A stretch of 64,000 nucleotides of DNA from Propionispora vibrioides (lineage in GTDB: Bacteria; Bacillota; Negativicutes; Propionisporales; Propionisporaceae). How positions within the stretch are numbered: the first letter of the stretch is position 1; each line of letters begins with the position of its first letter. The stretch is from the NCBI RefSeq assembly GCF_900110485.1, contig NZ_FODY01000010.1, positions 62,594 to 126,593 on the forward strand, in the 5' to 3' direction. Below, piece by piece: positions 1 to 64,000 of this stretch. A program made the translations under genes and the position numbers. Below the pieces are notes generated by a model that worked only from the letters and a program-made list of their open reading frames with translations, made no database searches and was not told where the DNA came from.

Positions 1-758
<758 letters not shown>

Positions 759-784
759 TCAATTCTTTTTAAGTCATTACATAA

Positions 785-793
785 TATACTATG
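785..793 (-). promoter_or_regulatory. Candidate sigma-K-type -10 element for the collagen-like gene
   Basis: Reverse strand reads CATAGTATA, matching the mother-cell -10 pattern CATAnnnTA, about 57 nt upstream of the start codon. The -35 region (expected AC) is not convincing, so this is a weak prediction supported mainly by the likely spore-surface role. Confidence 0.3.
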
Positions 794-902
794 TATATCT
801 GGCACCAAAGGGAACAAACCCACCGGAACATTTGCGGTCTCTTGATGAAACATTTCAGGTAGGAACGAATAAAGTAGTAAGAGATTTATATATTGCCAGG
901 AG

Positions 903-1496
903 GTGGACATTATCACTAAACAGTCGGCTAAATTACATATAGGCTGCGGCAGGAATATTCTTCCCGAGTGGATAAATCTTGACTGCGTGGCTTTGCCCGG
1001 CGTGGATGTGGTTTTTGATTTAGATACTTGCGCGGAGCATGGATTTCCCTTTCCGGATGATAGCTTTGATATGATATTAGCCAGCCATGTATTGGAACAT
1101 ATAAAAAATCCCCTGCCATTGCTGCAGGAGTTGCACCGGGTGGCCCGGCCTGATGCAAAAGCGGTATTTGCCGTGCCTTATGGCGCTAATGATGATGCTT
1201 TTGAAGACCCGACCCATGTCCGGCAGTATTTTTTGAATTCCTTCGGTTATTTTTCTCAGCCTTTTTATTGGCGCGCCGATTACGGCTATCGTGGCGACTG
1301 GCAGCCGGAACAAATTATTTTAGCTATTTCCGCCGAACAATACGCGGGAGAATTGGCCGAGGATATTATGGAGGATATTATGACGCTACGTAATGTGGTG
1401 CTGGAAATGACGGTAGAGTTGCGGGCGGTGAAACCGCTAAGGGAGGCGAAGAAAGAATTGCAGCAGGCTCCCGAAATCCGGTATCAGTTTGTTTGA
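903..1496 (+). CDS. Class I SAM-dependent methyltransferase
   Basis: About 195 aa with the Methyltransf_11 layout: motif I KLHIGCGRNILPEW near the N-terminus, acidic motif II around INLDCVALPGVDVVFDLD, and the motif IV-like stretch FPDDSFDMILASHVLEHI near residues 50-68. No membrane segment or signal peptide is seen; the substrate is unknown. Start choice is difficult: GTG at 903 overlaps the last base of AGGAGG (898-903), and no ATG/GTG/TTG lies at normal distance before motif I. ATT at 909 would have the usual 5-nt spacing. The neighbouring collagen-like gene is divergent, so a role in modifying surface components is possible but unproven. Confidence 0.8.
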   Translation: MDIITKQSAKLHIGCGRNILPEWINLDCVALPGVDVVFDLDTCAEHGFPFPDDSFDMILASHVLEHIKNPLPLLQELHRVARPDAKAVFAVPYGANDDAFEDPTHVRQYFLNSFGYFSQPFYWRADYGYRGDWQPEQIILAISAEQYAGELAEDIMEDIMTLRNVVLEMTVELRAVKPLREAKKELQQAPEIRYQFV

Positions 1497-1505
1497 AATA
1501 GGCTA

Positions 1506-1650
1506 GGGCTTGTCAGTCTTAAACGGCAGGAGAATGGCGAGGCTATTTTTCACAGCCCAAAGCGGAGGCGGCAGGAATACCGGTGAGAGGGTATGTTGGC
1601 TGACGACAACGAGAGTGTGCGGAAAACAGATCACCCATATCACCGGATTA
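1506..1650. repeat. Possible degraded family-2 inverted-repeat element
   Basis: Starts CTAGGGCTTGT, the same 11 bases that begin the 45.4 kb family-2 copy on the forward strand, followed by a match to the ACGG...ATGGCGAG...TTTTT part of the 15.5 kb copy. The far end is not recognisable, so the limit is arbitrary. The rest of the 1497-1887 gap holds a family-1 relic and no convincing gene. Confidence 0.3.
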
Positions 1651-1756
1651 AGCTTGATTTAAGGTTGATAAGTTATTTAAGTATTTTTCTTAGTGTATTA
1701 TCACGGTGTTTTGTTGTATGATACATAGTATATATATATTCTTAGGCTCCTGGGAA

Positions 1757-1879
1757 GGGCTGATTGATTCACGGTGTGCACTAAGCCGGCAGTTTCTTTG
1801 ACTGTAAGTTGGTCATAATAGAACTCTTTTGCTTAGGGAAGAGAAAGCTCATGCTTATGTTCACTAAATCAGCGATTCC
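1757..1879 (-). repeat. Degraded family-1 element
   Basis: Left end CTGATTGATTCACGGTGTGC resembles the family-1 end CTGATTAATTCACACTGCGC, and the right end TTCACTAAATCAGCGATTCC resembles TTCATTTAATCAGTGGTTACC. The interior has diverged. It sits directly in front of the BusR-like gene. Confidence 0.45.
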
Positions 1880-1902
1880 TTAGAAAAATGAGGGGTGGAT
1901 TT

Positions 1903-2523
1903 GTGAAAGCGTCTATGGCATCTTATCAGTCAATTGCTTTGGATTTGGCGAAAAGGATTATGAATGAGGAATTTCCGGTAGGCTCCAAGATATCGGGCCG
2001 GACGGTGCTGGCCAGCCAGTATAGTGTTTCACCCGAAACGATACGCAAGGCAATTGCTATTTTGAAAGAGGCAAATATTGTATCTGTTTCTCAGGGGAAA
2101 GAAATTATTGTGTTGTCTTCGCAGCAGGCTTGCTATTATGTTAGACATCATGAAGAAATGGTATCGGCTTATTCCCTGAGTCAGGAACTGGAAGCACTGA
2201 TGATCGAAAAGGAGGAAAATGACAAACAGTTTCGCAAAATAGTAGGCGAAATCATGCGTTATTCGGACCGCTTGAAAAATCTTTCGCCCTATAACCCGGT
2301 CGACATTCGCGTAGCAAACCATTCTTTCGTCATAGGAAAGCCGCTGCAGGATCTTCGCATGTGGCAAAATACCGGGGCTACGATTGTCGCGGTCAGGCGG
2401 GGTACGGAGATCATTGTTTCCCCCGGACCCCATGCCGTTTTACAGGCAGATGACCGGATCGTGGTGGTAGGGGCCGGCGATGTATGGCAGAAAGTAACTA
2501 ATTTTATTAATAAGGGAAATTGA
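1903..2523 (+). CDS. GntR-HTH/RCK_C regulator, BusR-like
   Basis: About 206 aa. Residues ~5-70 form a GntR-type winged helix (SGRTVLASQYSVSPETIRKAI is the recognition region), ~80-130 a probable coiled coil, and ~135-205 an RCK_C/TrkA-C domain (HSFVIGKPLQDL, then LQADDRIVVVGAG). This domain order is that of BusR, the cyclic-di-AMP-responsive repressor of the busAB betaine transporter in lactococci and streptococci. GTG at 1903 is preferred over ATG at 1888 because the GAGGGGTGG Shine-Dalgarno lies between them, 4-5 nt before GTG. No transporter is adjacent, but an opuC-type operon with a striking operator lies at 35.8 kb. A c-di-AMP ligand is inferred from the family, not shown. Confidence 0.8.
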   Translation: MKASMASYQSIALDLAKRIMNEEFPVGSKISGRTVLASQYSVSPETIRKAIAILKEANIVSVSQGKEIIVLSSQQACYYVRHHEEMVSAYSLSQELEALMIEKEENDKQFRKIVGEIMRYSDRLKNLSPYNPVDIRVANHSFVIGKPLQDLRMWQNTGATIVAVRRGTEIIVSPGPHAVLQADDRIVVVGAGDVWQKVTNFINKGN

Positions 2524-2525
2524 GA

Positions 2526-2573
2526 AACAACCAGGGCGGCGTTTCGGTGAGGAATGCCGCCCTGGTTGTTTTA
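2526..2573 (+). terminator. Intrinsic terminator after the BusR-like gene
   Basis: Perfect 15-bp arms AACAACCAGGGCGGC and GCCGCCCTGGTTGTT (2526-2540, 2556-2570) followed by TTAT. Confidence 0.85.
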
Positions 2574-2728
2574 TGACCTGCCATTATGGATAGGAAGCTT
2601 TGTTGGATGCTTTGGTGCCGGACATATAATTGATCTGTTTGGGTTATACCAATAAGAGAAAGATAAGAATATGACTTATATATGAAAAGCATTAGAACAA
2701 ATGTAAAAGTTGGCTTCCTTGATTTGAT

Positions 2729-2757
2729 TTGACAGTGCTGCTTTTAGGGTGTAAAAT
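2729..2757 (+). promoter_or_regulatory. Sigma-A promoter for the dehydrogenase gene
   Basis: TTGACA (2729-2734), 17-bp spacer, TAAAAT (2752-2757). The 160-nt leader that follows is A/T-rich. The motif AAATGTA occurs four times around the promoter and leader (near 2699, 2754, 2804, 2825) and could be a regulator site. Nothing else is seen in the 2574-2913 gap. Confidence 0.6.
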
Positions 2758-2913
2758 GTAGAAAATGCAGGAATTTCACTTCATATAATACTGTAATTTG
2801 TGAAAAATGTAACTGCCTTTGAAAAAATGTAAAAAAACTATTCAGAAATGAACTGTTTTATAGTCCAGCGACTGTCATAGTAAATCAGAGAAAATAGAAG
2901 GGGTAGGTTAGAC

Positions 2914-3963
2914 ATGAAGGCATTAAATTTATACGGACCTAGAGATTTGCGTTTTGAGGATGCACCTAATCCGGTATTGGAACATGATACCGACGTAATT
3001 ATTAAAGTAAAGGTAGCGGGAATTTGCGGCTCCGACATTCATCGCTATGCCAAATTAGGACCCTACATTAAAGGAATGACCTGGGGCCATGAATTTTCCG
3101 GCGAAGTTGCCGAGGTGGGCAAAGCTGTGACCAATGTCAAAGTTGGTGACCGTGTAACAGCCTGTCCGGCGCTTTATTGCGGAACTTGCGAGTATTGTAA
3201 TAAAGGCGAATTTGCCCGCTGCGAGCATTTGAGTGTGATTGGGGCGCTGAATCCTGGCGCTTTTGCTGAATATGTTAAACTGCCGGCGGAAAATGTTGTA
3301 AAACTTCCCGATGAAGTTGGTTATGATGTAGCCAGTCTGGTTGAGCCTTCCAGCGTGGTTGTCCATGGCATTTACAAAACCAGCATGGAAGCCGGTGATG
3401 ATGTAGCTATCATCGGTTGCGGAACGATCGGCTTACTGGCGGTGCAATGGGCTAAAATCTTTGGCGCCAGACATGTATATGCCCTTGATATTGATGACAG
3501 CAAGCTGGAACTGGCTAAACAGCTTGGCGCTGATTTCGGAATTAACACCAAGGATATTGAGCCTCATGAAAAATTATTTGAAATGACCGGCAACCGGGGA
3601 GTCGATATCGTTGTGGAATCAGCCGGCAGCCCGATTACCTCTGCGCAGGCCTTCTCGCTGGCTCGTAAAGGCGGCAAAGTTGTATTCATGGGCATCCCTT
3701 ACGGTGATGTAATGGTAAAACGGTTCTATTTTGAACGGATTGTGCGTAATGAGTTGAGCGTATACGGTTCCTGGAATGCTATTTCGGCGCCGTTTCCCGG
3801 CAAAGAGTGGCAGACTACCGTTCATTTCATGAAAGAAGGCAAACTGAACGTAACGCCGATGATCACCCATCATCTCAGCTTAAAAGAAGGACCGGCAACG
3901 TTTGAAAAGATCATAAACCGTGACGGCCATTTTGGTAAGGTTTTATTTTACCCGGAAAAATAA
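2914..3963 (+). CDS. Zinc-dependent polyol dehydrogenase, galactitol-1-phosphate 5-dehydrogenase-like
   Basis: 349-aa medium-chain dehydrogenase/reductase. Catalytic-zinc region GICGSDIHRY (Cys near residue 37), GHEFSG (His-Glu near 61), and structural-zinc cysteines in CPALYCGTCEYCNKGEFARC; the Rossmann motif is GCGTIGLLAVQWAK near residue 168. The C-terminal SWNAISAPFPGKEW segment resembles GatD-type galactitol/sorbitol-phosphate dehydrogenases, which oxidise the sugar alcohol phosphate with NAD. No PTS genes are adjacent, so the true substrate is open. Shine-Dalgarno AAGGGGTAGG precedes the ATG. The gene is monocistronic between its own promoter and terminator. Confidence 0.8.
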   Translation: MKALNLYGPRDLRFEDAPNPVLEHDTDVIIKVKVAGICGSDIHRYAKLGPYIKGMTWGHEFSGEVAEVGKAVTNVKVGDRVTACPALYCGTCEYCNKGEFARCEHLSVIGALNPGAFAEYVKLPAENVVKLPDEVGYDVASLVEPSSVVVHGIYKTSMEAGDDVAIIGCGTIGLLAVQWAKIFGARHVYALDIDDSKLELAKQLGADFGINTKDIEPHEKLFEMTGNRGVDIVVESAGSPITSAQAFSLARKGGKVVFMGIPYGDVMVKRFYFERIVRNELSVYGSWNAISAPFPGKEWQTTVHFMKEGKLNVTPMITHHLSLKEGPATFEKIINRDGHFGKVLFYPEK

Positions 3964-3973
3964 TTAAGTACGG

Positions 3974-4018
3974 AAAAGCCTCTCTGGACAGTAGTGAACT
4001 GACCGGAGGGGCTTTTTT
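3974..4018 (+). terminator. Intrinsic terminator
   Basis: AAAAGCCTCTCTGG pairs with CCGGAGGGGCTTTT, followed by a T run. The remaining 300 bases up to the next gene hold a small repeat relic and no gene. Confidence 0.8.
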
Positions 4019-4230
4019 TCATATAGCTGATTGCCGAGCTGAAAGGAGTAATTTTCTAATGGCCCGTTGACTGCAAACTTAGTAGTTCCCCGGATCTATC
4101 TGACATAGGGTAGCGGAGCTGACTGATTTCTTTTGACAGTATGCATATAATAAAGGAACTTCATTTACTGATTGCGAAATGTATGATAAACGGAAATCTC
4201 CATAAGAAATTCATATTCCTACGGTATAAT

Positions 4231-4272
4231 AGGCCTGGCAGAGCCGACACTCTCATTAGATCAGCGGTTCCT
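4231..4272 (-). repeat. Family-1 end fragment
   Basis: GAGCCGACACTCTCATTAGATCAGCGGTTCC matches, with several substitutions, the end of the 6.97 kb family-1 copy (AAGCCGACAGGTTCATTTAATCAGTGGTTACC region). No matching other end was found nearby. Confidence 0.35.
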
Positions 4273-4321
4273 TAAGGATGCAGGTGCAGTGAAAAACTAA
4301 TATGGAAGAGGAAGAGCGGAC

Positions 4322-4996
4322 ATGAATAAACTATGGGGCTGGCTGCTTATTTTTACGGGAATTGGGTTATTATACCTGTGGCAACCGGAGGTTTTCCTGC
4401 ACGTGTATCAGTTGCTCCGGCAAGGAGACATTCTGGCCCTGACTGAGTATCTACGCTCTTTTGGCGGCTGGTCGATCGCCGTGATCCTGCTCCTGTTCGT
4501 CATTATGACGTTTACGATTGTTTTTCCGTTTATGTTGTTGTCCGGTGCGGTCGGACTGATCTATGGGCTATTTTGGGGAACGCTGATTTCCTGGCTGGGG
4601 GAAGTGGCCGGTTCGGTGGTCATGTTTGTCGTGGTGCGCTACTTATTCAGGCAAATGGTGACCCTCTGGATTGCCCAGAGCCGCTATCTGACAAAAATAG
4701 ACGAATATAGCGCGACGAATGGTTTTAAGGCTTTGCTGTTGGCGCGCCTGCTGCCGCTGGCGCCGTCCGGCATTATCACGGCCATTGCCGCGGTTAGCCG
4801 GCTGGGCTTTGCCGATTTTTTCTGGGCTACTTTTTGGGGCAAACTGCCGCCGGTTGTCGTGAAGGTCATACTGGGACATGACTTGGCTTTAGCTGAGGAT
4901 AATATGGTGCGTATTGCGGTGATTGTCGGCGTGATTATTGTAATATATGGCACACTGTGGTATAAAAAACGGAAGCGGCTGCAGGGAAGTGACTGA
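4322..4996 (+). CDS. TVP38/TMEM64-family membrane protein (DedA superfamily)
   Basis: 224 aa, about five to six hydrophobic segments. The conserved SNARE-associated/VTT core is visible: FPFMLLSGAVGLIYGLFWGTL, then a cytoplasmic region ending in ARLLPLAPSGIITAIAAVSRLGF, with the typical xxRxxPxxP-like pattern of this superfamily. The short basic tail YKKRKR is probably cytoplasmic. Members of the superfamily are linked to lipid (undecaprenyl phosphate or phospholipid) translocation; which applies here cannot be told. The gene is followed after 39 nt by a two-component system and may be cotranscribed with it. Confidence 0.8.
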   Translation: MNKLWGWLLIFTGIGLLYLWQPEVFLHVYQLLRQGDILALTEYLRSFGGWSIAVILLLFVIMTFTIVFPFMLLSGAVGLIYGLFWGTLISWLGEVAGSVVMFVVVRYLFRQMVTLWIAQSRYLTKIDEYSATNGFKALLLARLLPLAPSGIITAIAAVSRLGFADFFWATFWGKLPPVVVKVILGHDLALAEDNMVRIAVIVGVIIVIYGTLWYKKRKRLQGSD

Positions 4997-5035
4997 AGGA
5001 TGTGTTGATTTCAACTGCGAGACGGGAGGATGACT

Positions 5036-5734
5036 ATGGCTCAGCATTCGGTATTGATTGTTGATGATGATTTGAAGCTGGCTGCCTTGCTGGAAACCTA
5101 TTTTAAGAAGGAAGGCTTCCTTACCTATTTGGCTCATGACGGTCTGGAATGCCTAAGCGCGGTACGGGAAAAGAATCCGGATATTATCGTGCTGGACCTG
5201 ATGCTGCCCAGCCTGGACGGTTGGACGGTATGCCGCCAGATTAGAAAAGAACGGGATACTCCGATTATCATGCTGACTGCCCGGGATGAGGAAAGTGACC
5301 GCCTGATCGGTCTGGAAATCGGGGCGGATGATTATGTTACTAAGCCGTTCAGTCCCAAGGAGGTTGTGGCACGGGCCAAAGTTATATTCAGGCGGGTTTA
5401 TCCGAACAAAGAGGCTTCGGAAAAAGTAATAGCAGGAAAACTTACGATTGATTTATTGCGTCATGAGGTTCTTTGCGAGGGAATTCCGGTGGAACTGACT
5501 CCAACCGAGTTTAAAATACTGGAGCTATTGGCAGCTAATGTCGGCCAGGTGTTCAATCGGCTGCAGATTGTAGAGCGGACTCAGGGCTATTCTTTTGAGG
5601 GGTACGAACGGACGGTGGATGCCCATGTGAAAAATCTGCGCCGCAAACTCGCCGTACATTGCCCTGCTTTGCAGTATATTCAAACCGTCTATGGCGTGGG
5701 CTATAAATTTGCCGGTGATACCTATGAATCATAA
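5036..5734 (+). CDS. OmpR-family response regulator
   Basis: 232 aa. Receiver domain with acidic pocket VDDD (10-12), phosphoacceptor Asp54 in VLDLMLP and Lys of TKPFSP near 104; winged-helix Trans_reg_C domain follows (ELTPTEFKILELL, then ERTVDAHVKNLRRKL and YGVGYKF). ATG at 5036 is preferred to ATG at 5030: GGGAGG (5024-5029) is 6 nt away from the former and abuts the latter. It pairs with the overlapping kinase gene downstream. The closest general resemblance is BaeR/VicR-like regulators. Confidence 0.9.
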   Translation: MAQHSVLIVDDDLKLAALLETYFKKEGFLTYLAHDGLECLSAVREKNPDIIVLDLMLPSLDGWTVCRQIRKERDTPIIMLTARDEESDRLIGLEIGADDYVTKPFSPKEVVARAKVIFRRVYPNKEASEKVIAGKLTIDLLRHEVLCEGIPVELTPTEFKILELLAANVGQVFNRLQIVERTQGYSFEGYERTVDAHVKNLRRKLAVHCPALQYIQTVYGVGYKFAGDTYES

Positions 5735-6893
5735 CAGCATTATCTATCGCATTACAGGTTTGGTATTTTTGGCAGTCGCGTTAACCGTCTTTTTGTTGGT
5801 TTATCTGGCTAATTTGCAGATGACGGAGCAATTTAAGGAATATCTGGTAGTTCAGCACCGGGTGACCGATCACCGGATGGGGCCGGACCGGAACCACCAG
5901 GGTTCCTATGAGGTGGCGTTTACCATGGGGCCGCTGGAGCAATCTTTCCTGGCCTCGGTCCACAAATCTCTTATTTGGGTAGGACTGGCTATTTTAGCGG
6001 CGGGTTCGGTGGCCAGTTACATGCTGGCCCGCAGTATTACCGTGCCGTTGCGCAATTTAAGTCAAGCTGCCGAGCAGATTGAGCGGGGCAATTTCAATCA
6101 AAAGGTGTGTGTGGAGACCAAGGATGAAATAGGGCAATTGGCCGCTATTTTTAATCGTATGTCCGAAGCGCTGCAGGTGAACTCCAACCTGCGACGGCAA
6201 TTGCTGGCTAATATCGCTCATGAGTTGCGTACACCGCTAGCCGTTATCCAGGGACATTTGGAGGGAATGATTGACGGGGTTATTGAGCCTGGCAAAGAGC
6301 AGTTAACGTCATTGCATGAGGAAGCCATCCGTCTGAACCGGCTCATTACCGATTTACGGGATTTATCCCTGGCGGAAGTGCGCCAATTGGGGCTGGAATT
6401 AAAGACCGGGGATGTAAAGCTGCTACTGGCGCGAGTCGTCCTGCTGCTAAAGCCGTTAGCCGATAAAAAAAAGCTGGACATTGTGCTGGATCTGCCTGAG
6501 CAACTGCCGCCCATCGTAGTCGATCATGACCGGATGAGCCAGGTTTTTTATAACATCCTGGTTAATGCTATCCGTTATTCGCCAACAGAAGGCCAAGTGA
6601 AGATAACGGCGGAGCTAAATGAGGATAAGGGAAAGCACTGGCTGTGTCTTTCCTTTCAGGATCATGGTCCAGGCATCAAACCCGAGGATATCGATCTGAT
6701 TTTTGATCATTTTTACCGGGGGGAAAAATCCAGAGACCGCAAAAGCGGCGGGTCTGGCCTGGGGCTGGCTATTGTCAAGCAACTGGTTGAAATCCATGGC
6801 GGACGGGTTGCCGTCCGGAGTGAGGCGGGAAAGGGCAGCCTGTTTCAGGTGTCTTTGCCGCTGGACAAGACTGGCGGTAATGAGCCGGAGTAA
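5724..6893 (+). CDS. Sensor histidine kinase (BaeS-like), partner of the preceding regulator
   Basis: 389 aa. Membrane segments at ~8-30 and ~83-103 bracket a short, ~55-residue extracytoplasmic sensor region rich in His/Arg. HAMP ~105-155, HisKA with His166 in NIAHELRTP, then HATPase motifs N (NAIRYSP), G1 (DHGPGI), F (FDHFYRGEKS) and G2 (GSGLGLAIV). The start ATG at 5724 overlaps the last 11 nt of the regulator gene, a normal translational-coupling layout. The small sensor loop favours an envelope or membrane signal. No target operon can be named; the exported Met/His-rich peptide and YibE/F genes downstream are candidates by position only. Confidence 0.88.
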   Translation: MNHNSIIYRITGLVFLAVALTVFLLVYLANLQMTEQFKEYLVVQHRVTDHRMGPDRNHQGSYEVAFTMGPLEQSFLASVHKSLIWVGLAILAAGSVASYMLARSITVPLRNLSQAAEQIERGNFNQKVCVETKDEIGQLAAIFNRMSEALQVNSNLRRQLLANIAHELRTPLAVIQGHLEGMIDGVIEPGKEQLTSLHEEAIRLNRLITDLRDLSLAEVRQLGLELKTGDVKLLLARVVLLLKPLADKKKLDIVLDLPEQLPPIVVDHDRMSQVFYNILVNAIRYSPTEGQVKITAELNEDKGKHWLCLSFQDHGPGIKPEDIDLIFDHFYRGEKSRDRKSGGSGLGLAIVKQLVEIHGGRVAVRSEAGKGSLFQVSLPLDKTGGNEPE

Positions 6894-6973
6894 TAGTGCT
6901 CCGCCAACGCTGAAACTACTGTTTCTTCGCGGGCTTTTTTCGTAAAGTTTCGTTGTCGGCGGTTTACATAGAT

Positions 6974-7131
6974 AACCACTGATTAATTCACACTGCGCGT
7001 CCTGACGGATCTTTTTCCGCCTAGCTGCGTCAGCAAAACCTTGAAATAGGGGCCGCTATTCCTGCGGTTTTACTTCCTTGCCAGACGAAAAAATCTCTCG
7101 CCAAGCCGACAGGTTCATTTAATCAGTGGTT
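6974..7131 (-). repeat. Family-1 inverted-repeat element, copy A (MITE-like)
   Basis: 158 bp bounded by AACCACTGATTAA and TTTAATCAGTGGTT. Read on the reverse strand it shares blocks with copies at 10.88, 14.6 and 20.15 kb: TGGCGAGAGATTTTTT, CTGGCAAGGAAGTAAAACC, GGAAAAAGATCCG, GCGCAGTGTGAATTAATCAG. No coding potential. The 6894-7377 gap holds this copy, the short family-2 copy and the upstream region of the next gene. Confidence 0.8.
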
Positions 7132-7210
7132 ACCTAGGAGCGATAGGTGCGCTTTTTCTTACGAAAAATCCCCGCAAATTTAATTTGCACTTCGAAGCTG
7201 CGAAGCACGA

Positions 7211-7273
7211 GGACGTGCCTTTAAACTAACGGAATGATCCCTGGCGTGTTTCGGATAGTTTGAAGACACGCCC
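7211..7273 (+). repeat. Family-2 inverted-repeat element, short copy
   Basis: 63 bp. Begins GGACGTGCCTTTAAACTAAC, continues with GGAATGATCC, and ends TTTCGGATAGTTTGAAGACACGCCC-like; compared with the 180-bp copy at 15.5 kb the interior is missing. The ends form an imperfect inverted repeat of about 20 bp. Confidence 0.75.
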
Positions 7274-7377
7274 TGGCAATAAAAATTTATATTTTCTCCA
7301 TAAGATATTCACATTTCTTTGTTATGATTAAAAATAACAGGCAGATACTTGTGAATATAATATAAGGAGGCAGTCTT

Positions 7378-7656
7378 ATGAATAGAAAAATCGTGATTGT
7401 AGTGGCACTGGCGGCATTGGTTGCCCTGTCGTTGTTTGCCATCACCTCGCAGGCTGCGGAAGCCCCCGCTGCCGAGGCTTGTGGCGGGCATGACCGGATG
7501 ATGCAGCAAGCGGTAGAGCAGGGGATCATTAACTCCGAGCAGGCCGGCAGGATGAATGCGCTTATGCAACAGATGGGACCGCAAATGCATGAACAGATGC
7601 AGGAGGCACACCAGGGAGCAATGCCTGAGCACTGCAATGATGCAACAGTAAAATAA
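7378..7656 (+). CDS. Small exported Met/His-rich protein
   Basis: 92 aa. A cleavable signal peptide is clear (MNRKIVIVVALAALVALSLF, cleavage probably after SQAAEA). The mature ~65 residues are rich in Met, Gln, His and Glu, with two Cys (in EACGGHD and PEHCND) and the repeated pattern MQQMGPQMHEQMQEAHQ. This composition suggests metal binding (Cu, Ag or Zn) or a Spy/CpxP-like envelope chaperone, but no family signature is certain. AAGGAGG lies 7 nt upstream. It is followed at once by a 20-bp perfect hairpin, so it is monocistronic. Confidence 0.7.
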   Translation: MNRKIVIVVALAALVALSLFAITSQAAEAPAAEACGGHDRMMQQAVEQGIINSEQAGRMNALMQQMGPQMHEQMQEAHQGAMPEHCNDATVK

Positions 7657-7710
7657 CAGCAAAAGAAACAACGTCAGCGGTGCAAGGTGTTGACGTTGTT
7701 TCTTTTGCTG
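7657..7710 (+). terminator. Long perfect hairpin, probable terminator
   Basis: Arms of 20 bp (CAGCAAAAGAAACAACGTCA at 7657-7676, complement at 7691-7710) start right after the stop codon. The descending arm is T-rich, but no long T run follows. Confidence 0.7.
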
Positions 7711-7865
7711 CTTGATAAAAACGGAAAAGGACTCTGCCGTCCGGGTATGGAATATCATTCTGTTGAAGAAGCTTTGGCGGCTTTAGCGGCAGAGAAAAAA
7801 CTCTGCAGGACAATGCAAAAAGTTGCTGCAATCAGAGCAGGCTGAACCTTGATGGGAGGATATTC

Positions 7866-8993
7866 ATGAAAATAAGATGTTTTATTCGATGTATAGTGAT
7901 GCTGATAGGATTATTGGGTTTTATGTCGGTGCAGGCGCTGGCAGCGCCTCAAGACGAGGCGGGGAAGCAGCTTCCGCAAATTGATTATTTGCAGGGTGTG
8001 GTCTTAAAGGTGCAGCCTTTGACTCAATTGAAAAAGGTACAGGGAATGAGCGGGGCCGAGCTTGTGGATATCCGCCTGACAGCAGGCGAGGAGACCGGTA
8101 AGGAAATTAAAGTCACCAATTATAAAATGGACAGGCCCGGCTTTGATTTGCATCCGGCAGCCGGTGACAAAGTTATTGTTGCCGTTTCGCAGGAAGCTGG
8201 CGGGAAAACGTATCATTTGGCCGATTATGACAGGATGCCTTATGTGTATGTTTTGTTGGGAGCCTTTGCGCTTACGCTGATCGCTGTTGGCGGAAAAGTA
8301 GGAATCAAATCGCTTTTTGTTGTCTGTTTTGCTATTTTTATCATTCTTCAGGGAATGATACCGCTCATCCTAGGCAGACATTTGAATTTGATTTTGGCGA
8401 CATGGCTGACTAGTGCGCTGATTGCTGTAGTAACACAAATTACGGTGAGCGGCTGGAATGCAAAAACCTGGGGAGCCATTGCCGGTACGGTCGGCGGGGT
8501 GGCTGTGGCCGGCCTGCTGGCTGTTCTTTCAATCCAAGCCATGCATTTGACCGGCCTTGATAATGAGGAAGCTATTATGTTAAAGGTGACCTATCTGGCG
8601 GATATTGATTTCCAGGAAGTATTATTTGCCGGCATTGTCATGGGAGCGCTGGGCGCCGTGATGGATGTGGCCATATCTATCGCCTCCGCCCAATACGAAA
8701 TCAAGAGCTCCTGTCCGCAGTACGGTTTTAAAGAATTGTATAAGGCCGGAATCAATGTGGGGCGGGATGTGATGGGCACCATGTCCAATACGCTGGTGCT
8801 GGCTTATCTGGGCAGTTCTCTGCCGCTTTTGCTCTTGCTTTCCGCACAGGAACACGTGCCGCTGCTGCGGATTGTCAACCTCAACCTGATTGCCACGGAA
8901 GTGGCAAGGACGATTACCGGCAGCATTGGCCTTATCTGTTCCATTCCGCTGGCCGCACTGGCCACTGGTTTCTTTTTAAGCCAAAAGAGATAA
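7866..8993 (+). CDS. YibE/F-family membrane protein
   Basis: 375 aa. N-terminal signal-like segment (to about residue 27), an extracytoplasmic ~95-residue beta-rich domain (YLQGVVLKVQPL to GKTYHLADYDRM), then about seven to eight membrane helices. YibE/F hallmarks are present: PYVYVLLGAFALTLIAVGG, NEEAIMLKVTYLADIDFQEVLFAGIVMGALGAVMDVAISIAS, and GRDVMGTMSNTLVLAYLGSSLP. Molecular function is not established for the family. Shine-Dalgarno TGGGAGG precedes the ATG. It converges on the YcgR-YcgQ pair. Confidence 0.85.
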   Translation: MKIRCFIRCIVMLIGLLGFMSVQALAAPQDEAGKQLPQIDYLQGVVLKVQPLTQLKKVQGMSGAELVDIRLTAGEETGKEIKVTNYKMDRPGFDLHPAAGDKVIVAVSQEAGGKTYHLADYDRMPYVYVLLGAFALTLIAVGGKVGIKSLFVVCFAIFIILQGMIPLILGRHLNLILATWLTSALIAVVTQITVSGWNAKTWGAIAGTVGGVAVAGLLAVLSIQAMHLTGLDNEEAIMLKVTYLADIDFQEVLFAGIVMGALGAVMDVAISIASAQYEIKSSCPQYGFKELYKAGINVGRDVMGTMSNTLVLAYLGSSLPLLLLLSAQEHVPLLRIVNLNLIATEVARTITGSIGLICSIPLAALATGFFLSQKR

Positions 8994-9046
8994 CCGGAAT
9001 ATACGTGTGAAAGAGGAGAAACGCCGAGGTATTACGTGGCCTTTCC

Positions 9047-9823
9047 TTACTCACTGGTGTAAGGAAATACATAAGGTTTCTCCGGCGCGGCGACTTTTTC
9101 CACAGAGGTTAATTGAATAACCGGTGTGTCTTGATCTTTATAGCGCCCCATCGCAATCACACCTGTCCCGGATAGCCACGTGCCGTCCGGGTATTTTTTT
9201 GCATCGGCAGTTTCACACATGACGCCATAAGGCAGGGCGTCGGCGGCGCAGCAAACCATGACATAGCGGACTAATGATAACTGGCGGTCGCCTAAGCCGG
9301 GGCTCCGGAAAACAAAGCCGGTCATGGTAAGCTTTTTGCCGATATAGTCCTGGGGAAAATCGTTGATTTCACTCATGACTTCCGTATAGTTGTTGCTATC
9401 CACCACGATGGTTTCCGCTTGCTGCAGCGCTTCCTTCAGGGGGCGGGGCTGACTGGCAACGGCCGTTGCCAGGACCGTTGTCTGGCTGTTCAAGCCTTTG
9501 CTGGCAACAAGACTGGCATTGAGCATCTGGTCGGGTAACAGGACGGCTAAGAGGAGAATGATGCAAAAGGGCAGGTACTTTCCATAGTGATGATGTGTAT
9601 GGCTTGGTGAGGGAAGCAGCAGATCAAAGAACTGAATGACCAGTAAGGGCAGCAGCAGCCAGTAGGCGTAGCGGACAAGCGGGGAAAAGCGCGGATTGAT
9701 ATAATAGGAGAACTGGTCGGTCATATCCAGCCAGACAAACAGGCTGATCAACCCTGTCAAGAGCAGAAAGCGCACAAGCGCTTCCCAGTGAAATGCTGTG
9801 GCAGGACGTTTTCTCGGCTTCAT
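9047..9823 (-). CDS. YcgQ-like (TIGR03943-type) membrane protein
   Basis: 258 aa. Four hydrophobic segments in the N-terminal half, with a His-rich HTHHHYGK loop around residue 75, then a soluble domain with conserved MTGFVFRSPGL, VRYVMVCCAADALP and WLSGTGVIAMGRY. This protein is found next to a YcgR-type permease in many Firmicutes, as here (15 nt gap, YcgR first). The pair is thought to act in metal handling; the His-rich loop and CC pair agree, but the substrate is unproven. AAGGAGGGC precedes the ATG. Confidence 0.82.
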   Translation of the reverse strand: MKPRKRPATAFHWEALVRFLLLTGLISLFVWLDMTDQFSYYINPRFSPLVRYAYWLLLPLLVIQFFDLLLPSPSHTHHHYGKYLPFCIILLLAVLLPDQMLNASLVASKGLNSQTTVLATAVASQPRPLKEALQQAETIVVDSNNYTEVMSEINDFPQDYIGKKLTMTGFVFRSPGLGDRQLSLVRYVMVCCAADALPYGVMCETADAKKYPDGTWLSGTGVIAMGRYKDQDTPVIQLTSVEKVAAPEKPYVFPYTSE

Positions 9824-9838
9824 GCAAAGCCCTCCTTC

Positions 9839-10801
9839 TTATAGAGCATTTAACAAATAGGCTAAGCCGCCGCATAGTAAGATGACAATAACCGTGAGTG
9901 TGGCTACAAAACGGGTTTTGAACACATGGAGCAGCATGAGCAGGTTCTTGGCATCAATCATAGGACCGAAAACCATAAAGGCGATCAGCGAACCGGGCGT
10001 AAAACTGCTGCTGAACGAGGCTGCAATAAAAGCGTCGGCCGAGGAGCAGACGGAAACGCTGAAGGCAAACAGCAGCATGACGATAACGGAATACAGCGGG
10101 TCCTGCCCCAGTCCTAACAATAGCTGCCGGGGCAGTAGAAGTTGCAGGGCTGCCCCCAGCATGGCTCCCAGCAGCAGATATTTCCCCATATCAAAGAATT
10201 CGGCGCCGGCGTCACGGAAAGTATGCATGATTTTTTCAGCGAATGAGGCATTAGGCTGGACCGGGGAAGTATGACAGCCGCAGGAGCAGGCAGTTTCCTG
10301 GGATTCATGAGAAGTTTGCCGCAACGCTCTGCCGTCAAAAAGAAGGTCCACCGTCAGACCGGCGCAACAGGCAATGGCAAAAGCCGCCGCAAGGCGATAC
10401 AAGAGCATCAGGCTGTTGCCGTTAAAAGCGAACCAGGTCGCGGTGGCGACGACGGGATTAATAATGGGGGCTGCCAGCATAAAGGTAATGGCGAAGCGGA
10501 GCGGCACCCCTTTTAAGAGCAGACGGCGTACGATGGGGACCATACCGCAATCGCATACGGGAAACAAAATACCCAGGAGTGCGGCCATCAGCAAGGAGAG
10601 TAAGGTGTTCTTCGGAATGCATTTTTGTATGGTATTCTCGGATAGGAAGTGATTCATTCCGGCCGAGATCAGCACACTAAGCAGGACAAAGGGAAAAGCC
10701 TCGATAACGATGCTTAGCAGAATGATTTTAAAATTAATCAGGTTTTGCAAATCAAAGTTTTTCAGACCGTATTGTACGGCAAATGCCAAGTTGTCCAGCA
10801 T
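9839..10801 (-). CDS. YcgR-type permease (DUF318/ArsP_1 family)
   Basis: 320 aa, about eight membrane helices in two halves. Family motifs: FPVCDCGMVPIVRRLL near residues 100-115, APIINPVVATATW, and the second-half equivalent CSSADAFIAASFSSSF with FGPMIDAKN. A hydrophilic loop carries CSCGCHTSP, a probable metal-binding cluster. ArsP_1 proteins include organoarsenical exporters, but the YcgR branch paired with YcgQ is distinct and of uncertain substrate. First gene of a two-gene operon; AGGAGGGGA lies before the ATG. Confidence 0.85.
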   Translation of the reverse strand: MLDNLAFAVQYGLKNFDLQNLINFKIILLSIVIEAFPFVLLSVLISAGMNHFLSENTIQKCIPKNTLLSLLMAALLGILFPVCDCGMVPIVRRLLLKGVPLRFAITFMLAAPIINPVVATATWFAFNGNSLMLLYRLAAAFAIACCAGLTVDLLFDGRALRQTSHESQETACSCGCHTSPVQPNASFAEKIMHTFRDAGAEFFDMGKYLLLGAMLGAALQLLLPRQLLLGLGQDPLYSVIVMLLFAFSVSVCSSADAFIAASFSSSFTPGSLIAFMVFGPMIDAKNLLMLLHVFKTRFVATLTVIVILLCGGLAYLLNAL

Positions 10802-10879
10802 AATTCCCCTCCTAACAGGTAACTCTTATATGACTATTCAGCAGCATGAAAAATATGCATCCGAATGGCCGGCCAGGGG

Positions 10880-11010
10880 AATCGCTGATTTAATGAGCCT
10901 GCCAGCCTGGCGAGAGATTTTTTTGGCTGGCAAGGAAATAAAAGCGTAGGAAGCGGTTCCTTCGGAGTTAGTGGACCACTAGGCTGCGCAGTGTGAATAA
11001 ATCAGTGGTT
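10880..11010 (+). repeat. Family-1 inverted-repeat element, copy B
   Basis: 131 bp between AATCGCTGATTTAATGAG and GAATAAATCAGTGGTT. Shares CCTGGCGAGAGATTTTTT, GGCTGGCAAGGAAATAAAA and CTGCGCAGTGTGAATAAATC with the other copies; the central part is replaced. It lies in the 340-bp space between the divergent ycgR-like gene and the next exported protein; no other feature is seen there. Confidence 0.8.
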
Positions 11011-11141
11011 CTCAAGTGTATCTTCCTGGTGAAAAAAGGGTCTTTGCAAAATTTGGTGAATTACACCTATAACAGGCTAATCGGGCAGGGAAAAATGCGG
11101 CGCGGTGAGCATAAATAGGAATAGGCAAGGATGGTGTTTCC

Positions 11142-11669
11142 ATGGATGGATATAAACGAATGATCAGGAGCCTGGTGCTGGCGATGAGTTTTCTGCTGCT
11201 GGGTACGGCGCAGGCTAGTATGGAGCCGGCGCGGTTTGCGGCAGTTGAACAGAACGGCGCGGTGATTGCGCAATTTGATACGCAGACACTGGTTTATGAA
11301 AGGGATCCTTACCGGGATGAATTGCTGGTCAATGTCTGGCTTAAGCCAACGCCGGACAATATGTTGGATTCTTATCAATTGCAGCATTATCTGTTCCGCA
11401 TGACAAAACGGGAGATCATGCTGCTTGATCAGGTTGACTATAGTAGGAGCGGTGGTGTCCTGTCGCGAATAACCAAGGAGTATAGTCCGGCCTTGTGGAC
11501 AGTACCGTTGCCGGAAACAGTGGAGGAAAGTTATTATTCGGCCGTGTTGAAATACGCCCAAGCCCATGACAAAGAGCTGCGGGCCGCCGTTCAGCCCAAA
11601 GCAGATAACAAAAAGCGCAAAGACCAGTTGGCCGGTTTGGGACTGTTTATTGTAGCTACTAATATTTAA
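11142..11669 (+). CDS. Exported protein of unknown function
   Basis: 175 aa. A signal peptide is visible (MIRSLVLAMSFLLLGTAQAS, cleavage after AQA at about residue 26 of the longer form). The mature part is mixed alpha/beta with the stretch ERDPYRDELLVNVWLKPTP and a basic KKRKD patch near the C-terminus. The family is not recognised. Either ATG (11142 or 11160) could be the start; AGGATGG upstream favours 11142. The gene precedes hisC by 113 nt. Confidence 0.6.
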   Translation: MDGYKRMIRSLVLAMSFLLLGTAQASMEPARFAAVEQNGAVIAQFDTQTLVYERDPYRDELLVNVWLKPTPDNMLDSYQLQHYLFRMTKREIMLLDQVDYSRSGGVLSRITKEYSPALWTVPLPETVEESYYSAVLKYAQAHDKELRAAVQPKADNKKRKDQLAGLGLFIVATNI

Positions 11670-11782
11670 GATCCAGAGCCATGGACGGCCGGGCGAATGT
11701 AACTGCCCGACGGTTAGGACAGTGCGTCGTGAGAGACAATAAATACGGGCGTGTAACCAAGAGATAAAGGGAGTCGTAGATA

Positions 11783-12841
11783 ATGAGCAAATATTGGAGT
11801 AAAGCAGTGCAGGGACTGGAGCCCTATGTTCCCGGCGAACAGCCGAAGGATAAGGTCTATGTAAAATTAAACACCAATGAAAATCCGTATCCGCCTTCGC
11901 CAAAGGCGATCCTGGCCATGCAGGCGGCGGCCGACGATAAGCTTAGATTATATCCGCCACCTACCTGTGATGAGCTTAGGGACACGATTGGTGCGTATTA
12001 TGGTCTGAAAAAGGAACAGGTATTTGTCGGAAACGGCTCGGATGAAGTACTGGCCTTTAGTTTTATGGCATTCTTTGATCCCGGGTCACCGATCCTGTTT
12101 CCCGATATTACCTACAGCTTTTATCCGGTTTACGCGGCGTTATTTCACATTGATTACCAGCTGGTCACACTTAATGAGGACTTTTCCATTCCGGTGGAAG
12201 CCTTCTGGCAGCCTAACGGCGGCATTATTTTTCCTAATCCCAATGCCCCTACCGGGCGCTACTTATCATTGGCCGCTATTGAAACTATTTTGCGAAAAAA
12301 CCGGGATCAGGTGGTCATTGTCGACGAAGCTTATATTGATTTCGGCGGTGAGTCGGCCATAAAGCTTCTCCAAAATTATGATAACCTGCTGATCATTCAG
12401 ACCCTTTCCAAGTCCCGCTCGTTAGCCGGGCTGCGGGTCGGTTTTGCTCTGGGCAGCGCCGAGCTGATTGAGGCACTGGACAGGGTGAAAAATTCGATCA
12501 ATTCCTATACCCTGGATCGCGTTGCTTTGGCCGGTGCAGTAGAAGCTTTTAAGGACGAAGCCCATTTTGAGGAAACCAGGCAAAAAATAATGGCTACCAG
12601 GCAGCGGGTGATGGTCAGTATAGAAAAATTGGGTTTCGAGGTTGTGCCTTCGACGGCCAATCTGATTTTTATCAGTCATCCGGTCATACCGGCTGAGCGG
12701 ATTTTCCGGGAACTGCGGGAGCATGGTGTGCTGGTACGGTATTTTAAGAAGCCCCGGATTGACAATTTTCTGCGGGTCAGTATCGGTTCCGATGAAGAAA
12801 TGGATTGCTTTTTGACGGCCCTGCGGGATATCGTAAAATAA
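11783..12841 (+). CDS. hisC: Histidinol-phosphate aminotransferase
   Basis: 352-aa fold-type I PLP aminotransferase. NTNENPYPPSP near the N-terminus, GNGSDEVL near residue 87, FPNPNAPTG (Asn that contacts PLP), VIVDEAYIDF (Asp), and the PLP lysine in TLSKSRSLAG near residue 215; Arg of RVSIG near the C-terminus binds the substrate carboxylate. It converts imidazole acetol phosphate to histidinol phosphate in histidine synthesis, and close relatives may also act on aromatic or other amino acids. It is not in a his cluster; 21 nt separate it from msrA. No T-box or leader peptide was seen upstream. Confidence 0.9.
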   Translation: MSKYWSKAVQGLEPYVPGEQPKDKVYVKLNTNENPYPPSPKAILAMQAAADDKLRLYPPPTCDELRDTIGAYYGLKKEQVFVGNGSDEVLAFSFMAFFDPGSPILFPDITYSFYPVYAALFHIDYQLVTLNEDFSIPVEAFWQPNGGIIFPNPNAPTGRYLSLAAIETILRKNRDQVVIVDEAYIDFGGESAIKLLQNYDNLLIIQTLSKSRSLAGLRVGFALGSAELIEALDRVKNSINSYTLDRVALAGAVEAFKDEAHFEETRQKIMATRQRVMVSIEKLGFEVVPSTANLIFISHPVIPAERIFRELREHGVLVRYFKKPRIDNFLRVSIGSDEEMDCFLTALRDIVK

Positions 12842-12862
12842 CAGTAACAGGGAGGAAATGTT

Positions 12863-13360
12863 ATGAAAAAAATCTGGCTGGCCGGCGGCTGCTTCTGGGG
12901 TGTTGAGGCCTATTATCAGCAGTTGAAGGGCGTCGTGTCCACAACGGTGGGTTATGGACAGGGGAAGACGGAGGCGCCTTCTTATGAGGAGGTTTGTTCC
13001 GGCCAAACCGGTCATGCTGAAATCTGTGAAGTGGTTTACGATGAAAATGTGCTGTCGCTGGTCAAGCTTTTGGAACACTATTTCCGCATTATTGATCCGA
13101 CCACGCTGAATTACCAGGGGCATGATCATGGAACACAGTACCGGACGGGCGTATATTTTAACGATCCCGCCGATCAGCCGGCCATTGCCGGTTTTCTTGA
13201 CAACAAGCGGCAGCATTACAGCCGCCCTCTTGTCGTGGAAGTGGAGGAACTGAGAAATTTCTATCCTGCCGAGGAATACCACCAGGCTTATTTAGATAAA
13301 AATCCGCACGGCTATTGCCATGTCAATTTATCTGTGGCCAGACCGGAGGAACGGAAATAG
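12863..13360 (+). CDS. msrA: Peptide methionine-S-sulfoxide reductase
   Basis: 165 aa, usual MsrA length. Catalytic Cys10 in GGCFWGVE, substrate-binding GHAEICEVVYD and the HDHGTQYRTGVYF block are all present. It repairs S-methionine sulfoxide in proteins using thioredoxin or a similar donor. No recycling Cys pair is obvious at the C-terminus apart from the Cys in HGYCHVN near residue 153. No msrB domain is fused. Shine-Dalgarno AGGGAGG precedes the ATG. Confidence 0.93.
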   Translation: MKKIWLAGGCFWGVEAYYQQLKGVVSTTVGYGQGKTEAPSYEEVCSGQTGHAEICEVVYDENVLSLVKLLEHYFRIIDPTTLNYQGHDHGTQYRTGVYFNDPADQPAIAGFLDNKRQHYSRPLVVEVEELRNFYPAEEYHQAYLDKNPHGYCHVNLSVARPEERK

Positions 13361-13387
13361 CCGGCAAGCCGGAGGAGGTGGGAGAAG

Positions 13388-14581
13388 ATGATTCGCAAGG
13401 TATTGCTGGAGTTTATCCATGAAAGTGCTCATATGCAGCGCTGGAATGACCACATCCGCCCTAAGGGTTTTACCGAACTGGATAAACAGGCGCAAAAGAT
13501 GATCATTGCCTATGTGCTGGCCCGCTTTCAGACGGAAGAAAGTAATGGGACGATTAGCTGGCGGGCGATTATTGAGGGCGGTCTATTTGAGTTTTTACAC
13601 CGGATTGTTTTAACCGATATTAAACCGCCGGTATATTACGAACTGATGGCGCGGCATGGCAAACAGATCAATACCTGGGTGCTGGCTGAGCTAAAACCCC
13701 GGGTGGATTGTCTGGGCAGCGATTTTTACCGGCGGATGGAAGACTACTTTGCCGAGCCGGACTGCTGCCTGCTGGAAAAGAAAATCTTAAAGGCCGCTCA
13801 CTTCCTGGCAACGCAGTGGGAGTTTCAGATTATCCGCAAGCTGAATTCCAACATATACGGGCTGGAAGAAACCGAAACCCGCATTGCCAATGAGATTGAG
13901 GAGCATTATGACCTGATCGGAGTGCAGAAGATCGCTTTGCATAAAAAGGCCAACCATTTTATAGAACTGGTCGGCCAGCTCCGTTTTCAGCAGCGCTGGG
14001 CCCAGTCGCCGCGGGTGCCGGAAACCTCGGTTATGGGACATATGCTGATTGTGGCTTTGCTGTCATATATGGTGTCGGTTATTGAACTGAAGGCTTGCAA
14101 CCAACGGGCGGTCAACAACTTCTTCGCCGGGTTGTTCCACGATTTGCCGGAGGTGCTCACCCGGGATATTGTCTCGCCGGTCAAGCGTTCGGTCGCCGGG
14201 TTGGATGAGCTCATTAAAGAAATTGAAAACACTCAGGTGAAGGCCAAGCTATACCCCTTGATTCCCACTAGCTGGCAAAAAGAACTGGAATACTTTATGC
14301 AGGACGAGTTTACCAGTAAAATTATGCTGCAGGGGCAGATCAAAAAGGTCACATCCGAGGAGATTTCCCGACAGTATAATGAGGACCAATATTCGCCGGT
14401 AGACGGAGAGATTATCAAGGCCTGTGATCATTTGGCCGCCTATATGGAAGCAAGCTTGTCCCGGTCACATGGCATCATGTCGCGCCATTTGCGCGACGGT
14501 TTGGAAACGCTGTATCCCATCTATCAAAACAAGAAGATTGCCGGCGTGGACTTCGGTCAATTGTTTGATTACTTCAAATAA
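13388..14581 (+). CDS. HD-domain phosphohydrolase (HD_3/YfbR-like)
   Basis: 397 aa, soluble. The HD signature is in the second half: SVMGHMLIVALLSYM supplies the first His, FFAGLFHDLPEVLTRDI supplies the paired His-Asp, and VDGEIIKACDHLAAYMEAS supplies the last Asp. The arrangement resembles YfbR-type 5'-deoxynucleotidases but the protein is about twice as long, with an extra N-terminal helical half of unknown role. The substrate is likely a nucleotide (inference). It sits 27 nt after msrA, preceded by GGAGGAGG. Confidence 0.75.
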   Translation: MIRKVLLEFIHESAHMQRWNDHIRPKGFTELDKQAQKMIIAYVLARFQTEESNGTISWRAIIEGGLFEFLHRIVLTDIKPPVYYELMARHGKQINTWVLAELKPRVDCLGSDFYRRMEDYFAEPDCCLLEKKILKAAHFLATQWEFQIIRKLNSNIYGLEETETRIANEIEEHYDLIGVQKIALHKKANHFIELVGQLRFQQRWAQSPRVPETSVMGHMLIVALLSYMVSVIELKACNQRAVNNFFAGLFHDLPEVLTRDIVSPVKRSVAGLDELIKEIENTQVKAKLYPLIPTSWQKELEYFMQDEFTSKIMLQGQIKKVTSEEISRQYNEDQYSPVDGEIIKACDHLAAYMEASLSRSHGIMSRHLRDGLETLYPIYQNKKIAGVDFGQLFDYFK

Positions 14582-14603
14582 ATGAGACAGAATTTTTCCG
14601 GTC

Positions 14604-14846
14604 AACCGCCGGGTTGATGAGGCTGTTCGCCTGGCGGAGCTTTTGCTGGCGCAAAAAGAATCTTTTTCAGTGTATCAGGAGAACGGCGCCGGTTGCATTC
14701 AGGCAGGACTTGGCCCAAGCCAAGTCTTTTCTTATTTGGCAAGGATACAAAACATGGAGGATAGCAGCACTCTTGCGAGGTTTTGCTGGAGCAGTCGGGC
14801 GAAAAGAGGATCTGCCAGGACGGGCAGCGCGAATAAATCAGTGGTT
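14604..14846 (+). repeat. Family-1 inverted-repeat element, long divergent copy D
   Basis: 243 bp. The left part AACCGCCGGGTTGATGAGG...CGCCTGGCGG matches the family left end; the right part AGGTTTTGCTGGAGCAGTCG, AGGATCTGCCAGGACGGGC, GCGCGAATAAATCAGTGGTT matches the right half of copy A. The insert between them contains a 19-base sequence (14716-14734) that recurs at 58689-58707. The right end stops 5 bp before the tetR -35 box. It fills the gap 14582-14850. Confidence 0.7.
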
Positions 14847-14851
14847 TTTTA

Positions 14852-14880
14852 TTGACAGTTAGCAAAAATTATATGATAAT
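14852..14880 (+). promoter_or_regulatory. Sigma-A promoter of tetR
   Basis: TTGACA (14852-14857), 17-bp spacer, GATAAT (14875-14880). The expected transcription start lies inside the palindrome at 14883-14911, so binding there should block it. Confidence 0.7.
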
Positions 14881-14882
14881 AA

Positions 14883-14911
14883 ACACATACCGTCCGGTAG
14901 GTCGGTGTGTG
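14883..14911. promoter_or_regulatory. TetR operator 1 (autoregulation)
   Basis: Imperfect palindrome with core ACACATACCGTCCGGTAGGT followed by CGGTGTGT. It shares CACATACCG...GGTAGGT with operator 2 before the pump genes. Confidence 0.7.
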
Positions 14912-14924
14912 AGGAGACGATGCT

Positions 14925-15509
14925 GTGACAAAGGACAATATCATCCATGTAGCGCTGCGGTTATTTTTGCAGCGAGGCTACAAATATGTGTCTTTGGTAG
15001 ATGTGGCCGCTGAAGCGGGGATTACTAAAGGTGGTATCTATCACTACTTTTCCAGCAAGGAAGACCTGTTGTATACGGCGGTGCATTACTTATTTGATCG
15101 GATAGAAGCTAAGTACATTGATGTATTCAGCCGGGACGGCAGCTTGCAGCAGGCGCTCTATTCTATGCTGGTCGAGCGGGAGCTTGAGGTGTATGCCCGT
15201 GACTTGTTGGGTATGGAGCAGGGAGATTACCGGGAAAATCACGCTAGCTTTATTTTAGAAGTCATGAATCATTTCCCCAAAATGCAAGAGCGGATTGACC
15301 GCAGCCATATGACGGTTTGTAAGGCCATTGGAGCAAAACTGCAGGCCGCTATGGGACAGGGTGAAATTCGTCCCCAGACGGATACACATGCGCTGGCGGT
15401 CATGATTCTGGCCATGCTTAACGGGCAGATATCCCTGGGCGAAAAGCTGAACAGCCCGGAAATACGCAAATTGATGACAGAAAATCTGTGGCGTTTGATT
15501 TGTGCTTGA
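14925..15509 (+). CDS. TetR/AcrR-family regulator of the adjacent RND pump
   Basis: 194 aa. N-terminal TetR helix-turn-helix (residues ~5-50): NIIHVALRLFLQRGYKYVSL, VDVAAEAGITKGGIYHYFSSKEDLL. The C-terminal helical domain should bind the inducer, which is unknown. GTG start at 14925 is set by GAGGAGA 7 nt upstream. Matching palindromes before this gene (14883-14911) and before the pump operon (15733-15758) indicate that it represses both itself and the pump. Confidence 0.88.
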   Translation: MTKDNIIHVALRLFLQRGYKYVSLVDVAAEAGITKGGIYHYFSSKEDLLYTAVHYLFDRIEAKYIDVFSRDGSLQQALYSMLVERELEVYARDLLGMEQGDYRENHASFILEVMNHFPKMQERIDRSHMTVCKAIGAKLQAAMGQGEIRPQTDTHALAVMILAMLNGQISLGEKLNSPEIRKLMTENLWRLICA

Positions 15510-15515
15510 AAGAAC

Positions 15516-15695
15516 GGGCGTGTCTTCAAATTAACGGAATGATCCATGGCGAGTGATTTTTGGGTCAGACGAATTATACCCTAAAGGGCACGCGAAATTT
15601 TGCAGGAATAGCGAGTTCTATTTCAAAAAATTTTAAGGAAGTATGGCGCAAAAAGCACTGTCAGGGAGCGTTTCGGATAGTTTGAAGACACGCCC
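15516..15695 (+). repeat. Family-2 inverted-repeat element, full-length copy
   Basis: 180 bp bounded by GGGCGTGTCTTCAAA and its perfect complement TTTGAAGACACGCCC. Internal blocks GGAATGATCC, TGGCGAGTG, CTATTTCAAAAAA, AAGGAAGTATGGCGCAAAAA and GTTTCGGATAGT recur at 45.4 kb. It lies between tetR and the pump operator. Confidence 0.85.
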
Positions 15696-15732
15696 CAGGC
15701 CTCCTGTTATAGCGAGGTTATTTTTCTGCCGT

Positions 15733-15758
15733 GCACATACCGACTGGTAGGTATGTGC
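15733..15758. promoter_or_regulatory. TetR operator 2 (RND pump)
   Basis: Palindrome with perfect 9-bp arms GCACATACC and GGTATGTGC around an 8-bp centre containing the shared CTGGTA core, 47-72 bp upstream of the pump's first gene. Confidence 0.75.
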
Positions 15759-15804
15759 GGCCGATCAGGTTAATTTCCATATAGAATACAAGGAGGCAGG
15801 CAAG

Positions 15805-16899
15805 ATGAAAGGGTTTAAGCTTAAATACTGGCTGGTGCCGGTTTTGCTGGTTATCGGTTTGACGCTCGTTTTCCGCAGCGGCGCTTTTTCCAAGGAAAAG
15901 GTGCAGCCCCAGGCAGATAGCGGAGTGGCCGTACGAGTGGCGGACGTACAATATACGCAGGTGGTACCGGGACTTTCTTTAAATGGGTCTATTGAAGGCA
16001 GAACTTCAGCGACCATCAGTGCCAAAATTGCGGGACGGATTGAAGAGGTGCTGGTTGAAGAAGGCCAGCCGGTAAAGGCCGGCGATCCGTTAGTCCGGCT
16101 GGAGAATGTGGAATTGACCAATTCGGTGCGGACGGCAGAGGATGCAGTGACCAAAGCCCAAGTGAGCTATGATCTGGCTGCTGCCGATTACAACCGTTAT
16201 CAAACCTTGTATGACAAAGGAGCCGTTTCACAACAGCAATTGGATACGGCAATGGCCAAGCTAAAGAGTGCACAGGCTGATTTGTCCAGTGCCGTGGCTG
16301 GCCGCAACAACGCGGCGCAGCAACTGGGTTATGGCGTGATTACAGCACCGGTAGACGGAGTTGTTGCTAATAAAACGGCCACTGTCGGCCAGGTGGTATC
16401 GCCTGGTTCGGCTTTAATGGTAGTACAGGACATTAGTCAGGTACAGGCTGTGGTAAATATTGAGCAAAAGGACCTGGGCCAGGTCAAAGTGGGGCAGAAG
16501 GCGCAAGTGCGGGTGGACGCCTATGGGGACAGAGTGTTTGAGGGAACCGTGGACGGCATGAATCCCGAAGCCGGCTCGGCCAGCCGGATGTTCAGAACCA
16601 AAATTAAGCTGGATAATGCCGACGGAGCCTTGAAGGCTGGCATGTTCGCTAAAATTGAACTGGCTACCGGCGAACCAGTAGCCGTCCTTACCGTGCCGCA
16701 GGCCGCGGTTATCCAGAAACAGGGCCTGTATTATGTATTTACCGCGGAAGACGGCAAAGCCGTGCGGCATCAAATCGAGATCGGCAAGGCCGATCAGGAC
16801 AGTATCCAGATTAAAAGCGGGTTGCAGCAGGGAGACAAGGCAGTTATCAGCGGCGTAAACCAGCTAAAGGATAATGAAGCGGTAAAAGTAACGGAGTAA
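15805..16899 (+). CDS. RND efflux periplasmic adaptor (membrane fusion protein)
   Basis: 364 aa. One N-terminal membrane anchor (residues ~7-25), no lipobox. Barrel-sandwich/lipoyl halves around SATISAKIAGRIEEVLVEEGQPVKAGDPLVRLE and GVITAPVDGVVANKTATVGQVVSPG flank a coiled-coil hairpin (~95-160) rich in Ala/Gln. Beta-barrel and membrane-proximal domains follow. It links the inner-membrane RND protein to an outer-membrane channel. Shine-Dalgarno AAGGAGG. No TolC-type gene lies in this operon, so the channel must be supplied from elsewhere. Confidence 0.9.
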   Translation: MKGFKLKYWLVPVLLVIGLTLVFRSGAFSKEKVQPQADSGVAVRVADVQYTQVVPGLSLNGSIEGRTSATISAKIAGRIEEVLVEEGQPVKAGDPLVRLENVELTNSVRTAEDAVTKAQVSYDLAAADYNRYQTLYDKGAVSQQQLDTAMAKLKSAQADLSSAVAGRNNAAQQLGYGVITAPVDGVVANKTATVGQVVSPGSALMVVQDISQVQAVVNIEQKDLGQVKVGQKAQVRVDAYGDRVFEGTVDGMNPEAGSASRMFRTKIKLDNADGALKAGMFAKIELATGEPVAVLTVPQAAVIQKQGLYYVFTAEDGKAVRHQIEIGKADQDSIQIKSGLQQGDKAVISGVNQLKDNEAVKVTE

Positions 16900-16918
16900 A
16901 GGTAGAGGGAGATAGATA

Positions 16919-19900
16919 ATGAAAATTACTGATATAAGCTTAAAGCGTCCGGTGTTCGCGACAGTAACCATCTTAGCCCTTGTCGTTTTAGGCTTATTCA
17001 GCTACATCTCGTTAAATGTAGATGAATATCCTGATGTGGAGATTCCTGTCGTAGCGGTTACCGTCAGCTATCCGGGCGCTTCACCGGAACAAGTCAAATC
17101 AAAAGTTACCCAGAAGGTGGAGGAGACGGTCAGTGTCGTACCGGGTGTTGACCATATTACTTCGACCGTGAAGGAAGGGAGTTCGACGACGGTCATCCAG
17201 TTTACTATGGAGACTTCGGCAGCTACCGCAGCGCAGGATGTCCGCGACAAAGTGGGACGTTTGCAGGGCGTGCTGCCCGATGATGCTGAAGCGCCGGTAG
17301 TTACCCGTTTTGACCCTTCGGAAACCCCGGTCGCATCTATTGCGCTGACCGGTAAAGCCAGCCAGCGTGAGTTGACCATTCTAGCCCAGGATACGGTGGC
17401 AGAACGACTGGAAGCCGTCAATGGCGTGGCTGCCGTCAATGTGCAGGGCGGTCTGGACCGGGAGATTCAAATTAATCTGGATAGCGACAAGCTGGCGGCC
17501 TATGGGCTGACTATCCCGGAAGTGACAAGCAGCTTGCGCAATGAGAATATGGAAACTCCCGGCGGGAAAGTTACCGACGGGACCAGGGAAACCAGCCTGC
17601 GGACCATGGGCAGCCTAACCTCGCCGCAGGCCATACTGGACCTGCCAGTGGTACGGCGGGACGGTGTGCAACTATTTGTTAAAAATATTGCTTCCGTGGC
17701 GGATACCACTAAGAGTGTGACCTCTATTACCAAGCTGAACGGCAGCCCGGCCGTCGGCCTGGATATCATGAAGCAGTCGGGCAGCAATACTGTGGAAGTG
17801 GTAACTAACGTCAAAAAAGAACTGGAAACAATCAAAAAGGATTTGCCGCCCGGTGTGGAAATCTCCCTGGTGCGGGACAACTCCAAAAATATCAACGATT
17901 CCATTCACGACGTGCTGTTTAACCTGATCTTCGGCGGGGTATTGGCGGTCGGGATCGTATTCCTGTTTTTGGGCAACTGGCGGAGCACCATGATTGCCGC
18001 TATTGCCATACCAACTTCAATTATTACTTCGTTCCTGGCCATGAAGGCGCTGAATTTCACGCTTAACACCATGTCGTTGTTGGCGCTGTCGCTGGCAGTC
18101 GGCCTTCTCATTGACGATGCCATTGTTGTTATTGAGAATATCGTGCGCCATTTAGAGATGGGTAAGGATAAGTTTAAAGCTGCTTCCGAAGGTACGGCCG
18201 AAATCGGTCTGGCGGTTACGGCAACTACGCTGACTTTGGTGGCCGTATTCCTGCCGGTCGGGATGATGACAGGCATTGTCGGTCAGTTCTTTAAGCAGTT
18301 CGGTATTACCGTTGCTGTCAGCGTGCTGGTATCACTGTTTGTTGCCTTTACGCTGACGCCGATGCTGTCGGCAAAATATTTGAACAATAGCCACGAGAAA
18401 GCGCCTACTGGTCGGCTGGGACGGCTCTGGGAACACTGGAACGGCAAGTTTGACCGGGCCACTGAGCGCTACGGCACCTTTCTTTCCTATGCATTGGAAC
18501 ACAGGGGAAAAGTAATGCTGATTGCCGCGACCCTGTTTATCGGCAGTCTTGCTTTAACTCCCTTTTTGGGCTCGAGCTTTATTCCCGATTCCGATAGCGG
18601 CGAGCTTACGATAAGCGCCGATGTCGACCCGGGAATGACGCCGGAAGCTGTCGGAGTTATTGCCGATCAAATGGCCGATACCATCCGGTCTTTGCCGGAG
18701 GTCACAATGACCTATGCTAATTCCGATAACAGCAGTATCAATATTTTGACCAAGCTTACTGATAAAGGGCAGCGTAAACGCAGCGACAATGATATTATTG
18801 TCGACCTGCGGCAAAAGCTGGACGGCATGACCGGAGTACAGGTCAGTGTTTCCAAGAAATCCGGCATGTCCAGCGGCAAGCCGGTATCACTGGTCATTCA
18901 GGGACCTTCACTGGATAAGTTGTCCGAGCTGGCAGAACAGGTTGAACAGATTGTAGCGTCCACTCCGGGTGCCGTTGATGTTACTTCCAGCTATGAAGCC
19001 GGCAAGCCGGACGTACAAATTGTAGTTAACCGTGATCAGGCTTCCGATTTGGGCGTATCCACGTCCAATATCGCCAGCACGCTGCAGACTATGTTTAATG
19101 GCACAGTGGTGTCTCAGTTTAAAGAGGACGATGACGCCTATGATATCCGTCTGATTCTGGCACCGGGTGACCGGAAAAGCCTGTCCGATGTAAACAACAT
19201 TTATCTGGCCGGTTCCAACCGGGACAAGGACGGACAGACAGTGATGGTACCGCTGTCTCAGGTGACGCAAACTGTCTATGCCACAAGTCCTACCCAGATA
19301 AAGCGGTATGACCGGCAGGATCAGGTTACCATTTCCGCTAACCTCAAAGGGGTAACGTTAGGCGAGTTCAATACGGCACTGAACAAGCAGTTAAGTAATG
19401 TTGCCTTGCCGGAGGGCTATCAGTTTGTGGCCACCGGGCAGTCGCAACAGATGAAGGATGCCTTTACCGGCATTGTGATGGCGCTGGCCCTGGCCGTGCT
19501 GTTTATCTTCTTTGTTCTGGCCGCTCAGTTTGAAAGCTATATCGATCCCTTTGCCATCATGCTGGCGCTGCCATTAGCCATTATTGGCGCCATCCTTGGC
19601 TTACTGGCCGCCGGCAGTACAATCAGCATGATGTCGCTAATCGGGGTGATCATGTTGATGGGTCTGGTGACAAAGAACGCCATTCTGCTGATCGACTTTG
19701 CCAAGCAGTCGATGGAAAAAGGGGTGGCGCGTAATCAGGCGCTGGTTGATGCGGCGATCGTCCGGATGCGCCCGATTATGATGACCACCATGGCCATGAT
19801 TTTCGGCATGGTGCCACTGGCCTTAGGTATCGGACCAGGCGCCGAAACCAGGGCGCCCATGGCGCATGCCATTATCGGCGGTCTGGTTACCTCCACGATT

Positions 19901-20035
19901 TTGACACTGGTGGTGGTGCCTGTGGTGTATACTCTGTTGGACGATGTCAAACGAGGCCGGGTAGCGATAAAGTTTATGTTGCCTTCCCTGGGTTTTCTAA
20001 AACACAGAAAACGCGACGCTGAAAACATGCAATAG
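16919..20035 (+). CDS. RND multidrug efflux transporter (AcrB/MexB-like, HAE1 type)
   Basis: 1038 aa, full AcrB length with twelve membrane helices (first at ~13-30, group at ~335-540, group at ~860-1015) and two large periplasmic loops. Typical features: ISLKRPVFATVTILALVVLG at the N-terminus, YPDVEIPVVAVTVSYPGASPEQV, the proton-relay helix 4 SLLALSLAVGLLIDDAIVVIEN with paired Asp, and LIGVIMLMGLVTKNAILLIDFA in the second half. Starts 20 nt after the adaptor gene. It exports drugs, bile-like compounds or solvents using proton motive force; the substrate is unknown. Confidence 0.92.
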   Translation: MKITDISLKRPVFATVTILALVVLGLFSYISLNVDEYPDVEIPVVAVTVSYPGASPEQVKSKVTQKVEETVSVVPGVDHITSTVKEGSSTTVIQFTMETSAATAAQDVRDKVGRLQGVLPDDAEAPVVTRFDPSETPVASIALTGKASQRELTILAQDTVAERLEAVNGVAAVNVQGGLDREIQINLDSDKLAAYGLTIPEVTSSLRNENMETPGGKVTDGTRETSLRTMGSLTSPQAILDLPVVRRDGVQLFVKNIASVADTTKSVTSITKLNGSPAVGLDIMKQSGSNTVEVVTNVKKELETIKKDLPPGVEISLVRDNSKNINDSIHDVLFNLIFGGVLAVGIVFLFLGNWRSTMIAAIAIPTSIITSFLAMKALNFTLNTMSLLALSLAVGLLIDDAIVVIENIVRHLEMGKDKFKAASEGTAEIGLAVTATTLTLVAVFLPVGMMTGIVGQFFKQFGITVAVSVLVSLFVAFTLTPMLSAKYLNNSHEKAPTGRLGRLWEHWNGKFDRATERYGTFLSYALEHRGKVMLIAATLFIGSLALTPFLGSSFIPDSDSGELTISADVDPGMTPEAVGVIADQMADTIRSLPEVTMTYANSDNSSINILTKLTDKGQRKRSDNDIIVDLRQKLDGMTGVQVSVSKKSGMSSGKPVSLVIQGPSLDKLSELAEQVEQIVASTPGAVDVTSSYEAGKPDVQIVVNRDQASDLGVSTSNIASTLQTMFNGTVVSQFKEDDDAYDIRLILAPGDRKSLSDVNNIYLAGSNRDKDGQTVMVPLSQVTQTVYATSPTQIKRYDRQDQVTISANLKGVTLGEFNTALNKQLSNVALPEGYQFVATGQSQQMKDAFTGIVMALALAVLFIFFVLAAQFESYIDPFAIMLALPLAIIGAILGLLAAGSTISMMSLIGVIMLMGLVTKNAILLIDFAKQSMEKGVARNQALVDAAIVRMRPIMMTTMAMIFGMVPLALGIGPGAETRAPMAHAIIGGLVTSTILTLVVVPVVYTLLDDVKRGRVAIKFMLPSLGFLKHRKRDAENMQ

Positions 20036-20047
20036 GAAACGCAGTGG

Positions 20048-20096
20048 AAAAATCCCGTCTGCAAGCGGTATAGCCGTCTTGCCGACGGGATTTTTA
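20048..20096 (+). terminator. Intrinsic terminator of the RND operon
   Basis: AAAAATCCCGTC pairs with GACGGGATTTTT, extended by GCAAG/CTTGC across a short loop, with T-rich tail. Confidence 0.8.
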
Positions 20097-20146
20097 TTTT
20101 ATACAAAGTTGGCATGTGTTTTTTGCCGGGCCAGTAGAATATAGGG

Positions 20147-20261
20147 AGCCGCTGATTTAATGAGACTGCCGGCATGACGAGAGATTTTTAGCGTCTGGCC
20201 AGGAAGTAAAACCGGGGGAAAAAGATCCGCCAGGCCGCGCAGTGTGAATTAATCAGAGTTT
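20147..20261 (+). repeat. Family-1 inverted-repeat element, copy C
   Basis: 115 bp from AGCCGCTGATTTAATGAG to GTGAATTAATCAGAGTTT. Shares GACGAGAGATTTTTA, CTGGCCAGGAAGTAAAACC, GGAAAAAGATCCGCCAGG and CGCGCAGTGTGAATTAATCA with copy A; it appears as copy A with the middle removed. Confidence 0.8.
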
Positions 20262-20305
20262 TATAACGTAGCAGCTGTAAAGATGCAAAACAGGAGGAGC
20301 CGGAA

Positions 20306-21010
20306 ATGATCATTCACTGCATGCGGGTTCGCTGGCTGTCTTTATTTTTGTGTGCCGGCATTGCCTTGCTGGTTTTGGCGGAGTTTGTTCCGTCCCGCGT
20401 TGTCCCCGTCAGACAGGTGGACACGATAAGCAAAGTTGTTGCGCTTACCTTTGACGATGGGCCCGACCCAGCCACCACGCAGGCGTTGCTGGAGGTATTA
20501 GCGAAAAAACAGGTAAAAGCCACTTTTTTTTTGTTGGGTTCCCAGGTGGAGACCTATCCTGAACTGGCCGCCAACATAACCAGCCAAGGCCATGAAATTG
20601 GCAGCCATAATTACAGTCATGCCTTTTTGAACCGGGTGAGCCTGGCGGAATACCTGGAGCAGGTAGGACGGGCGGAAACGGCCATCAGCAAGGTGACGCC
20701 AAAACCTGTTTTGTTTCGTCCTCCCGGTGGCGGCTATAACGACAAACTGCTAGAGGAACTCCAAAAGCGGGGATATACTACCGTTCTGTGGTCGATAGAT
20801 CCCCGGGACTGGGAAGGTAAAACGGCAGAAGCCACCACCGGACTTGTGGTAAAACAGACGAAACCGGGCAGTATTATCCTGCTGCACGAAGGAAGTTGCG
20901 CGCGGGCAACACCGGAAGCCGTCGGCCGCATTATTGAGCAACTGGCTGGTCAGGGTTATTCCTTCGTCACCGTAAGCGAACTGCTCAGCCTGAAAAAACA
21001 GACTGAATAA
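20306..21010 (+). CDS. Polysaccharide deacetylase (NodB domain, CE4)
   Basis: 234 aa. Signal/anchor segment at residues ~10-27, then a NodB homology domain: catalytic Asp-Asp in LTFDDGPDP, metal His pair in HEIGSHNYSHAFL, RPPGGGYN, IDPRDW, and the C-terminal ILLHEG. It removes N-acetyl groups from a wall or surface polysaccharide such as peptidoglycan; sporulating Firmicutes carry several such enzymes (PdaA/PdaB), so a spore cortex role is possible. AGGAGGAG precedes the ATG. It ends inside a bidirectional terminator shared with the next gene. Confidence 0.87.
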   Translation: MIIHCMRVRWLSLFLCAGIALLVLAEFVPSRVVPVRQVDTISKVVALTFDDGPDPATTQALLEVLAKKQVKATFFLLGSQVETYPELAANITSQGHEIGSHNYSHAFLNRVSLAEYLEQVGRAETAISKVTPKPVLFRPPGGGYNDKLLEELQKRGYTTVLWSIDPRDWEGKTAEATTGLVVKQTKPGSIILLHEGSCARATPEAVGRIIEQLAGQGYSFVTVSELLSLKKQTE

Positions 21011-21060
21011 TGGGCAGCAAAAGGGACGGCAAATTGCCGTCCCTTTTGCTGCCCATTATT
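21006..21060. terminator. Perfect 27-bp bidirectional terminator overlapping two stop codons
   Basis: Arms 21006-21032 and 21034-21060 are exact complements with one loop base. The deacetylase stop (21008-21010) and the DUF1540 stop (21056-21058) both lie in the arms. Confidence 0.85.
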
Positions 21061-21211
21061 TTGCCTTGAACGTATGACAGTTGGTTTCTGCCACATAGCT
21101 GGCTTTTTCCGCGCCGCCGTCCACATTTACTTCAATAGCCGAAGCGGTACATTCTTGGCCTTGTCCCCAGTAATGACAGTTTTTTACATTGCATTTTACA
21201 TCACGTGCCAT
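21056..21211 (-). CDS. DUF1540 small Cys-rich protein
   Basis: 51 aa, too short for many gene callers: starts MARDVKCNVKNCHYWGQGQE and ends with CHTFKAK. Four Cys at spaced positions (7, 12, 21, 45) with the pattern C-x4-C-HYW...C...C match the DUF1540 family of Firmicutes, presumably a small metal-binding (zinc) protein, often doubled in spore formers. GGGAGGTGA lies 6 nt before the ATG at 21211. Function unknown. Confidence 0.82.
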   Translation of the reverse strand: MARDVKCNVKNCHYWGQGQECTASAIEVNVDGGAEKASYVAETNCHTFKAK

Positions 21212-21324
21212 TTACGATCACCTCCCGAGCATTATTATTACCCGATTTGTAGCGAATATAAGATGTTTTGGCGGAGCAATTTTTAGCAAGGCAGGCCGGA
21301 ATCAGCAAGCGGAAAAATTTAAAA

Positions 21325-21335
21325 TTTTAGTAAAA
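21325..21335. promoter_or_regulatory. Candidate GalR operator 1
   Basis: TTTTAGTAAAA, an odd-centred perfect palindrome. A second copy with the centre inverted lies 32 bp away. LacI/GalR-type regulators bind sites of this kind and galR ends the operon. Confidence 0.5.
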
Positions 21336-21356
21336 AAGATAGTCAAAATGAAAATA

Positions 21357-21367
21357 TTTTACTAAAA
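21357..21367. promoter_or_regulatory. Candidate GalR operator 2
   Basis: TTTTACTAAAA, same palindrome as at 21325; three helical turns apart, just upstream of the promoter. Confidence 0.5.
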
Positions 21368-21381
21368 TAGTTAACGGGATA

Positions 21382-21410
21382 TTGACTTTTCCGGTCAGGA
21401 TTATTACTCT
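21382..21410 (+). promoter_or_regulatory. Probable sigma-A promoter of the gal operon
   Basis: TTGACT (21382-21387), 17-bp spacer, TACTCT (21405-21410). The -10 is imperfect. Leader to galK is about 220 nt. Confidence 0.45.
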
Positions 21411-21490
21411 TAAAGTATAAGGAATCTGCGACTTATCATCAGTGGGGAGCTATTGAAAAAATAGGTAAAATAGTGGCGATCACTTGCTTA

Positions 21491-21574
21491 GCGGTCCACC
21501 AACTTTTGAAATTACAATTACTTCACAGGTCCTTTTACGCAAACTAATTGGTACTTTCAAAGTTGGCGGACCGC
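21491..21574 (+). repeat. Long inverted repeat in the galK leader
   Basis: GCGGTCCACCAACTTTTGAA (from 21491) and TTTCAAAGTTGGCGGACCGC (21555-21574) are complementary over about 20 bp with one mismatch and one bulge around a 43-nt loop. A second hairpin, AGCCGGC/GCCGGCT (21576-21595), follows at once. Neither has a T run, so they are not ordinary terminators, and the Shine-Dalgarno (21626-21632) stays free. Confidence 0.7.
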
Positions 21575-21639
21575 CAGCCGGCTTGTTTGCCGGCTGCGGC
21601 GGATCATATAGATTGCAGAAGGAAGAAGGAGGAAAAAGG

Positions 21640-22824
21640 ATGCAAAAGCTGGCAGAATGTAAACACGTGTTTCAGGAAAAGTTTCCCGGCGGTGGGGAAC
21701 GGGTATTTTTTGCACCGGGACGGATTAACCTCATTGGGGAGCATACCGATTACAACGGTGGGCATGTATTTCCCTGTGCGCTGACGTTTGGCACCTACGC
21801 GCTGGCCCGTAAACGGAATGATGAGCTGGTGCGGATGTATTCAATGAATTTTCCTGATAAGGGAATTATCGAATTTAACCTGAACGACTTGTCTTACCAA
21901 CCAGCCCATAACTGGGGAAACTATCCGAAGGGGATGCTCCGCTTTTGCCGGGAGGAAGGTTATGACATTACCACCGGCATGGATATTGTCTTCTACGGGG
22001 AAATTCCTAATGGAGCCGGCCTTTCTTCTTCCGCTTCCATTGAAATGCTTACCGGTGTTGTGCTGGAGGGCTTATTCCAGCTTGCTATTGACCGGATTGC
22101 CATGGTGAAGCTGGGCAAGAAGGTGGAAAATGAGTTTATTGGTGTGAACAGCGGGATTATGGATCAGTTTGCCATTGGCATGGGCAAAGCCGGCTGCGGT
22201 ATTCTGCTAGACTGCGACACCTTGCACTATTCCTACGCGCCGCTTAACCTGACCGAGCATGTGATCATGATTATGAATACCAACAAGCGGCGGGAACTGG
22301 CCGATTCCAAGTATAATGAGCGCCGCAGCGAGTGCGAGGCCGCCCTGGCCAGGTTGCAGACGGTGATGCCGGTAAATTCGCTGGGCGAGTTGTCGGCGGA
22401 CGAATTTGAAAAACATAAGCAGCTCATTGGCAATGACATCTGGATCAGACGGGCTAAGCACGCCGTATATGAAAACGCCCGTACCGTCCGGGCGCTGGAA
22501 GAACTGCAAAAGGGCAATCTGACGGAGTTTGGCCGGTTGGTCAATCAGTCGCACATATCGCTGCGCGATGATTACGAGGTAACCGGCAGGGAACTGGACA
22601 CGCTGGTTGAGGCAGCCTGGCGGCAGCCGGGTGTGTTGGGCGCCCGGATGACCGGCGCCGGGTTTGGCGGCTGCGCCATTGCTCTGGTGGAAAAGGACCG
22701 GAGCGAAGCGTTTGTCAGCGCCGTAAGCAAGGAATACAGTGAACGTATCGGCTATGAAGCCACTTTTTATATGGCCAATATTGGCGACGGGGCAAGGGAA
22801 ATTACGGAGGAGGTTAAACAATGA
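21640..22824 (+). CDS. galK: Galactokinase
   Basis: 394 aa GHMP kinase. GalK signature [15 protein letters not shown] near residue 30, ATP-binding [16 protein letters not shown] near 125, catalytic Asp in [13 protein letters not shown], and C-terminal [14 protein letters not shown]. It phosphorylates galactose to galactose-1-phosphate, first step of the Leloir pathway. ATG at 21640 is chosen because AAGGAGG (21626-21632) is 7 nt upstream; the open frame extends 52 codons further up but through the leader hairpins. galE overlaps its end by 4 nt. Confidence 0.95.
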
Positions 22825-23810
22825 ACGTATTAGTGCTGGGAGGGGCCGGTTATATCGGCTCCCATGCCGTTTACCAGCTCATTGAGTTGGGTCATACCGT
22901 AGTGGTGGTGGATAACCTGCAGACCGGTCATCGAGGAGCCATCCATCGAGAGGCGATTTTTCATCAGGGCGATATACGGAACAGGCATTTCTTGCGCGAG
23001 GTATTTGCCAGAGAAAAGATTGATGCGGTGCTGCATTTTGCCGCCAATTCGATTGTCGGTGAATCGATGAGTAAGCCGCTGGCCTATTTTGACAATAACG
23101 TTTATGGCACACAGGTGCTGCTGGAAGTGATGAACGAATACCAGGTGAAGCATATCGTGTTTTCCTCCACTGCCGCCACCTACGGAGAACCGCAGGCTGT
23201 CCCCATCACCGAAGATATGCCGCCATTGCCGACCAATGCCTACGGTGAAACCAAACTGGCCATGGAAAAAATGATGAAATGGTGTGATGTCGCTTATGGC
23301 ATCAAGTTCGTGTCGCTTCGCTATTTCAATGTGGCCGGGGCACGGCAGGACGCTAAAATCGGCGAGGACCACGCCACAGAAACCCATCTGATTCCGCTGG
23401 TTCTGCAGGTAGCATTAGGCAAGCGTGACTATATCACGATTTTTGGTGACGATTATGATACGGCCGATGGGACTTGCGTCCGTGATTATATTCATGTGGA
23501 GGATCTGATTGAGGCCCATGTGCTAGCCATGAATTACCTGAAAAATCAGGGGGAGAGCACGATTGTCAATTTAGGCAGCAGCCAGGGATTTTCGGTTAAA
23601 GAGATTATTGATACCGCCCGGCAGGTAACCGGCCATGCCATTCCGGCGAAGATTGGCAGCCGCCGGGCCGGCGACCCCAGCAAATTAATCGCCTCTTCGT
23701 CCAAGGCAAAACAACTGCTTGGCTGGAAGCCACAGCGCACCGAGATTGACCGGATTGTCGCCGACGCCTGGAACTGGCATAAGCAGCATCCGGACGGATT
23801 TAATGAATAA
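22821..23810 (+). CDS. galE: UDP-glucose 4-epimerase
   Basis: 329 aa, extended short-chain dehydrogenase fold. NAD motif [14 protein letters not shown] at the N-terminus, [12 protein letters not shown], catalytic [10 protein letters not shown] (Tyr-x3-Lys near residue 147), and RYFNVAGA. Interconverts UDP-galactose and UDP-glucose. ATGA overlap with galK indicates translational coupling; GGAGG precedes the start. Confidence 0.95.
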
Positions 23811-23833
23811 GCACGTAGTGCGGAGGTGATACC

Positions 23834-25333
23834 ATGAATATCTATCAGGCTGTAACCGAGCTGGTTGCCCGTGCGGTGGCCGTGCAGCTCATCACCCAGG
23901 AGGATTCCGTCTATGCCCGCAACCGGATTCTTCACCTATTAAAAATTGATGATTTTCAGGAACCGGAGGAAAGCGGCAGTGAAGGCGGCATTCCGGAACT
24001 GCTGGATTTTCTTGTCGCTCATGCCTGCGAGCATAAATTAATCGAGGATGTTTTTGACCAGCGGGATATTTTGTCCAGTCAGCTTATGGATTGTTTTATT
24101 CCCCTGCCGTCCGTCATTAACGAGCGGTTTTATGCCAAGTTTTCCCGCAGTCCCCGGGAGGCCACCGATTACTTTTATGCGCTCAGCCAACACAGCAATT
24201 ACATCCAAACCAGGCAGATCGACCGGAATATCAACTACAAAGCGGCGACCGAGTATGGAGAACTGGATATTACCATCAATTTGTCCAAGCCGGAGAAGAA
24301 CCCCAAGGATATTGCCAGGGAAAAACTGATGAAGAGTTCGAACTATCCACGTTGTCTGTTATGTGTGGAGAATGAGGGCTACGCCGGACGGGCCGGTCAC
24401 CCGGCCAGGGCCAATCACCGTCTGATTAGGCTGCGGCTCGGCGGTGAGCCCTGGTATTTCCAGTATTCTCCCTATGTATATTACAATGAACATTGTATCG
24501 TCCTGGCCGGCGAACACCGGGATATGAAAATTGACCGGCAGACCATTGAGCGGTTGTTATTGTTTGTTGATTTCATGCCTCACTATTTTGTCGGCTCCAA
24601 CGCCGATCTGCCGATCGTGGGAGGCTCCATTCTGTCCCATGACCATTATCAGGGCGGCCGTTATGAATTTGCCATGGCTAAGGCGACGGATGAATACCGG
24701 TTTTCGCTGCGGGACTTTCCCTTGTTGGAAAGTGCCATTGTAAAATGGCCCATGTCAGTCATCCGCCTGCGCGGCGAGCACATGGCGGATATGGTCGGTG
24801 CTGCCGATCATATCCTGGCTAAGTGGCGCGCTTACAGTGATATGGCTGCCCATATTCAGGCCTATACCCAGGGTACACCGCACAATACTATCACCCCGAT
24901 TGCCAGAAAAAGAGGGAAAATGTGGGAGCTGGACCTGGTGCTGCGGAATAACCGGACGACCGAGGAGCATCCTATGGGAATTTTCCATCCCCATGAGGAT
25001 GTGCAGCATATAAAGAAAGAAAACATCGGCTTAATTGAAGTTATGGGGTTGGCCGTACTGCCGGCCCGGCTGGAGTCGGAACTGAAAGAAGTGGAAAATT
25101 TCCTGCTGGGGCGGGAACAGCGACTGGCGGAGTACCATCTTGCCTGGGCCGAAGAGCTGGCGCGACGGTATGAGGGGACGGTGACTCCGGACAATGCCGA
25201 AGCTATCGTTCGCCGGGAAGTGGCGGCCAAATTCTTGCGTGTTTTGGAGGATGCCGGTGTATTCAAACGGAATGAGGCAGGAGTAGCGGCGTTTAAGCGA
25301 TTTATTGCCACCTTGGGAACGGAGGAAAGCTAA
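23834..25333 (+). CDS. galT: Galactose-1-phosphate uridylyltransferase, type 2
   Basis: 499 aa, the longer Firmicute GalT family (COG4468 type) rather than the 350-aa HPH type. Recognisable blocks: CLLCVENEGYAGRAGHPARANHRLI in pieces around residue 175, SPYVYYNEHCIVL, and GGSILSHDHYQGGRYEFAMA near 280, which holds the active-site His region. Transfers UMP from UDP-glucose to galactose-1-phosphate. GGAGGTGAT precedes the ATG. Confidence 0.93.
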   Translation: MNIYQAVTELVARAVAVQLITQEDSVYARNRILHLLKIDDFQEPEESGSEGGIPELLDFLVAHACEHKLIEDVFDQRDILSSQLMDCFIPLPSVINERFYAKFSRSPREATDYFYALSQHSNYIQTRQIDRNINYKAATEYGELDITINLSKPEKNPKDIAREKLMKSSNYPRCLLCVENEGYAGRAGHPARANHRLIRLRLGGEPWYFQYSPYVYYNEHCIVLAGEHRDMKIDRQTIERLLLFVDFMPHYFVGSNADLPIVGGSILSHDHYQGGRYEFAMAKATDEYRFSLRDFPLLESAIVKWPMSVIRLRGEHMADMVGAADHILAKWRAYSDMAAHIQAYTQGTPHNTITPIARKRGKMWELDLVLRNNRTTEEHPMGIFHPHEDVQHIKKENIGLIEVMGLAVLPARLESELKEVENFLLGREQRLAEYHLAWAEELARRYEGTVTPDNAEAIVRREVAAKFLRVLEDAGVFKRNEAGVAAFKRFIATLGTEES

Positions 25334-25335
25334 TT

Positions 25336-26385
25336 ATGCCGATAGAGAAAGAGAACTACGGTTTAGCGGACGGCCAAACGGTATATCTTTACCTCCTGAG
25401 CAATCGAAACGGAATGAAAATGACCTGCCTGAACTATGGCTGTGCCATTACCAGTCTCTTCACACCAGACCGGCGGGGGAACTATGAAAATGTTATTCTC
25501 GGTTTTGCCGATTTGGCCGGATATCAGGAGAATGTTCCCTGCGCTGGTGTCGTGGTCGGCCGGGTGGCCGGACGGATCAGGGAAGCTGCTTTTGAATTGG
25601 CAGGAACGACTTACCGGGTGACGGCCAATAGCGGCCGCCATCATCTGCATGGCGGTCATCCCGGCTTCAGTCATGTTGTGTGGCAAAGTGAGTCGTTCCA
25701 GCAGCAAGACCGCTGTGGCGTTCGTTTTGCCTATACCAGTCCCGATGGGGAAGCGGGGTATCCGGGGACACTTGCCGCTCAGGTGACCTATACCCTGACC
25801 GATACCGGTGAATTGATCATTGAGTACCAGGCGCAGTCCGATAAAGATACGCTGTTTGTTCCCACCAATCATATGTATTTTAATTTAAGCGGCGGCCTGA
25901 AACGGGATATTTTGCAGCATACGCTGCGGTTAAATAGCAGCCGTTTTACCGAACTGGACGCCGATTCGCTGCCGACCGGCCGGTTGCTGGAGGTAACAGG
26001 TACCGTATTTGATTTTCGTCAGGGTCGTGTATTAGCCGACGGAATTGTGGCGGACCATCCGCAAAGCAGGTTGGTGAAGAATGGCTATGACCATGCTTTT
26101 GCTTTAGACGGTGGGGTTGCGGCGCAAATGGAACTCTATGATGCCGCCAGCGGGCGAATCCTGCAGGTGCACACCGACGCCCCCTGTGTGGTGGTGTATA
26201 CCGGCAATCAACTGTCTGATACGCTTGTCTTTACGGAAGGCCATTCACGGCGTTACCTGGGAGTTTGTCTGGAAACACAGGGATTTCCCGACGCCATTCA
26301 TCACCCGCAGTTTCCTTCGGTTGTGCTGCCGGCCGGGCAGCTATTCCGGTCGACGACTACCTATGCCTTCCGCATTAGCCAGTAG
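25336..26385 (+). CDS. galM: Aldose 1-epimerase (galactose mutarotase)
   Basis: 349 aa. GRVAGRI and SGRHHLHGG near residues 75-105 with the paired His, VPTNHMYFNLSG with catalytic His near 177, YDHAFAL near 255, and the catalytic Glu region TGNQLSDT...TEGHSRR. Interconverts alpha and beta galactose ahead of galK. Two nt separate it from the galT stop codon. Confidence 0.92.
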   Translation: MPIEKENYGLADGQTVYLYLLSNRNGMKMTCLNYGCAITSLFTPDRRGNYENVILGFADLAGYQENVPCAGVVVGRVAGRIREAAFELAGTTYRVTANSGRHHLHGGHPGFSHVVWQSESFQQQDRCGVRFAYTSPDGEAGYPGTLAAQVTYTLTDTGELIIEYQAQSDKDTLFVPTNHMYFNLSGGLKRDILQHTLRLNSSRFTELDADSLPTGRLLEVTGTVFDFRQGRVLADGIVADHPQSRLVKNGYDHAFALDGGVAAQMELYDAASGRILQVHTDAPCVVVYTGNQLSDTLVFTEGHSRRYLGVCLETQGFPDAIHHPQFPSVVLPAGQLFRSTTTYAFRISQ

Positions 26386-26443
26386 CCGCGCCGGGCGTAT
26401 TAATTTGCCGGAAAGAGAGAAAGTCAGCCGGAGTAGCGACTGA

Positions 26444-27449
<1,006 letters not shown>

Positions 27450-27451
<2 letters not shown>

Positions 27452-27510
27452 TAAACAAATAAAACTGGCTTGCGACATTCGTAATCGCAAGCCAGTTTTA
27501 TTTGTTTATC
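27450..27510. terminator. Bidirectional terminator between galR and the kinase gene
   Basis: Perfect 26-bp arms (27450-27475, 27485-27510) with a 9-nt loop and A/T-rich outer parts giving T runs in both directions. Stop codons of both convergent genes touch the arms. Confidence 0.88.
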
Positions 27511-29281
27511 ATTCCAGCACCGGAAAGGCAATGAAAAAGGTAGTGCCGTCAGCCGTGCTGTGAATATCAATCGAGGCACGGTGTTTTTCGGCAATATGGT
27601 AGCAAACCGACAAGCCCAGTCCGGTTCCCTCTTCTTTGGTGGTAAGGAAGGGGGTGCCCAGGTTGTCCAGCACATACGGATCTATGCCGGTTCCCTGGTC
27701 TTGAATGGATAGCAGGACCTTTGTTTCAGCGGCGTACGTCCGGATGGTCAGGCAGCCCTTGACCGCCATGGCCTCCAGACCGTTTTTTACCAGGTTCAAG
27801 AGCAATTGACGTATTTCTTTTTCATTGCAAAGAATGTCGGGCACCGGCTCGGTGATAATTTCCAAATCGTGTCCCGATTGCAGTGCATCGGTTTGCAGCA
27901 AAGGCTGCAGACTGTGGAGTATTTGATTCAGATTGCCGCGCTGCAGCGTGACTGTCGGAGCCTTGGCCAGTGACAAATACTCCGTAATAATCTGATTGGC
28001 CCGGTCTAATTCGGAAATCATAGTGGCAAGCTGATCATGATACTGGTGGAAACAGTCCTTGCCGTGAAACATTTGCAGATAACCCCGGACGGTAGTCAGG
28101 GGATTGCGTACTTCGTGACCGATACTGGCGGCCATTTTACCGATAATATTGAGGATATCCAGCCGGGCGACCTGAAATTTCAGCTCCTTGATTTCCGTTA
28201 CATCAGTAAACGTTGTTAGAGCGCATTTGTGAAGGCCTAAGGTAATGATTTCGGCTGAAACTAGGACGGTAAGCGTCCGGGCTTCTTTTGTGGTAATTTG
28301 CAATTGATAGTTATGGATCTTTTTGCCTGCTTCCAGGCTTGTTTGCAGGAAGGTGGCTTTTTTCTTATCATACTGCAGGCCAATGTCGCGGGGCTGTTTG
28401 CCGATAATTTCGCCGTAAGGCAGATTGACGGCTTTTATAAAGCTTTCATTTACGTCAATAAAATTCCGGTTGGTTAAGGAGATGATCGCCATCATACTGG
28501 GATTTTTGCGAAAGGCCTTGCAAAATCTTTCTTCCAACTGCTTTTCCTTCGTTGTTTCATGGGCAATAATTAGCAGGCTTGTCACTGCTTGATTATCCCC
28601 GTGTTCCGGGCAGATTTTAAAATGAAAATAGCGGATAATTCCGCGGCTGTCACGGTAACGGCCTTCCAAGGTGGTCGCTTTGCCGGTACGAAAAATATCC
28701 AGCAACTGGTCCCGGCCGGATTCGTAATTTTCAAACTGGGAATGAAGTTCTGTCCAGGTTTTGCCCAAAAGGTCATCTACCGGTGTTTGGGCAAGGGGAC
28801 GATTCAGATAAACAAGACGGAGCTCACGGTCCAGACGGGCAACGACATAAGGGCAGCTCTCGACCAGTGTCTGGTAGTCCTGCCTGCTATGTTGCAGTTG
28901 AGCTTCCAGCCGTTTTTGCTCGGCTATTTTACGGAGCCGGATCATAACCGGAGCGGGAATGCCGGCATCTGGCAAGAGTTCGCAGCATATTTCGCAGGGA
29001 ATAAGAGCACCGTTTTTGTGGCTGAAGCTGTATTCTCCCTGGAAAGACCCGCCCGAATCCCGCTGAGCGAGAACGGCAAGCAGGGAAGCGTGGAGGCCGG
29101 CAGCCGGCGAACCGGCTGCCGGCCAGGATAATTCCTCCTGGGTGTAACCGAGTAAAGCGTAAATGGCCGGATTTGCATCTATAAGCTGTCCGGAGGGAGA
29201 CATTAGCAGAACTCCGTCCGGATAACGGTCAAATAACAATTTATAAAGCGGAATAGGAGTGAATTGGCTCTGTGGCTTCAT
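27509..29281 (-). CDS. Triple-PAS cytosolic histidine kinase, sporulation-kinase-like
   Basis: 590 aa, no membrane segment. PAS domains at ~12-115, ~130-240 and ~250-360, then HisKA with GHEVRNPLTTVRGYLQM (His near 388) and HATPase motifs LVKNGLEAM, DQGTGIDPYVL, GLGLSVCYHIAEKH. The HEVRNPLT-type box and PAS chain are typical of orphan Spo0A-directed kinases (KinA/KinE type) in spore formers. No response regulator is adjacent. Role in sporulation is inferred from architecture only; the PAS ligands are unknown. GAGGTGA precedes the ATG. Confidence 0.8.
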   Translation of the reverse strand: MKPQSQFTPIPLYKLLFDRYPDGVLLMSPSGQLIDANPAIYALLGYTQEELSWPAAGSPAAGLHASLLAVLAQRDSGGSFQGEYSFSHKNGALIPCEICCELLPDAGIPAPVMIRLRKIAEQKRLEAQLQHSRQDYQTLVESCPYVVARLDRELRLVYLNRPLAQTPVDDLLGKTWTELHSQFENYESGRDQLLDIFRTGKATTLEGRYRDSRGIIRYFHFKICPEHGDNQAVTSLLIIAHETTKEKQLEERFCKAFRKNPSMMAIISLTNRNFIDVNESFIKAVNLPYGEIIGKQPRDIGLQYDKKKATFLQTSLEAGKKIHNYQLQITTKEARTLTVLVSAEIITLGLHKCALTTFTDVTEIKELKFQVARLDILNIIGKMAASIGHEVRNPLTTVRGYLQMFHGKDCFHQYHDQLATMISELDRANQIITEYLSLAKAPTVTLQRGNLNQILHSLQPLLQTDALQSGHDLEIITEPVPDILCNEKEIRQLLLNLVKNGLEAMAVKGCLTIRTYAAETKVLLSIQDQGTGIDPYVLDNLGTPFLTTKEEGTGLGLSVCYHIAEKHRASIDIHSTADGTTFFIAFPVLE

Positions 29282-29606
29282 GCCGCATTGTCACCTCTTA
29301 TCAGTATCAAAGCAATTTTGGTAACCACTTCGAGGTCTTTTTTCAGATATCCTTTGTTGACCAGGAAATGTTCGTTTCTAATGCTGTAAAAATTACTCTG
29401 TTAATAAGGTTAATTTTACAAAAATGGAATTTTTTAATCTATAAGTTAAATTTAAACAAGGAAAAAAATGTATTTTGACGAAATTCTATTGGTAAAGCTT
29501 GGGCAAAGTAGAATACTGTCGTAATATGTGGTTTTATAGAAAATCGACAGAAGAAAACTGCTCATATGACAAAAAAAGTGAGATGTGAGATAAGGAGGTT
29601 AGAGGT
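29282..29606. other. 325-bp intergenic region with Spo0A-box-like site
   Basis: Strongly A/T-rich. TGACGAA at 29476-29482 matches the 0A-box core TGNCGAA, and a related TGTCGAT (reverse strand) lies near 29545. Two boxes of this length can occur by chance. No gene, hairpin or repeat was recognised. Confidence 0.25.
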
Positions 29607-29786
29607 ATGGGCAAATTTTCTCAGGAAGTAATTGACGAGATACAGTGTATCTGTGATCAAATAAATTCCGAGGATATTCCCACAGGGGAGAAGCAGCAGT
29701 TATACCAGCGGCTGGAATTGATTTATGAGCAATATTTTGATGAAGTAAAGAGAAGTATGGCTGCCGCTTTAAAAAAACAGCTTTGA
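29607..29786 (+). CDS. 59-aa protein of unknown function
   Basis: Starts MGKFSQEVIDEIQCICDQIN and ends MAAALKKQL. AAGGAGGTTAGAGGT directly precedes the ATG, a strong initiation site. Predicted helical, acidic, with two Cys and the amphipathic segment LYQRLELIYEQYFDEV. It lacks the SQELD signature of Spo0E phosphatases and is not Sda. No family recognised; flanked by a sporulation-type kinase and an HD protein. Confidence 0.6.
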   Translation: MGKFSQEVIDEIQCICDQINSEDIPTGEKQQLYQRLELIYEQYFDEVKRSMAAALKKQL

Positions 29787-29840
29787 CCCCAAAACATTAT
29801 ATAATCATAGTAATGGTGTTCGGCAATAGTGATAAATCAG

Positions 29841-30341
29841 TTACGCAGAAAAAGAAAACATGCTGCTTAGTAAAGCTCGACCGGTAGGGGTTTTGAAGTA
29901 TTTGTGGTAAATACTTTCGATTTGTGGTTTGGTCAGGCGATCTTCCTCAATATTTACCAGGAAGTCCGCTTCAACCAATATCTGAAAATCCTGGCCGTCA
30001 ATCGCGGAATAAGTATGATGATGGCCGATTAAATAAGCAATTCTTTCCCAAACGGGCTGAGGCAGTTTGAGGTCAGCCAACAGTTCGCCGGCTACGGCAG
30101 GGCCCTCCTTTTCCTGATATGGCCCGGCGCTGGAGTTATATTTGGCCTCGCTGACTTTGATGCCGATATCATGCAGTACCGCTGAAAGTTCCACTATCTC
30201 CAGGGAGGGAGCAGGCAATCCTTCGTTTTCGGCAATGCACTTGGCAAAGCCGTAAACCTTTAAAGCGTGATTGATCCGCCGGGTATCTCCGTCAAAATAA
30301 GTAATCATTTTTTGTATAGCGATGGCTGGGTGTTGCGCCAT
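29841..30341 (-). CDS. HD-domain phosphohydrolase
   Basis: 166 aa. HD motifs are clear: H of INHALKVYGFAK, HDIGIKVSE (HD pair near residue 57), HHHTYSAIDG near 108 and D of LVEADFLVN. Small single-domain HD proteins of this kind hydrolyse phosphate esters of nucleotides or related compounds; the substrate is unknown. No GGDEF or HD-GYP signature. AGGAGGAAG precedes the ATG. It is divergent from the chemoreceptor gene. Confidence 0.75.
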   Translation of the reverse strand: MAQHPAIAIQKMITYFDGDTRRINHALKVYGFAKCIAENEGLPAPSLEIVELSAVLHDIGIKVSEAKYNSSAGPYQEKEGPAVAGELLADLKLPQPVWERIAYLIGHHHTYSAIDGQDFQILVEADFLVNIEEDRLTKPQIESIYHKYFKTPTGRALLSSMFSFSA

Positions 30342-30500
30342 ATAACATCTTCCTCCTGTCTATCGAGTAGATATTCTTTCTTTATTATGACATAGATAAC
30401 AGGATTTGTCATAATTCTGGCGAATATTGTCCATTAGAGCAGTTTTTTGTTGGTTTCATTTTCCGGCCTGACGACGGGTTGACAGCGATACAGATTGCTT

Positions 30501-30526
30501 TTATCGGCTAGCAGCCTTTTCTTTTA
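30501..30526 (-). promoter_or_regulatory. Candidate sigma-28 (motility) promoter toward the HD gene
   Basis: Reverse strand TAAA (30526-30523), 14-bp spacer, GCCGATAA (30508-30501). The -10 is a perfect consensus, but the spacer is one shorter than usual. Leader would be about 150 nt. Confidence 0.3.
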
Positions 30527-30626
30527 TGCTGAGTTTTATAAAACCGCCGGAAAATAATGGGCAGCAGCGCAGTCGGAAAATATACAGTCAATTATTCATT
30601 ACAGTATAAAACTAGGAGGAGTCAGC

Positions 30627-31913
30627 ATGTTCGGTAAAAGCAAATCGTTTGCACAGCCGTCGGCAGGAGTGATTCGGGTAGATGTAAAGGTAGAAAAAGC
30701 TTTTCTAGGGCTGAATCAGGAAACAGTCGGATATTTGCAATGTTTACAGCCCATTGTGGACAAGCATGGTGATGTGATTACCACCAATTTTTATGCCCGT
30801 TTAACCCAGGTGCCGGAAGTGGAACAGTTTATCAAGCAACATTCCAGCGTGGCTCAGTTAAAGAAAACTTTCCGCGAGTTTTTAAATGTTCTTTGCCGGA
30901 CTACTTTGGATGAAGCAGTCCTGGCGCATGTAGAGCAGGTGGGACATATTCACAACCGGATTAAATTGCCGGCCAAATGGTTTGTCCTGGCCATGGGTGC
31001 CCTGAAGCTGGAGTTGTTCCCGTATATTTTCCAGGAATATGGTTCAGATCTGGCGTATGTGCAAAAGGTGATTGCCGCAACCGAGCAAATGATTCAGCTT
31101 GTAGAAGCGCATACCAATCAGGCCTTCATTGAGGCTCTGCTGAAGGAAGTCGATCGTAAGGATGCACTGGAACTGGTCATGCAGGAGCAGGCGGCTCTGG
31201 TGGCACAGGTACAGGAATCCAGCCAGACGCTGGCGGCAACCGCTCAGGAAACTTCAGCCTCGGCCTCCCAGATGGCCCATGCCGCCGAAAGTATCAAGGA
31301 TGCTTCCACTGCAGCCAAGCAAGAGGCCGAAGTGGCTAAAGGCACAGCCGCAGAGGGCGAAGAGGCGACGACTCAGATGCTCCGCCAGGTGGCAGCTATG
31401 ATTAGGACTAACCAGGAAACACAGGTGCGGGTTAATTCTTTGGAAACAACGTCCGATTCGGTAGCCCGGATCGTGGAAACCATTACCGGCATTGCCAGCC
31501 AGACTAACTTGCTGGCGCTAAACGCCGCCATTGAAGCGGCACGGGCCGGTGAGGCCGGACGGGGCTTTGCTGTTGTGGCCGACGAGGTTCGTAAGCTGGC
31601 GGAGCAAAGCCGGACTGCCGCTAATGAGATTGTTGAACTGATCAGGGATAACACAACCTCGACCAAGGAGGTTGTCGGCAGCATGAATGAGCAGGCGGCC
31701 GTACTTGACACGGTTAGTAAGGCTGTAGAGGAAACTTCTTCCCGTATGTCCATGATCATGTCCGCCATCGAAAGTAATTTTGAGCATATGGATCATATCT
31801 CTGAATCTGTGACCAGTCTGGCCGTCACTTCGCAGGAAATTGAACGGGCTTCCAATGAAGTGGCGCGTTCGGCAACTGAGCTGACCGCCATGGTGGAAAA
31901 CAATCAGTCCTGA
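30627..31913 (+). CDS. Globin-coupled chemoreceptor (HemAT-like)
   Basis: 428 aa, soluble. N-terminal globin-sensor domain (~20-180) with the proximal heme His in [19 protein letters not shown]; a methyl-accepting signalling domain follows with the conserved hairpin tip [40 protein letters not shown] in parts near residues 290-330. Senses oxygen, or another diatomic gas, and signals to CheA. For an anaerobe this suggests aerophobic behaviour (inference). AGGAGGAG precedes the ATG. Monocistronic. Confidence 0.9.
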
Positions 31914-31981
31914 TAAGTAAAGCGGGGCAGCCGGTGGAAAGCGCTCCGATAAGGAACGGACTTTACAGGCGCTTGTTTCTT

Positions 31982-32068
31982 GATAACCGGTCTGAGTTCG
32001 TTTCATCAAAGCGAAAACAACCGGACCGGTTATCGTCTGAAAGACTTGGCATACATGCCGGGTCTTTT
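31982..32068 (+). terminator. Tandem hairpins after the chemoreceptor gene
   Basis: First stem GATAACCGGTC (31982-31992) with GACCGGTTATC (32024-32034), perfect 11 bp; second stem AAGACTTGGCA with TGCCGGGTCTT (32041-32066) plus a T run, the probable terminator. A weaker stem AAGCGC/GCGCTT lies at about 31938-31972. No known riboswitch class was recognised. Confidence 0.55.
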
Positions 32069-32112
32069 GTTATTAAGCGGAGTAATTTCTTGCCCGGGAG
32101 GCTGACCGTTAA

Positions 32113-32247
32113 TTGGCAGGACAATTTCTTAACCGGAAAAAGGAATATGCTGACTATGTGAAGAACCTAACAAGTGAATTGACTGAGTGCAATATCAAGA
32201 CAATGGCAAGTGATCCGCCATCCTTGAAAGTGCAATTAATTTTGTGA
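32113..32247 (+). CDS. Possible 44-aa protein
   Basis: TTG start at 32113 with GGGAGG 11 nt upstream (long spacing); reads as an amphipathic, helix-prone peptide beginning LAGQFLNRKKEYADYV. A stop codon lies just upstream in frame. Composition looks protein-like but no family is known. The rest of 31914-32389 holds the hairpins above and no other gene. Confidence 0.3.
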   Translation: MAGQFLNRKKEYADYVKNLTSELTECNIKTMASDPPSLKVQLIL

Positions 32248-32389
32248 GATTTTTTTCTAAGACAAGGCGGTGGTGCGCTTGTCGGGGTATAGGAAAGTCG
32301 TCGAAAACGAAGACTTGCAAAAAAAGATCCGTAAAGTTTTTGTAGTTTCAGAGCTGGTGGCCCGCTCGCATGGCTAAGGAGGTTACCAT

Positions 32390-33982
32390 ATGGGGGAACA
32401 GAAAGAGAAAACCCAAGGACTGAATGCGGCCGAACAGGCCAAACTGGAAAAAGACGGACTTGATGTGGTGCAGGATATCGCCCGTTTTGCCGAACAGGGT
32501 GTGACCGCCCTGACACCCGGTGATATAGAACGCCTGAAATGGGTCGGCCTTTATTTGCAGCGTCCGAAAGAAGACGGAAATTTTATGCTGCGGATTAAAC
32601 TGCCGGGCGGTTTGCTGACGACCGCACAGGCCAGGGTTATCGCAGGGATTTCCCGGGATTACGGCAAAAACGGTCTGGATATAACGACCAGACATTCGCT
32701 GCAATTTCACTGGATCCGGCTGGAAGGGCTGCCGGATATTTTCGGGAGACTGACTCAGGCAGGCTTGACCACACTGCAGGCGGCCGGCGACTGTCCCCGC
32801 GGCATTGTCGTCAATCCTTTGGCGGGGATTGACGCTGAGGAATGTCTGGATGCGGCTCCCTGGGGAGAGGCCTTGTACCAATTTTTCCAAAATAACCGGG
32901 ATTTTTCCAATTTGCCGCGCAAATTTAAAATTGCCATTACCGGTGCGCCTCACAACTCCATCCAGGCCGAACTGAATGATATTTCTTTCGTGCCTGCTGA
33001 AAAGCGGGAAAGTGGAAAAATTCTGTATGGTTTTCATGTGCTGGTGGGTGGCGGCTTGTCCAGCCAGCCGCAGTTGGCAACCGAACTGGATTTGTTTGTT
33101 CTGCCGGAGCAGGTGGTTGCCGTGGCGGCGGCTGTTGCCGCTATCTTCCGAGATCATGGTTACCGGGAAAAACGAAATCATGCCAGGCTGAAATTTTTGC
33201 TCAATGACTGGGGCGTGGAAAAATTCACCCAGGAGCTGCTGAGCCGTACCGGTTCGCTGCAGCCGGGCGGCAAAAGAATCACCGGAACCTGGAATGGTGG
33301 AAAGTTTTTTGGCATCCATCCCCAAAAACAGGCAGGTTTTTACTATTTGGGCCTGGCCATTCCCTGCGGCCGTTTAACGGCGGACGAACTGCAGGAACTG
33401 GCCGGTCTGGCGGAGCGCTATGGTGATGGAACGCTGCGGACAACCAATTCTCAGGATATCCTCATTCCGGGGATAGCAGAAACGGTCTTGGCGTCGCTCA
33501 AGCAAGAGCCCTTGGTGAAAAGCCAGCATAAACTACAGGGAACGATGACAGCGCAGGCGATAACCTGCACCGGTAAGGAATTCTGTCCTTTTGCCATTAT
33601 TGAGACCAAAGCTTTTGCTGCCCGCTTACTGGCACAACTGGATGAAGCGTTTCCGGAAAAACTGCCGCTGCGCATCCATGTAAGCGGTTGTGTCCATGCC
33701 TGCGCCCAGCCGCAGATTGCCGATATCGGGCTGCAGGGAACGATGGTCATGAGTGACGGGGTAGCCAAAGAGGCGGCGGAAGTCTGGCTCGGCGGAACTT
33801 TAGAGCAGCAGGGGGTTCTGGGTAGAAAAATAGCGGGCAAGGTGCCTGTGGATCAAGCGGCTGCTACGCTGGTTCGCCTGCTTTCCCTGTATCGGGATGA
33901 GCGGTTGCCGGAAGAACCGTTTGGAGAGTTCGTAAAGAGGACTGGACTGCTGGATAAAGCGGTAAACGAATGGAGTAAGTAG
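32390..33982 (+). CDS. Ferredoxin-type nitrite/sulfite reductase (siroheme, 4Fe-4S)
   Basis: 530 aa, two-repeat NIR/SIR fold. Ferredoxin-like half-domains around residues 65-130 and 305-370; the siroheme/[4Fe-4S] ligands are CTGKEFC (Cys-x5-Cys) near residue 392 and SGCVHAC (Cys-x3-Cys) near 433. TTRHSLQFHWI and RTTNSQDILI are the anion-binding Arg regions. Performs six-electron reduction of nitrite or sulfite; which one cannot be decided by eye. No siroheme or sulfate genes are adjacent. GGAGG lies 8 nt before the ATG. Confidence 0.85.
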   Translation: MGEQKEKTQGLNAAEQAKLEKDGLDVVQDIARFAEQGVTALTPGDIERLKWVGLYLQRPKEDGNFMLRIKLPGGLLTTAQARVIAGISRDYGKNGLDITTRHSLQFHWIRLEGLPDIFGRLTQAGLTTLQAAGDCPRGIVVNPLAGIDAEECLDAAPWGEALYQFFQNNRDFSNLPRKFKIAITGAPHNSIQAELNDISFVPAEKRESGKILYGFHVLVGGGLSSQPQLATELDLFVLPEQVVAVAAAVAAIFRDHGYREKRNHARLKFLLNDWGVEKFTQELLSRTGSLQPGGKRITGTWNGGKFFGIHPQKQAGFYYLGLAIPCGRLTADELQELAGLAERYGDGTLRTTNSQDILIPGIAETVLASLKQEPLVKSQHKLQGTMTAQAITCTGKEFCPFAIIETKAFAARLLAQLDEAFPEKLPLRIHVSGCVHACAQPQIADIGLQGTMVMSDGVAKEAAEVWLGGTLEQQGVLGRKIAGKVPVDQAAATLVRLLSLYRDERLPEEPFGEFVKRTGLLDKAVNEWSK

Positions 33983-33998
33983 GGCCCGAATAATTAAT

Positions 33999-34040
33999 AA
34001 AACACACAGAGATGGCGACAGGCTATCCCTGTGTGTTTTT
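33999..34040 (+). terminator. Intrinsic terminator after the reductase gene
   Basis: AAAACACACAG pairs with CTGTGTGTTTT, T run follows. Confidence 0.8.
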
Positions 34041-34079
34041 AACTTGGATTTTTCGATAGCTATTTTAAGAAGGGATTTT

Positions 34080-35660
34080 ATGGAGAAGAATAAAAAAATT
34101 AGTAAAGTGTATACTTATCTGGCCAATTGGCACGATTTCCGGCTTAAATTGTTTGTTGAAGGAATTCTGATCGGTCTGATCGGCGGCCTGATTATTGTGG
34201 CTTTTCGTTTTGCGCTGGAACGGGCGGAAGTGCTGCGGCGGTTGATTTATCATGAATTTCAGGTAGGCCGGGGTGAATTCGTCGTTCTTTGGTTTGTTGG
34301 CCTGATCGGCACTGCCTTTATTTTGAACTGGCTTGTTAAAATTGAACCCATGGCTGGGGGGAGCGGTATTCCGCAGGTAAAAGGAGCCATTTTAGGAACT
34401 ATGAAAATGAAATGGCTCCGTATTTTACTGACTAAATTTTTTGGTGGCGTATTGGCCATTGGAGCCGGATTGTCCTTGGGCCGGGAGGGCCCCTCGGTGC
34501 AACTGGGGGCTGTTGTGGGGCAGGGACTCAGCCGACTTTTAGGCCGGACCAGAATGGAAGAGAAGTACCTATTAACCAGCGGTGCCAGCGCCGGTCTGGC
34601 TGCCGCCTTTAACGCACCGTTATCGGGTGTGGTATTTGCGTTGGAAGAATTGCATAAGAATTTTTCGCCGGCCGTATTAATGTCAGCTCTTGCCGCGGCG
34701 GTGACTGCCGATGTGGTTACGCAGTGCTTTTTCGGCTATGGTCCAATATTTCAGTTTTCCACGTTGTACAGTCTGCCTGTCCGGTATTACGGTATTGTGC
34801 TGATAACCGGGATTGTTGTAGGTTTGCTGGGAAACTTATTTAACCGCGGATTACTAAAAACCCTGAATCTCTATGAAAATCAAACCAGATTGTCCGGTGC
34901 GGCAAAGGCTGCTTTGCCATTAATAACCGCCGGAATGCTCGGCTTTTTTCTGCCTGACATTCTCGGAGGCGGCAATGATCTGGTTAATCAACTGGCAAGC
35001 AAACCAGTAGGGTTCTCATTGCTATTATTACTTTTTTTCGGCAAATTCTTTTTTACCATGTTAAGTTATGGATCAGGCGTACCGGGCGGCATATTTTTGC
35101 CCATGCTTGTCTTGGGGGCGTTGGCCGGTAGTTTTGTCAGTCAGATTATGCTTTATCTCGGGCAGTTGGAGCCGCAATATACAATGAATATTGTTGTCCT
35201 GGCGATGGCGGCTTATTTTTCGGCTGTCGTTAAGGCCCCGGTTACCGGCAGTGTGCTGATCATGGAAATGACCGGCTCGTTTAGCCATCTGTTACCGCTC
35301 ACTCTTGTTTCGATGATTGCCTATCTGGTAGCCGATCTGGGAAAAGCCAAGCCGGTGTATGAAGCTCTGCTGGAGCGGGCTTTGCGAAAGCAGGGCAAGG
35401 AGATTGCAGACTTGAACGGGACAAACCGCCAAATTATTGAATTGGTGGTTTGCATGGGATCGATGCTGGATAAGAAACAAATCAAACAAATTTCCTGGCC
35501 GGAGCATTCCCTGCTGGTTAGCATTAAACGGGGAGATATGGAACTGATTCCCCGGGGAGATACCCGGCTGGCTGTCGGCGACTATATTTATGTTTTGACG
35601 GAGACGGCCCAAAGGGACTATTTGGAGGAACTGGCCTCTGAAAAGACGGAAGTTGATTAA
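34080..35660 (+). CDS. CLC-family chloride/proton antiporter with RCK_C tail
   Basis: 526 aa. CLC core with the three anion-pathway motifs GSGIPQVKGA, GREGPSVQLGA (gating Glu) and GVPGGIFLPMLVLGA. The internal proton Glu is also present in FNAPLSGVVFALEELHKNF, so this should be an exchanger rather than a channel. C-terminal ~75 residues (IIELVVCMGSMLDKKQIKQI to YIYVLTETAQ) form an RCK_C/TrkA-C domain, a fold that binds cyclic-di-AMP in several proteins. ATG at 34080 fits AAGAAGGGA upstream; a longer TTG-started frame is unlikely. Next gene is the opuC-type operon. Confidence 0.88.
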   Translation: MEKNKKISKVYTYLANWHDFRLKLFVEGILIGLIGGLIIVAFRFALERAEVLRRLIYHEFQVGRGEFVVLWFVGLIGTAFILNWLVKIEPMAGGSGIPQVKGAILGTMKMKWLRILLTKFFGGVLAIGAGLSLGREGPSVQLGAVVGQGLSRLLGRTRMEEKYLLTSGASAGLAAAFNAPLSGVVFALEELHKNFSPAVLMSALAAAVTADVVTQCFFGYGPIFQFSTLYSLPVRYYGIVLITGIVVGLLGNLFNRGLLKTLNLYENQTRLSGAAKAALPLITAGMLGFFLPDILGGGNDLVNQLASKPVGFSLLLLLFFGKFFFTMLSYGSGVPGGIFLPMLVLGALAGSFVSQIMLYLGQLEPQYTMNIVVLAMAAYFSAVVKAPVTGSVLIMEMTGSFSHLLPLTLVSMIAYLVADLGKAKPVYEALLERALRKQGKEIADLNGTNRQIIELVVCMGSMLDKKQIKQISWPEHSLLVSIKRGDMELIPRGDTRLAVGDYIYVLTETAQRDYLEELASEKTEVD

Positions 35661-35684
35661 ACAACTAAAAAAGTGTTTATTTTT

Positions 35685-35725
35685 ATAAGATAGAGCTCTC
35701 TGCAGAGGGCTCTATCTTATTTTTA
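35685..35725 (+). terminator. Intrinsic terminator after the CLC gene
   Basis: ATAAGATAGAGCTCTC pairs with GAGGGCTCTATCTTAT around a 4-nt centre, followed by TTTTTATA. Confidence 0.85.
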
Positions 35726-35772
35726 TAAAGAAATAACATATCCGGGTAACGGGAAAAATATACTGTATGGGG

Positions 35773-35801
35773 TTTACAAATTTACTAACAACTTTTATAA
35801 T
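35773..35801 (+). promoter_or_regulatory. Sigma-A promoter of the opuC-type operon
   Basis: TTTACA (35773-35778), 17-bp spacer, TATAAT (35796-35801). Confidence 0.75.
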
Positions 35802-35821
35802 TAAATAAAGTTGTTAGTAAA
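35781..35821. promoter_or_regulatory. Operator dyad centred on the -10 box
   Basis: Perfect 15-bp inverted repeat TTTACTAACAACTTT (35781-35795) and AAAGTTGTTAGTAAA (35807-35821). The 11-bp centre starts with the TATAAT hexamer, so the left arm is the promoter spacer and the right arm covers the start of transcription. A bound protein would exclude RNA polymerase. Confidence 0.75.
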
Positions 35822-35841
35822 TGCCTGAGAGGAGGAGTTGG

Positions 35842-36951
35842 ATGATATGTTTTGATCATGTTTCCAAAGCTTATGGGACCGGGCAAAGAGTACTACAAGA
35901 TATCAATTTGCATATTGAGCAGGGGGAACTGGTTGTTCTGATCGGCCCCAGCGGTTGTGGCAAAACGACTACCATGAAAATGATTAACCGCCTGGTAACG
36001 CCAAGTAGTGGCCAGGTATATATCAACGGGCAGGATATCGGCGAAAAAGATCCTGTAGAATTGCGACGCAACATTGGTTATGTCATCCAGAGTATTGGGC
36101 TCTTGCCGCATATGACCATTGAGGAAAATGTGGCACTTGTGCCCAGGCTGAAAAAATGGGAGCCTGAACGTTATATGGCACGGGTCCGTGAATTGATGAG
36201 AATGGTACATCTTGATCCTGAGGTGTATGGCGGACGCTATCCCGCCGAACTCAGTGGCGGGCAGCAACAGCGAATTGGCGTGATCCGGGCGATGGCCGCC
36301 GATCCTCCGATTATTCTGATGGATGAGCCTTTTAGTGCCCTGGACCCGATCAGCCGGGAGCAGCTTCAGGATGAGCTGGTGCGTTTACAGGAGGCCATTC
36401 GCAAAACCATTGTATTTGTAACCCATGATATTGATGAAGCGCTTAAGATTGGAAACCGGATTTGTATCTTGAACGGCGGACGGATTGTCCAATTCGATAC
36501 ACCCGAGCGTATTCTCCGTCATCCGGCCAATGAATTTGTCAGAAGTTTTATTGGTGAAAACCGGTTAAGCCGGGCGGAACCGTATCCGGAGATTGCCGAT
36601 GTTATGGTTAGACCGATTGTTTCGAATCCGGAACGGGGGTTGGCTGCCGCTATTCGTCTCATGCGGATTAAAAAGGTTGACACTTTGCTGATTGTGGATA
36701 GTGTGGGCCGGCTTATCGGTAAATCAAGCGTGTGGGATATCCAGAGCCGTTACCAGGAGGAAAACATAACCTTACAGGATGTCATGCAACAGGCGCAATA
36801 CGTTGTCCATGTTGAGCAGCCTTTGACGGAAGCCATCCAATTGATCAGTAAACACCGGATTGCCTATTTGCCGGTGGTTGACCGGAACAATATTTTGCTG
36901 GGGGTTATTACCCGTGCCAGCCTGGTGGACATTATGGCTGAACAGTTTTAG
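35842..36951 (+). CDS. opuCA: Glycine betaine/choline-type ABC transporter ATPase with tandem CBS domains
   Basis: 369 aa from ATG 35842, which follows GAGGAGGAG. ABC ATPase: Walker A GPSGCGKTTT, signature ELSGGQQQRIGV, Walker B IILMDEPFSALD, H-loop FVTHDIDEA. Two CBS modules at ~250-365 (MVRPIVSNPERGLAAAIRLM; IAYLPVVDRNNILLGVI). In Listeria and staphylococci the OpuCA CBS domains bind cyclic-di-AMP, which shuts off solute uptake; conservation of that binding here is inference. A longer frame from 35821 would begin inside the operator and is unlikely. Confidence 0.88.
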   Translation: MICFDHVSKAYGTGQRVLQDINLHIEQGELVVLIGPSGCGKTTTMKMINRLVTPSSGQVYINGQDIGEKDPVELRRNIGYVIQSIGLLPHMTIEENVALVPRLKKWEPERYMARVRELMRMVHLDPEVYGGRYPAELSGGQQQRIGVIRAMAADPPIILMDEPFSALDPISREQLQDELVRLQEAIRKTIVFVTHDIDEALKIGNRICILNGGRIVQFDTPERILRHPANEFVRSFIGENRLSRAEPYPEIADVMVRPIVSNPERGLAAAIRLMRIKKVDTLLIVDSVGRLIGKSSVWDIQSRYQEENITLQDVMQQAQYVVHVEQPLTEAIQLISKHRIAYLPVVDRNNILLGVITRASLVDIMAEQF

Positions 36952-36967
36952 AAAGTGAGGGGATGGT

Positions 36968-37609
36968 ATGTTCTACAATTTCTGGGGTATTATGCAAAGC
37001 CGCTGGGAAGATATTGTACTGGCAGCATCACAGCATATTGAATTAACCATCATTTCCCTGCTGCTTGCCAATTTGATTGCTATACCGGCAGGGATTATCC
37101 TAACCCGTTACCGGCGTTGGGCAGAACCGGTTATCGGCATTACCGCCGTATTCCAGACCATTCCCAGTCTGGCTTTGCTGGGGTTTATGATCCCACTGCT
37201 GGGAATAGGAACAGTGCCGGCCATTGTAGCGCTGACAATCTACGGGTTGCTGCCCATTATGCGTAATACCTATACAGGCATATTGGGCGTGTCGGCTTCC
37301 GTGGTGGAGGCAGGCATAGGCATGGGAATGACTTCGCTGCAGGTGTTACGGATGATTGAACTGCCCATGGCCCTGCCGGTTATTATGGCGGGAATACGAA
37401 CTGCCACGGTATTACTGATTGGGGTTGCGACGCTGGCGGCTCTGATTGGTGCCGGAGGATTGGGTGATCTTATTTTTAGGGGAATTGCCATGGCAAACTC
37501 CGAACTGATTCTGGCAGGTGCCTTGCCGGCAGCTTTGCTGGCGCTGGTTTTTGATTATGTATTAAAGAAACTGGAAATCTGGGTACAACCCAAAGGCGTT
37601 CAAAAATAA
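36968..37609 (+). CDS. opuCB: Glycine betaine/choline-type ABC permease
   Basis: 213 aa, five to six membrane helices of the BPD_transp_1 fold; EAA-like loop EAGIGMGMTSLQVLRMIELPMALPVIMAGIRTA near residues 118-145, and IGAGGLGDLIFRGI. Only one permease gene is present, whereas OpuC systems often have two (OpuCB and OpuCD), so it probably forms a homodimer. GTGAGGGGATGGT lies ahead of the start, 16 nt after opuCA. Confidence 0.87.
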   Translation: MFYNFWGIMQSRWEDIVLAASQHIELTIISLLLANLIAIPAGIILTRYRRWAEPVIGITAVFQTIPSLALLGFMIPLLGIGTVPAIVALTIYGLLPIMRNTYTGILGVSASVVEAGIGMGMTSLQVLRMIELPMALPVIMAGIRTATVLLIGVATLAALIGAGGLGDLIFRGIAMANSELILAGALPAALLALVFDYVLKKLEIWVQPKGVQK

Positions 37610-37630
37610 CGGTTGAAAGGAAGTGGGGAT

Positions 37631-38521
37631 ATGTGGAAAAAGGTAATTCTTCTGGGCTTGGTAACAGTCATGCTGGCCGGATGTTCACTTTTTGGCGGTG
37701 GAAGAGGTGACCGGGTGGTGATTGCCGGGAAAAATTTCACTGAGCAAGATATTCTGGTGTACATGATGAAATATATCATTGAGGATAAAACCAAACTTAC
37801 GGTAGAAACCAAACCCTTCCTGGGCGGAACCAACGTTGTGGCGCAAGCCATCGAACGGGGGGATATTGATATATATCCCGAATATACGGGAACGGCATTG
37901 ATTAATATTCTCGGTCAGCCTCTTATCAACGATCCACAGGGCGCTTACGATAAGGTGAAACAAATATACAAGGATGAAAAAAATCTGATTTGGCTCAAGC
38001 CTTTTGGCTTTAATAATACCTATACGTTGACCATGCGCGCTGACAGAGCCGAGCAACTAGGTGTGCACACCTTCAGTGATTTGGTTGCCAAAGCAGCGGA
38101 ATTGCAATTAGGCTGCACCCAGGAGTTTGCTGAAAGGGAAGACGGTTATAAAGGCTTGCAGAAAGCCTATCATATAGACTTTAAGAGCGTGAATGGGATG
38201 GATCCGGGCCTTACGTACGCGGCCGTCCGGGACGGAAAGGTCGACGTGATCGACGGCTTTTCCACCGATGGGCGGATTCCGGCCTTTGGCTTAAAAATAT
38301 TGGAAGACGACAAACATTTCTTTCCGCCTTACTATGCAGCACCTGTTGTAAGAAAGGAGTTACTGGATAAACATCCGGAAGTGGCCGAGGCGCTTAACCT
38401 GCTGGGCAACACCCTGACCGACAAGGACATGGCTGTTTTAAACGCAAAAGTGGATCTGGACAAACAGGATGCCAAAGACGTTGCGAGAACCTGGCTCAAG
38501 GAAAAAGGGCTGATCCAATAA
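37631..38521 (+). CDS. opuCC: Solute-binding lipoprotein of the OpuC-type system
   Basis: 296 aa from ATG 37631. Lipoprotein signal with lipobox LAGC at Cys17; the mature protein is an OpuAC/OsmF-type binding domain: VIAGKNFTEQDIL, GDIDIYPEYTGTAL (aromatic and Asp ligand region), GVDVIDGFSTDGRI-like segment near 195, and YYAAPVVRKELL. Binds betaine, choline, carnitine or another compatible solute. Because domain and permease are separate chains it resembles OpuC rather than OpuA. GGAAGTGGGG precedes the start. Confidence 0.87.
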   Translation: MWKKVILLGLVTVMLAGCSLFGGGRGDRVVIAGKNFTEQDILVYMMKYIIEDKTKLTVETKPFLGGTNVVAQAIERGDIDIYPEYTGTALINILGQPLINDPQGAYDKVKQIYKDEKNLIWLKPFGFNNTYTLTMRADRAEQLGVHTFSDLVAKAAELQLGCTQEFAEREDGYKGLQKAYHIDFKSVNGMDPGLTYAAVRDGKVDVIDGFSTDGRIPAFGLKILEDDKHFFPPYYAAPVVRKELLDKHPEVAEALNLLGNTLTDKDMAVLNAKVDLDKQDAKDVARTWLKEKGLIQ

Positions 38522-38537
38522 TAGGCATTCTTTGCAG

Positions 38538-38581
38538 GAAAACGGGAGGAGTCTGGTCTGGCCGGCTGCTCCTGTTTTCGC
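38538..38581 (+). terminator. Terminator of the opuC operon
   Basis: GAAAACGGGAGGAG pairs with CTCCTGTTTTC around a 16-nt loop; ends T-rich. Confidence 0.65.
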
Positions 38582-38641
38582 GATTCTTTCAGTCCGATTC
38601 GAAAATAAGGAGGCAAGCTTGAATTTAGTCTTATAGCTGGC

Positions 38642-38684
38642 CACAAAGGGGTATCTCAATTTCTATTGAGATACCCCCTTTGTT
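38642..38684. terminator. Second strong hairpin before the ger operon
   Basis: ACAAAGGGGTATCTCAA pairs with TTGAGATACCCCCTTTGT (17-18 bp) around 6 nt, followed by TTT. Insulates the ger promoter from upstream transcription. Confidence 0.75.
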
Positions 38685-38705
38685 TACTGTTGTATGACAG
38701 GCTGT

Positions 38706-38735
38706 GAGTAAATAGGGCCGGCTAAGGACATACTA
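38706..38735 (+). promoter_or_regulatory. Candidate sigma-G promoter of the ger operon
   Basis: GAGTA (38706-38710; consensus GHATR, one mismatch), exactly 18-bp spacer, CATACTA (38729-38735; consensus CATWHTA, full match). About 25 nt before the first codon, as expected for a forespore-expressed germination receptor. Confidence 0.55.
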
Positions 38736-38760
38736 TTGCTAATCCGGCGGGGGTGATGGG

Positions 38761-40626
38761 GTGAATAATAACTCGGCTTTTAAGTTGTACCGTTATTTGA
38801 AGAGTCTGTTAGTATACCAACCACCACAGCTTCCCGAGCCTTTCATCCTGCAGGAACAGGAATACGAAGTCCATGAAGAACAGGATGAGACAACCGGAAA
38901 AGAAGCGAAACTGGCGCAGTTAAACCGTTTGTTGGCTCAGGCAAAACGACTGGCCAAGGCAATGGAAGACAGTGTACAGGCTTTGCAGCAGCAAGGCAAA
39001 ACCCCGGTAAGCTCCGATATTATTGAAGAAGTTGAACTTCTGGAAGAGCAGCAGGCTGAAATAAATCCTCTTTGGATGGCTTATACCAGCAGTACCGAGG
39101 CGGAAAAAAGAATCATAAGCTCTGTACTGACGGAGAATGAAAAATTACTGAAGAAGCTTTATAATCTGCCGAAAAACAAAGATGCGGTTATTCGAAATTT
39201 CACACTCCCTTTTGTGCCGCCGCTGCCGGCTTTGTTGATATATCTTGACGGAATGATTGACAAAAAAGTCATTAATGAAGCCATCTTAAAGCCACTGCTG
39301 GCTATCCAGGATGATATACGTTATTCGGAAAGTCCGGATCTGGCGCAAACAATAGCCGATACGTTGCTGCCCAGCAATCAGGTACAGATTACTCAACGGT
39401 TTAATGAAGCAATGGATGGTGTCAATGGCGGTGATACGGCGTTATTGGTTGATGGAATGACCGCGGCTTTGGTTATTGACACAAAAGGGTATGATAAGCG
39501 AAGCATCGACAGGCCCCAACTGGAGCAGTCGGTGCGGGGCGGCCAGGCATCTTTTACTGAGAACTTACGGACTAATACCGCGCAAATCCGGGTAACTATG
39601 CCGACTAATGATCTGGTTACCGAGATGATTCTGGTAGGGGAACGTATTCCGATGAAATGTGCTGTCATGTATTTACAGTCGGTGGCGAACGAGACGGAAG
39701 TGGCGGAGGTTAAACGGCGCATTGAAGGCATCAGAACCGATTATATTCCGTCCGTTGGTGTGTTAGTGCAATTCATTGAAGATCATCCCAATATCCCTTT
39801 TCCCCAGAGCTTGTCTACCGAACGGGTGGACCGGATTGCTGTCCATTTGGCGGAGGGGAGGATTGCTGTTTTGTTGGACGGCAGTCCCTTTGTTCATATT
39901 CTTCCGACCAATTTATTTACTTTTTTTCAGTCCAGCGAGGATTTTAACCTGCCGGTCATGGTGGCGACGGGCGTACGCTTGTTGCGCTGGATCGGAACAG
40001 TACTGGCAATTATTTTGCCGGCGTTATATATGGCTATTAACTACTTTCATCAGGAAGCCTTGCCTACCGATCTGGCCCTGGCGATTGCCGGGGCACGGGA
40101 AAAGGTTCCTTTTCCTGCTTTGGTTGAGATTTTACTTATGGAGTTTTCCTTTGAGTTGATTCGTGAAGCCGGAATACGGGTTCCCGGTGTGTTAGGTTCA
40201 ACGATTGGCATTGTGGGCGCCATTATTTTAGGTCAGGCGGCCGTAAGTGCCAATATAGTCAGTCCGATTATGGTGGTATTGGTTGCCTTAACCGGGGTGG
40301 CTTCGTTTACCATACCTGATTATCGCATGGCCTTTGCTTTGCGCATTTACCGATTTGTACTGTTGCTGCTGGCTGCTGCCCTTGGCTTCGTCGGTATTGC
40401 CTTTGGCATGATAATTTTAACCATGCTGTTAACCAGCATGAAATCCTTCGGTGTTCCTTATTTGTCACCCTTAGGACCCAGAACAAGAGCCGGTCTGGAT
40501 GTGGTATTTAGAGGACCGGTCTACCGGCAAGAAAAACGTCCTGATGAATTGAACCCTAAAGATATCCGGCGTCAACCCGGAATCAGCCGTGTCTGGAAGA
40601 CTGAAAAACCGGTTAACAGGAGGTGA
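38761..40626 (+). CDS. Spore germination receptor subunit, GerA family
   Basis: 621 aa. N-terminal ~130 residues are hydrophilic and coiled-coil-like (Gln/Glu/Ala-rich), longer than in classic GerAA. The GerA domain follows (DGMIDKKVINEAILKPLL; ALLVDGMTAALVIDTKG; YLQSVANETEVAEVKRRIEGI), then about five to six membrane helices (from ~405; EILLMEFSFELIREAGIRVPG is the family signature). GTG start with GGGGGTGAT upstream. Acts with the B and C subunits in the spore inner membrane to sense a germinant, type unknown. Confidence 0.92.
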   Translation: MNNNSAFKLYRYLKSLLVYQPPQLPEPFILQEQEYEVHEEQDETTGKEAKLAQLNRLLAQAKRLAKAMEDSVQALQQQGKTPVSSDIIEEVELLEEQQAEINPLWMAYTSSTEAEKRIISSVLTENEKLLKKLYNLPKNKDAVIRNFTLPFVPPLPALLIYLDGMIDKKVINEAILKPLLAIQDDIRYSESPDLAQTIADTLLPSNQVQITQRFNEAMDGVNGGDTALLVDGMTAALVIDTKGYDKRSIDRPQLEQSVRGGQASFTENLRTNTAQIRVTMPTNDLVTEMILVGERIPMKCAVMYLQSVANETEVAEVKRRIEGIRTDYIPSVGVLVQFIEDHPNIPFPQSLSTERVDRIAVHLAEGRIAVLLDGSPFVHILPTNLFTFFQSSEDFNLPVMVATGVRLLRWIGTVLAIILPALYMAINYFHQEALPTDLALAIAGAREKVPFPALVEILLMEFSFELIREAGIRVPGVLGSTIGIVGAIILGQAAVSANIVSPIMVVLVALTGVASFTIPDYRMAFALRIYRFVLLLLAAALGFVGIAFGMIILTMLLTSMKSFGVPYLSPLGPRTRAGLDVVFRGPVYRQEKRPDELNPKDIRRQPGISRVWKTEKPVNRR

Positions 40627-40631
40627 CAGCT

Positions 40632-41750
40632 TTGAGCTATCAGCATGGAACGCTGGGACAGGCAGCGGCCATTGGTATTATTTTTAATATTTCTATGGTC
40701 AGGGTTTTTTTGTCCAATCCGGTGCAGGTTATTGCCTTAAGCGGAGAACTGGCCTGGCTTGTTACTCTTGTTGCCGGTTTTATCAGCATGGCTGCATCGT
40801 TTGTCTTCTTGTATGTCTATAAACGGGTGCCGGGAGACCTGTATCAGATAACGGAAAAATTGCTGGGAATCTGGGGAGCAAGAATCATGGCTCTTCTCTG
40901 CATCAGCCTGTTTTTTACTAACGCCGTTTTGCTCTTTAGACAGTTTACGGAAAATACCCTGCTTACCGCTTTGCCCAATACAGACTTTCAAGTTGTTTCT
41001 TTTGGCTATGCCATCTGTGTGCTGATTGTGCTTTATGCAGGAATTGAAGCAATGGGAAGATCCCTCTATATTATCATTCCTTTTGGTGTCATAGGATTAA
41101 CGACGGTATTCTTACTGCTCTATCCTTATTATGATGTCTATAATTTAGCGCCCTGGCTGGGTTATGGGATCAAAGAAGCCATTAGCGCTTCCATTGTGTC
41201 GAGCGGATATAATATGTCCGGAGTTTTGGCTGTAACCATGCTGGCTCCTTCGTTACAAAACTACCGGACTGTACGGACTTCCCTGGTATTTGGCCTTGGT
41301 GGCAGCGCTTTGATTAAAAGCGCGTCGCTGGGTGTATTTGTCCTGGTTTTTGGCGTTCAAGTGGGTCTGGAAAAAGTACTGCCGTTTTATGAAATGGCCC
41401 GCCTGGTATATATAAGCCGGTATTTGCAGCGAATTGAATCCCTATTTATTCTGTTATGGGTTATTGCCGGGACCTTTGCTGTTGCTGTTGCCCTGTATTT
41501 TGCCCTGTTTATGCTGGCAAGGTTACTTAACTTACCGGCGATCAAGCCGATAATGCCAATTGCTGTTATTATATTAGAACAAGTAGCCTCTTTACATGAA
41601 GATATCATTAAGGTAATACGAATGGATGGATACTTGCATACTACGGTATTTGCCGGATGCGAAATAGCTATTCCTTTTATTTTATTACTGGCTTTGTGGA
41701 TAAAGGGTTCCAAGCAGGGAGGCGTGAAGAAATGTCCTTCCGGCTCGTAG
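40632..41750 (+). CDS. Spore germination receptor subunit, GerB family (APC-type permease)
   Basis: About 372 aa, ten membrane helices, GerB/amino-acid permease fold. TTG at 40632 is chosen because AGGAGG (40618-40623) is 8 nt upstream; GTG at 40623 would overlap the Shine-Dalgarno. Runs 5 nt after the A-subunit stop and its 3' end overlaps the C-subunit start. The B subunit is the usual germinant-specificity component. Confidence 0.9.
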   Translation: MSYQHGTLGQAAAIGIIFNISMVRVFLSNPVQVIALSGELAWLVTLVAGFISMAASFVFLYVYKRVPGDLYQITEKLLGIWGARIMALLCISLFFTNAVLLFRQFTENTLLTALPNTDFQVVSFGYAICVLIVLYAGIEAMGRSLYIIIPFGVIGLTTVFLLLYPYYDVYNLAPWLGYGIKEAISASIVSSGYNMSGVLAVTMLAPSLQNYRTVRTSLVFGLGGSALIKSASLGVFVLVFGVQVGLEKVLPFYEMARLVYISRYLQRIESLFILLWVIAGTFAVAVALYFALFMLARLLNLPAIKPIMPIAVIILEQVASLHEDIIKVIRMDGYLHTTVFAGCEIAIPFILLLALWIKGSKQGGVKKCPSGS

Positions 41751-42979
41751 TCTGGTGTTTAGTTATTATTGGCAGCCTGCTCTTTACAACCGGCTGCAGC
41801 GGCGCTCAGGAAACCGATAGTACAGCCTATGTGCTGGCCCTGGGAATTGATAAGGGAGAGCAGGAAGGTACGATAAAGTATACCTGCCAGGTTGCTTTGC
41901 CAAAACCATCTACGAAAGAGGGTGGCGAAGAGGAATCCAAGACGCAGGTCAGTGTTACGGCGACAGCACGGTCATTGGCCGAGGCCCGTAATTTGATCAA
42001 TTCATCTATGTCCCGAACATTGACCTTTTCCCATATGAAAGCGCTTATTATCGGCGAAGATTTGGCGAAACAAGGCATTAATGATATTTTTGCTCCCTTG
42101 ATGCGATTCCGTGACATGCGCGGTTCTATCTATATTTTAGTGACTCACGGGGTTAGTGCACAGGATTTTATTGACAAGAACCGGCCCAAACTGGAGACGT
42201 TTATGTCCCGCTATTACGAGTCTATGATGTTTAGCGCGGAAGAGTCGGGTTATTATTTCCGGACTACCTTGCACGATTTTTATAAAGAGCTAAAAAACGT
42301 AGGAGATTGCCCACTGGCTACATTGGTTAGCCTTAATGAGAGAAAAGGCAATAATCAAGAAGAAGGAAGTATGTTCCCCGCTGAGGTTTCTTCCGAATAC
42401 ACGGCAGGAAATGCTCCTTTAGAGAAGGGGAACCCGGCGGAGGCTCTGGGGCTTGCCGTATTTAACGGTGATAAAATGGTAGGGACGCTGACCGATGAGG
42501 AAACCCGTATGGTAAATATTCTGCGGGGAAATTTACCGCGTGGCTTCTATGTCATAACCGATCCGTTGGTACCGGAGAAGTTTGTTAATCTCACCATGCG
42601 GCTAAACGGTAAACCCCATATTACATTAAAACAGGTGGACGGGCAGGTTCATGTTAAGGTAGAGGTAAATGTGGAAACGGAAATAACGGCAATTCCCAGC
42701 GGTACAAACTATGAGCAAGGTGAATACAACCAGTTGCTGGAAAGCCATATCAACCAGCTTTTGCAGGCCCAGATCCTGAAAATGCTTCATAAGACGCAGG
42801 AGTGGGGCTGCGATGTGGCTGGCTTTGGGGTGCGTATGCGGCCGTTTTTTGCTACCCATCAGGAGTTTATGCAATTAGACTGGCCGCCCATGTACCGGCA
42901 GGCGGAGTTTGACATAAGTGTCAAGACCATTGTGCGGCGAACCGGCCTCATGCAGCAGACGGTGGGAAAGATAGAATGA
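41732..42979 (+). CDS. Spore germination receptor subunit, GerC family lipoprotein
   Basis: 415 aa from ATG 41732, preceded by GGGAGGCGTGAAGAA. Signal peptide with lipobox TTGC (Cys near 22); GerC features ALGIDKGEQEGTIKYTCQVALP, SRTLTFSHMKALIIGEDLA, and the C-terminal domain LESHINQLLQAQILKMLHKTQEWGCDVAGFG in segments. The C subunit sits on the outer face of the spore inner membrane. Overlaps the B-subunit gene by 19 nt. Confidence 0.9.
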   Translation: MSFRLVVWCLVIIGSLLFTTGCSGAQETDSTAYVLALGIDKGEQEGTIKYTCQVALPKPSTKEGGEEESKTQVSVTATARSLAEARNLINSSMSRTLTFSHMKALIIGEDLAKQGINDIFAPLMRFRDMRGSIYILVTHGVSAQDFIDKNRPKLETFMSRYYESMMFSAEESGYYFRTTLHDFYKELKNVGDCPLATLVSLNERKGNNQEEGSMFPAEVSSEYTAGNAPLEKGNPAEALGLAVFNGDKMVGTLTDEETRMVNILRGNLPRGFYVITDPLVPEKFVNLTMRLNGKPHITLKQVDGQVHVKVEVNVETEITAIPSGTNYEQGEYNQLLESHINQLLQAQILKMLHKTQEWGCDVAGFGVRMRPFFATHQEFMQLDWPPMYRQAEFDISVKTIVRRTGLMQQTVGKIE

Positions 42980-43024
42980 AACGGCTATTGAAGTACAAGA
43001 GATGTTGGCTTGCGGGGTGGTAAG

Positions 43025-43186
43025 ATGGATTACTTGTTTTTCGTGCTTAGCCTGGTTGCTGCTGTGCCGGCCTATACCTATGCTTCCTGGTTGAATAAAC
43101 AGAACAATAAGGCCGGCGCCATCTGGATGTGGACAATGGTATTGCTGGGGATAGGCTTAGCGGTCTTTAGTATGCTGCGCTACTAA
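43025..43186 (+). CDS. 53-aa two-helix membrane protein after gerC
   Basis: Starts MDYLFFVLSLVAAVPAYTYA, has a polar turn SWLNKQNNKAG, and a second hydrophobic helix ending FSMLRY. GCGGGGTGG precedes the ATG. Lying 45 nt after gerC in the same direction, it is probably a member of the ger operon; small two-helix 'D' subunits have been reported with some germination receptors, so that is the best guess. No sequence family recognised. Confidence 0.65.
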   Translation: MDYLFFVLSLVAAVPAYTYASWLNKQNNKAGAIWMWTMVLLGIGLAVFSMLRY

Positions 43187-43288
43187 TCTGGTTGTAGTTA
43201 TGAAAATAAAAATAACACCGGCACCCTGCTGCGGAATATACTTACTATATACGGAGTAGGTAATTTTTGAATGAGCTGGAGGGATAGG

Positions 43289-43981
43289 ATGCGTATCGGA
43301 ATTGTCGGTGTAGGCCGTATGGGGCGGGCGTTAGCTTCCAGGCTTTCGCAGCAGGGAGGCTATTCCTTATGCCTGTTCGACAAAAATGCCGGCAGACGGC
43401 AGGCACTGGCAGCCAAGCTCTGTGCTGAAGCGGTGAGCAGCCTGGCGGATATGGAAGCGCTGCCGCTGGTCATATTAGCCGTACCTGATGGGGAGGTGCT
43501 GGAATGTATCAAAGTTTTTGGCCGGATGAAGCTGCCGCCGGTAGTGATTAACATAGCCACCAATATAACCCGGGAAAGTCTGCTGCAGGCAACGGAACCC
43601 AACCTGACAGCCGTCAATGTGAAATTTATCGGCCACGCGGGAGAACTGGCTTTGGGGCAGCGGCCGGTGATCATTGTCGATAAAAGCAGCGGCAGTATGG
43701 CAACGGTGATTCGGGCCGTTTTTCAAACGGTAGGCGATGTGGTGATCGGTGATTCCGACTTGGTTGGGGTAATCAACCGGATTGCAGCGGAAGAGGTACT
43801 GATTGCCGGTGTCCGGATCGAAAACCGTCTGCGGCAGGCGGTAATTTCCGATCCGGCGATGATTCGAAGCGCCATTCGTCAGGTGGCGGCCGGAACGTTA
43901 AAGGCTTTTGCCGACAAGGATTTGGGTCCTTTTGCTCAGGAAATTGTCGGTGCGGTACGGGAAAGAATCAACCGGACTTAG
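43289..43981 (+). CDS. NAD(P)-binding oxidoreductase, ProC/F420-oxidoreductase-like
   Basis: 230 aa from ATG 43289 (GGAGGGA upstream; ATG 43271 is too far up). N-terminal Rossmann motif GIVGVGRMGRALASRL, VILAVPDGEVLECI and a ProC-like INIATNITRESL region. The C-terminal half is shorter than the dimerisation domain of true pyrroline-5-carboxylate reductases (about 270 aa), so the substrate is uncertain. Confidence 0.65.
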   Translation: MRIGIVGVGRMGRALASRLSQQGGYSLCLFDKNAGRRQALAAKLCAEAVSSLADMEALPLVILAVPDGEVLECIKVFGRMKLPPVVINIATNITRESLLQATEPNLTAVNVKFIGHAGELALGQRPVIIVDKSSGSMATVIRAVFQTVGDVVIGDSDLVGVINRIAAEEVLIAGVRIENRLRQAVISDPAMIRSAIRQVAAGTLKAFADKDLGPFAQEIVGAVRERINRT

Positions 43982-44028
43982 GAACTGCCAGGTTATATTA
44001 ATCAGCCATTCCTCATACTTGTCTAATA

Positions 44029-44073
44029 AAAAGATCAGGCTCTGTGCCAGAAGCGCAGAGCCTGATCTTTTTT
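44029..44073. terminator. Bidirectional terminator
   Basis: AAAGATCAGGCTCTG pairs with CAGAGCCTGATCTTT, T run on the forward strand and A/T-rich on the other; serves the convergent ProC-like and hexokinase genes. Confidence 0.85.
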
Positions 44074-44078
44074 CTGAT

Positions 44079-45407
44079 TTATGAACGGCTGGCAATGGCA
44101 ACAGCCACCACCGCTCCTAAGCCGGAACCGTCCTTACTTAACTTGGTCACAATCCGGTGCGCCCTGTCCCGATATACTTCAGCCAGAACCTGATGAATGG
44201 CGTCGGCGTAGCCAGGTAATTTCTCATATAAGGAACCGTCAATGGCAATGGTATGATTGTGTTCCAAGGCAGGGTCAATCCGCTGCAGAATGCCGACAAA
44301 GCTGGCGGCAACCAAACGGGCCGAGCGGGTGGCAATCAGGGTAGCTATCGTGGCCAGCGCCTGACGGTCGCTTAAGGCGGAGTCGGTAATGCAGAGCCGC
44401 TGCTTTAGCCAAGCGGCAATAGCCGTTAAATCGCCGGAGGCGTCACCGGTCAAAACCGCGATATCGGCGCCGGAAAAACAAGCTGGCTGGGAAAGAAAGG
44501 CCGTCACTTTATCCGCACAGTGAGACAGCAATCCTTTCTTTTGTAAGTCGGTCATAATGAGCTGCAAAAGCTCACCGATATAGCGGCCGGAAACCATTTT
44601 TTCAAGCAATTGGGCGCCCGGCTTTTCGCTGGACTGGTCAAGCTGCCGGTCATAGTTGCTAAGCGGCAGTTTTTTATTGAAATTGCCCGATTCCATATTG
44701 ATGACCATCGGGCCGCCGGTCAGGGGCGATTTGGGCTCTAAATAGGCCGTATTGTGGCCGGTGCCGCAAATTGAGCCGATGTCGGTGCCGGGATGGCTGT
44801 AAGCGCTGGTAAGCAGGGTGCCTACCGTATCATTTAAAATAACCTGCGGTTTGATGTTGGTTAGTCCCTTACGGTGTAATGCCGCCTGGAGCAGTTGGTT
44901 GACATCCTGGCTTTCTACGCCGGCAGTGGCGATTTCTTTGGTCCAGTGAATTAAAGATGCCGTGTTTACGCCGGTCTGCCGCATGGGAAAGGAAAAGGTA
45001 TGACCGAGATGGTAGGTGACAGACGGCTCGGCAATTTGTGCAAGCTGTTCGGCTATGAAATCAAACAGTTCTTCCGCGCTGGCGCTGGCAGCAAGATAAT
45101 CATAAGCGCCTGACGGATCTTTCAATGGACGGGAAAGGTGATTTTTTACCGACAAACCACCCTTACCGTCCAGTTCGGCGACCAAAGTCCGGACATTGGT
45201 CCCGCCAAAGTCTACGGCCAGGTATTGCCCGGTCTCCCGGCCGGTCGGCGCCTGTAAGAAGGATGGCAGCATTTTCAGTGTTTCATCCGTGCCGGCCATT
45301 CCGTCAATCATGGCCTGCTTGAAGCTTTTAGCAATGGCATGAATCTGTTCAAGGGAAACAGTCAAATCACGGGTTGCCTGCTGAAGCGTGGTCTCTAAGC
45401 TTTGCAT
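44079..45407 (-). CDS. Eukaryotic-type hexokinase (PF00349/PF03727)
   Basis: 442 aa, about the size of one eukaryotic hexokinase unit. Both halves are visible: phosphate-1 motif LAVDFGGTNVRTLVAEL near residue 62, HLGHTFSFPMRQTGVNTASLIHWTKE near 132 (sugar-binding, Lys in WTKE), VILNDTVGTLL with catalytic Asp near 188, GTGHNTAYLE, then INMESGNFNKKLPLSNYDRQLDQSSEKPGAQLLEKMVSGRYIGEL in segments, and adenosine motif AIDGSLYEKLPGY...DGSGLGAVVAVA. It phosphorylates glucose or other hexoses with ATP. Bacteria more often use ROK or Glk kinases. AGGAG precedes the ATG. Confidence 0.88.
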   Translation of the reverse strand: MQSLETTLQQATRDLTVSLEQIHAIAKSFKQAMIDGMAGTDETLKMLPSFLQAPTGRETGQYLAVDFGGTNVRTLVAELDGKGGLSVKNHLSRPLKDPSGAYDYLAASASAEELFDFIAEQLAQIAEPSVTYHLGHTFSFPMRQTGVNTASLIHWTKEIATAGVESQDVNQLLQAALHRKGLTNIKPQVILNDTVGTLLTSAYSHPGTDIGSICGTGHNTAYLEPKSPLTGGPMVINMESGNFNKKLPLSNYDRQLDQSSEKPGAQLLEKMVSGRYIGELLQLIMTDLQKKGLLSHCADKVTAFLSQPACFSGADIAVLTGDASGDLTAIAAWLKQRLCITDSALSDRQALATIATLIATRSARLVAASFVGILQRIDPALEHNHTIAIDGSLYEKLPGYADAIHQVLAEVYRDRAHRIVTKLSKDGSGLGAVVAVAIASRS

Positions 45408-45433
45408 TGCATCTCCTGCCTCTCTACCAGCTA

Positions 45434-45594
45434 GGGCTTGTTTGTACTAGCCGAAACATCCCTGACGATGCTTTTGTGCCATACTTCGTTAACGTTTTTT
45501 GAAATAGAAGCCACTCACTATTTCAGAAAATGCTGCCTCGTTTGGCGCAAAAAGCACTCGCTATGGGTCATTCCGTCCATTTACAAACAATCCC
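45434..45594 (-). repeat. Family-2 inverted-repeat element, third copy
   Basis: 161 bp. Reverse strand shares ACGGAATGAcCCAT, GCGAGTGcTTTTT, CTATTTCAAAAAA, AACGAAGTATGGCaCAAAA and TGTTTCGGcTAGT with the 15.5 kb copy, but its ends read TTGTTTGTA/TACAAACAA in place of GTGTCTTCAAA/TTTGAAGACAC: both arms changed together and still pair. Lies between the hexokinase and gltA-like genes; nothing else seen there. Confidence 0.8.
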
Positions 45595-45647
45595 AAAATA
45601 TTTACTTTTATTATAGCATAGAGCAAAGGTAAAGTGGCGGCAAACAA

Positions 45648-47015
45648 TCAGCATTCTTCCAGCAATTTCTTTGCTTCCACATACATGGCGATGCCGGCGG
45701 CCACTTTTTTCGCTTCTTTCATGGCCAGTACCACAGTCGCCGGTTGGTGGACCACATCACCGCCGGCAAATACACCGCGCCGGGTGGTCATGCCATAGGG
45801 GCGGTCACGGGTCACCACATACCCTTTGTCGTTTACGTCAATACCGGTGGTGGTTGATACGATGCGGGCGGCCGGCCGCTGACCAACGGCTACAATGACT
45901 TTGGTCGCGGGCAGTATTTCTATATCGCCGGTACCCTGTAAGACGCCTTCCTGCGTTTGTTCCTGCCGCTCGCATTCCAGACCGGTTACCCATTCCGTGC
46001 CGTGGAAGGCGCGGGGGGCCGTCAGCCAGCGAAAAGCAACACCTTCGGTGACGGCATCTTCGTATTCCGATTTTAAAGCCGTCATTTCTTTTTCGGTTTG
46101 GCGATAGACTACGGTAACTTTGGCCGCACCCATGCGCAAAGCTGTTCGGGCGGCGTCGATGGCTACGTTCCCGGCGCCGATGACCAGCACCGTATCGCCG
46201 GGGTGGACCGGTACCTCCTGGCGGTCAAGAATGTCGGCGGCGGCCAGACGGACCATGCTGAGCAGGTAGGTGGCCGGCATGACGCCGGGCAGATCTTTTC
46301 CCGGTAAATTGAGCATCCGGGGCAGTGCCGTGCCTGTACCGATGAAAATGGCATCAAAGCCTTGCTCAAACATTTCGTCGATGGTGATGTCCTTGCCGAT
46401 CAGTACATTGGTTTTGAAGGTTACGCCAAGCCGCTTGATTTTGCGGACTTCCCGCTGCACCACTTCCTTGCTCAAACGGAATTCAGGGATACCGTAAACC
46501 AATACGCCACCCAGTTCAGGCTGGGCCTCAAATACGGTTACACCAATCCCCAGCTTGGCTAAATCGCCCGCTATGGTAAGGCCGGCCGGCCCCGAGCCGA
46601 TTACGGCGACCTGGCCGAACTTGCCTGTTTGGGCGGGAGGCACGCTAATATCCATTTCCGCGTCAAAGTCGGCGATAAACCGTTCCAGCTTGCCGATTTT
46701 AATGCCAGCCTGTTTTTTACTTAAAATACAGGCGCCTTCACATTGCTTTTCGTGAGCGCAAACCCGGCCGCAAACAGCCGGCAGGTTGCTGCGGCGGGCA
46801 ATAATATCACTGGCTTCGCCAATATTGCCTTTGGCCAGTGCCTGAATAAACTGTGGTATTTCATTGGTAATCGGACAGCCTGTCCGGCAGAGCGGATTCT
46901 TGCAATTTAAACAGCGCTTTGCCTCGGCAATGGCTTCCCTGGTGGAAAAACCTTCGTCAATCTCGTGAAAAGACAGTTCCTGTGTGTCAAAATCGCTTTT
47001 TTTATCGATACGCAT
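45648..47015 (-). CDS. gltA: Glutamate synthase small-chain-type NADPH oxidoreductase
   Basis: 455 aa. N-terminal 4Fe-4S cysteines CLNCKNPLCRTGCPI and CGRVCAHEKQCEGACIL, FAD motif VIGSGPAGLTIAGDL near 140, NADPH motif VIGAGNVAIDAARTALRMGA near 280, final FAD contact GVFAGGDVVHQPATVVLAMKEAK. This is the GltD/homotetrameric GltA family. Without a large glutamate-synthase subunit or an NfnA gene beside it, it could be the NADPH-dependent GltA, an NfnB-like transhydrogenase subunit or another electron-transfer partner. AAAGGGTGAT precedes the ATG. Confidence 0.82.
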   Translation of the reverse strand: MRIDKKSDFDTQELSFHEIDEGFSTREAIAEAKRCLNCKNPLCRTGCPITNEIPQFIQALAKGNIGEASDIIARRSNLPAVCGRVCAHEKQCEGACILSKKQAGIKIGKLERFIADFDAEMDISVPPAQTGKFGQVAVIGSGPAGLTIAGDLAKLGIGVTVFEAQPELGGVLVYGIPEFRLSKEVVQREVRKIKRLGVTFKTNVLIGKDITIDEMFEQGFDAIFIGTGTALPRMLNLPGKDLPGVMPATYLLSMVRLAAADILDRQEVPVHPGDTVLVIGAGNVAIDAARTALRMGAAKVTVVYRQTEKEMTALKSEYEDAVTEGVAFRWLTAPRAFHGTEWVTGLECERQEQTQEGVLQGTGDIEILPATKVIVAVGQRPAARIVSTTTGIDVNDKGYVVTRDRPYGMTTRRGVFAGGDVVHQPATVVLAMKEAKKVAAGIAMYVEAKKLLEEC

Positions 47016-47074
47016 AGTTTCATCACCCTTTTACTGCCAGTACTTCATCTGCATTAAAAATGCTGCTGTTTGCG

Positions 47075-47165
47075 GTCTTTTTCCGCACTGCTTCGTTGTT
47101 GTCACCTTAAATCTGAGGCTCCGCCGCCTCGCGTGGAAAAAAATCCTCACCCAAATTAGCAATCG
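47075..47165 (-). repeat. Possible third repeat family, copy 1
   Basis: Reverse strand shows GCGAGGCGGCGGA and TGACAACAACGAAGCAG, similar to GCAAGGCAGAGGA and TGACGGCAACGTAGCAG at 49.03-49.1 kb, in the same order. Includes a small stem GAGGC/GCCTC. The surrounding 47016-47361 gap otherwise looks like A/T-rich promoter sequence. Confidence 0.4.
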
Positions 47166-47361
47166 CTTTAACGCAGCTACTGGCTAAAATAGAATATGGT
47201 AAACAAGCCATATATTACATTACTATTTTATCAGCAGGGCGGTAAATGTTAAATAGGAATCATTGTTAAAAAGTAATATATCTAAAATAGTTTGTATTGC
47301 GTGAAAAGCTGTAATTTTGTTAAAAATGATATACAATGAGTCATGGATGGGAGGTACTGTC

Positions 47362-47970
47362 ATGGAACAACTGCTTGATGTGATTGTAAATTATATTGGG
47401 GCCTGGGGCTATCCCGCGATTTTTCTGGGGATGGCGCTGGAGAGCGCCTGTTTGCCTGTGCCGAGCGAAGTTATTTTCGGCTTTGCCGGCTACCTGGTTT
47501 TCCTGGGCAGGCTGGAATTTGCACCGGCTGTGGCAGCCGGTGTGGCAGGCGGTCTGGCTGGGTCGATAGCTGCTTATGCTGTAGGTTATTATGGCGGCCG
47601 CCCGTTTGTGGAAAAGTACGGAAAGTACATTTTTTTATCAGCCGGTCATGTGGCGGCGGCGCAGCGCTGGTTTGACCGCTATGGTATGAAGGCGACTTTT
47701 TTCAGCCGCCTGCTGCCTGTCGTCAGGACCTTCATTTCGCTGCCTGCCGGCTTTGCCAGGGTCGATTTTATCCGGTTTGTGCTGTATACCGTGCTGGGAT
47801 CGCTGCCCTGGACCATCCTGTTAATCTATGCCGGACTGTTGCTTGGTGAAAAATGGGCTGTTATTTATGCTGTCGGGCATCGTTTAAATCTGGGGATAGC
47901 GGCAGTGCTGGTGGTGGCGATCCTGTTATTTTACGCAAAGAAACGGAGAACCCGTTCGGACAGGGACTGA
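47362..47970 (+). CDS. DedA-family membrane protein
   Basis: 202 aa. DedA signature GYPAIFLGMALESACLPVPSEVIFGFAGYL near the N-terminus, F/YGxxxFxxRLLPVVRTFISLPAGFARV near 115-140, hydrophobic segments at ~10-30, ~45-75, ~135-160 and ~170-190. DedA proteins recycle undecaprenyl phosphate or other lipids and maintain proton motive force. Start ATG 47362 fits GGGAGG upstream. Its last 40 nt overlap the convergent cation-exchanger gene. Confidence 0.87.
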   Translation: MEQLLDVIVNYIGAWGYPAIFLGMALESACLPVPSEVIFGFAGYLVFLGRLEFAPAVAAGVAGGLAGSIAAYAVGYYGGRPFVEKYGKYIFLSAGHVAAAQRWFDRYGMKATFFSRLLPVVRTFISLPAGFARVDFIRFVLYTVLGSLPWTILLIYAGLLLGEKWAVIYAVGHRLNLGIAAVLVVAILLFYAKKRRTRSDRD

Positions 47971-48962
47971 TAATCCACCAGATGGACGGCTGAGGCATAG
48001 GTGCCGGCTACGAACAGCAGATAAAAGAAGCCGCAGAAGAGCAGGCGGCTGACACAGAGATGTTGGCGGCGCAGGGTGAGCCAGAGGAAAAAAATGGACA
48101 ACCAGGTGACGGCGCCTGCCATAACCAGGTATTGATCGAAGCGCCAGGAAGTGAACAGCAGGCCAAGTGCGCTGGGGATGGCGGCCTGAATCATCATGGA
48201 GCCGCTGATATTGCTTAGGGCCAGCGCGATTTTTCCCTGCCGTACCCAGATAACAGCGTTGATAGTTTCCGGCAGCTCGGTGGCGACAGGACTTAAAAAC
48301 AGGGCGACGATGTGCGCCGGCAGACCCAATGTCAGGCTGAATCCCTCCAGACGGTGGACAAAAGTTTGCGAACCCAGGAAAATAAGGATTAGAGCCAGAC
48401 CGGTCTGCAAGAGTACCCAATAAACAGAAGGGTCTTTTTCGTGCGGGCGGAAGGTAAGGGGCGCCAAATTCTTGGCTACACTGGATTCGGCCTGCATTTC
48501 CCTGACGGCGTACCAGGCATAGGCGGCGATCAGCAGCAGGCCGCTATAGGCCTTGCCGGGAAAGGCGATAAGGCCCAGGGCAATGTTGAAAGTAAAGATG
48601 ACCAGAAACCACACTTGGTTCCGCGCCAGTTTGTCACTGTCAATAGACAGGCAGGTAGCGCGGGCTTGCTGTTTTAAATAGATAAACAGACACCAGCCGA
48701 CAACGGCATAGCCGACGGTGCTGAGGATCAGCGGCCCGCCCAGGGCGGCTCCCACACCGATATCCTGTACGCCGAAAGCGACCGCCATCAGTGTGACCGA
48801 GCTTTCCGGCAGCGCCGTGCCCAGCGCGGCCAGAACACTGCCCACTGCGTTTTGCGAGATATTGAACTTTTTGCCGACCCATTCAATTCCGTTGACAAAT
48901 AGTTCACAGCTTATATAAATTAAACCGGCGGCAGCGAGTAAGACGGCAAAATCCCAGAGCAT
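47931..48962 (-). CDS. Sodium/calcium exchanger-family protein (CaCA, YrbG-like)
   Basis: 343 aa from ATG 48962 (GGAGGA 7 nt upstream). Ten or so membrane helices in two halves, each with the alpha-repeat: VLAALGTALPESSVTLM in the first and FLSPVATELPETINAVIW in the second. The conserved Glu in each PE motif binds the cation. Exchanges Ca2+ or another cation against Na+ or H+. Convergent with dedA, with a 40-bp overlap of coding ends. Confidence 0.85.
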   Translation of the reverse strand: MLWDFAVLLAAAGLIYISCELFVNGIEWVGKKFNISQNAVGSVLAALGTALPESSVTLMAVAFGVQDIGVGAALGGPLILSTVGYAVVGWCLFIYLKQQARATCLSIDSDKLARNQVWFLVIFTFNIALGLIAFPGKAYSGLLLIAAYAWYAVREMQAESSVAKNLAPLTFRPHEKDPSVYWVLLQTGLALILIFLGSQTFVHRLEGFSLTLGLPAHIVALFLSPVATELPETINAVIWVRQGKIALALSNISGSMMIQAAIPSALGLLFTSWRFDQYLVMAGAVTWLSIFFLWLTLRRQHLCVSRLLFCGFFYLLFVAGTYASAVHLVDYQSLSERVLRFFA

Positions 48963-49027
48963 GTCCGATTCCTCCATCCGAGTGTAGTAATAAGCGCCTA
49001 TTTTAGCTACATGACTTATCTGAAGGT

Positions 49028-49110
49028 CCATCTGCTACGTTGCCGTCAATCGGCGTAGGAACCGCTACGACTCATTCCTCTGCCTTGCAGATAAAAATGC
49101 ATTCTGCGTC
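49028..49110 (-). repeat. Possible third repeat family, copy 2
   Basis: See the 47.1 kb entry for shared blocks. It lies in the 372-bp gap 48963-49334; the rest contains CACTATA...TATAGTG symmetry at 49134-49160 and a possible TTGACT promoter near 49252 for the permease gene. Confidence 0.4.
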
Positions 49111-49334
49111 CTTTGATTAAAAGATGAACCTGTCACTATACCAGAGTTTGTTATATAGTGTATACAGGAAGCGGCTTGTTACACCTTGGAACAGACAATA
49201 CCAGCAATTACCGACAGCGTGGTCTATCGTCAATTGTTACATCTGTCTATTGACTGTTATAGTGGTAACATGGTTAGATAGAAAGTAAAACGCTGGTAAT
49301 CTGTACAGCCGGCTGGGAAGGGGAAGGATGTATC

Positions 49335-50555
49335 ATGTCTGTTGTTAGCAAATTTCTGGCCGATGTAAAACAGGACTGGTCTGTTTCCGCTATTACCTCA
49401 GGTTTTATTGCAGTGCTCGTTTCTTACGCCGGGCCCTTGCTGATCGTCTTCCAGGCAGCGAGAATCGCTCATTTATCGGATGCGGAGTTGTCTTCCTGGA
49501 TTTGGGCCATTTCTTTTAGCAGCGGCCTGGCGGGTATGCTGCTCAGCGCCTGGTTCCGGGCGCCGGTGATTGCTTCTTGGTCCACACCGGGGGCGGTACT
49601 TTTAGTTTCCGGTTGGGCTGGTTATTCTTTTGCCGAGTCGGTTGGCGCTTTTATTTTTTCCGCCGTGCTGGTTGTTATTTTGGGCTATTCAGGCTTGTTT
49701 TCCGCGATAATGGAGCGGATTCCCCGTGGGATTATTGCCGCTATGTTAGCCGGCATTTTACTGAAATTCGGGGTTGATGTGTTTGTGTCGCTGAAACAAA
49801 TGCCGCTGGTGGCTTTACCGATGTTTGTGGTTTATTTGCTGAGCAAACGGTATTGTCCACGATACGCGGTAGCTGCCACGTTGCTAAGCGGCCTGGCCAG
49901 CGCCGGCCTGTTGCACGAATTGGCCCCCGTGGCTATTCGCATGGCGTTGGTGGAACCGGTCTATACGGCGCCGGTTTTTTCTCTGAAAGCGATAGTAGGC
50001 CTTGGCTTGCCGCTTTGCATTGTGACTATGGTGTCTCAAAATGCAACTGGTATCGGTGTGCTAAAGGTAGACGGTTACGATTTGCCGCCTAATCCGCTGA
50101 TTGGTGTCACCGGCATTGCCTCATTGCTGTCCGCGCCTTTCGGGTCGCATGGCGTTAATCTGGCAGCCATTACGGCGGCTATTTGTACGGGTAAGGAAGC
50201 TCATGCCCAGCCGGAAAAACGTTATGTTGCCGGCATTGCCTGCGGTGTTTTTTATATGTTATTGAGCTTGTTCGGCGCAACAGTAGTAGCCATATTTTCA
50301 GCGTTCCCGGCCGAACTGGTTGCCGTCATTGCCGGGGTGGCTTTGTTTGGCTCTTTGGGGTCAAGTCTGTCATCGGCTATGGAGACCGAAAAAGATAAGG
50401 AGAGTGCTCTGGTAACCTTTTTAATCACTATTTCGGGTATCACTTTGCTGGGCATCGGCGCTCCCTTTTGGGGTCTGATTGGCGGGATGATCACCTATGG
50501 CATTTTGACAGGCAACATACGCTGGCTGCGGCAAAAGCTGGCACCGGTCAAATGA
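49335..50555 (+). CDS. BenE-family (benzoate/aromatic) permease
   Basis: 406 aa, about twelve hydrophobic segments. BenE family features: GFIAVLVSYAGPLLIVFQAA near the N-terminus, APVIASWSTPGAVLLVS near 70-90, SAPFGSHGVNLAAITAAICTGKEAH near 255-275. It belongs to the nucleobase/aromatic proton-symporter group; BenE of Acinetobacter takes up benzoate. No catabolic genes are adjacent, so the substrate is unknown. GGGAAGGGGAAGG precedes the ATG. Confidence 0.85.
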   Translation: MSVVSKFLADVKQDWSVSAITSGFIAVLVSYAGPLLIVFQAARIAHLSDAELSSWIWAISFSSGLAGMLLSAWFRAPVIASWSTPGAVLLVSGWAGYSFAESVGAFIFSAVLVVILGYSGLFSAIMERIPRGIIAAMLAGILLKFGVDVFVSLKQMPLVALPMFVVYLLSKRYCPRYAVAATLLSGLASAGLLHELAPVAIRMALVEPVYTAPVFSLKAIVGLGLPLCIVTMVSQNATGIGVLKVDGYDLPPNPLIGVTGIASLLSAPFGSHGVNLAAITAAICTGKEAHAQPEKRYVAGIACGVFYMLLSLFGATVVAIFSAFPAELVAVIAGVALFGSLGSSLSSAMETEKDKESALVTFLITISGITLLGIGAPFWGLIGGMITYGILTGNIRWLRQKLAPVK

Positions 50556-50587
50556 GTATGCTTATAAGCGTTTGATTGCAAATTATT

Positions 50588-50634
50588 AAAACAAGGGGAC
50601 TGACGGAATATCCGTCAAGTCCCCTTGTTTTTTG
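50588..50634. terminator. Bidirectional terminator
   Basis: AAAACAAGGGGACTGACGGA pairs with TCCGTCAAGTCCCCTTGTTT (one bulge), T run follows; lies between convergent genes. Confidence 0.85.
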
Positions 50635-50658
50635 CTTTGGCAGTTGGATAGTTTGTTA

Positions 50659-52437
50659 TCAACGGTTTTCCAGCAGAATCTGCTTTAGTTCGGCCGGGTT
50701 GACTGCCTGGATATTATGGCTGGCGATAAGCAGCCCTACCATTTTTTTATCCTTGAAGATGCCGAATTTTCCGGCAGCCGGGCTCGTAAAAGGAACGGTG
50801 GCGCCGTTAGCAGGTATGGTAAAAGCAGAAAGCACTGTCCGCTTTTCCAGATTGGTGATTTCCCACAAGCCCTGAGAATTAGCGGCTTGTGACACGTCAA
50901 AAGTTATATTGGCCGGAAGACCCTGCTCTACCACCAGGACTAGCGGTTCCAATTCTACGCCAATTGCTTTTACTGCTGCCGTCTGGCCACTGGGGTTAAT
51001 TTGGGCTTTATGAATCAGGCGGTCTGGAGAGACTTTGCTAAGATCGTTGCCATAGATACTGGCGACAGAACTTTGTGGGTTGATTTCCTGTCTACAGCAG
51101 GCGGGAGACATCGCAGGCAAGGCGACCTGTTGTTCTCCCGGCTGTAAGACGGCCAGGTCGTCAGTCAACTTGATCACTCCCTTTAACATACCCATCCAGC
51201 AGCTAAAGGCAATATCCGAGGTTTGAGGAGGGATTTCCAAAACGTTTTCACCGGGAATCAGCTTTTTCCGTATTTTTAAATCAGGAATCAGAATCTCATT
51301 GTTACAGGAAGTTAAGCGGTCAGCCTGAATAACAAAGCGGATGGGTATATTCTTTTGGGCAAAAAAGACATTAGGCGCATAGCCTTTATTATCTGCTTTC
51401 ATGTGGATGGTCTGGACACCGTTTGTTATTTTTGCTTTTGTCAGATTTGCCGAATCAGCCGCACTGGCCTGCGATGACAGCCAGGGCCAGGTAAAACCGC
51501 CTAAGGTCAGACCACGGCCGGTCATGGCAATCCCCAGTACGATCACGCAAACTCCAGCCAGCTTCAATACTTTTTTGGTGGCGGCTGCACTGAAAAATCC
51601 GGCTAAAGCTCCAAAGGAAAGCATGAGCGGCATGGTACCCAGAGCGAAAATAAACATGGAGAGCGCACCTTGCGTTACACTGGCTGTTCCCAGGGCATAT
51701 AACTGCATAGTTTGGAGTGGTCCGCAGGGCATAAGACCGTTTAGTACACCAATCAGAAACGGTGTTTTAGGTTTATAGGGAATTTGGGGCAAGGCAAAGC
51801 TTAGACGTTTGCCCAGAAAGGTAAAGCCTGTTATATGAATGCCCATAATGATCATAGCCAGTCCGGCAATGATAGAGATACCGGACATTAAGCCAATGGA
51901 TAACGAGAATACCGAGCCTAAAGCACCGGCCATGCCTCCCAGTGCGCTATAACCGGTCAGGCGGCCGATATTATAAAGAAGGTTAGGAATTAAGGCGCTC
52001 CGGCGGCTACGGCTATGTGAGGTAACACACTGGCTTAGCATAATTCCGCCGCACATACCGGCACAGTGCAGGGAGGCCAGCAAGCCAGCCGTAAATAATG
52101 CCACATAGGAGGCCTGGCTTGTAAGCAGAGAAGTTAGGGCAGCGCTGTCCGTGTAGGTACTCAAGAAGACAATGACTGCAAAAATAGCGGCCATTCCTAG
52201 CATATTGTACCAGCCGGAACTTGGAGAAGAAGCCTTGACTGTATAGCCGGCTGAGACCAGCAGCTTGATTATGGCTGTTTGGTCGCAAAGAGAAGGGTCA
52301 TAATCAACAGTGATGGTTCCATTGACATAGTTGGCATTTACTTTTTTTACACCCCGATTCCTGGCAAGCAGGGTCTCTACGCGTTTCTCACAGGAAATAC
52401 AATGAAGTTCCGGTACTATGACGGTGCATCGTTTCAA
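50659..52437 (-). CDS. HMA + TauE/DsbD-like membrane domain + cupredoxin fusion, copper-handling protein
   Basis: 592 aa. Domains: HMA metal-binding fold (residues 1-70) with the CxxC of ELHCISCEKRV; six-helix sulfite-exporter/DsbD-like membrane domain (~110-310) with SLHCAGMCGGIML and GLMPCGPLQTMQLY, Cys-rich like copper-transporting relatives; cupredoxin-like domain (~340-435) with copper-ligand-like CxxC of LTSCNNEI and FSCWMGM; a further domain (~500-592) with AFTIPANGATVPFTSPAAGKFGIF. The set suggests capture, membrane passage and extracytoplasmic delivery of copper. TTG start at 52437, GAGGTGAT upstream. Confidence 0.8.
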   Translation of the reverse strand: MKRCTVIVPELHCISCEKRVETLLARNRGVKKVNANYVNGTITVDYDPSLCDQTAIIKLLVSAGYTVKASSPSSGWYNMLGMAAIFAVIVFLSTYTDSAALTSLLTSQASYVALFTAGLLASLHCAGMCGGIMLSQCVTSHSRSRRSALIPNLLYNIGRLTGYSALGGMAGALGSVFSLSIGLMSGISIIAGLAMIIMGIHITGFTFLGKRLSFALPQIPYKPKTPFLIGVLNGLMPCGPLQTMQLYALGTASVTQGALSMFIFALGTMPLMLSFGALAGFFSAAATKKVLKLAGVCVIVLGIAMTGRGLTLGGFTWPWLSSQASAADSANLTKAKITNGVQTIHMKADNKGYAPNVFFAQKNIPIRFVIQADRLTSCNNEILIPDLKIRKKLIPGENVLEIPPQTSDIAFSCWMGMLKGVIKLTDDLAVLQPGEQQVALPAMSPACCRQEINPQSSVASIYGNDLSKVSPDRLIHKAQINPSGQTAAVKAIGVELEPLVLVVEQGLPANITFDVSQAANSQGLWEITNLEKRTVLSAFTIPANGATVPFTSPAAGKFGIFKDKKMVGLLIASHNIQAVNPAELKQILLENR

Positions 52438-52698
52438 GAAATCACCTCATATAATACATAGTAGAAATTTCTTATATAATATATATTACCCATTTATAGT
52501 GGAAAAGAATGAAATCTATGTTAGTTTTTTGTAAAACCTGGATGACGTGCTATTTGTTTCTGTCGGGACAGGCAGGAGTTTCCCGTTATAACAGAGAACC
52601 TACACAAGGTAGTATACATAAGCATCAGAGCCATCTAGGCGATATAGGATTATATGCTTTTTTAGGAAGAAATAGTAAAAAGATGGAGGATGTTCTTC

Positions 52699-53103
52699 AT
52701 GAATATTGCCTTTTTCTTGATTCCCAAAAGTGAAGTGACATATTTGCCGATAAACAGCAGTATGCGGCAGGCTCTGGAAAAAATGGAGTACCACCGCTAC
52801 ACGGCTGTCCCCCTAATTGATGAATGCGGTAAATATGCCGGAACCCTTACGGAGGGTGATTTGCTCTGGAAGTTGAAAAATACGCAAAATCTGGCTTTTG
52901 CCGATACCGAAAAGGTAAAAATAAGGGATATTCCCCGGCGCATGGTCAACACACCGGTGCGGGTGGATGCGGAAATTGAGGATTTACTGTCTTTGGTGAT
53001 CGTTCAGAACTTTGTACCTGTAGTCGATGACAGCGAAATCTTCATTGGCATTATCCGTCGCAGGGAAATCATTGAGTACTATGCCAATAGGACGGGAAAA
53101 TAA
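52699..53103 (+). CDS. CBS-domain-pair protein
   Basis: 134 aa, two CBS modules and nothing else: VTYLPINSSMRQALEKMEYHRYTAVPLIDECGKYAGTLTEGDLL and VRVDAEIEDLLSLVIVQNFVPVVDDSEIFIGIIRRREII. Stand-alone CBS pairs bind adenine nucleotides and regulate partners; none is evident here. ATG at 52699 fits GGAGG 9 nt upstream; ATG 52690 abuts it. Confidence 0.82.
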   Translation: MNIAFFLIPKSEVTYLPINSSMRQALEKMEYHRYTAVPLIDECGKYAGTLTEGDLLWKLKNTQNLAFADTEKVKIRDIPRRMVNTPVRVDAEIEDLLSLVIVQNFVPVVDDSEIFIGIIRRREIIEYYANRTGK

Positions 53104-53145
53104 AAGTACGTTTTTGTTAGAAAAGATAGCCTTTACGGGCAAAAG

Positions 53146-53184
53146 AAAAAACAGTCCGGACTGCATGCAGTCCGGACTGTTTTT
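53146..53184. terminator. Bidirectional terminator
   Basis: Perfect palindrome ACAGTCCGGACTGCA/TGCAGTCCGGACTGT with A and T runs on both sides, between convergent CBS and SGNH genes. Confidence 0.88.
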
Positions 53185-54494
53185 CATGGAGCGGTTACCC
53201 TGGCCCAATTCTCATTGATAAGTTGGGCAATTTTCTGTTTGCCGGCAATGCCCGGATGCAATCCGTCGACCGAATAGTAGTCGGGCAGCAGTCCGTCGGG
53301 ACCGGTTAAGGCCGGTGCAATATCGATATAATAATCCTGATGGCGGATGAATTCATTGACCCGGTTGAACTTGCTCTGCCAGTCCGGTGCCGTCTCGGCT
53401 TGAAAGACGCGTTGCATGGCTTCAGGCCGGAGGGGGGGCAAGGTCAGAAAAATCGGCCGGATGCCGGCCGCCTGGCATTGGCTGCGCAGCGAGATCAGAT
53501 CTTTAATGACTTCAGTAGCCGGAACATTGCCGCGCAGGCTGTTGGTGCCGGCCAGAATCAGCAGGTATTTAGGCTGGTAAGGCAGCACATCACGGGAGAA
53601 GCGATCGGCGATTTGTGCCGACGTATCACCGCTTTTTCCCAGATTGACGGCAGGGAAGGACAGATAAGTCTGATAACCGTATTCCCAGTCGGCCGGGTGG
53701 TGCGAAATATCGCCGCCGCCGTGGGTGATACTGTCGCCCAGGGTAGCGGCATAGGCACCCCGGTTCGGTTCCACAGTGAATGACGCCGTGCCGGAAAATA
53801 CCCCTACCGGATTCCCGGCAGCGTCTATGCCGCGTACCCGCCAATAGTAAGTGCCGGGAGTGATGCGGGGGGCCTCGTCATAGCAGTCAAAGCCGGTGAC
53901 CTGCTTGCTCCAGATCCGGTAAACGGACGGCTCCGTACCGTTGGGGTTTTCTGGCGGACGACGTAAAAGCTCCACCTCATATCTGGTTGTGGCGCTGATC
54001 GGAATCCAGGCATAGACCGGATATAACGGGGCGGGGCGATTCTGCCAGTTCAGATCGGACGTAATCAGCGGCTTAAGCGGCTGACGGACGGTATTGCTTA
54101 GCACAAGCTCTTGCGCATCGGAAAAGACACCGATGGGATTTTTGTCGTAGTCCAGCGCCCGGACCCGCCAATAGACACGGTCGGACAATATGGCGGAAAG
54201 ATCGGCCTGGTAGCCGGGGGCGTAAGCGGTGCGGAGTGGGGTGATTTCATAGCGGGAAGGAAGCACTCCGTTGGGGTTCTCCGGCAGACGGCTGAGCAGT
54301 TCAATTTCATAGGATACGGCACCGGGAACAGAATTCCAGGTGAGCATAGGTCTTTTACCGGCCGGGTTCTTTGCCGTATAGAAAGCGGTAGCCGAGGGCT
54401 TAAGCGGTTCGGCAGCCGCCTGGGCTGCCGGCAGTGCCGGTATATATAAGCTTTGGCTGAAAAGAAACAGTAATACAAGAAAAAAGCGCAGCAT
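53184..54494 (-). CDS. Exported SGNH/GDSL hydrolase with fibronectin-III-like repeats
   Basis: 436 aa from ATG 54494 (AGGAG 9 nt upstream). Signal peptide MLRFFLVLLFLFSQ to about residue 27. Two tandem ~100-residue beta repeats share WxxxPGAxxYEIELL...PPENPNG...YWRVRALD, resembling Fn3 domains, then an SGNH domain: block I GDSITHGGGD, block III GTNSLRG, block V DGLHPG. Probably an esterase acting on cell-surface or extracellular glycans. The open frame extends 146 codons upstream but without a start site. Confidence 0.82.
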   Translation of the reverse strand: MLRFFLVLLFLFSQSLYIPALPAAQAAAEPLKPSATAFYTAKNPAGKRPMLTWNSVPGAVSYEIELLSRLPENPNGVLPSRYEITPLRTAYAPGYQADLSAILSDRVYWRVRALDYDKNPIGVFSDAQELVLSNTVRQPLKPLITSDLNWQNRPAPLYPVYAWIPISATTRYEVELLRRPPENPNGTEPSVYRIWSKQVTGFDCYDEAPRITPGTYYWRVRGIDAAGNPVGVFSGTASFTVEPNRGAYAATLGDSITHGGGDISHHPADWEYGYQTYLSFPAVNLGKSGDTSAQIADRFSRDVLPYQPKYLLILAGTNSLRGNVPATEVIKDLISLRSQCQAAGIRPIFLTLPPLRPEAMQRVFQAETAPDWQSKFNRVNEFIRHQDYYIDIAPALTGPDGLLPDYYSVDGLHPGIAGKQKIAQLINENWARVTAP

Positions 54495-54818
54495 GCAATT
54501 CATCTCCTGTGATATGTAAAATGTAACGGTTGGACAGAAGGAACGCAACGGAAAAAAACCCGTCAATTCCTTTAAAAAAGTATCATAAATACGGGGATCT
54601 TGCAATACCGGTTGTGGTATGGCCCTGTTCCATGGTATAAAGAAAGCAGGCGGCATAATAGCGGTTTTTCGGCTGTCCGGAGGGAAACAAACAGCGGCAA
54701 AATTATTTTCCCGGCATTTTTGCTGTAAATGGGAAAAAACCGTCAGGATATGCCAGCCGAGTGAATAAAGCAGGTTTTTTTTAGGCAATAGTAAGACGTG
54801 GCGGCAGGAGGACGGAAT
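54495..54818. other. 324-bp divergent intergenic region
   Basis: Between the SGNH and HAD genes. Reverse strand TTGCAA, 17 bp, TACTTT (about 54605-54577) could be the SGNH promoter. No gene or repeat recognised. Confidence 0.3.
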
Positions 54819-55682
54819 ATGACCTATAAGCTGGTTTGTATTGACATAGACGGAACATTGCTTAATAGTAAAAGTAAAATTACCGATACGACCAAAGCGG
54901 CGATAAAAAAGGCCCATAATCAGGGGGTGCATATCGTTGTCAGCACCGGCAGAATGTATACCGACGCCGCCTATTATTCCGACCTGGTGGGCGTAAAGTC
55001 ACCGGTTATTGCTTCGAACGGCGCGTTTATCAAGGAGAAAGACAAAGGTGAGGTTATTTATCAGAGTGTGTTAGGAGAGCAACTGGCACTTGAAATTTTG
55101 GAGGTGTTTCGCTCCTATCGGATCAGTCCCTTTTTTTGTACACCCCATAAATTTTATTATGGCAGTATATTTTTTAAGCTTTTTTATTTTCTGGCCCAGC
55201 TTAGCGGGCAGAGACGCAATGTGCTTGACACGGAATATGTGTCCTCCTGGCAGCGCTGGCGCAAGGTGCTGCGGCAGGAGCGGGAGAATATTGTGAAGTG
55301 CGAGGTTATTCATCGTAATATTCATTCCCTTGGCCCGTTTAGGGAACGGCTCCAAAGGATAAACCATTTAGAAATTATCAATTCATCCAAGCATAATATT
55401 GAATTAACCGCCAAGGGCGTTTCCAAGGGGCGGGCGGTGCAAATCCTTGCCGACTTTTACCAGGTTGAACGGGAAGCGGTGCTGGCGATTGGCGACAGTG
55501 AAAATGATGTGTCGATGCTGGAATATGCCGGTATGGGCATTGCTATGGGCAATGCCGCGGCGGTGGTTAAGCAAAAGGCCGATTACGTGACTGATACTAA
55601 CGACCGCGATGGCGTGGCCAAAGCTCTTTATAAGTTCGTCCTGACCGAACAGCCGGCAGACCGGCAGTATGAATTTTCCTGA
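54819..55682 (+). CDS. Cof-type HAD phosphatase
   Basis: 287 aa from ATG 54819 (AGGAGG upstream). HAD motif I CIDIDGTLLNS, motif II VSTGRMYTDA, cap C2B, motif III Lys in KGVSKGRAVQIL, motif IV IGDSENDVSMLEYAGMGIAMGNA. Cof-like members hydrolyse sugar phosphates, FMN or other small phosphate esters; the substrate is not predictable. Confidence 0.87.
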   Translation: MTYKLVCIDIDGTLLNSKSKITDTTKAAIKKAHNQGVHIVVSTGRMYTDAAYYSDLVGVKSPVIASNGAFIKEKDKGEVIYQSVLGEQLALEILEVFRSYRISPFFCTPHKFYYGSIFFKLFYFLAQLSGQRRNVLDTEYVSSWQRWRKVLRQERENIVKCEVIHRNIHSLGPFRERLQRINHLEIINSSKHNIELTAKGVSKGRAVQILADFYQVEREAVLAIGDSENDVSMLEYAGMGIAMGNAAAVVKQKADYVTDTNDRDGVAKALYKFVLTEQPADRQYEFS

Positions 55683-55796
55683 AGCAGGCAGGAAGATGAA
55701 GAAAAAGGCGGTAATCTTTACAGTAAGCCGGTGAATCAGTTCGGGCCGGCAGAGAGTTGTTGGGAAGTCAATTGAGCAAAAAGGAGATTGAGTCAT

Positions 55797-56669
55797 ATGG
55801 GATTACCGACAATCGGATTTATCGGTACAGGTGTTATGGGGAAAAGCATGGCCGGCCATTTGCTGCAGGCTGGCTACTCGTTGCAGGTATATAACCGGAC
55901 AAAGGCCAAGGCCCAGGAACTGCTGGACCAGGGGGCCGCTTGGGCTGCTTCGCCGGGTGACGCCGCGGCGGCGTGTGATATCGTCGTTACTATGATAGGC
56001 TATCCCAAGGATGTGGAAGAGATTTATCTGGGAGACGGCGGTTTGATCGCCCGGGCTCAAGCGGGCACGATTTTAATCGACATGACCACTTCGTCGCCGC
56101 TGCTGGCCCGCAGGCTGTATGCGGCGGGGGCGGAAAAGGGTGTCCGGGTATTGGATGCGCCTGTATCCGGTGGGGATGTCGGCGCCAGAGATGGCAAACT
56201 GTCTATTATGGTTGGCGGCGACGAGGAGGTTTTTCAAAAAGCCGCTCCGCTGTTTCAGTGCATGGGGACTAATATTGTCCTGCAGGGGCCGGCCGGAGCC
56301 GGGCAGCATACCAAAATGTGTAACCAGATTGCTATTGCTTCCAATATGATGGGGGTTTGTGAAGCCATGTCCTATGCGGTTAAGGCGGGCTTGGACCCGA
56401 ACCGTGTCCTGACCAGCATCGCCACAGGAGCTGCCGCCAGCTTTTCATTGAGCAATCTGGCGCCGCGCATGCTGCGCGGTGATACGGCCCCCGGTTTTTA
56501 TGTGAAGCATTTTATTAAAGATATGAAAATTGCTATTGAGGCGGCGGAAGAAATGAGCCTTATTCTTCCCGGTCTGTTGCAGGCAAAAGCCCTGTATGAG
56601 AAGCTGGCTGCCGCCGGGCATGAAAATAGCGGCACCCAGGCGCTTTATCTGCTGTATAGCGGAGAGTAA
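55797..56669 (+). CDS. NAD(P)-dependent beta-hydroxyacid dehydrogenase
   Basis: 290 aa. Rossmann motif GFIGTGVMGKSMAGHLLQAG, signature LDAPVSGGDVGARDGKLSIMVGG with catalytic partner Lys in GAGQHTKMCNQI near residue 170. Family members act on 2-hydroxy-3-oxopropionate (tartronate semialdehyde) or 3-hydroxyisobutyrate. ATG 55797 is preferred over TTG 55788 from spacing to AAGGAG. It is followed by a small ABM gene 21 nt downstream. Confidence 0.85.
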   Translation: MGLPTIGFIGTGVMGKSMAGHLLQAGYSLQVYNRTKAKAQELLDQGAAWAASPGDAAAACDIVVTMIGYPKDVEEIYLGDGGLIARAQAGTILIDMTTSSPLLARRLYAAGAEKGVRVLDAPVSGGDVGARDGKLSIMVGGDEEVFQKAAPLFQCMGTNIVLQGPAGAGQHTKMCNQIAIASNMMGVCEAMSYAVKAGLDPNRVLTSIATGAAASFSLSNLAPRMLRGDTAPGFYVKHFIKDMKIAIEAAEEMSLILPGLLQAKALYEKLAAAGHENSGTQALYLLYSGE

Positions 56670-56690
56670 TAAGCTAATTACGGAGAAGGG

Positions 56691-56999
56691 ATGTGTAGAG
56701 TAATGGTAATTGTAATCGCAAGACTGAAGGTCCGGACAGGAAAAAAGGGTGAACTGTTTAAACTGGCGCAACATATTCTGGCCGAGACCCGCCAGGAAGA
56801 GGGCTGCATCAGCTATGAGCTGATGGATGATCCTTACAGTGAGGAAAATTGCGCGTTTGTAGAACGTTGGACTGACCGGGCCGCGCTGACCCGTCATATG
56901 CAAACCCCTCACTTTAGCGACTGGCGGCAAAAATCAGCCGACTATCTGACCGGCCCTTCGGACGTCTCTCTCTATCAGGCGGAACCAACGGGGCTATAA
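56691..56999 (+). CDS. Antibiotic biosynthesis monooxygenase (ABM/YgiN-like) domain protein
   Basis: 102 aa, single ferredoxin-like ABM domain: VIVIARLKVRTGKKGELFKLAQHILAETRQEEGCISYELMDD and CAFVERWTDRAALTRHMQTPHF. Small ABM proteins include quinol monooxygenases and many of unknown role. Start at 56691 (GGAG 5 nt upstream) or ATG 56703. Probably cotranscribed with the dehydrogenase. Confidence 0.75.
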   Translation: MCRVMVIVIARLKVRTGKKGELFKLAQHILAETRQEEGCISYELMDDPYSEENCAFVERWTDRAALTRHMQTPHFSDWRQKSADYLTGPSDVSLYQAEPTGL

Positions 57000-57005
57000 A
57001 AAAAC

Positions 57006-57037
57006 AGTTGATCCACCCGCCTGGGGGGATCAACTAT
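57006..57037 (+). terminator. Short intrinsic hairpin
   Basis: AGTTGATCC pairs with GGATCAACT with an inner CCC/GGG, followed by ATTGTTT. Confidence 0.6.
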
Positions 57038-57054
57038 TGTTTAGGAGTCAAGCA

Positions 57055-57324
57055 ATGGCTTTTACCTATATATTGGAATGTGCCGACGGCACTTTTTATA
57101 CCGGCTGGACGGTTGACCTTACGGCACGGCTGGCGGCGCATAACGCAGGAACAGCCTCCAAGTATACTCGCTGCCGGCTGCCGGTCAGGCTGGCGTATTT
57201 TGAAGAATTTACCGAAAAAACGGATGCCCGAAAACGGGAAGTGGCAATCAAACGGTTGAGCCGACGGGAAAAAGAATATTTGATAGTAATAAAAAAGACA
57301 GAGTCTTGCGAAAATAAAGAATGA
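57055..57324 (+). CDS. GIY-YIG nuclease-domain protein (UPF0213/YazA type)
   Basis: 89 aa. YILECADGTFYTGWTVDLTARLAAHN is the GIY-YIG motif (here YIL...YTG) with Arg nearby; KYTRCRLPVRLAYFEEFTEKTDARKREVAIKRLSRREK carries the conserved Glu. Stand-alone members have unclear nuclease roles. AGGAG lies 8 nt before ATG 57055. Confidence 0.82.
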   Translation: MAFTYILECADGTFYTGWTVDLTARLAAHNAGTASKYTRCRLPVRLAYFEEFTEKTDARKREVAIKRLSRREKEYLIVIKKTESCENKE

Positions 57325-57431
57325 CGGCAAGTAGGCAGGATTTAGCTCCCGGATTGAAGAAGTGAAAGATCAGATCTGACGATACCGCCAGCAAAATGAA
57401 AGCAGCGAGAATTTGATAGGGAGAGATCAAC

Positions 57432-58421
57432 ATGAGTATACTTGAGCAACTGAAACAAAAAGCCAAAGCCGATAAAAAGCGGATTCTCTTACCGGAGGCC
57501 ACTGACCTGCGGGTGATTCAGGCAGCCAGCATGGCTATAAAGGAAGATATTGCCGAGGTTATATTAATCGGTTCACGGGATGAGATTTTAAAAAATGCCG
57601 GTTCTATCGATTTGTCCGGCGCTACTATCATTGATCCGCGCACTTCGGAGAAACGCCAACACTACAGCGAGGCCTTCTATGAGCTGCGTAAGTCTAAGGG
57701 CATGACGCCGGAAAAGGCGGCGGCCTTAATGGAAGATCCGGTGTATTTTGGTATGATGATGGTAAAAGAAAATGATGCCGACGGTCTGGTATCGGGGGCT
57801 ATCCATTCCACCGCGGATACACTTCGTCCGGCCCTGCAGATTGTCAAGACGGCACCAGGGTCCAAGCTGGTATCCACTTTCTTTATTATGTCCATTCCTG
57901 ATTGTGAGTATGGCGATAATGGAACGCTGCTTTTCGCCGACTGCGCCCTGAATGAAAGCCCCAATGCCGAGCAGCTTTCGGAAATTGCCATTGCCACAGC
58001 GACCAGCATGAAGCAAATGCTGGGCATTACGCCGTCGGTAGCCATGCTGTCCTACTCAACGATGGGCAGCGCTCATAGTGAACATACCGAGAAGGTCGTT
58101 CAGGCCACTGCCTTAGCCAAACAAAAAGCGCCGGATATATTGATCGACGGCGAAATGCAGCTCGATGCCGCCCTGGTACAGCGGGTGGCCAGCCTGAAAG
58201 CGCCGCAAAGCAAGGTGGCCGGTGCAGCCAATGTGTTGATCTTCCCGGACTTGAATGCCGGCAACATTGGCTATAAACTGGTTGAACGGCTGGCGAAAGG
58301 TGAGGCTTACGGACCGGTTACCCAGGGCCTGGCAAGGCCGATCAATGATTTATCCAGGGGCTGCAAAGCTGAAGATATCGTAGCTGTCGTTGCCATTACC
58401 GCCGTGCAGGCACAAGCATAA
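57432..58421 (+). CDS. pta: Phosphate acetyltransferase
   Basis: 329 aa, single catalytic domain length. RILLPEATDLRVIQAA at the N-terminus, ADGLVSGAIHSTADTLRPALQIVKT near residue 115 and ANVLIFPDLNAGNIGYKLVERL near 270 are the PTA/PTB signatures. Interconverts acetyl-CoA and acetyl phosphate, central to acetate metabolism. No ackA is adjacent. Shine-Dalgarno AGGGAGA precedes the ATG. Confidence 0.92.
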   Translation: MSILEQLKQKAKADKKRILLPEATDLRVIQAASMAIKEDIAEVILIGSRDEILKNAGSIDLSGATIIDPRTSEKRQHYSEAFYELRKSKGMTPEKAAALMEDPVYFGMMMVKENDADGLVSGAIHSTADTLRPALQIVKTAPGSKLVSTFFIMSIPDCEYGDNGTLLFADCALNESPNAEQLSEIAIATATSMKQMLGITPSVAMLSYSTMGSAHSEHTEKVVQATALAKQKAPDILIDGEMQLDAALVQRVASLKAPQSKVAGAANVLIFPDLNAGNIGYKLVERLAKGEAYGPVTQGLARPINDLSRGCKAEDIVAVVAITAVQAQA

Positions 58422-58432
58422 GAATTATCAGG

Positions 58433-58478
58433 AAAACAAGACTGTTGTGCTAAGAAAAGCGTAGCAGTCTTGTTTTTG
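58433..58478 (+). terminator. Intrinsic terminator of pta
   Basis: AAAACAAGACTG pairs with CAGTCTTGTTTT, with an inner GCTA/TAGC extension and T run. Confidence 0.8.
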
Positions 58479-58511
58479 TTTCTTGTTCGGCCTTTTCCGG
58501 AACGTAGGATG

Positions 58512-58608
58512 AAAAATTGCCGGCTTACGTTAATAAATCCGCGCTGTGCCCTTTGGGTATTTGTTTGAGCGAAGCGAGTTTACGGATTTTAGTAAGCCGG
58601 CAATTTTT
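58512..58608. repeat. 97-bp nested inverted repeat downstream of pta
   Basis: AAAAATTGCCGGCTTAC (from 58512) pairs with GTAAGCCGGCAATTTTT (to 58608), with an inner stem AAATCCG/CGGATTT. The interior CGCTGTGCCCTTTGGG...GAGCGAAGCGAG is itself partly symmetric. No coding potential. Confidence 0.65.
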
Positions 58609-58611
58609 TAC

Positions 58612-58641
58612 ATGATCAGAAAACATAGACTTTCTGATCAT
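58612..58641. repeat. Small perfect inverted repeat
   Basis: ATGATCAGAAA/TTTCTGATCAT around 8 nt. Confidence 0.5.
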
Positions 58642-58688
58642 AAGTAAGAACGACTAAAGCTTCTGTCTTCGTCCTTAGGGACTCGACA

Positions 58689-58707
58689 CAAGCCAAGTCT
58701 TTTCTTA
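58689..58707 (+). repeat. 19-base repeat, copy 2
   Basis: CAAGCCAAGTCTTTTCTTA is identical to 14716-14734 inside family-1 copy D. Both lie in noncoding DNA. Confidence 0.6.
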
Positions 58708-58738
58708 AGTTTTTTGGAGGACAGGCCTGGACTTTTGG

Positions 58739-58765
58739 GTCCCTTTGTGGCAATGACAAAGGGAC
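58739..58765. repeat. Small inverted repeat
   Basis: GTCCCTTTGT/ACAAAGGGAC around 7 nt. Confidence 0.5.
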
Positions 58766-58790
58766 GACAGACTATTTCTCCACACATACG

Positions 58791-58828
58791 GGCTGCCGCA
58801 AAATGACTTTGTTCATTTTATGGCAGCC
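58791..58828. terminator. Hairpin, probable terminator for the small exported protein gene
   Basis: GGCTGCCGCAAAATGA pairs with TCATTTTATGGCAGCC (two mismatches); 14 nt downstream of the reverse-strand stop at 58842. Confidence 0.5.
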
Positions 58829-58841
58829 TCGTTTTCTGGTA

Positions 58842-59096
58842 TTAGGGCAAGCGCATGGGCATATCGGTTACCCAGCCGTTCAGAAAAGTACCGTCCTGAT
58901 TGAAAACATATTTATAAGTATGTTCCTGTAATTGCACCATGAACACGGTAGTCTCATCGTAATGGTACCAGCAGCCTTGCTGTTGATAATAAAAAGGCAC
59001 CGGATCATCGGTAGGAATCCAGCCCCAACTGCCATAGGCTGCTATAGGCAGCGACAGATAAAGCAGTATGAAGAGCATTTGTACCAGTTTTTTCAT
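58842..59096 (-). CDS. Small exported aromatic-rich protein, unknown function
   Basis: 84 aa from ATG 59096, which lies 6 nt from GGAGGG (ATG 59102 abuts it). Signal peptide MKKLVQMLFILLYLSLPIAAYG; the mature ~60 residues are rich in Trp and Tyr (WGWIPTDDPVPFYYQQQGCWYHYDE), with one Cys. No family recognised. Probably a single beta-rich domain in the envelope. Confidence 0.55.
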   Translation of the reverse strand: MKKLVQMLFILLYLSLPIAAYGSWGWIPTDDPVPFYYQQQGCWYHYDETTVFMVQLQEHTYKYVFNQDGTFLNGWVTDMPMRLP

Positions 59097-59210
59097 CTTC
59101 ATCCCTCCGCTTTGTATAGTATTCCCATTTTATGGAGGATTAAGCCGCTGTTGCCGGGTACGCAAAGGAGAGACCGCAAGGCTGGCAGAATAAAAAAATC
59201 AAAACAAGGG

Positions 59211-59257
59211 GAAAACTGGTCGTATATAATTAGACGAAAACTGGCAGTTGACGACAA
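59211..59257. promoter_or_regulatory. Candidate MocR/PdxR binding region
   Basis: Direct repeats GAAAACTGG at 59211-59219 and 59236-59244, 25 bp apart, flank TATAAT (59225-59230). An inverted CTGGC...GCCAG overlaps the second. Direct plus inverted repeats around a promoter are the usual layout of MocR/PdxR sites. No good -35 box is seen, consistent with activation. Confidence 0.4.
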
Positions 59258-59320
59258 GCCAGATAAAGAGTATCGTTACAGCATAGGGATTTGCCTGCGT
59301 AAGCAGGCGGGAGGTTACAT

Positions 59321-60814
59321 ATGCTTTTGCTGAATTTGGATGAGTCCGGCCGGACACCGCCATACCAGCAAATTTTTCTTCAAATGAAGGACAAAATTGA
59401 GCTGCAGGTGTTACGACCGGGAGACAAGCTGCCTTCCACCCGTAAGCTGGCCGAACAGTTGGGCGTTCACCGGTCTACTGTTGCCAGCGCTTACCAGGAA
59501 TTATGGGCTCAGGGTTATATTGAGCAGCGTCATGGTTGCCGGCCGGTTGTCCGGGAGCGCATGCAGATGGCAACGGCCAAAGACCGGGAGCAGGAAGGCT
59601 GGGTACGCTGGCAGGCTGTTACTTCGGCTGCCAGTGTCAGTCTATGGAAACAGTGCCGGGAAATGAAACCTGCCGTCGCTGGTGAAACCGGCGGCGAAGT
59701 GATTGATTTTAGCAGTCTTGATATGGATGGGCGGTTATTTCCGGTAGACCATTTCCGCGTTTGCCTGGACCAGGCATTAAAGACGGAAGGGACAGCTCTC
59801 TTAGGTTATGGCGACCGGGCCGGCTATATGCCGCTGCGAGAGTATATTGCCGGACATCTGCGCAGCCATGGCATTACAATTACGGCGGAAGAAATATTGA
59901 TTACCAACGGGCTGCAACAGGGCATTGATTTGGTTTTCCGTATGCTTGCCGCGCCGGGGCAGGCTGTGGCGATTGAATCTCCCACATACAATAAAATTAT
60001 ACCGTTGCTGCGCTTTTGCGGACTGAAACCGCTGGAAGTCCCTGTTCGGCACGATGGCATGGATTTGACGATGCTGGAAGAGGTCTTGCGCAGGGATAAA
60101 CCTGTTCTGGTATACACTATGCCCAACTCGCAAAACCCTACAGGGATCAGTACCAGCCAGACTCATCGCGAGCAATTGCTGTCATTATGCGAAACCTACC
60201 GGGTGCCTATTCTGGAGGACGGCTTTGAAGAAGAAATGAAGTATTTTGGTAAAGCAGCACTACCCATTAAGTCAATGGATAAACACCATTTGGTGATTTA
60301 TGCCGGGACTTTTTCCAAAGTACTTTTTCCGGGTGTCCGGATAGGCTGGATCGCGGCGGAAAGAGAATGTATCGACCGGCTGTTGTCCATCCGTTATTTC
60401 AGTGACACGTCGTCCAGCATGATTTTGCAGGCCGGTATATATAAGTTTTGCCAAAGTGGTCATTATGCCCGGCATATCAATAAAATGCGCCGGGTATTCC
60501 GCAGCAGGATGCAAACGGCAATAAAAGCCTTTGACGAATACATAGCATCCGATTGGGCCGAGTGGATACAGCCCAGCGGTGGCTATTTGATTTGGATGAA
60601 GCTCAAATCGCCTGCTCCTGTCAGACGGGACGAGTGGGAAAGCCTAATGCTGAGGAAGGGCGTCTGTGCTGCCTGGGGAACGCTGTTTTTTGCCGGAGAA
60701 ACAGGAGAAAGCTATATTCGCCTGTCCATTTCCAAACTGAATGAACAAGAAATTGAAACCGGAATTTGCCGCTTGGGAGATGTGTTGCGGGAAGTCTGGA
60801 ATAATAAGACTTGA
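59321..60814 (+). CDS. pdxR: MocR-family GntR/aminotransferase regulator, PdxR-like
   Basis: 497 aa. GntR winged helix at ~10-75 ([31 protein letters not shown]), linker, then a fold-type I aminotransferase-like domain with [23 protein letters not shown] and PLP Lys in [16 protein letters not shown]. PdxR proteins bind PLP and control pdxST. Here the gene is in the same direction and 34 nt ahead of pdxS, not divergent as in many actinobacteria and listeriae, so the three genes probably form an operon. Confidence 0.82.
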
Positions 60815-60848
60815 TTCGATAAAGATAAAATTAGGGGAGGAATTTACT

Positions 60849-61730
60849 ATGCAACAAGGTACATTTCGGGTAAAAGCCGGTCTGGCGGAAATGCTCAAGG
60901 GCGGCGTCATTATGGATGTTACGACACCGGAACAGGCAAAGATTGCGGAGGAGGCCGGCGCTTGCGCGGTTATGGCGCTGGAACGGGTCCCGGCTGATAT
61001 CCGGGCTGCCGGTGGCGTGGCCCGGATGGCTGATCCTACGATTGTGCAGCGCATTATGGATGTGGTTACCATCCCGGTGATGGCGAAGGCCCGGATTGGT
61101 CATTTTGTGGAGGCTCAAATCCTGGAAAGTCTTGGCGTGGACTATATTGATGAGAGTGAAGTGCTGACTCCGGCAGATGATAAATACCATATTAATAAAC
61201 ACAATTTCAAAGTGCCCTTTGTTTGTGGCGCAAAAAATCTGGGCGAAGCGCTGCGGCGGATTGCCGAAGGTGCGGCTATGATCAGGACCAAAGGAGAACC
61301 GGGGACCGGCAATGTGGTGGAAGCGGTCAGGCATATTCGCGTGGTGATGAGTGAAATCCGTCAATTGCAGAATTTGCCTGCCGAGGAAGTTGCGTCCTTT
61401 GCTAAAAATATAGCGGCTCCTTATGAACTGGTTTTGGAAGTAAAAAAACTAGGCCGTCTGCCGGTAGTCAATTTTGCGGCCGGCGGGATCGCAACTCCTG
61501 CCGACGCGGCTCTGATGATGCAACTCGGCTGTGACGGCATCTTTGTCGGTTCAGGCATTTTTAAATCGGGAGATCCGGAACAACGGGCTAAAGCTATCGT
61601 GGCAGCGACCACCTACTACAATGATCCAAAAATCCTGGCGGAAGTATCTCAGGATCTGGGAGAACCTATGGTAGGAATTGAAATTGACACTTTGCCGCCC
61701 CATGAGCGCATGCAGGAACGCGGCTGGTAG
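60849..61730 (+). CDS. pdxS: Pyridoxal 5'-phosphate synthase subunit PdxS
   Basis: 293 aa from ATG 60849 (GGGGAGGAA upstream). Highly conserved: [22 protein letters not shown] with catalytic Lys near residue 24 region, [51 protein letters not shown] with second catalytic Lys, and [21 protein letters not shown]. Makes PLP from ribose-5-phosphate, glyceraldehyde-3-phosphate and ammonia from PdxT. Confidence 0.97.
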
Positions 61731-61751
61731 AACAGGGAAGAAGGGTAAACG

Positions 61752-62324
61752 ATGAAAATCGGTGTATTAGCTTTGCAAGGGGCATTCCGTGAGCACCTGA
61801 CTGTTTTGGAACGATGCGGTGCAGAAGCGGTGGAGGTCAGACAGCCCGGAGAGCTGGAAGGCATCGGCGGACTAATTTTGCCGGGTGGTGAAAGTACGAC
61901 GATTGGCAAGCTGATGGTTGAGTGGGACCTCATGGAAACTATCCGGCAGCGGACGAAAGAAGGTATGGCTGTTTATGGAACCTGTGCCGGCATGATTCTA
62001 TTGGCAAAGTCGATTGTTGACAGTGATCAGCCGCGCTTGGGTCTTATGGATACCACCGTACGGCGCAATGCCTTCGGACGGCAGGTGGAAAGTTTTGAGG
62101 AGGACCTGACCGTGCCGGAATTGGCCGGCGGACCTGTACGGGCCGTATTTATCCGGGCGCCGCTAATTGAAGAAGTGGGGGCAAATGTTGCGGTGATGGC
62201 CCAAGTAAACGGTAAGGCCGTCATTGCCCGCCAGGACAATATGCTGGTTACTTCTTTTCATCCGGAGCTAACCGGCGATGACCGGATTCACCGCTATTTT
62301 CTCAGCATGATAAAGCAGGAATAA
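61752..62324 (+). CDS. pdxT: Pyridoxal 5'-phosphate synthase glutaminase subunit PdxT
   Basis: 190 aa class I glutamine amidotransferase. GVLALQGAFREHL at the N-terminus, LPGGESTTIGKLM near 47, catalytic Cys in YGTCAGMILLA near 79, and His-x-Glu in SFHPELTGDDRIH near the C-terminus. Supplies ammonia to PdxS, 21 nt upstream. Confidence 0.96.
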   Translation: MKIGVLALQGAFREHLTVLERCGAEAVEVRQPGELEGIGGLILPGGESTTIGKLMVEWDLMETIRQRTKEGMAVYGTCAGMILLAKSIVDSDQPRLGLMDTTVRRNAFGRQVESFEEDLTVPELAGGPVRAVFIRAPLIEEVGANVAVMAQVNGKAVIARQDNMLVTSFHPELTGDDRIHRYFLSMIKQE

Positions 62325-62375
62325 CGGAAAAATCACTCGCTGCTCCAGCATGTCCATGATTGAATACAGGTTTTA

Positions 62376-62418
62376 AAACAGGCAGGATATCTTTTGTAGA
62401 TATCCTGCCTGTTTGTTT
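62376..62418 (+). terminator. Intrinsic terminator of the pdx operon
   Basis: AAACAGGCAGGATATC pairs with GATATCCTGCCTGTTT, loop of 7 nt, T-rich tail. Confidence 0.85.
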
Positions 62419-62511
62419 AACGGCAATTATCCAGGGAGATGTGGTTTGGCAGAGAGCCGGGATATATCACCTAACCGGAAAACTATAGCAAATCCCTTTA
62501 GCAGGATATTG

Positions 62512-62570
62512 CACAAACTATATAACACATGATAGCTGGGCGAAAGAGTAAAAATATGCAATAGTTTGTG
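62512..62570. promoter_or_regulatory. Candidate upstream activating sites for the sigma-54 promoter
   Basis: CACAAACTAT (62512-62521) and its exact complement ATAGTTTGTG (62561-62570), about 140-200 bp before the predicted start of transcription, the usual distance for enhancer-like sites. No other feature was seen in 62419-62680. Confidence 0.4.
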
Positions 62571-62682
62571 GTATGCTTTGTGGTGAAGGGTGACTGAAAA
62601 TTTTTACTATTTAAAAGAATTGCAGGACATTTACTGATGTTGGAGCATGAACTTTAAAGTTTGTAAAAAAATCAAACGACTT

Positions 62683-62698
62683 TGGCACAACATTTGCA
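62683..62698 (+). promoter_or_regulatory. Sigma-54 (-24/-12) promoter
   Basis: TGGCAC-AACAT-TTGCA: full match to the consensus TGGCAC-N5-TTGCA, with GG and GC exactly 10 nt apart. Predicted start near 62709, 15 nt before the TTG codon of the activator gene. Confidence 0.75.
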
Positions 62699-62723
62699 AT
62701 ATATACTGAATGGAGGGGTTAGC

Positions 62724-64000
62724 TTGCTGAAAAAATTGCTCTCGTTAATTGAAACGGAAGATAAGAAAAATCCCATGACCGATGAGGAGTTGGCGAAACG
62801 TTTGGGCGTGGGGCGGGAAAAGGTTAATGAGCTGAGGCAAGCCGTTGATATTCCAAGTTATCTTATTCGGCGGGAGACCGTACTGATTGAAGCATTAACC
62901 GCCATATTGGAGAAAGAGCCGGGCATTTCTCAGCGCAAAGTAGTTCTGGAGCTAAATAAAAGCGGGTTTCAGATTTCAGCCTTTGGCCTGAATCGTTACA
63001 AGCAGCAAATTGGTGAGCTTAGAAACCGTTTGCTACACAAAACCCGACCGGCTGCGCAGCGTGCCGCACGTTCTGTGCCGGCTGCTATCGAACAAGATTT
63101 CTTTTCCGGGATTGTTGGCTATAACGGCAGCTTGAGTCAGGTTATTAAGCTGGCAAAGGCCGCTGTGCTGTATCCGCACTATGGGCTGCACACCCTGATT
63201 TCCGGCAGTACTGGTGTGGGAAAAAGTCAGCTTGTGGAAGAAATTCATCGCTTCGCTCAGGCGGTACGCAAAACGACGATTCCGCTGGTGGTGTTTAACT
63301 GTGCGGATTATGGTGACAATCCGCAGCTATTGGTGGCACAGCTTTTTGGCTATAGTAAAGGCAGTTTTACCGGGGCAGATACGGATCGGGTCGGGCTTGT
63401 GGAAAAGGCCAACAAGGGCATTCTTTTTTTAGACGAGATCCATCGCTTGCCGCCGAAAGGGCAGGAAATTCTCTTTCGCATTATGGATAAAGGGCAGTTT
63501 TCACGTTTAGGTGAGACAGAGCAAATCCGTAAAGTTAACCTCATGATTATTGGCGCTACAACAGAGAATATTGAGTCCAGCCTGTTAAATACCTTTCGCC
63601 GCCGCATTCCGGTAGCCATACAAATTCCTCCCCTGGAAGGCAGGCCAAACTCCGAACGGTATAAGCTGATCAAACTGTTTTTCTCCGGTGAGGCTTCCCG
63701 TGTCAATAAGCGGATTCAGGTTCCGAAAGAAATCATGAAACTGCTGGTATTGTACAAATGTGCCGGTAATGTAGGACAGTTAAAATCGGATATTCAGGTT
63801 ATTTGTGCCAAGGCTTTTTTGCATGTTATGTCCGGCACCGAAGAGGTCATGAAAATCAGCATGAACGATTTGCCGGGACATATAACAAATCAACTTATGA
63901 ATGTGGTGGAACAGAAAGCAGACCTTGATGTTTTTATTGATGAGGAGGTTGAAATGACTCCTCATGCCGAACCGCTTCAAGTTTCGCCTTTGCAGGAAGA
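62724..64000 (+). CDS. LevR-type sigma-54-dependent transcriptional activator, 3' end beyond window
   Basis: 425 visible codons, still open at the right edge. N-terminal HTH-like segment (DEELAKRLGVGREKVNELRQ), then AAA+ sigma-54 activator domain at ~125-350: Walker A SGSTGVGKSQL, GAFTGA-type loop GYSKGSFTGAD (Ser in place of Ala), Walker B ILFLDEIHRLP. DNA-binding region at the N-terminus rather than the C-terminus is the LevR/ManR arrangement, where EIIA and PRD domains follow; those would lie outside the window. TTG start with GGAGGGG upstream. Probably controls a PTS operon to the right. Confidence 0.85.
   Translation, partial: MLKKLLSLIETEDKKNPMTDEELAKRLGVGREKVNELRQAVDIPSYLIRRETVLIEALTAILEKEPGISQRKVVLELNKSGFQISAFGLNRYKQQIGELRNRLLHKTRPAAQRAARSVPAAIEQDFFSGIVGYNGSLSQVIKLAKAAVLYPHYGLHTLISGSTGVGKSQLVEEIHRFAQAVRKTTIPLVVFNCADYGDNPQLLVAQLFGYSKGSFTGADTDRVGLVEKANKGILFLDEIHRLPPKGQEILFRIMDKGQFSRLGETEQIRKVNLMIIGATTENIESSLLNTFRRRIPVAIQIPPLEGRPNSERYKLIKLFFSGEASRVNKRIQVPKEIMKLLVLYKCAGNVGQLKSDIQVICAKAFLHVMSGTEEVMKISMNDLPGHITNQLMNVVEQKADLDVFIDEEVEMTPHAEPLQVSPLQE

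Follow-up and report, generated by a model that had tools for sequence, protein, structure and literature searches.

The window, a 64,000-nucleotide stretch of the Propionispora vibrioides genome, carries a hairpin element directly downstream of a TetR-like gene (14925–15509). TetR-type palindromes (ACATACCGNNNGGTAGGTNNGTG) are found upstream of this gene at 14880–14925 and again at 15735–15765, before the next gene, and the element is located between the regulator gene and the second palindrome. An array of a 9-bp unit (~40 copies or more) occupies the left edge of the window (1–504), inside an ORF starting at 28. Perfect 27-bp inverted repeats with loops of 1 and 9 bases, probably terminators, are located at gene ends (21006–21060 and 27449–27511). 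The only Rfam match in the window, rli30 (RF02908; 3163–3278, reverse strand, 47.5 bits), lies antisense to a predicted gene and is unrelated. Rfam contained nothing on the hairpin elements at the gathering threshold, and a permissive threshold returned two chance-level matches (E 1.1).

Inspection of the window confirmed the three related copies listed in the initial annotation as family 2, all at the positions given there (the type-I elements of Table 1). The full-length copy next to the TetR-like gene has ends pairing as GGGCGTGTCTTCAAA, perfect over 15 bp, and folds with an MFE of -74.6 vs -50.3 for the antisense strand. Its 5' arm contains an 18-bp, ATACCCTAAAGGGCACGC-like insert. The ends of the reversed copy pair as GGGMTTGTTTGTA with one mismatch (GGGATT.. 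opposite GGGCTT..). The short copy had been described as keeping both ends without the middle and this is the case, although its ends, GGACGTGCCTTTAAA against GGGCGTGTCTTCAAA, include three non-Watson-Crick pairs. The best match to the core model within the window is the reverse-strand type-II element. A longer, diverged relative of type II is located at 14590–14850, with a foreign middle containing a 29-bp stretch that is repeated at 58679–58707.

Table 1. Hairpin elements in the window and their parts. R1, covariance model derived from 46 full-length elements of the genome of the window; R2, covariance model of the core.
Feature	Position	Strand	Support
Type-I hairpin element, full length 180 bp	15516..15695	+	R1 172.5 bits; core R2 42.7 bits
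Left terminal arm, 18 bp, of the full-length copy	15516..15533	+	
Right terminal arm, 18 bp, partner of 15516–15533	15678..15695	+	
Conserved core (GATTTTT..GTCAGACGA .. GCAGGAATAGCGAGTTCTATTTC .. AAGGAAGTATGGCGCAAAAAGC)	15555..15656	+	Core model R2 and cross-family core covariation
Type-I hairpin element, TTGT/ACAA arm subtype, 161 bp	45434..45594	-	R1 118.7 bits; R2 60.9 bits
Type-I element cut down to two ends, 63 bp, core deleted	7211..7273	+	R1 47.6 bits
Type-II hairpin element ("family 1" of the window), ends TAGGTAACCACTGATTAA...	6969..7136	-	R1 89.4 bits; core 86.5 bits, E 4.3e-18
Type-II element, 3' half rearranged, ends GGGAATCGCTGATTTAATGA / AATAAATCAGTGGTTC	10875..11015	+	83% repeat match to 7059–7134
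Type-II element, internal deletion	20142..20262	+	R1 22.3 bits
Type-IV element, degenerate, ends CCGCCATCCTTGAAAGTGCAATTAA...	32215..32360	+	R1 24.0 bits; core 25.5 bits, E 0.0016

Three copies are insufficient to prove covariation, and the arms were therefore compared in 46 full-length copies from the same genome. Searches from two seeds revealed 47 distinct full-length copies there, R1 matched about 105 places in its 4.43 Mb (150 of 1865 candidates scored), and at least 48 copies of the same family are present in a sister species. The larger alignment does contain the paired substitutions that had been proposed from the window copies. Across the 18 outermost pairs, standard pairing is found in 92.0% of cells (84.4 ± 0.6% after shuffling), and 61 cells have changed on both sides where shuffling predicts 20.8. 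The covariation score of the ends is 0.293, compared with 0.157 ± 0.010 for shuffled arms and 0.03–0.09 when the partner arm was slid. As a guard against relatedness, each column was evolved independently on a tree made from the inner columns only; the total G of the ends is 241 and the maximum of 300 such null values is 53. Arm positions 5, 9, 11, 12, 13 and 16 each reach p 0.0033, the minimum attainable. The arm subtypes, matched within each copy, are CTTC/GAAG, TTTC/GAAA, TTGC/GCAA, TTGT/ACAA, TTGAAA/TTTCAA and CTGAGA/TYTTCAG. The covariation of the ends is thus real, above chance and above phylogeny.

The initial annotation overlooked that the whole hairpin co-varies, and not the ends alone, and that its families 1 and 2 are one element with different sets of ends. 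R1 matches family 1 over its full length. Hairpins also score on the reverse strand, and for this reason the kinship was based on plain sequence as well: a profile of family 2 detects family 1 by nhmmer (E 5.5e-11), and a 25-base stretch, GCAGGAATAGCGGCCCCTATTTCAA, is common to members of both families. Side-by-side reading showed one core combined with several unrelated end sets: type I GGGCGTGTTTTCAAAC, type II GGTAACCACTGATTAAATGA, type III GAACCTGTATTCAGTCATGG, type IV AGTGGTCTGTCTACATTG, and others.

The whole element forms one long hairpin in which freely co-varying stems are separated by fixed internal loops (5'-C-AAGG-NA / NGACGCA-G-3', and also GCAGG/CAAG or CGAAG/CGAG). In 32 representatives of the core, clustered at about 82%, 11 of 15 variable pairs have p<0.01 under the tree-aware null, and the total G is 525 against a null maximum of 134. 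Counted on 31 representatives, 95.2% of cells are paired, with a covariation score of 0.539 vs 0.187 ± 0.013 shuffled and 0.07–0.14 slid. As in structured RNA families, the core shows covariation beyond phylogeny in a consensus fold. The alpha and beta subfamilies of a Selenomonadales genome (CAMHCS01, G247) are separated by 7–8 compensated double changes, mostly transversions. Separate copies (L227:1150+ and L277:4550-) carry a second small hairpin (TCGATAAGCAGGCGCTTGGCGCTTTAGCGCC...), in each case inserted at one and the same internal-loop position of the core.

The strand that folds can be read from the mismatches, since G.U and A.C mirror each other between strands and their ratio reveals the strand. 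The core cells include 75 G.U and 13 A.C. The core structure was obtained with RNAalifold, which favours G.U, and we therefore also made a strand-symmetric arm alignment; with 16 exemplars it gave 90 G.U and 34 A.C. On the family tree, about 39 changes are between Watson-Crick and G.U and about 10 involve A.C, and the sense strand is more stable than the antisense in all 16 exemplars. This excess of G.U between families points to RNA or to one DNA strand. Modelling has indicated that G.T pairs are weakly maintained in single-stranded DNA genomes and strongly maintained in RNA (PMC6993869), which makes RNA the likelier form. From this G.U preference, the folded strand is probably RNA, with a folded DNA strand as the less likely alternative.

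R1 matches were found in 36 of 300 genomes of the same class as the window, representing 17 of 97 genera. A 22-base core pattern retrieved further matches in named assemblies of Selenomonadales, Schwartzia, Oscillospiraceae, one planctomycete and one deltaproteobacterium. When the matching regions were folded, many gave the same hairpin and others were exposed as chance. Matches in Pseudoxanthomonas, Grimontia, Aliiroseovarius, Methylococcaceae, Omnitrophota and Lentisphaeria look like chance or coding sequence, and were discounted because the core hairpin was not seen on folding. R2 identified 47 copies in the deltaproteobacterial assembly and nine in the planctomycete; in a sample of 398 genomes from the phylum of the window, it matched only 10 at E<=1e-6. 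Some of the assemblies are metagenome bins where single placements could be binning errors, but the presence of many copies over many contigs argues against this. The superfamily is also present in Clostridia-type Bacillota, and spans at least three bacterial phyla.

The deltaproteobacterial core copies (~47; for example L410, L414, L418 and L422) lack the long arms seen at the ends of Bacillota elements and have short basal arms, TAGNGCCTG/CAGGCNCTA, that themselves co-vary. In Planctomycetota CP070790 (L409, L413 and L425) the core forms part of a larger repeat of ~259 bp that contains additional small hairpins. A core copy was also observed in a viral contig (IMG/VR UViG_2901948472_000007; L397/L408), a possible route between hosts. 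No description of the superfamily was found in the open-access literature searched, a subset that makes such absence weak evidence. The group is very large and apparently unnamed.

Mobility is directly visible in CAMHCS01, the genome of an uncultured member of the Selenomonadales, where the end GGAAGCACTGATTAAGTCAA occurs 82 times forward and 84 times in reverse with at most three mismatches. Forty of about 80 copies were read. All but one are exactly 160 bp long (the exception is 159 bp), and they represent only 17 distinct sequences. Nearly all 40 are flanked on both sides by the same four bases, which are TTAA, CTAA, TTAG, TATA, TTTA, TCAA or TGTA. One copy is nested in another element, as GGAAACACTGATTAA|element|TTAAGTCAATTCG, and an uninterrupted sister reads GGAAACACTGATTAAGTCAATTCG. 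This sister represents the empty site, in which the TTAA is not yet doubled, so that the insertion itself can be seen. In the genome of the window the flanks are mostly CTA|...|TAG or TA|...|TA, the latter being found with type I. The elements are short and noncoding, with many copies of uniform length, terminal inverted repeats, target duplications and an empty site, as in MITEs. Their mobility is by transposition that duplicates a short target, 4 bp (TTAA/YTAR) in one genus. The 4-bp duplication also led us to reject integron attC sites and IS200/IS605-type hairpins.

About 15 genomes, complete ones among them, yielded no transposase gene with matching ends; insertion sequences are often lost at contig ends. 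End-pattern searches covered G000, G002, G247, G181, G294, G299, five Oscillospiraceae and four other genomes. Among the places listed, they returned pairs of MITE size or slightly longer and one 6-kb pair in genome G007. In this pair (L441; G007:C6:1891697-1897736) the two halves of one type-I element face each other 6 kb apart. Between them lie TetR and MFS genes and genes of chemotaxis type, but no transposase gene, and the pair was rejected as an autonomous transposon; a rearrangement appears to have split a single element, unless the whole is a composite unit. Where the termini of DDE_Tnp_1 genes were readable (the IS1182-like elements of G000 and G247) the ends are others, and the surroundings of the remaining DDE_Tnp_1 genes showed no matching inverted ends. 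IS5-type elements have G-initial ends such as GGAAGGTGCGAATAAG and 4-bp YTAR targets. The ends GGAAGCACTGATTAAGTC and the TTAA, CTAA and TTAG duplications in CAMHCS01 recall this type, which we take as a lead, but no IS5-type insertion sequence with matching ends was found here.

The fate of copies after insertion was followed in orthologues. The genome of the window and that of the sister species share 34 copies at the same place, and the test was limited to the 23 pairs that are at least 80% alike. In these pairs, 62 changes between Watson-Crick and G.U were found against 52 between Watson-Crick and A.C, with three pair-keeping double changes, about as many as independent change predicts by a rough estimate. 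Divergence is 7.0% in paired and 8.7% in unpaired columns. The ratio at the family level differs from that in the orthologues when both directions are counted (Fisher p 0.003), whereas with newly derived mismatches only (24 vs 10) the contrast is not significant (p 0.11).

The initial annotation had proposed that pairing of the ends is selected, either as an RNA hairpin or as matched transposition ends. Part of this holds, as the paired change is real and the elements have both transposed, with 4-bp target duplications, and an RNA-like core with cross-phylum covariation and an excess of G.U. However, covariation of the arms in multi-copy inverted repeats is by itself no proof that individual copies function, and the orthologue test, in which resident copies show no detectable maintenance of pairing, led us to reject selection on them as RNA. 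Orthologous copies decay without G.U bias or excess compensation, suggesting that pairing is selected in the lineages that amplify. The simplest reading is that pairing is tested at propagation and not afterwards.

We therefore favour, with a probability of roughly 0.6, the view that these are non-autonomous, hairpin MITE-like elements of ~160 bp, forming a large cross-phylum superfamily, in which propagation requires the folded strand or selects for it. Most likely as RNA, one of the two strands would have to fold for the element to propagate, or the propagating lineages would be filtered for folding. Whatever machinery propagates the element would recognise this fold, in RNA or in a single DNA strand. 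The ends would stay matched as they form the base of the hairpin and, at the same time, the two sites read by the same putative transposase in trans. After insertion, a copy would be free to decay.

A more specific possibility, which we hold only tentatively and consider rather doubtful, is that the core acts as RNA or as a single DNA strand in the mobility of the element itself, the fold being recognised instead of, or together with, the ends. If so, one core would serve with several unrelated end sets, and possibly several transposases, in different phyla, and the elements would represent a class of RNA-structure-dependent DNA transposons.

Recognition of both ends by a shared transposase would by itself also keep them matched, which counts against the favoured explanation. 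The elements could then be ordinary MITEs in which one transposase reads both ends, master-copy subfamilies have co-evolved with different transposases, and the hairpin has no role of its own. The real target duplications, the bursts of identical copies, the dominance of a few end subtypes and the neutral decay of resident copies all agree with this. Yet the core, for which an end-reading transposase should have no need, shows the strongest conservation and covariation across phyla, whereas the ends are completely different between types I–IV; nor does recognition of ends in duplex DNA predict an excess of G.U over A.C on one strand. We regard this explanation as unlikely.

Joint change could also arise by mutation without selection, if template switching during replication copies one arm onto the other (quasi-palindrome correction). 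Changes are sometimes clustered in one arm: L005, the matched member of an orthologous pair, differs from L173 at several of the 13 bases that begin the 5' arm. Many of the double changes need two transversions. Such correction should, however, hit resident copies too, and the orthologues show only the three compensated pairs. It predicts neither the fixed unpaired internal loops nor the G.U excess on one strand; untracted compensation in young copies and enrichment of G.U intermediates, also contrary to it, are partly seen. We consider it improbable.

A structured regulatory RNA maintained by the host (a leader, a small RNA or an RNase III processing site) and repeated by happenstance is very improbable: the covariation is RNA-like, for many copies a gene or ribosome-binding site is only tens of bases away, and known MITE transcripts are cut by RNase III or turned into small RNAs (PMC10969869), but the copies occur in both orientations relative to genes and are of equal length with target duplications, and a constraint that is lost once the copy is inserted, as the orthologue test indicates, already weakens it. 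A cis-regulatory leader had been suggested by AAGGAGG beside some 3' ends, and was ruled out by the near-balanced orientation (37 -/- vs 34 +/+ in genome G000; 57 vs 41 pooled, p 0.13).

With selection in amplified lineages set apart from the neutral decay of copies in place, what was a vague "palindrome" becomes a testable question, whether a folded strand drives spread, and the covariance models R1 and R2 and the recent burst in CAMHCS01 are available as starting material. REP/BIME elements, mobilised by RAYT, are likewise high-copy intergenic palindromes recognised as hairpins. REPs are 20–40 bp long and, to our knowledge, have no target duplication, whereas the elements described here are ~160 bp with a 4-bp duplication. 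In the BOX elements of pneumococcus, a consensus RNA fold has been predicted from an alignment of multiple copies (PMC3049150). These are also repeated mobile elements with copies near genes on both strands, but BOX has a modular build and is found largely in pneumococcus and its near relatives (PMC3049150), and we saw no relation in sequence or structure. The elements also resemble hairpin-forming bacterial MITEs such as Correia/NEMIS, ERIC, RUP and QMITE2, which are <200 bp long, without genes, intergenic, with terminal inverted repeats and target duplication, and with predicted long stem-loop transcripts (PMC10969869). The same review of hairpin MITEs reports stable folding and RNase III cutting of some transcripts, and the term "compensat" is absent from it (PMC10969869). 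In contrast to these, the elements described here have a fixed-loop, co-varying core common to families with unrelated ends and present in several phyla, with compensation demonstrated statistically. MITE interiors are usually treated as filler, whereas here the interior is the conserved part, its stems compensated and its loops fixed across three or more phyla, and it is the ends that turn over. What distinguishes the superfamily from the known kinds is a structured core common to several end sets and several phyla.
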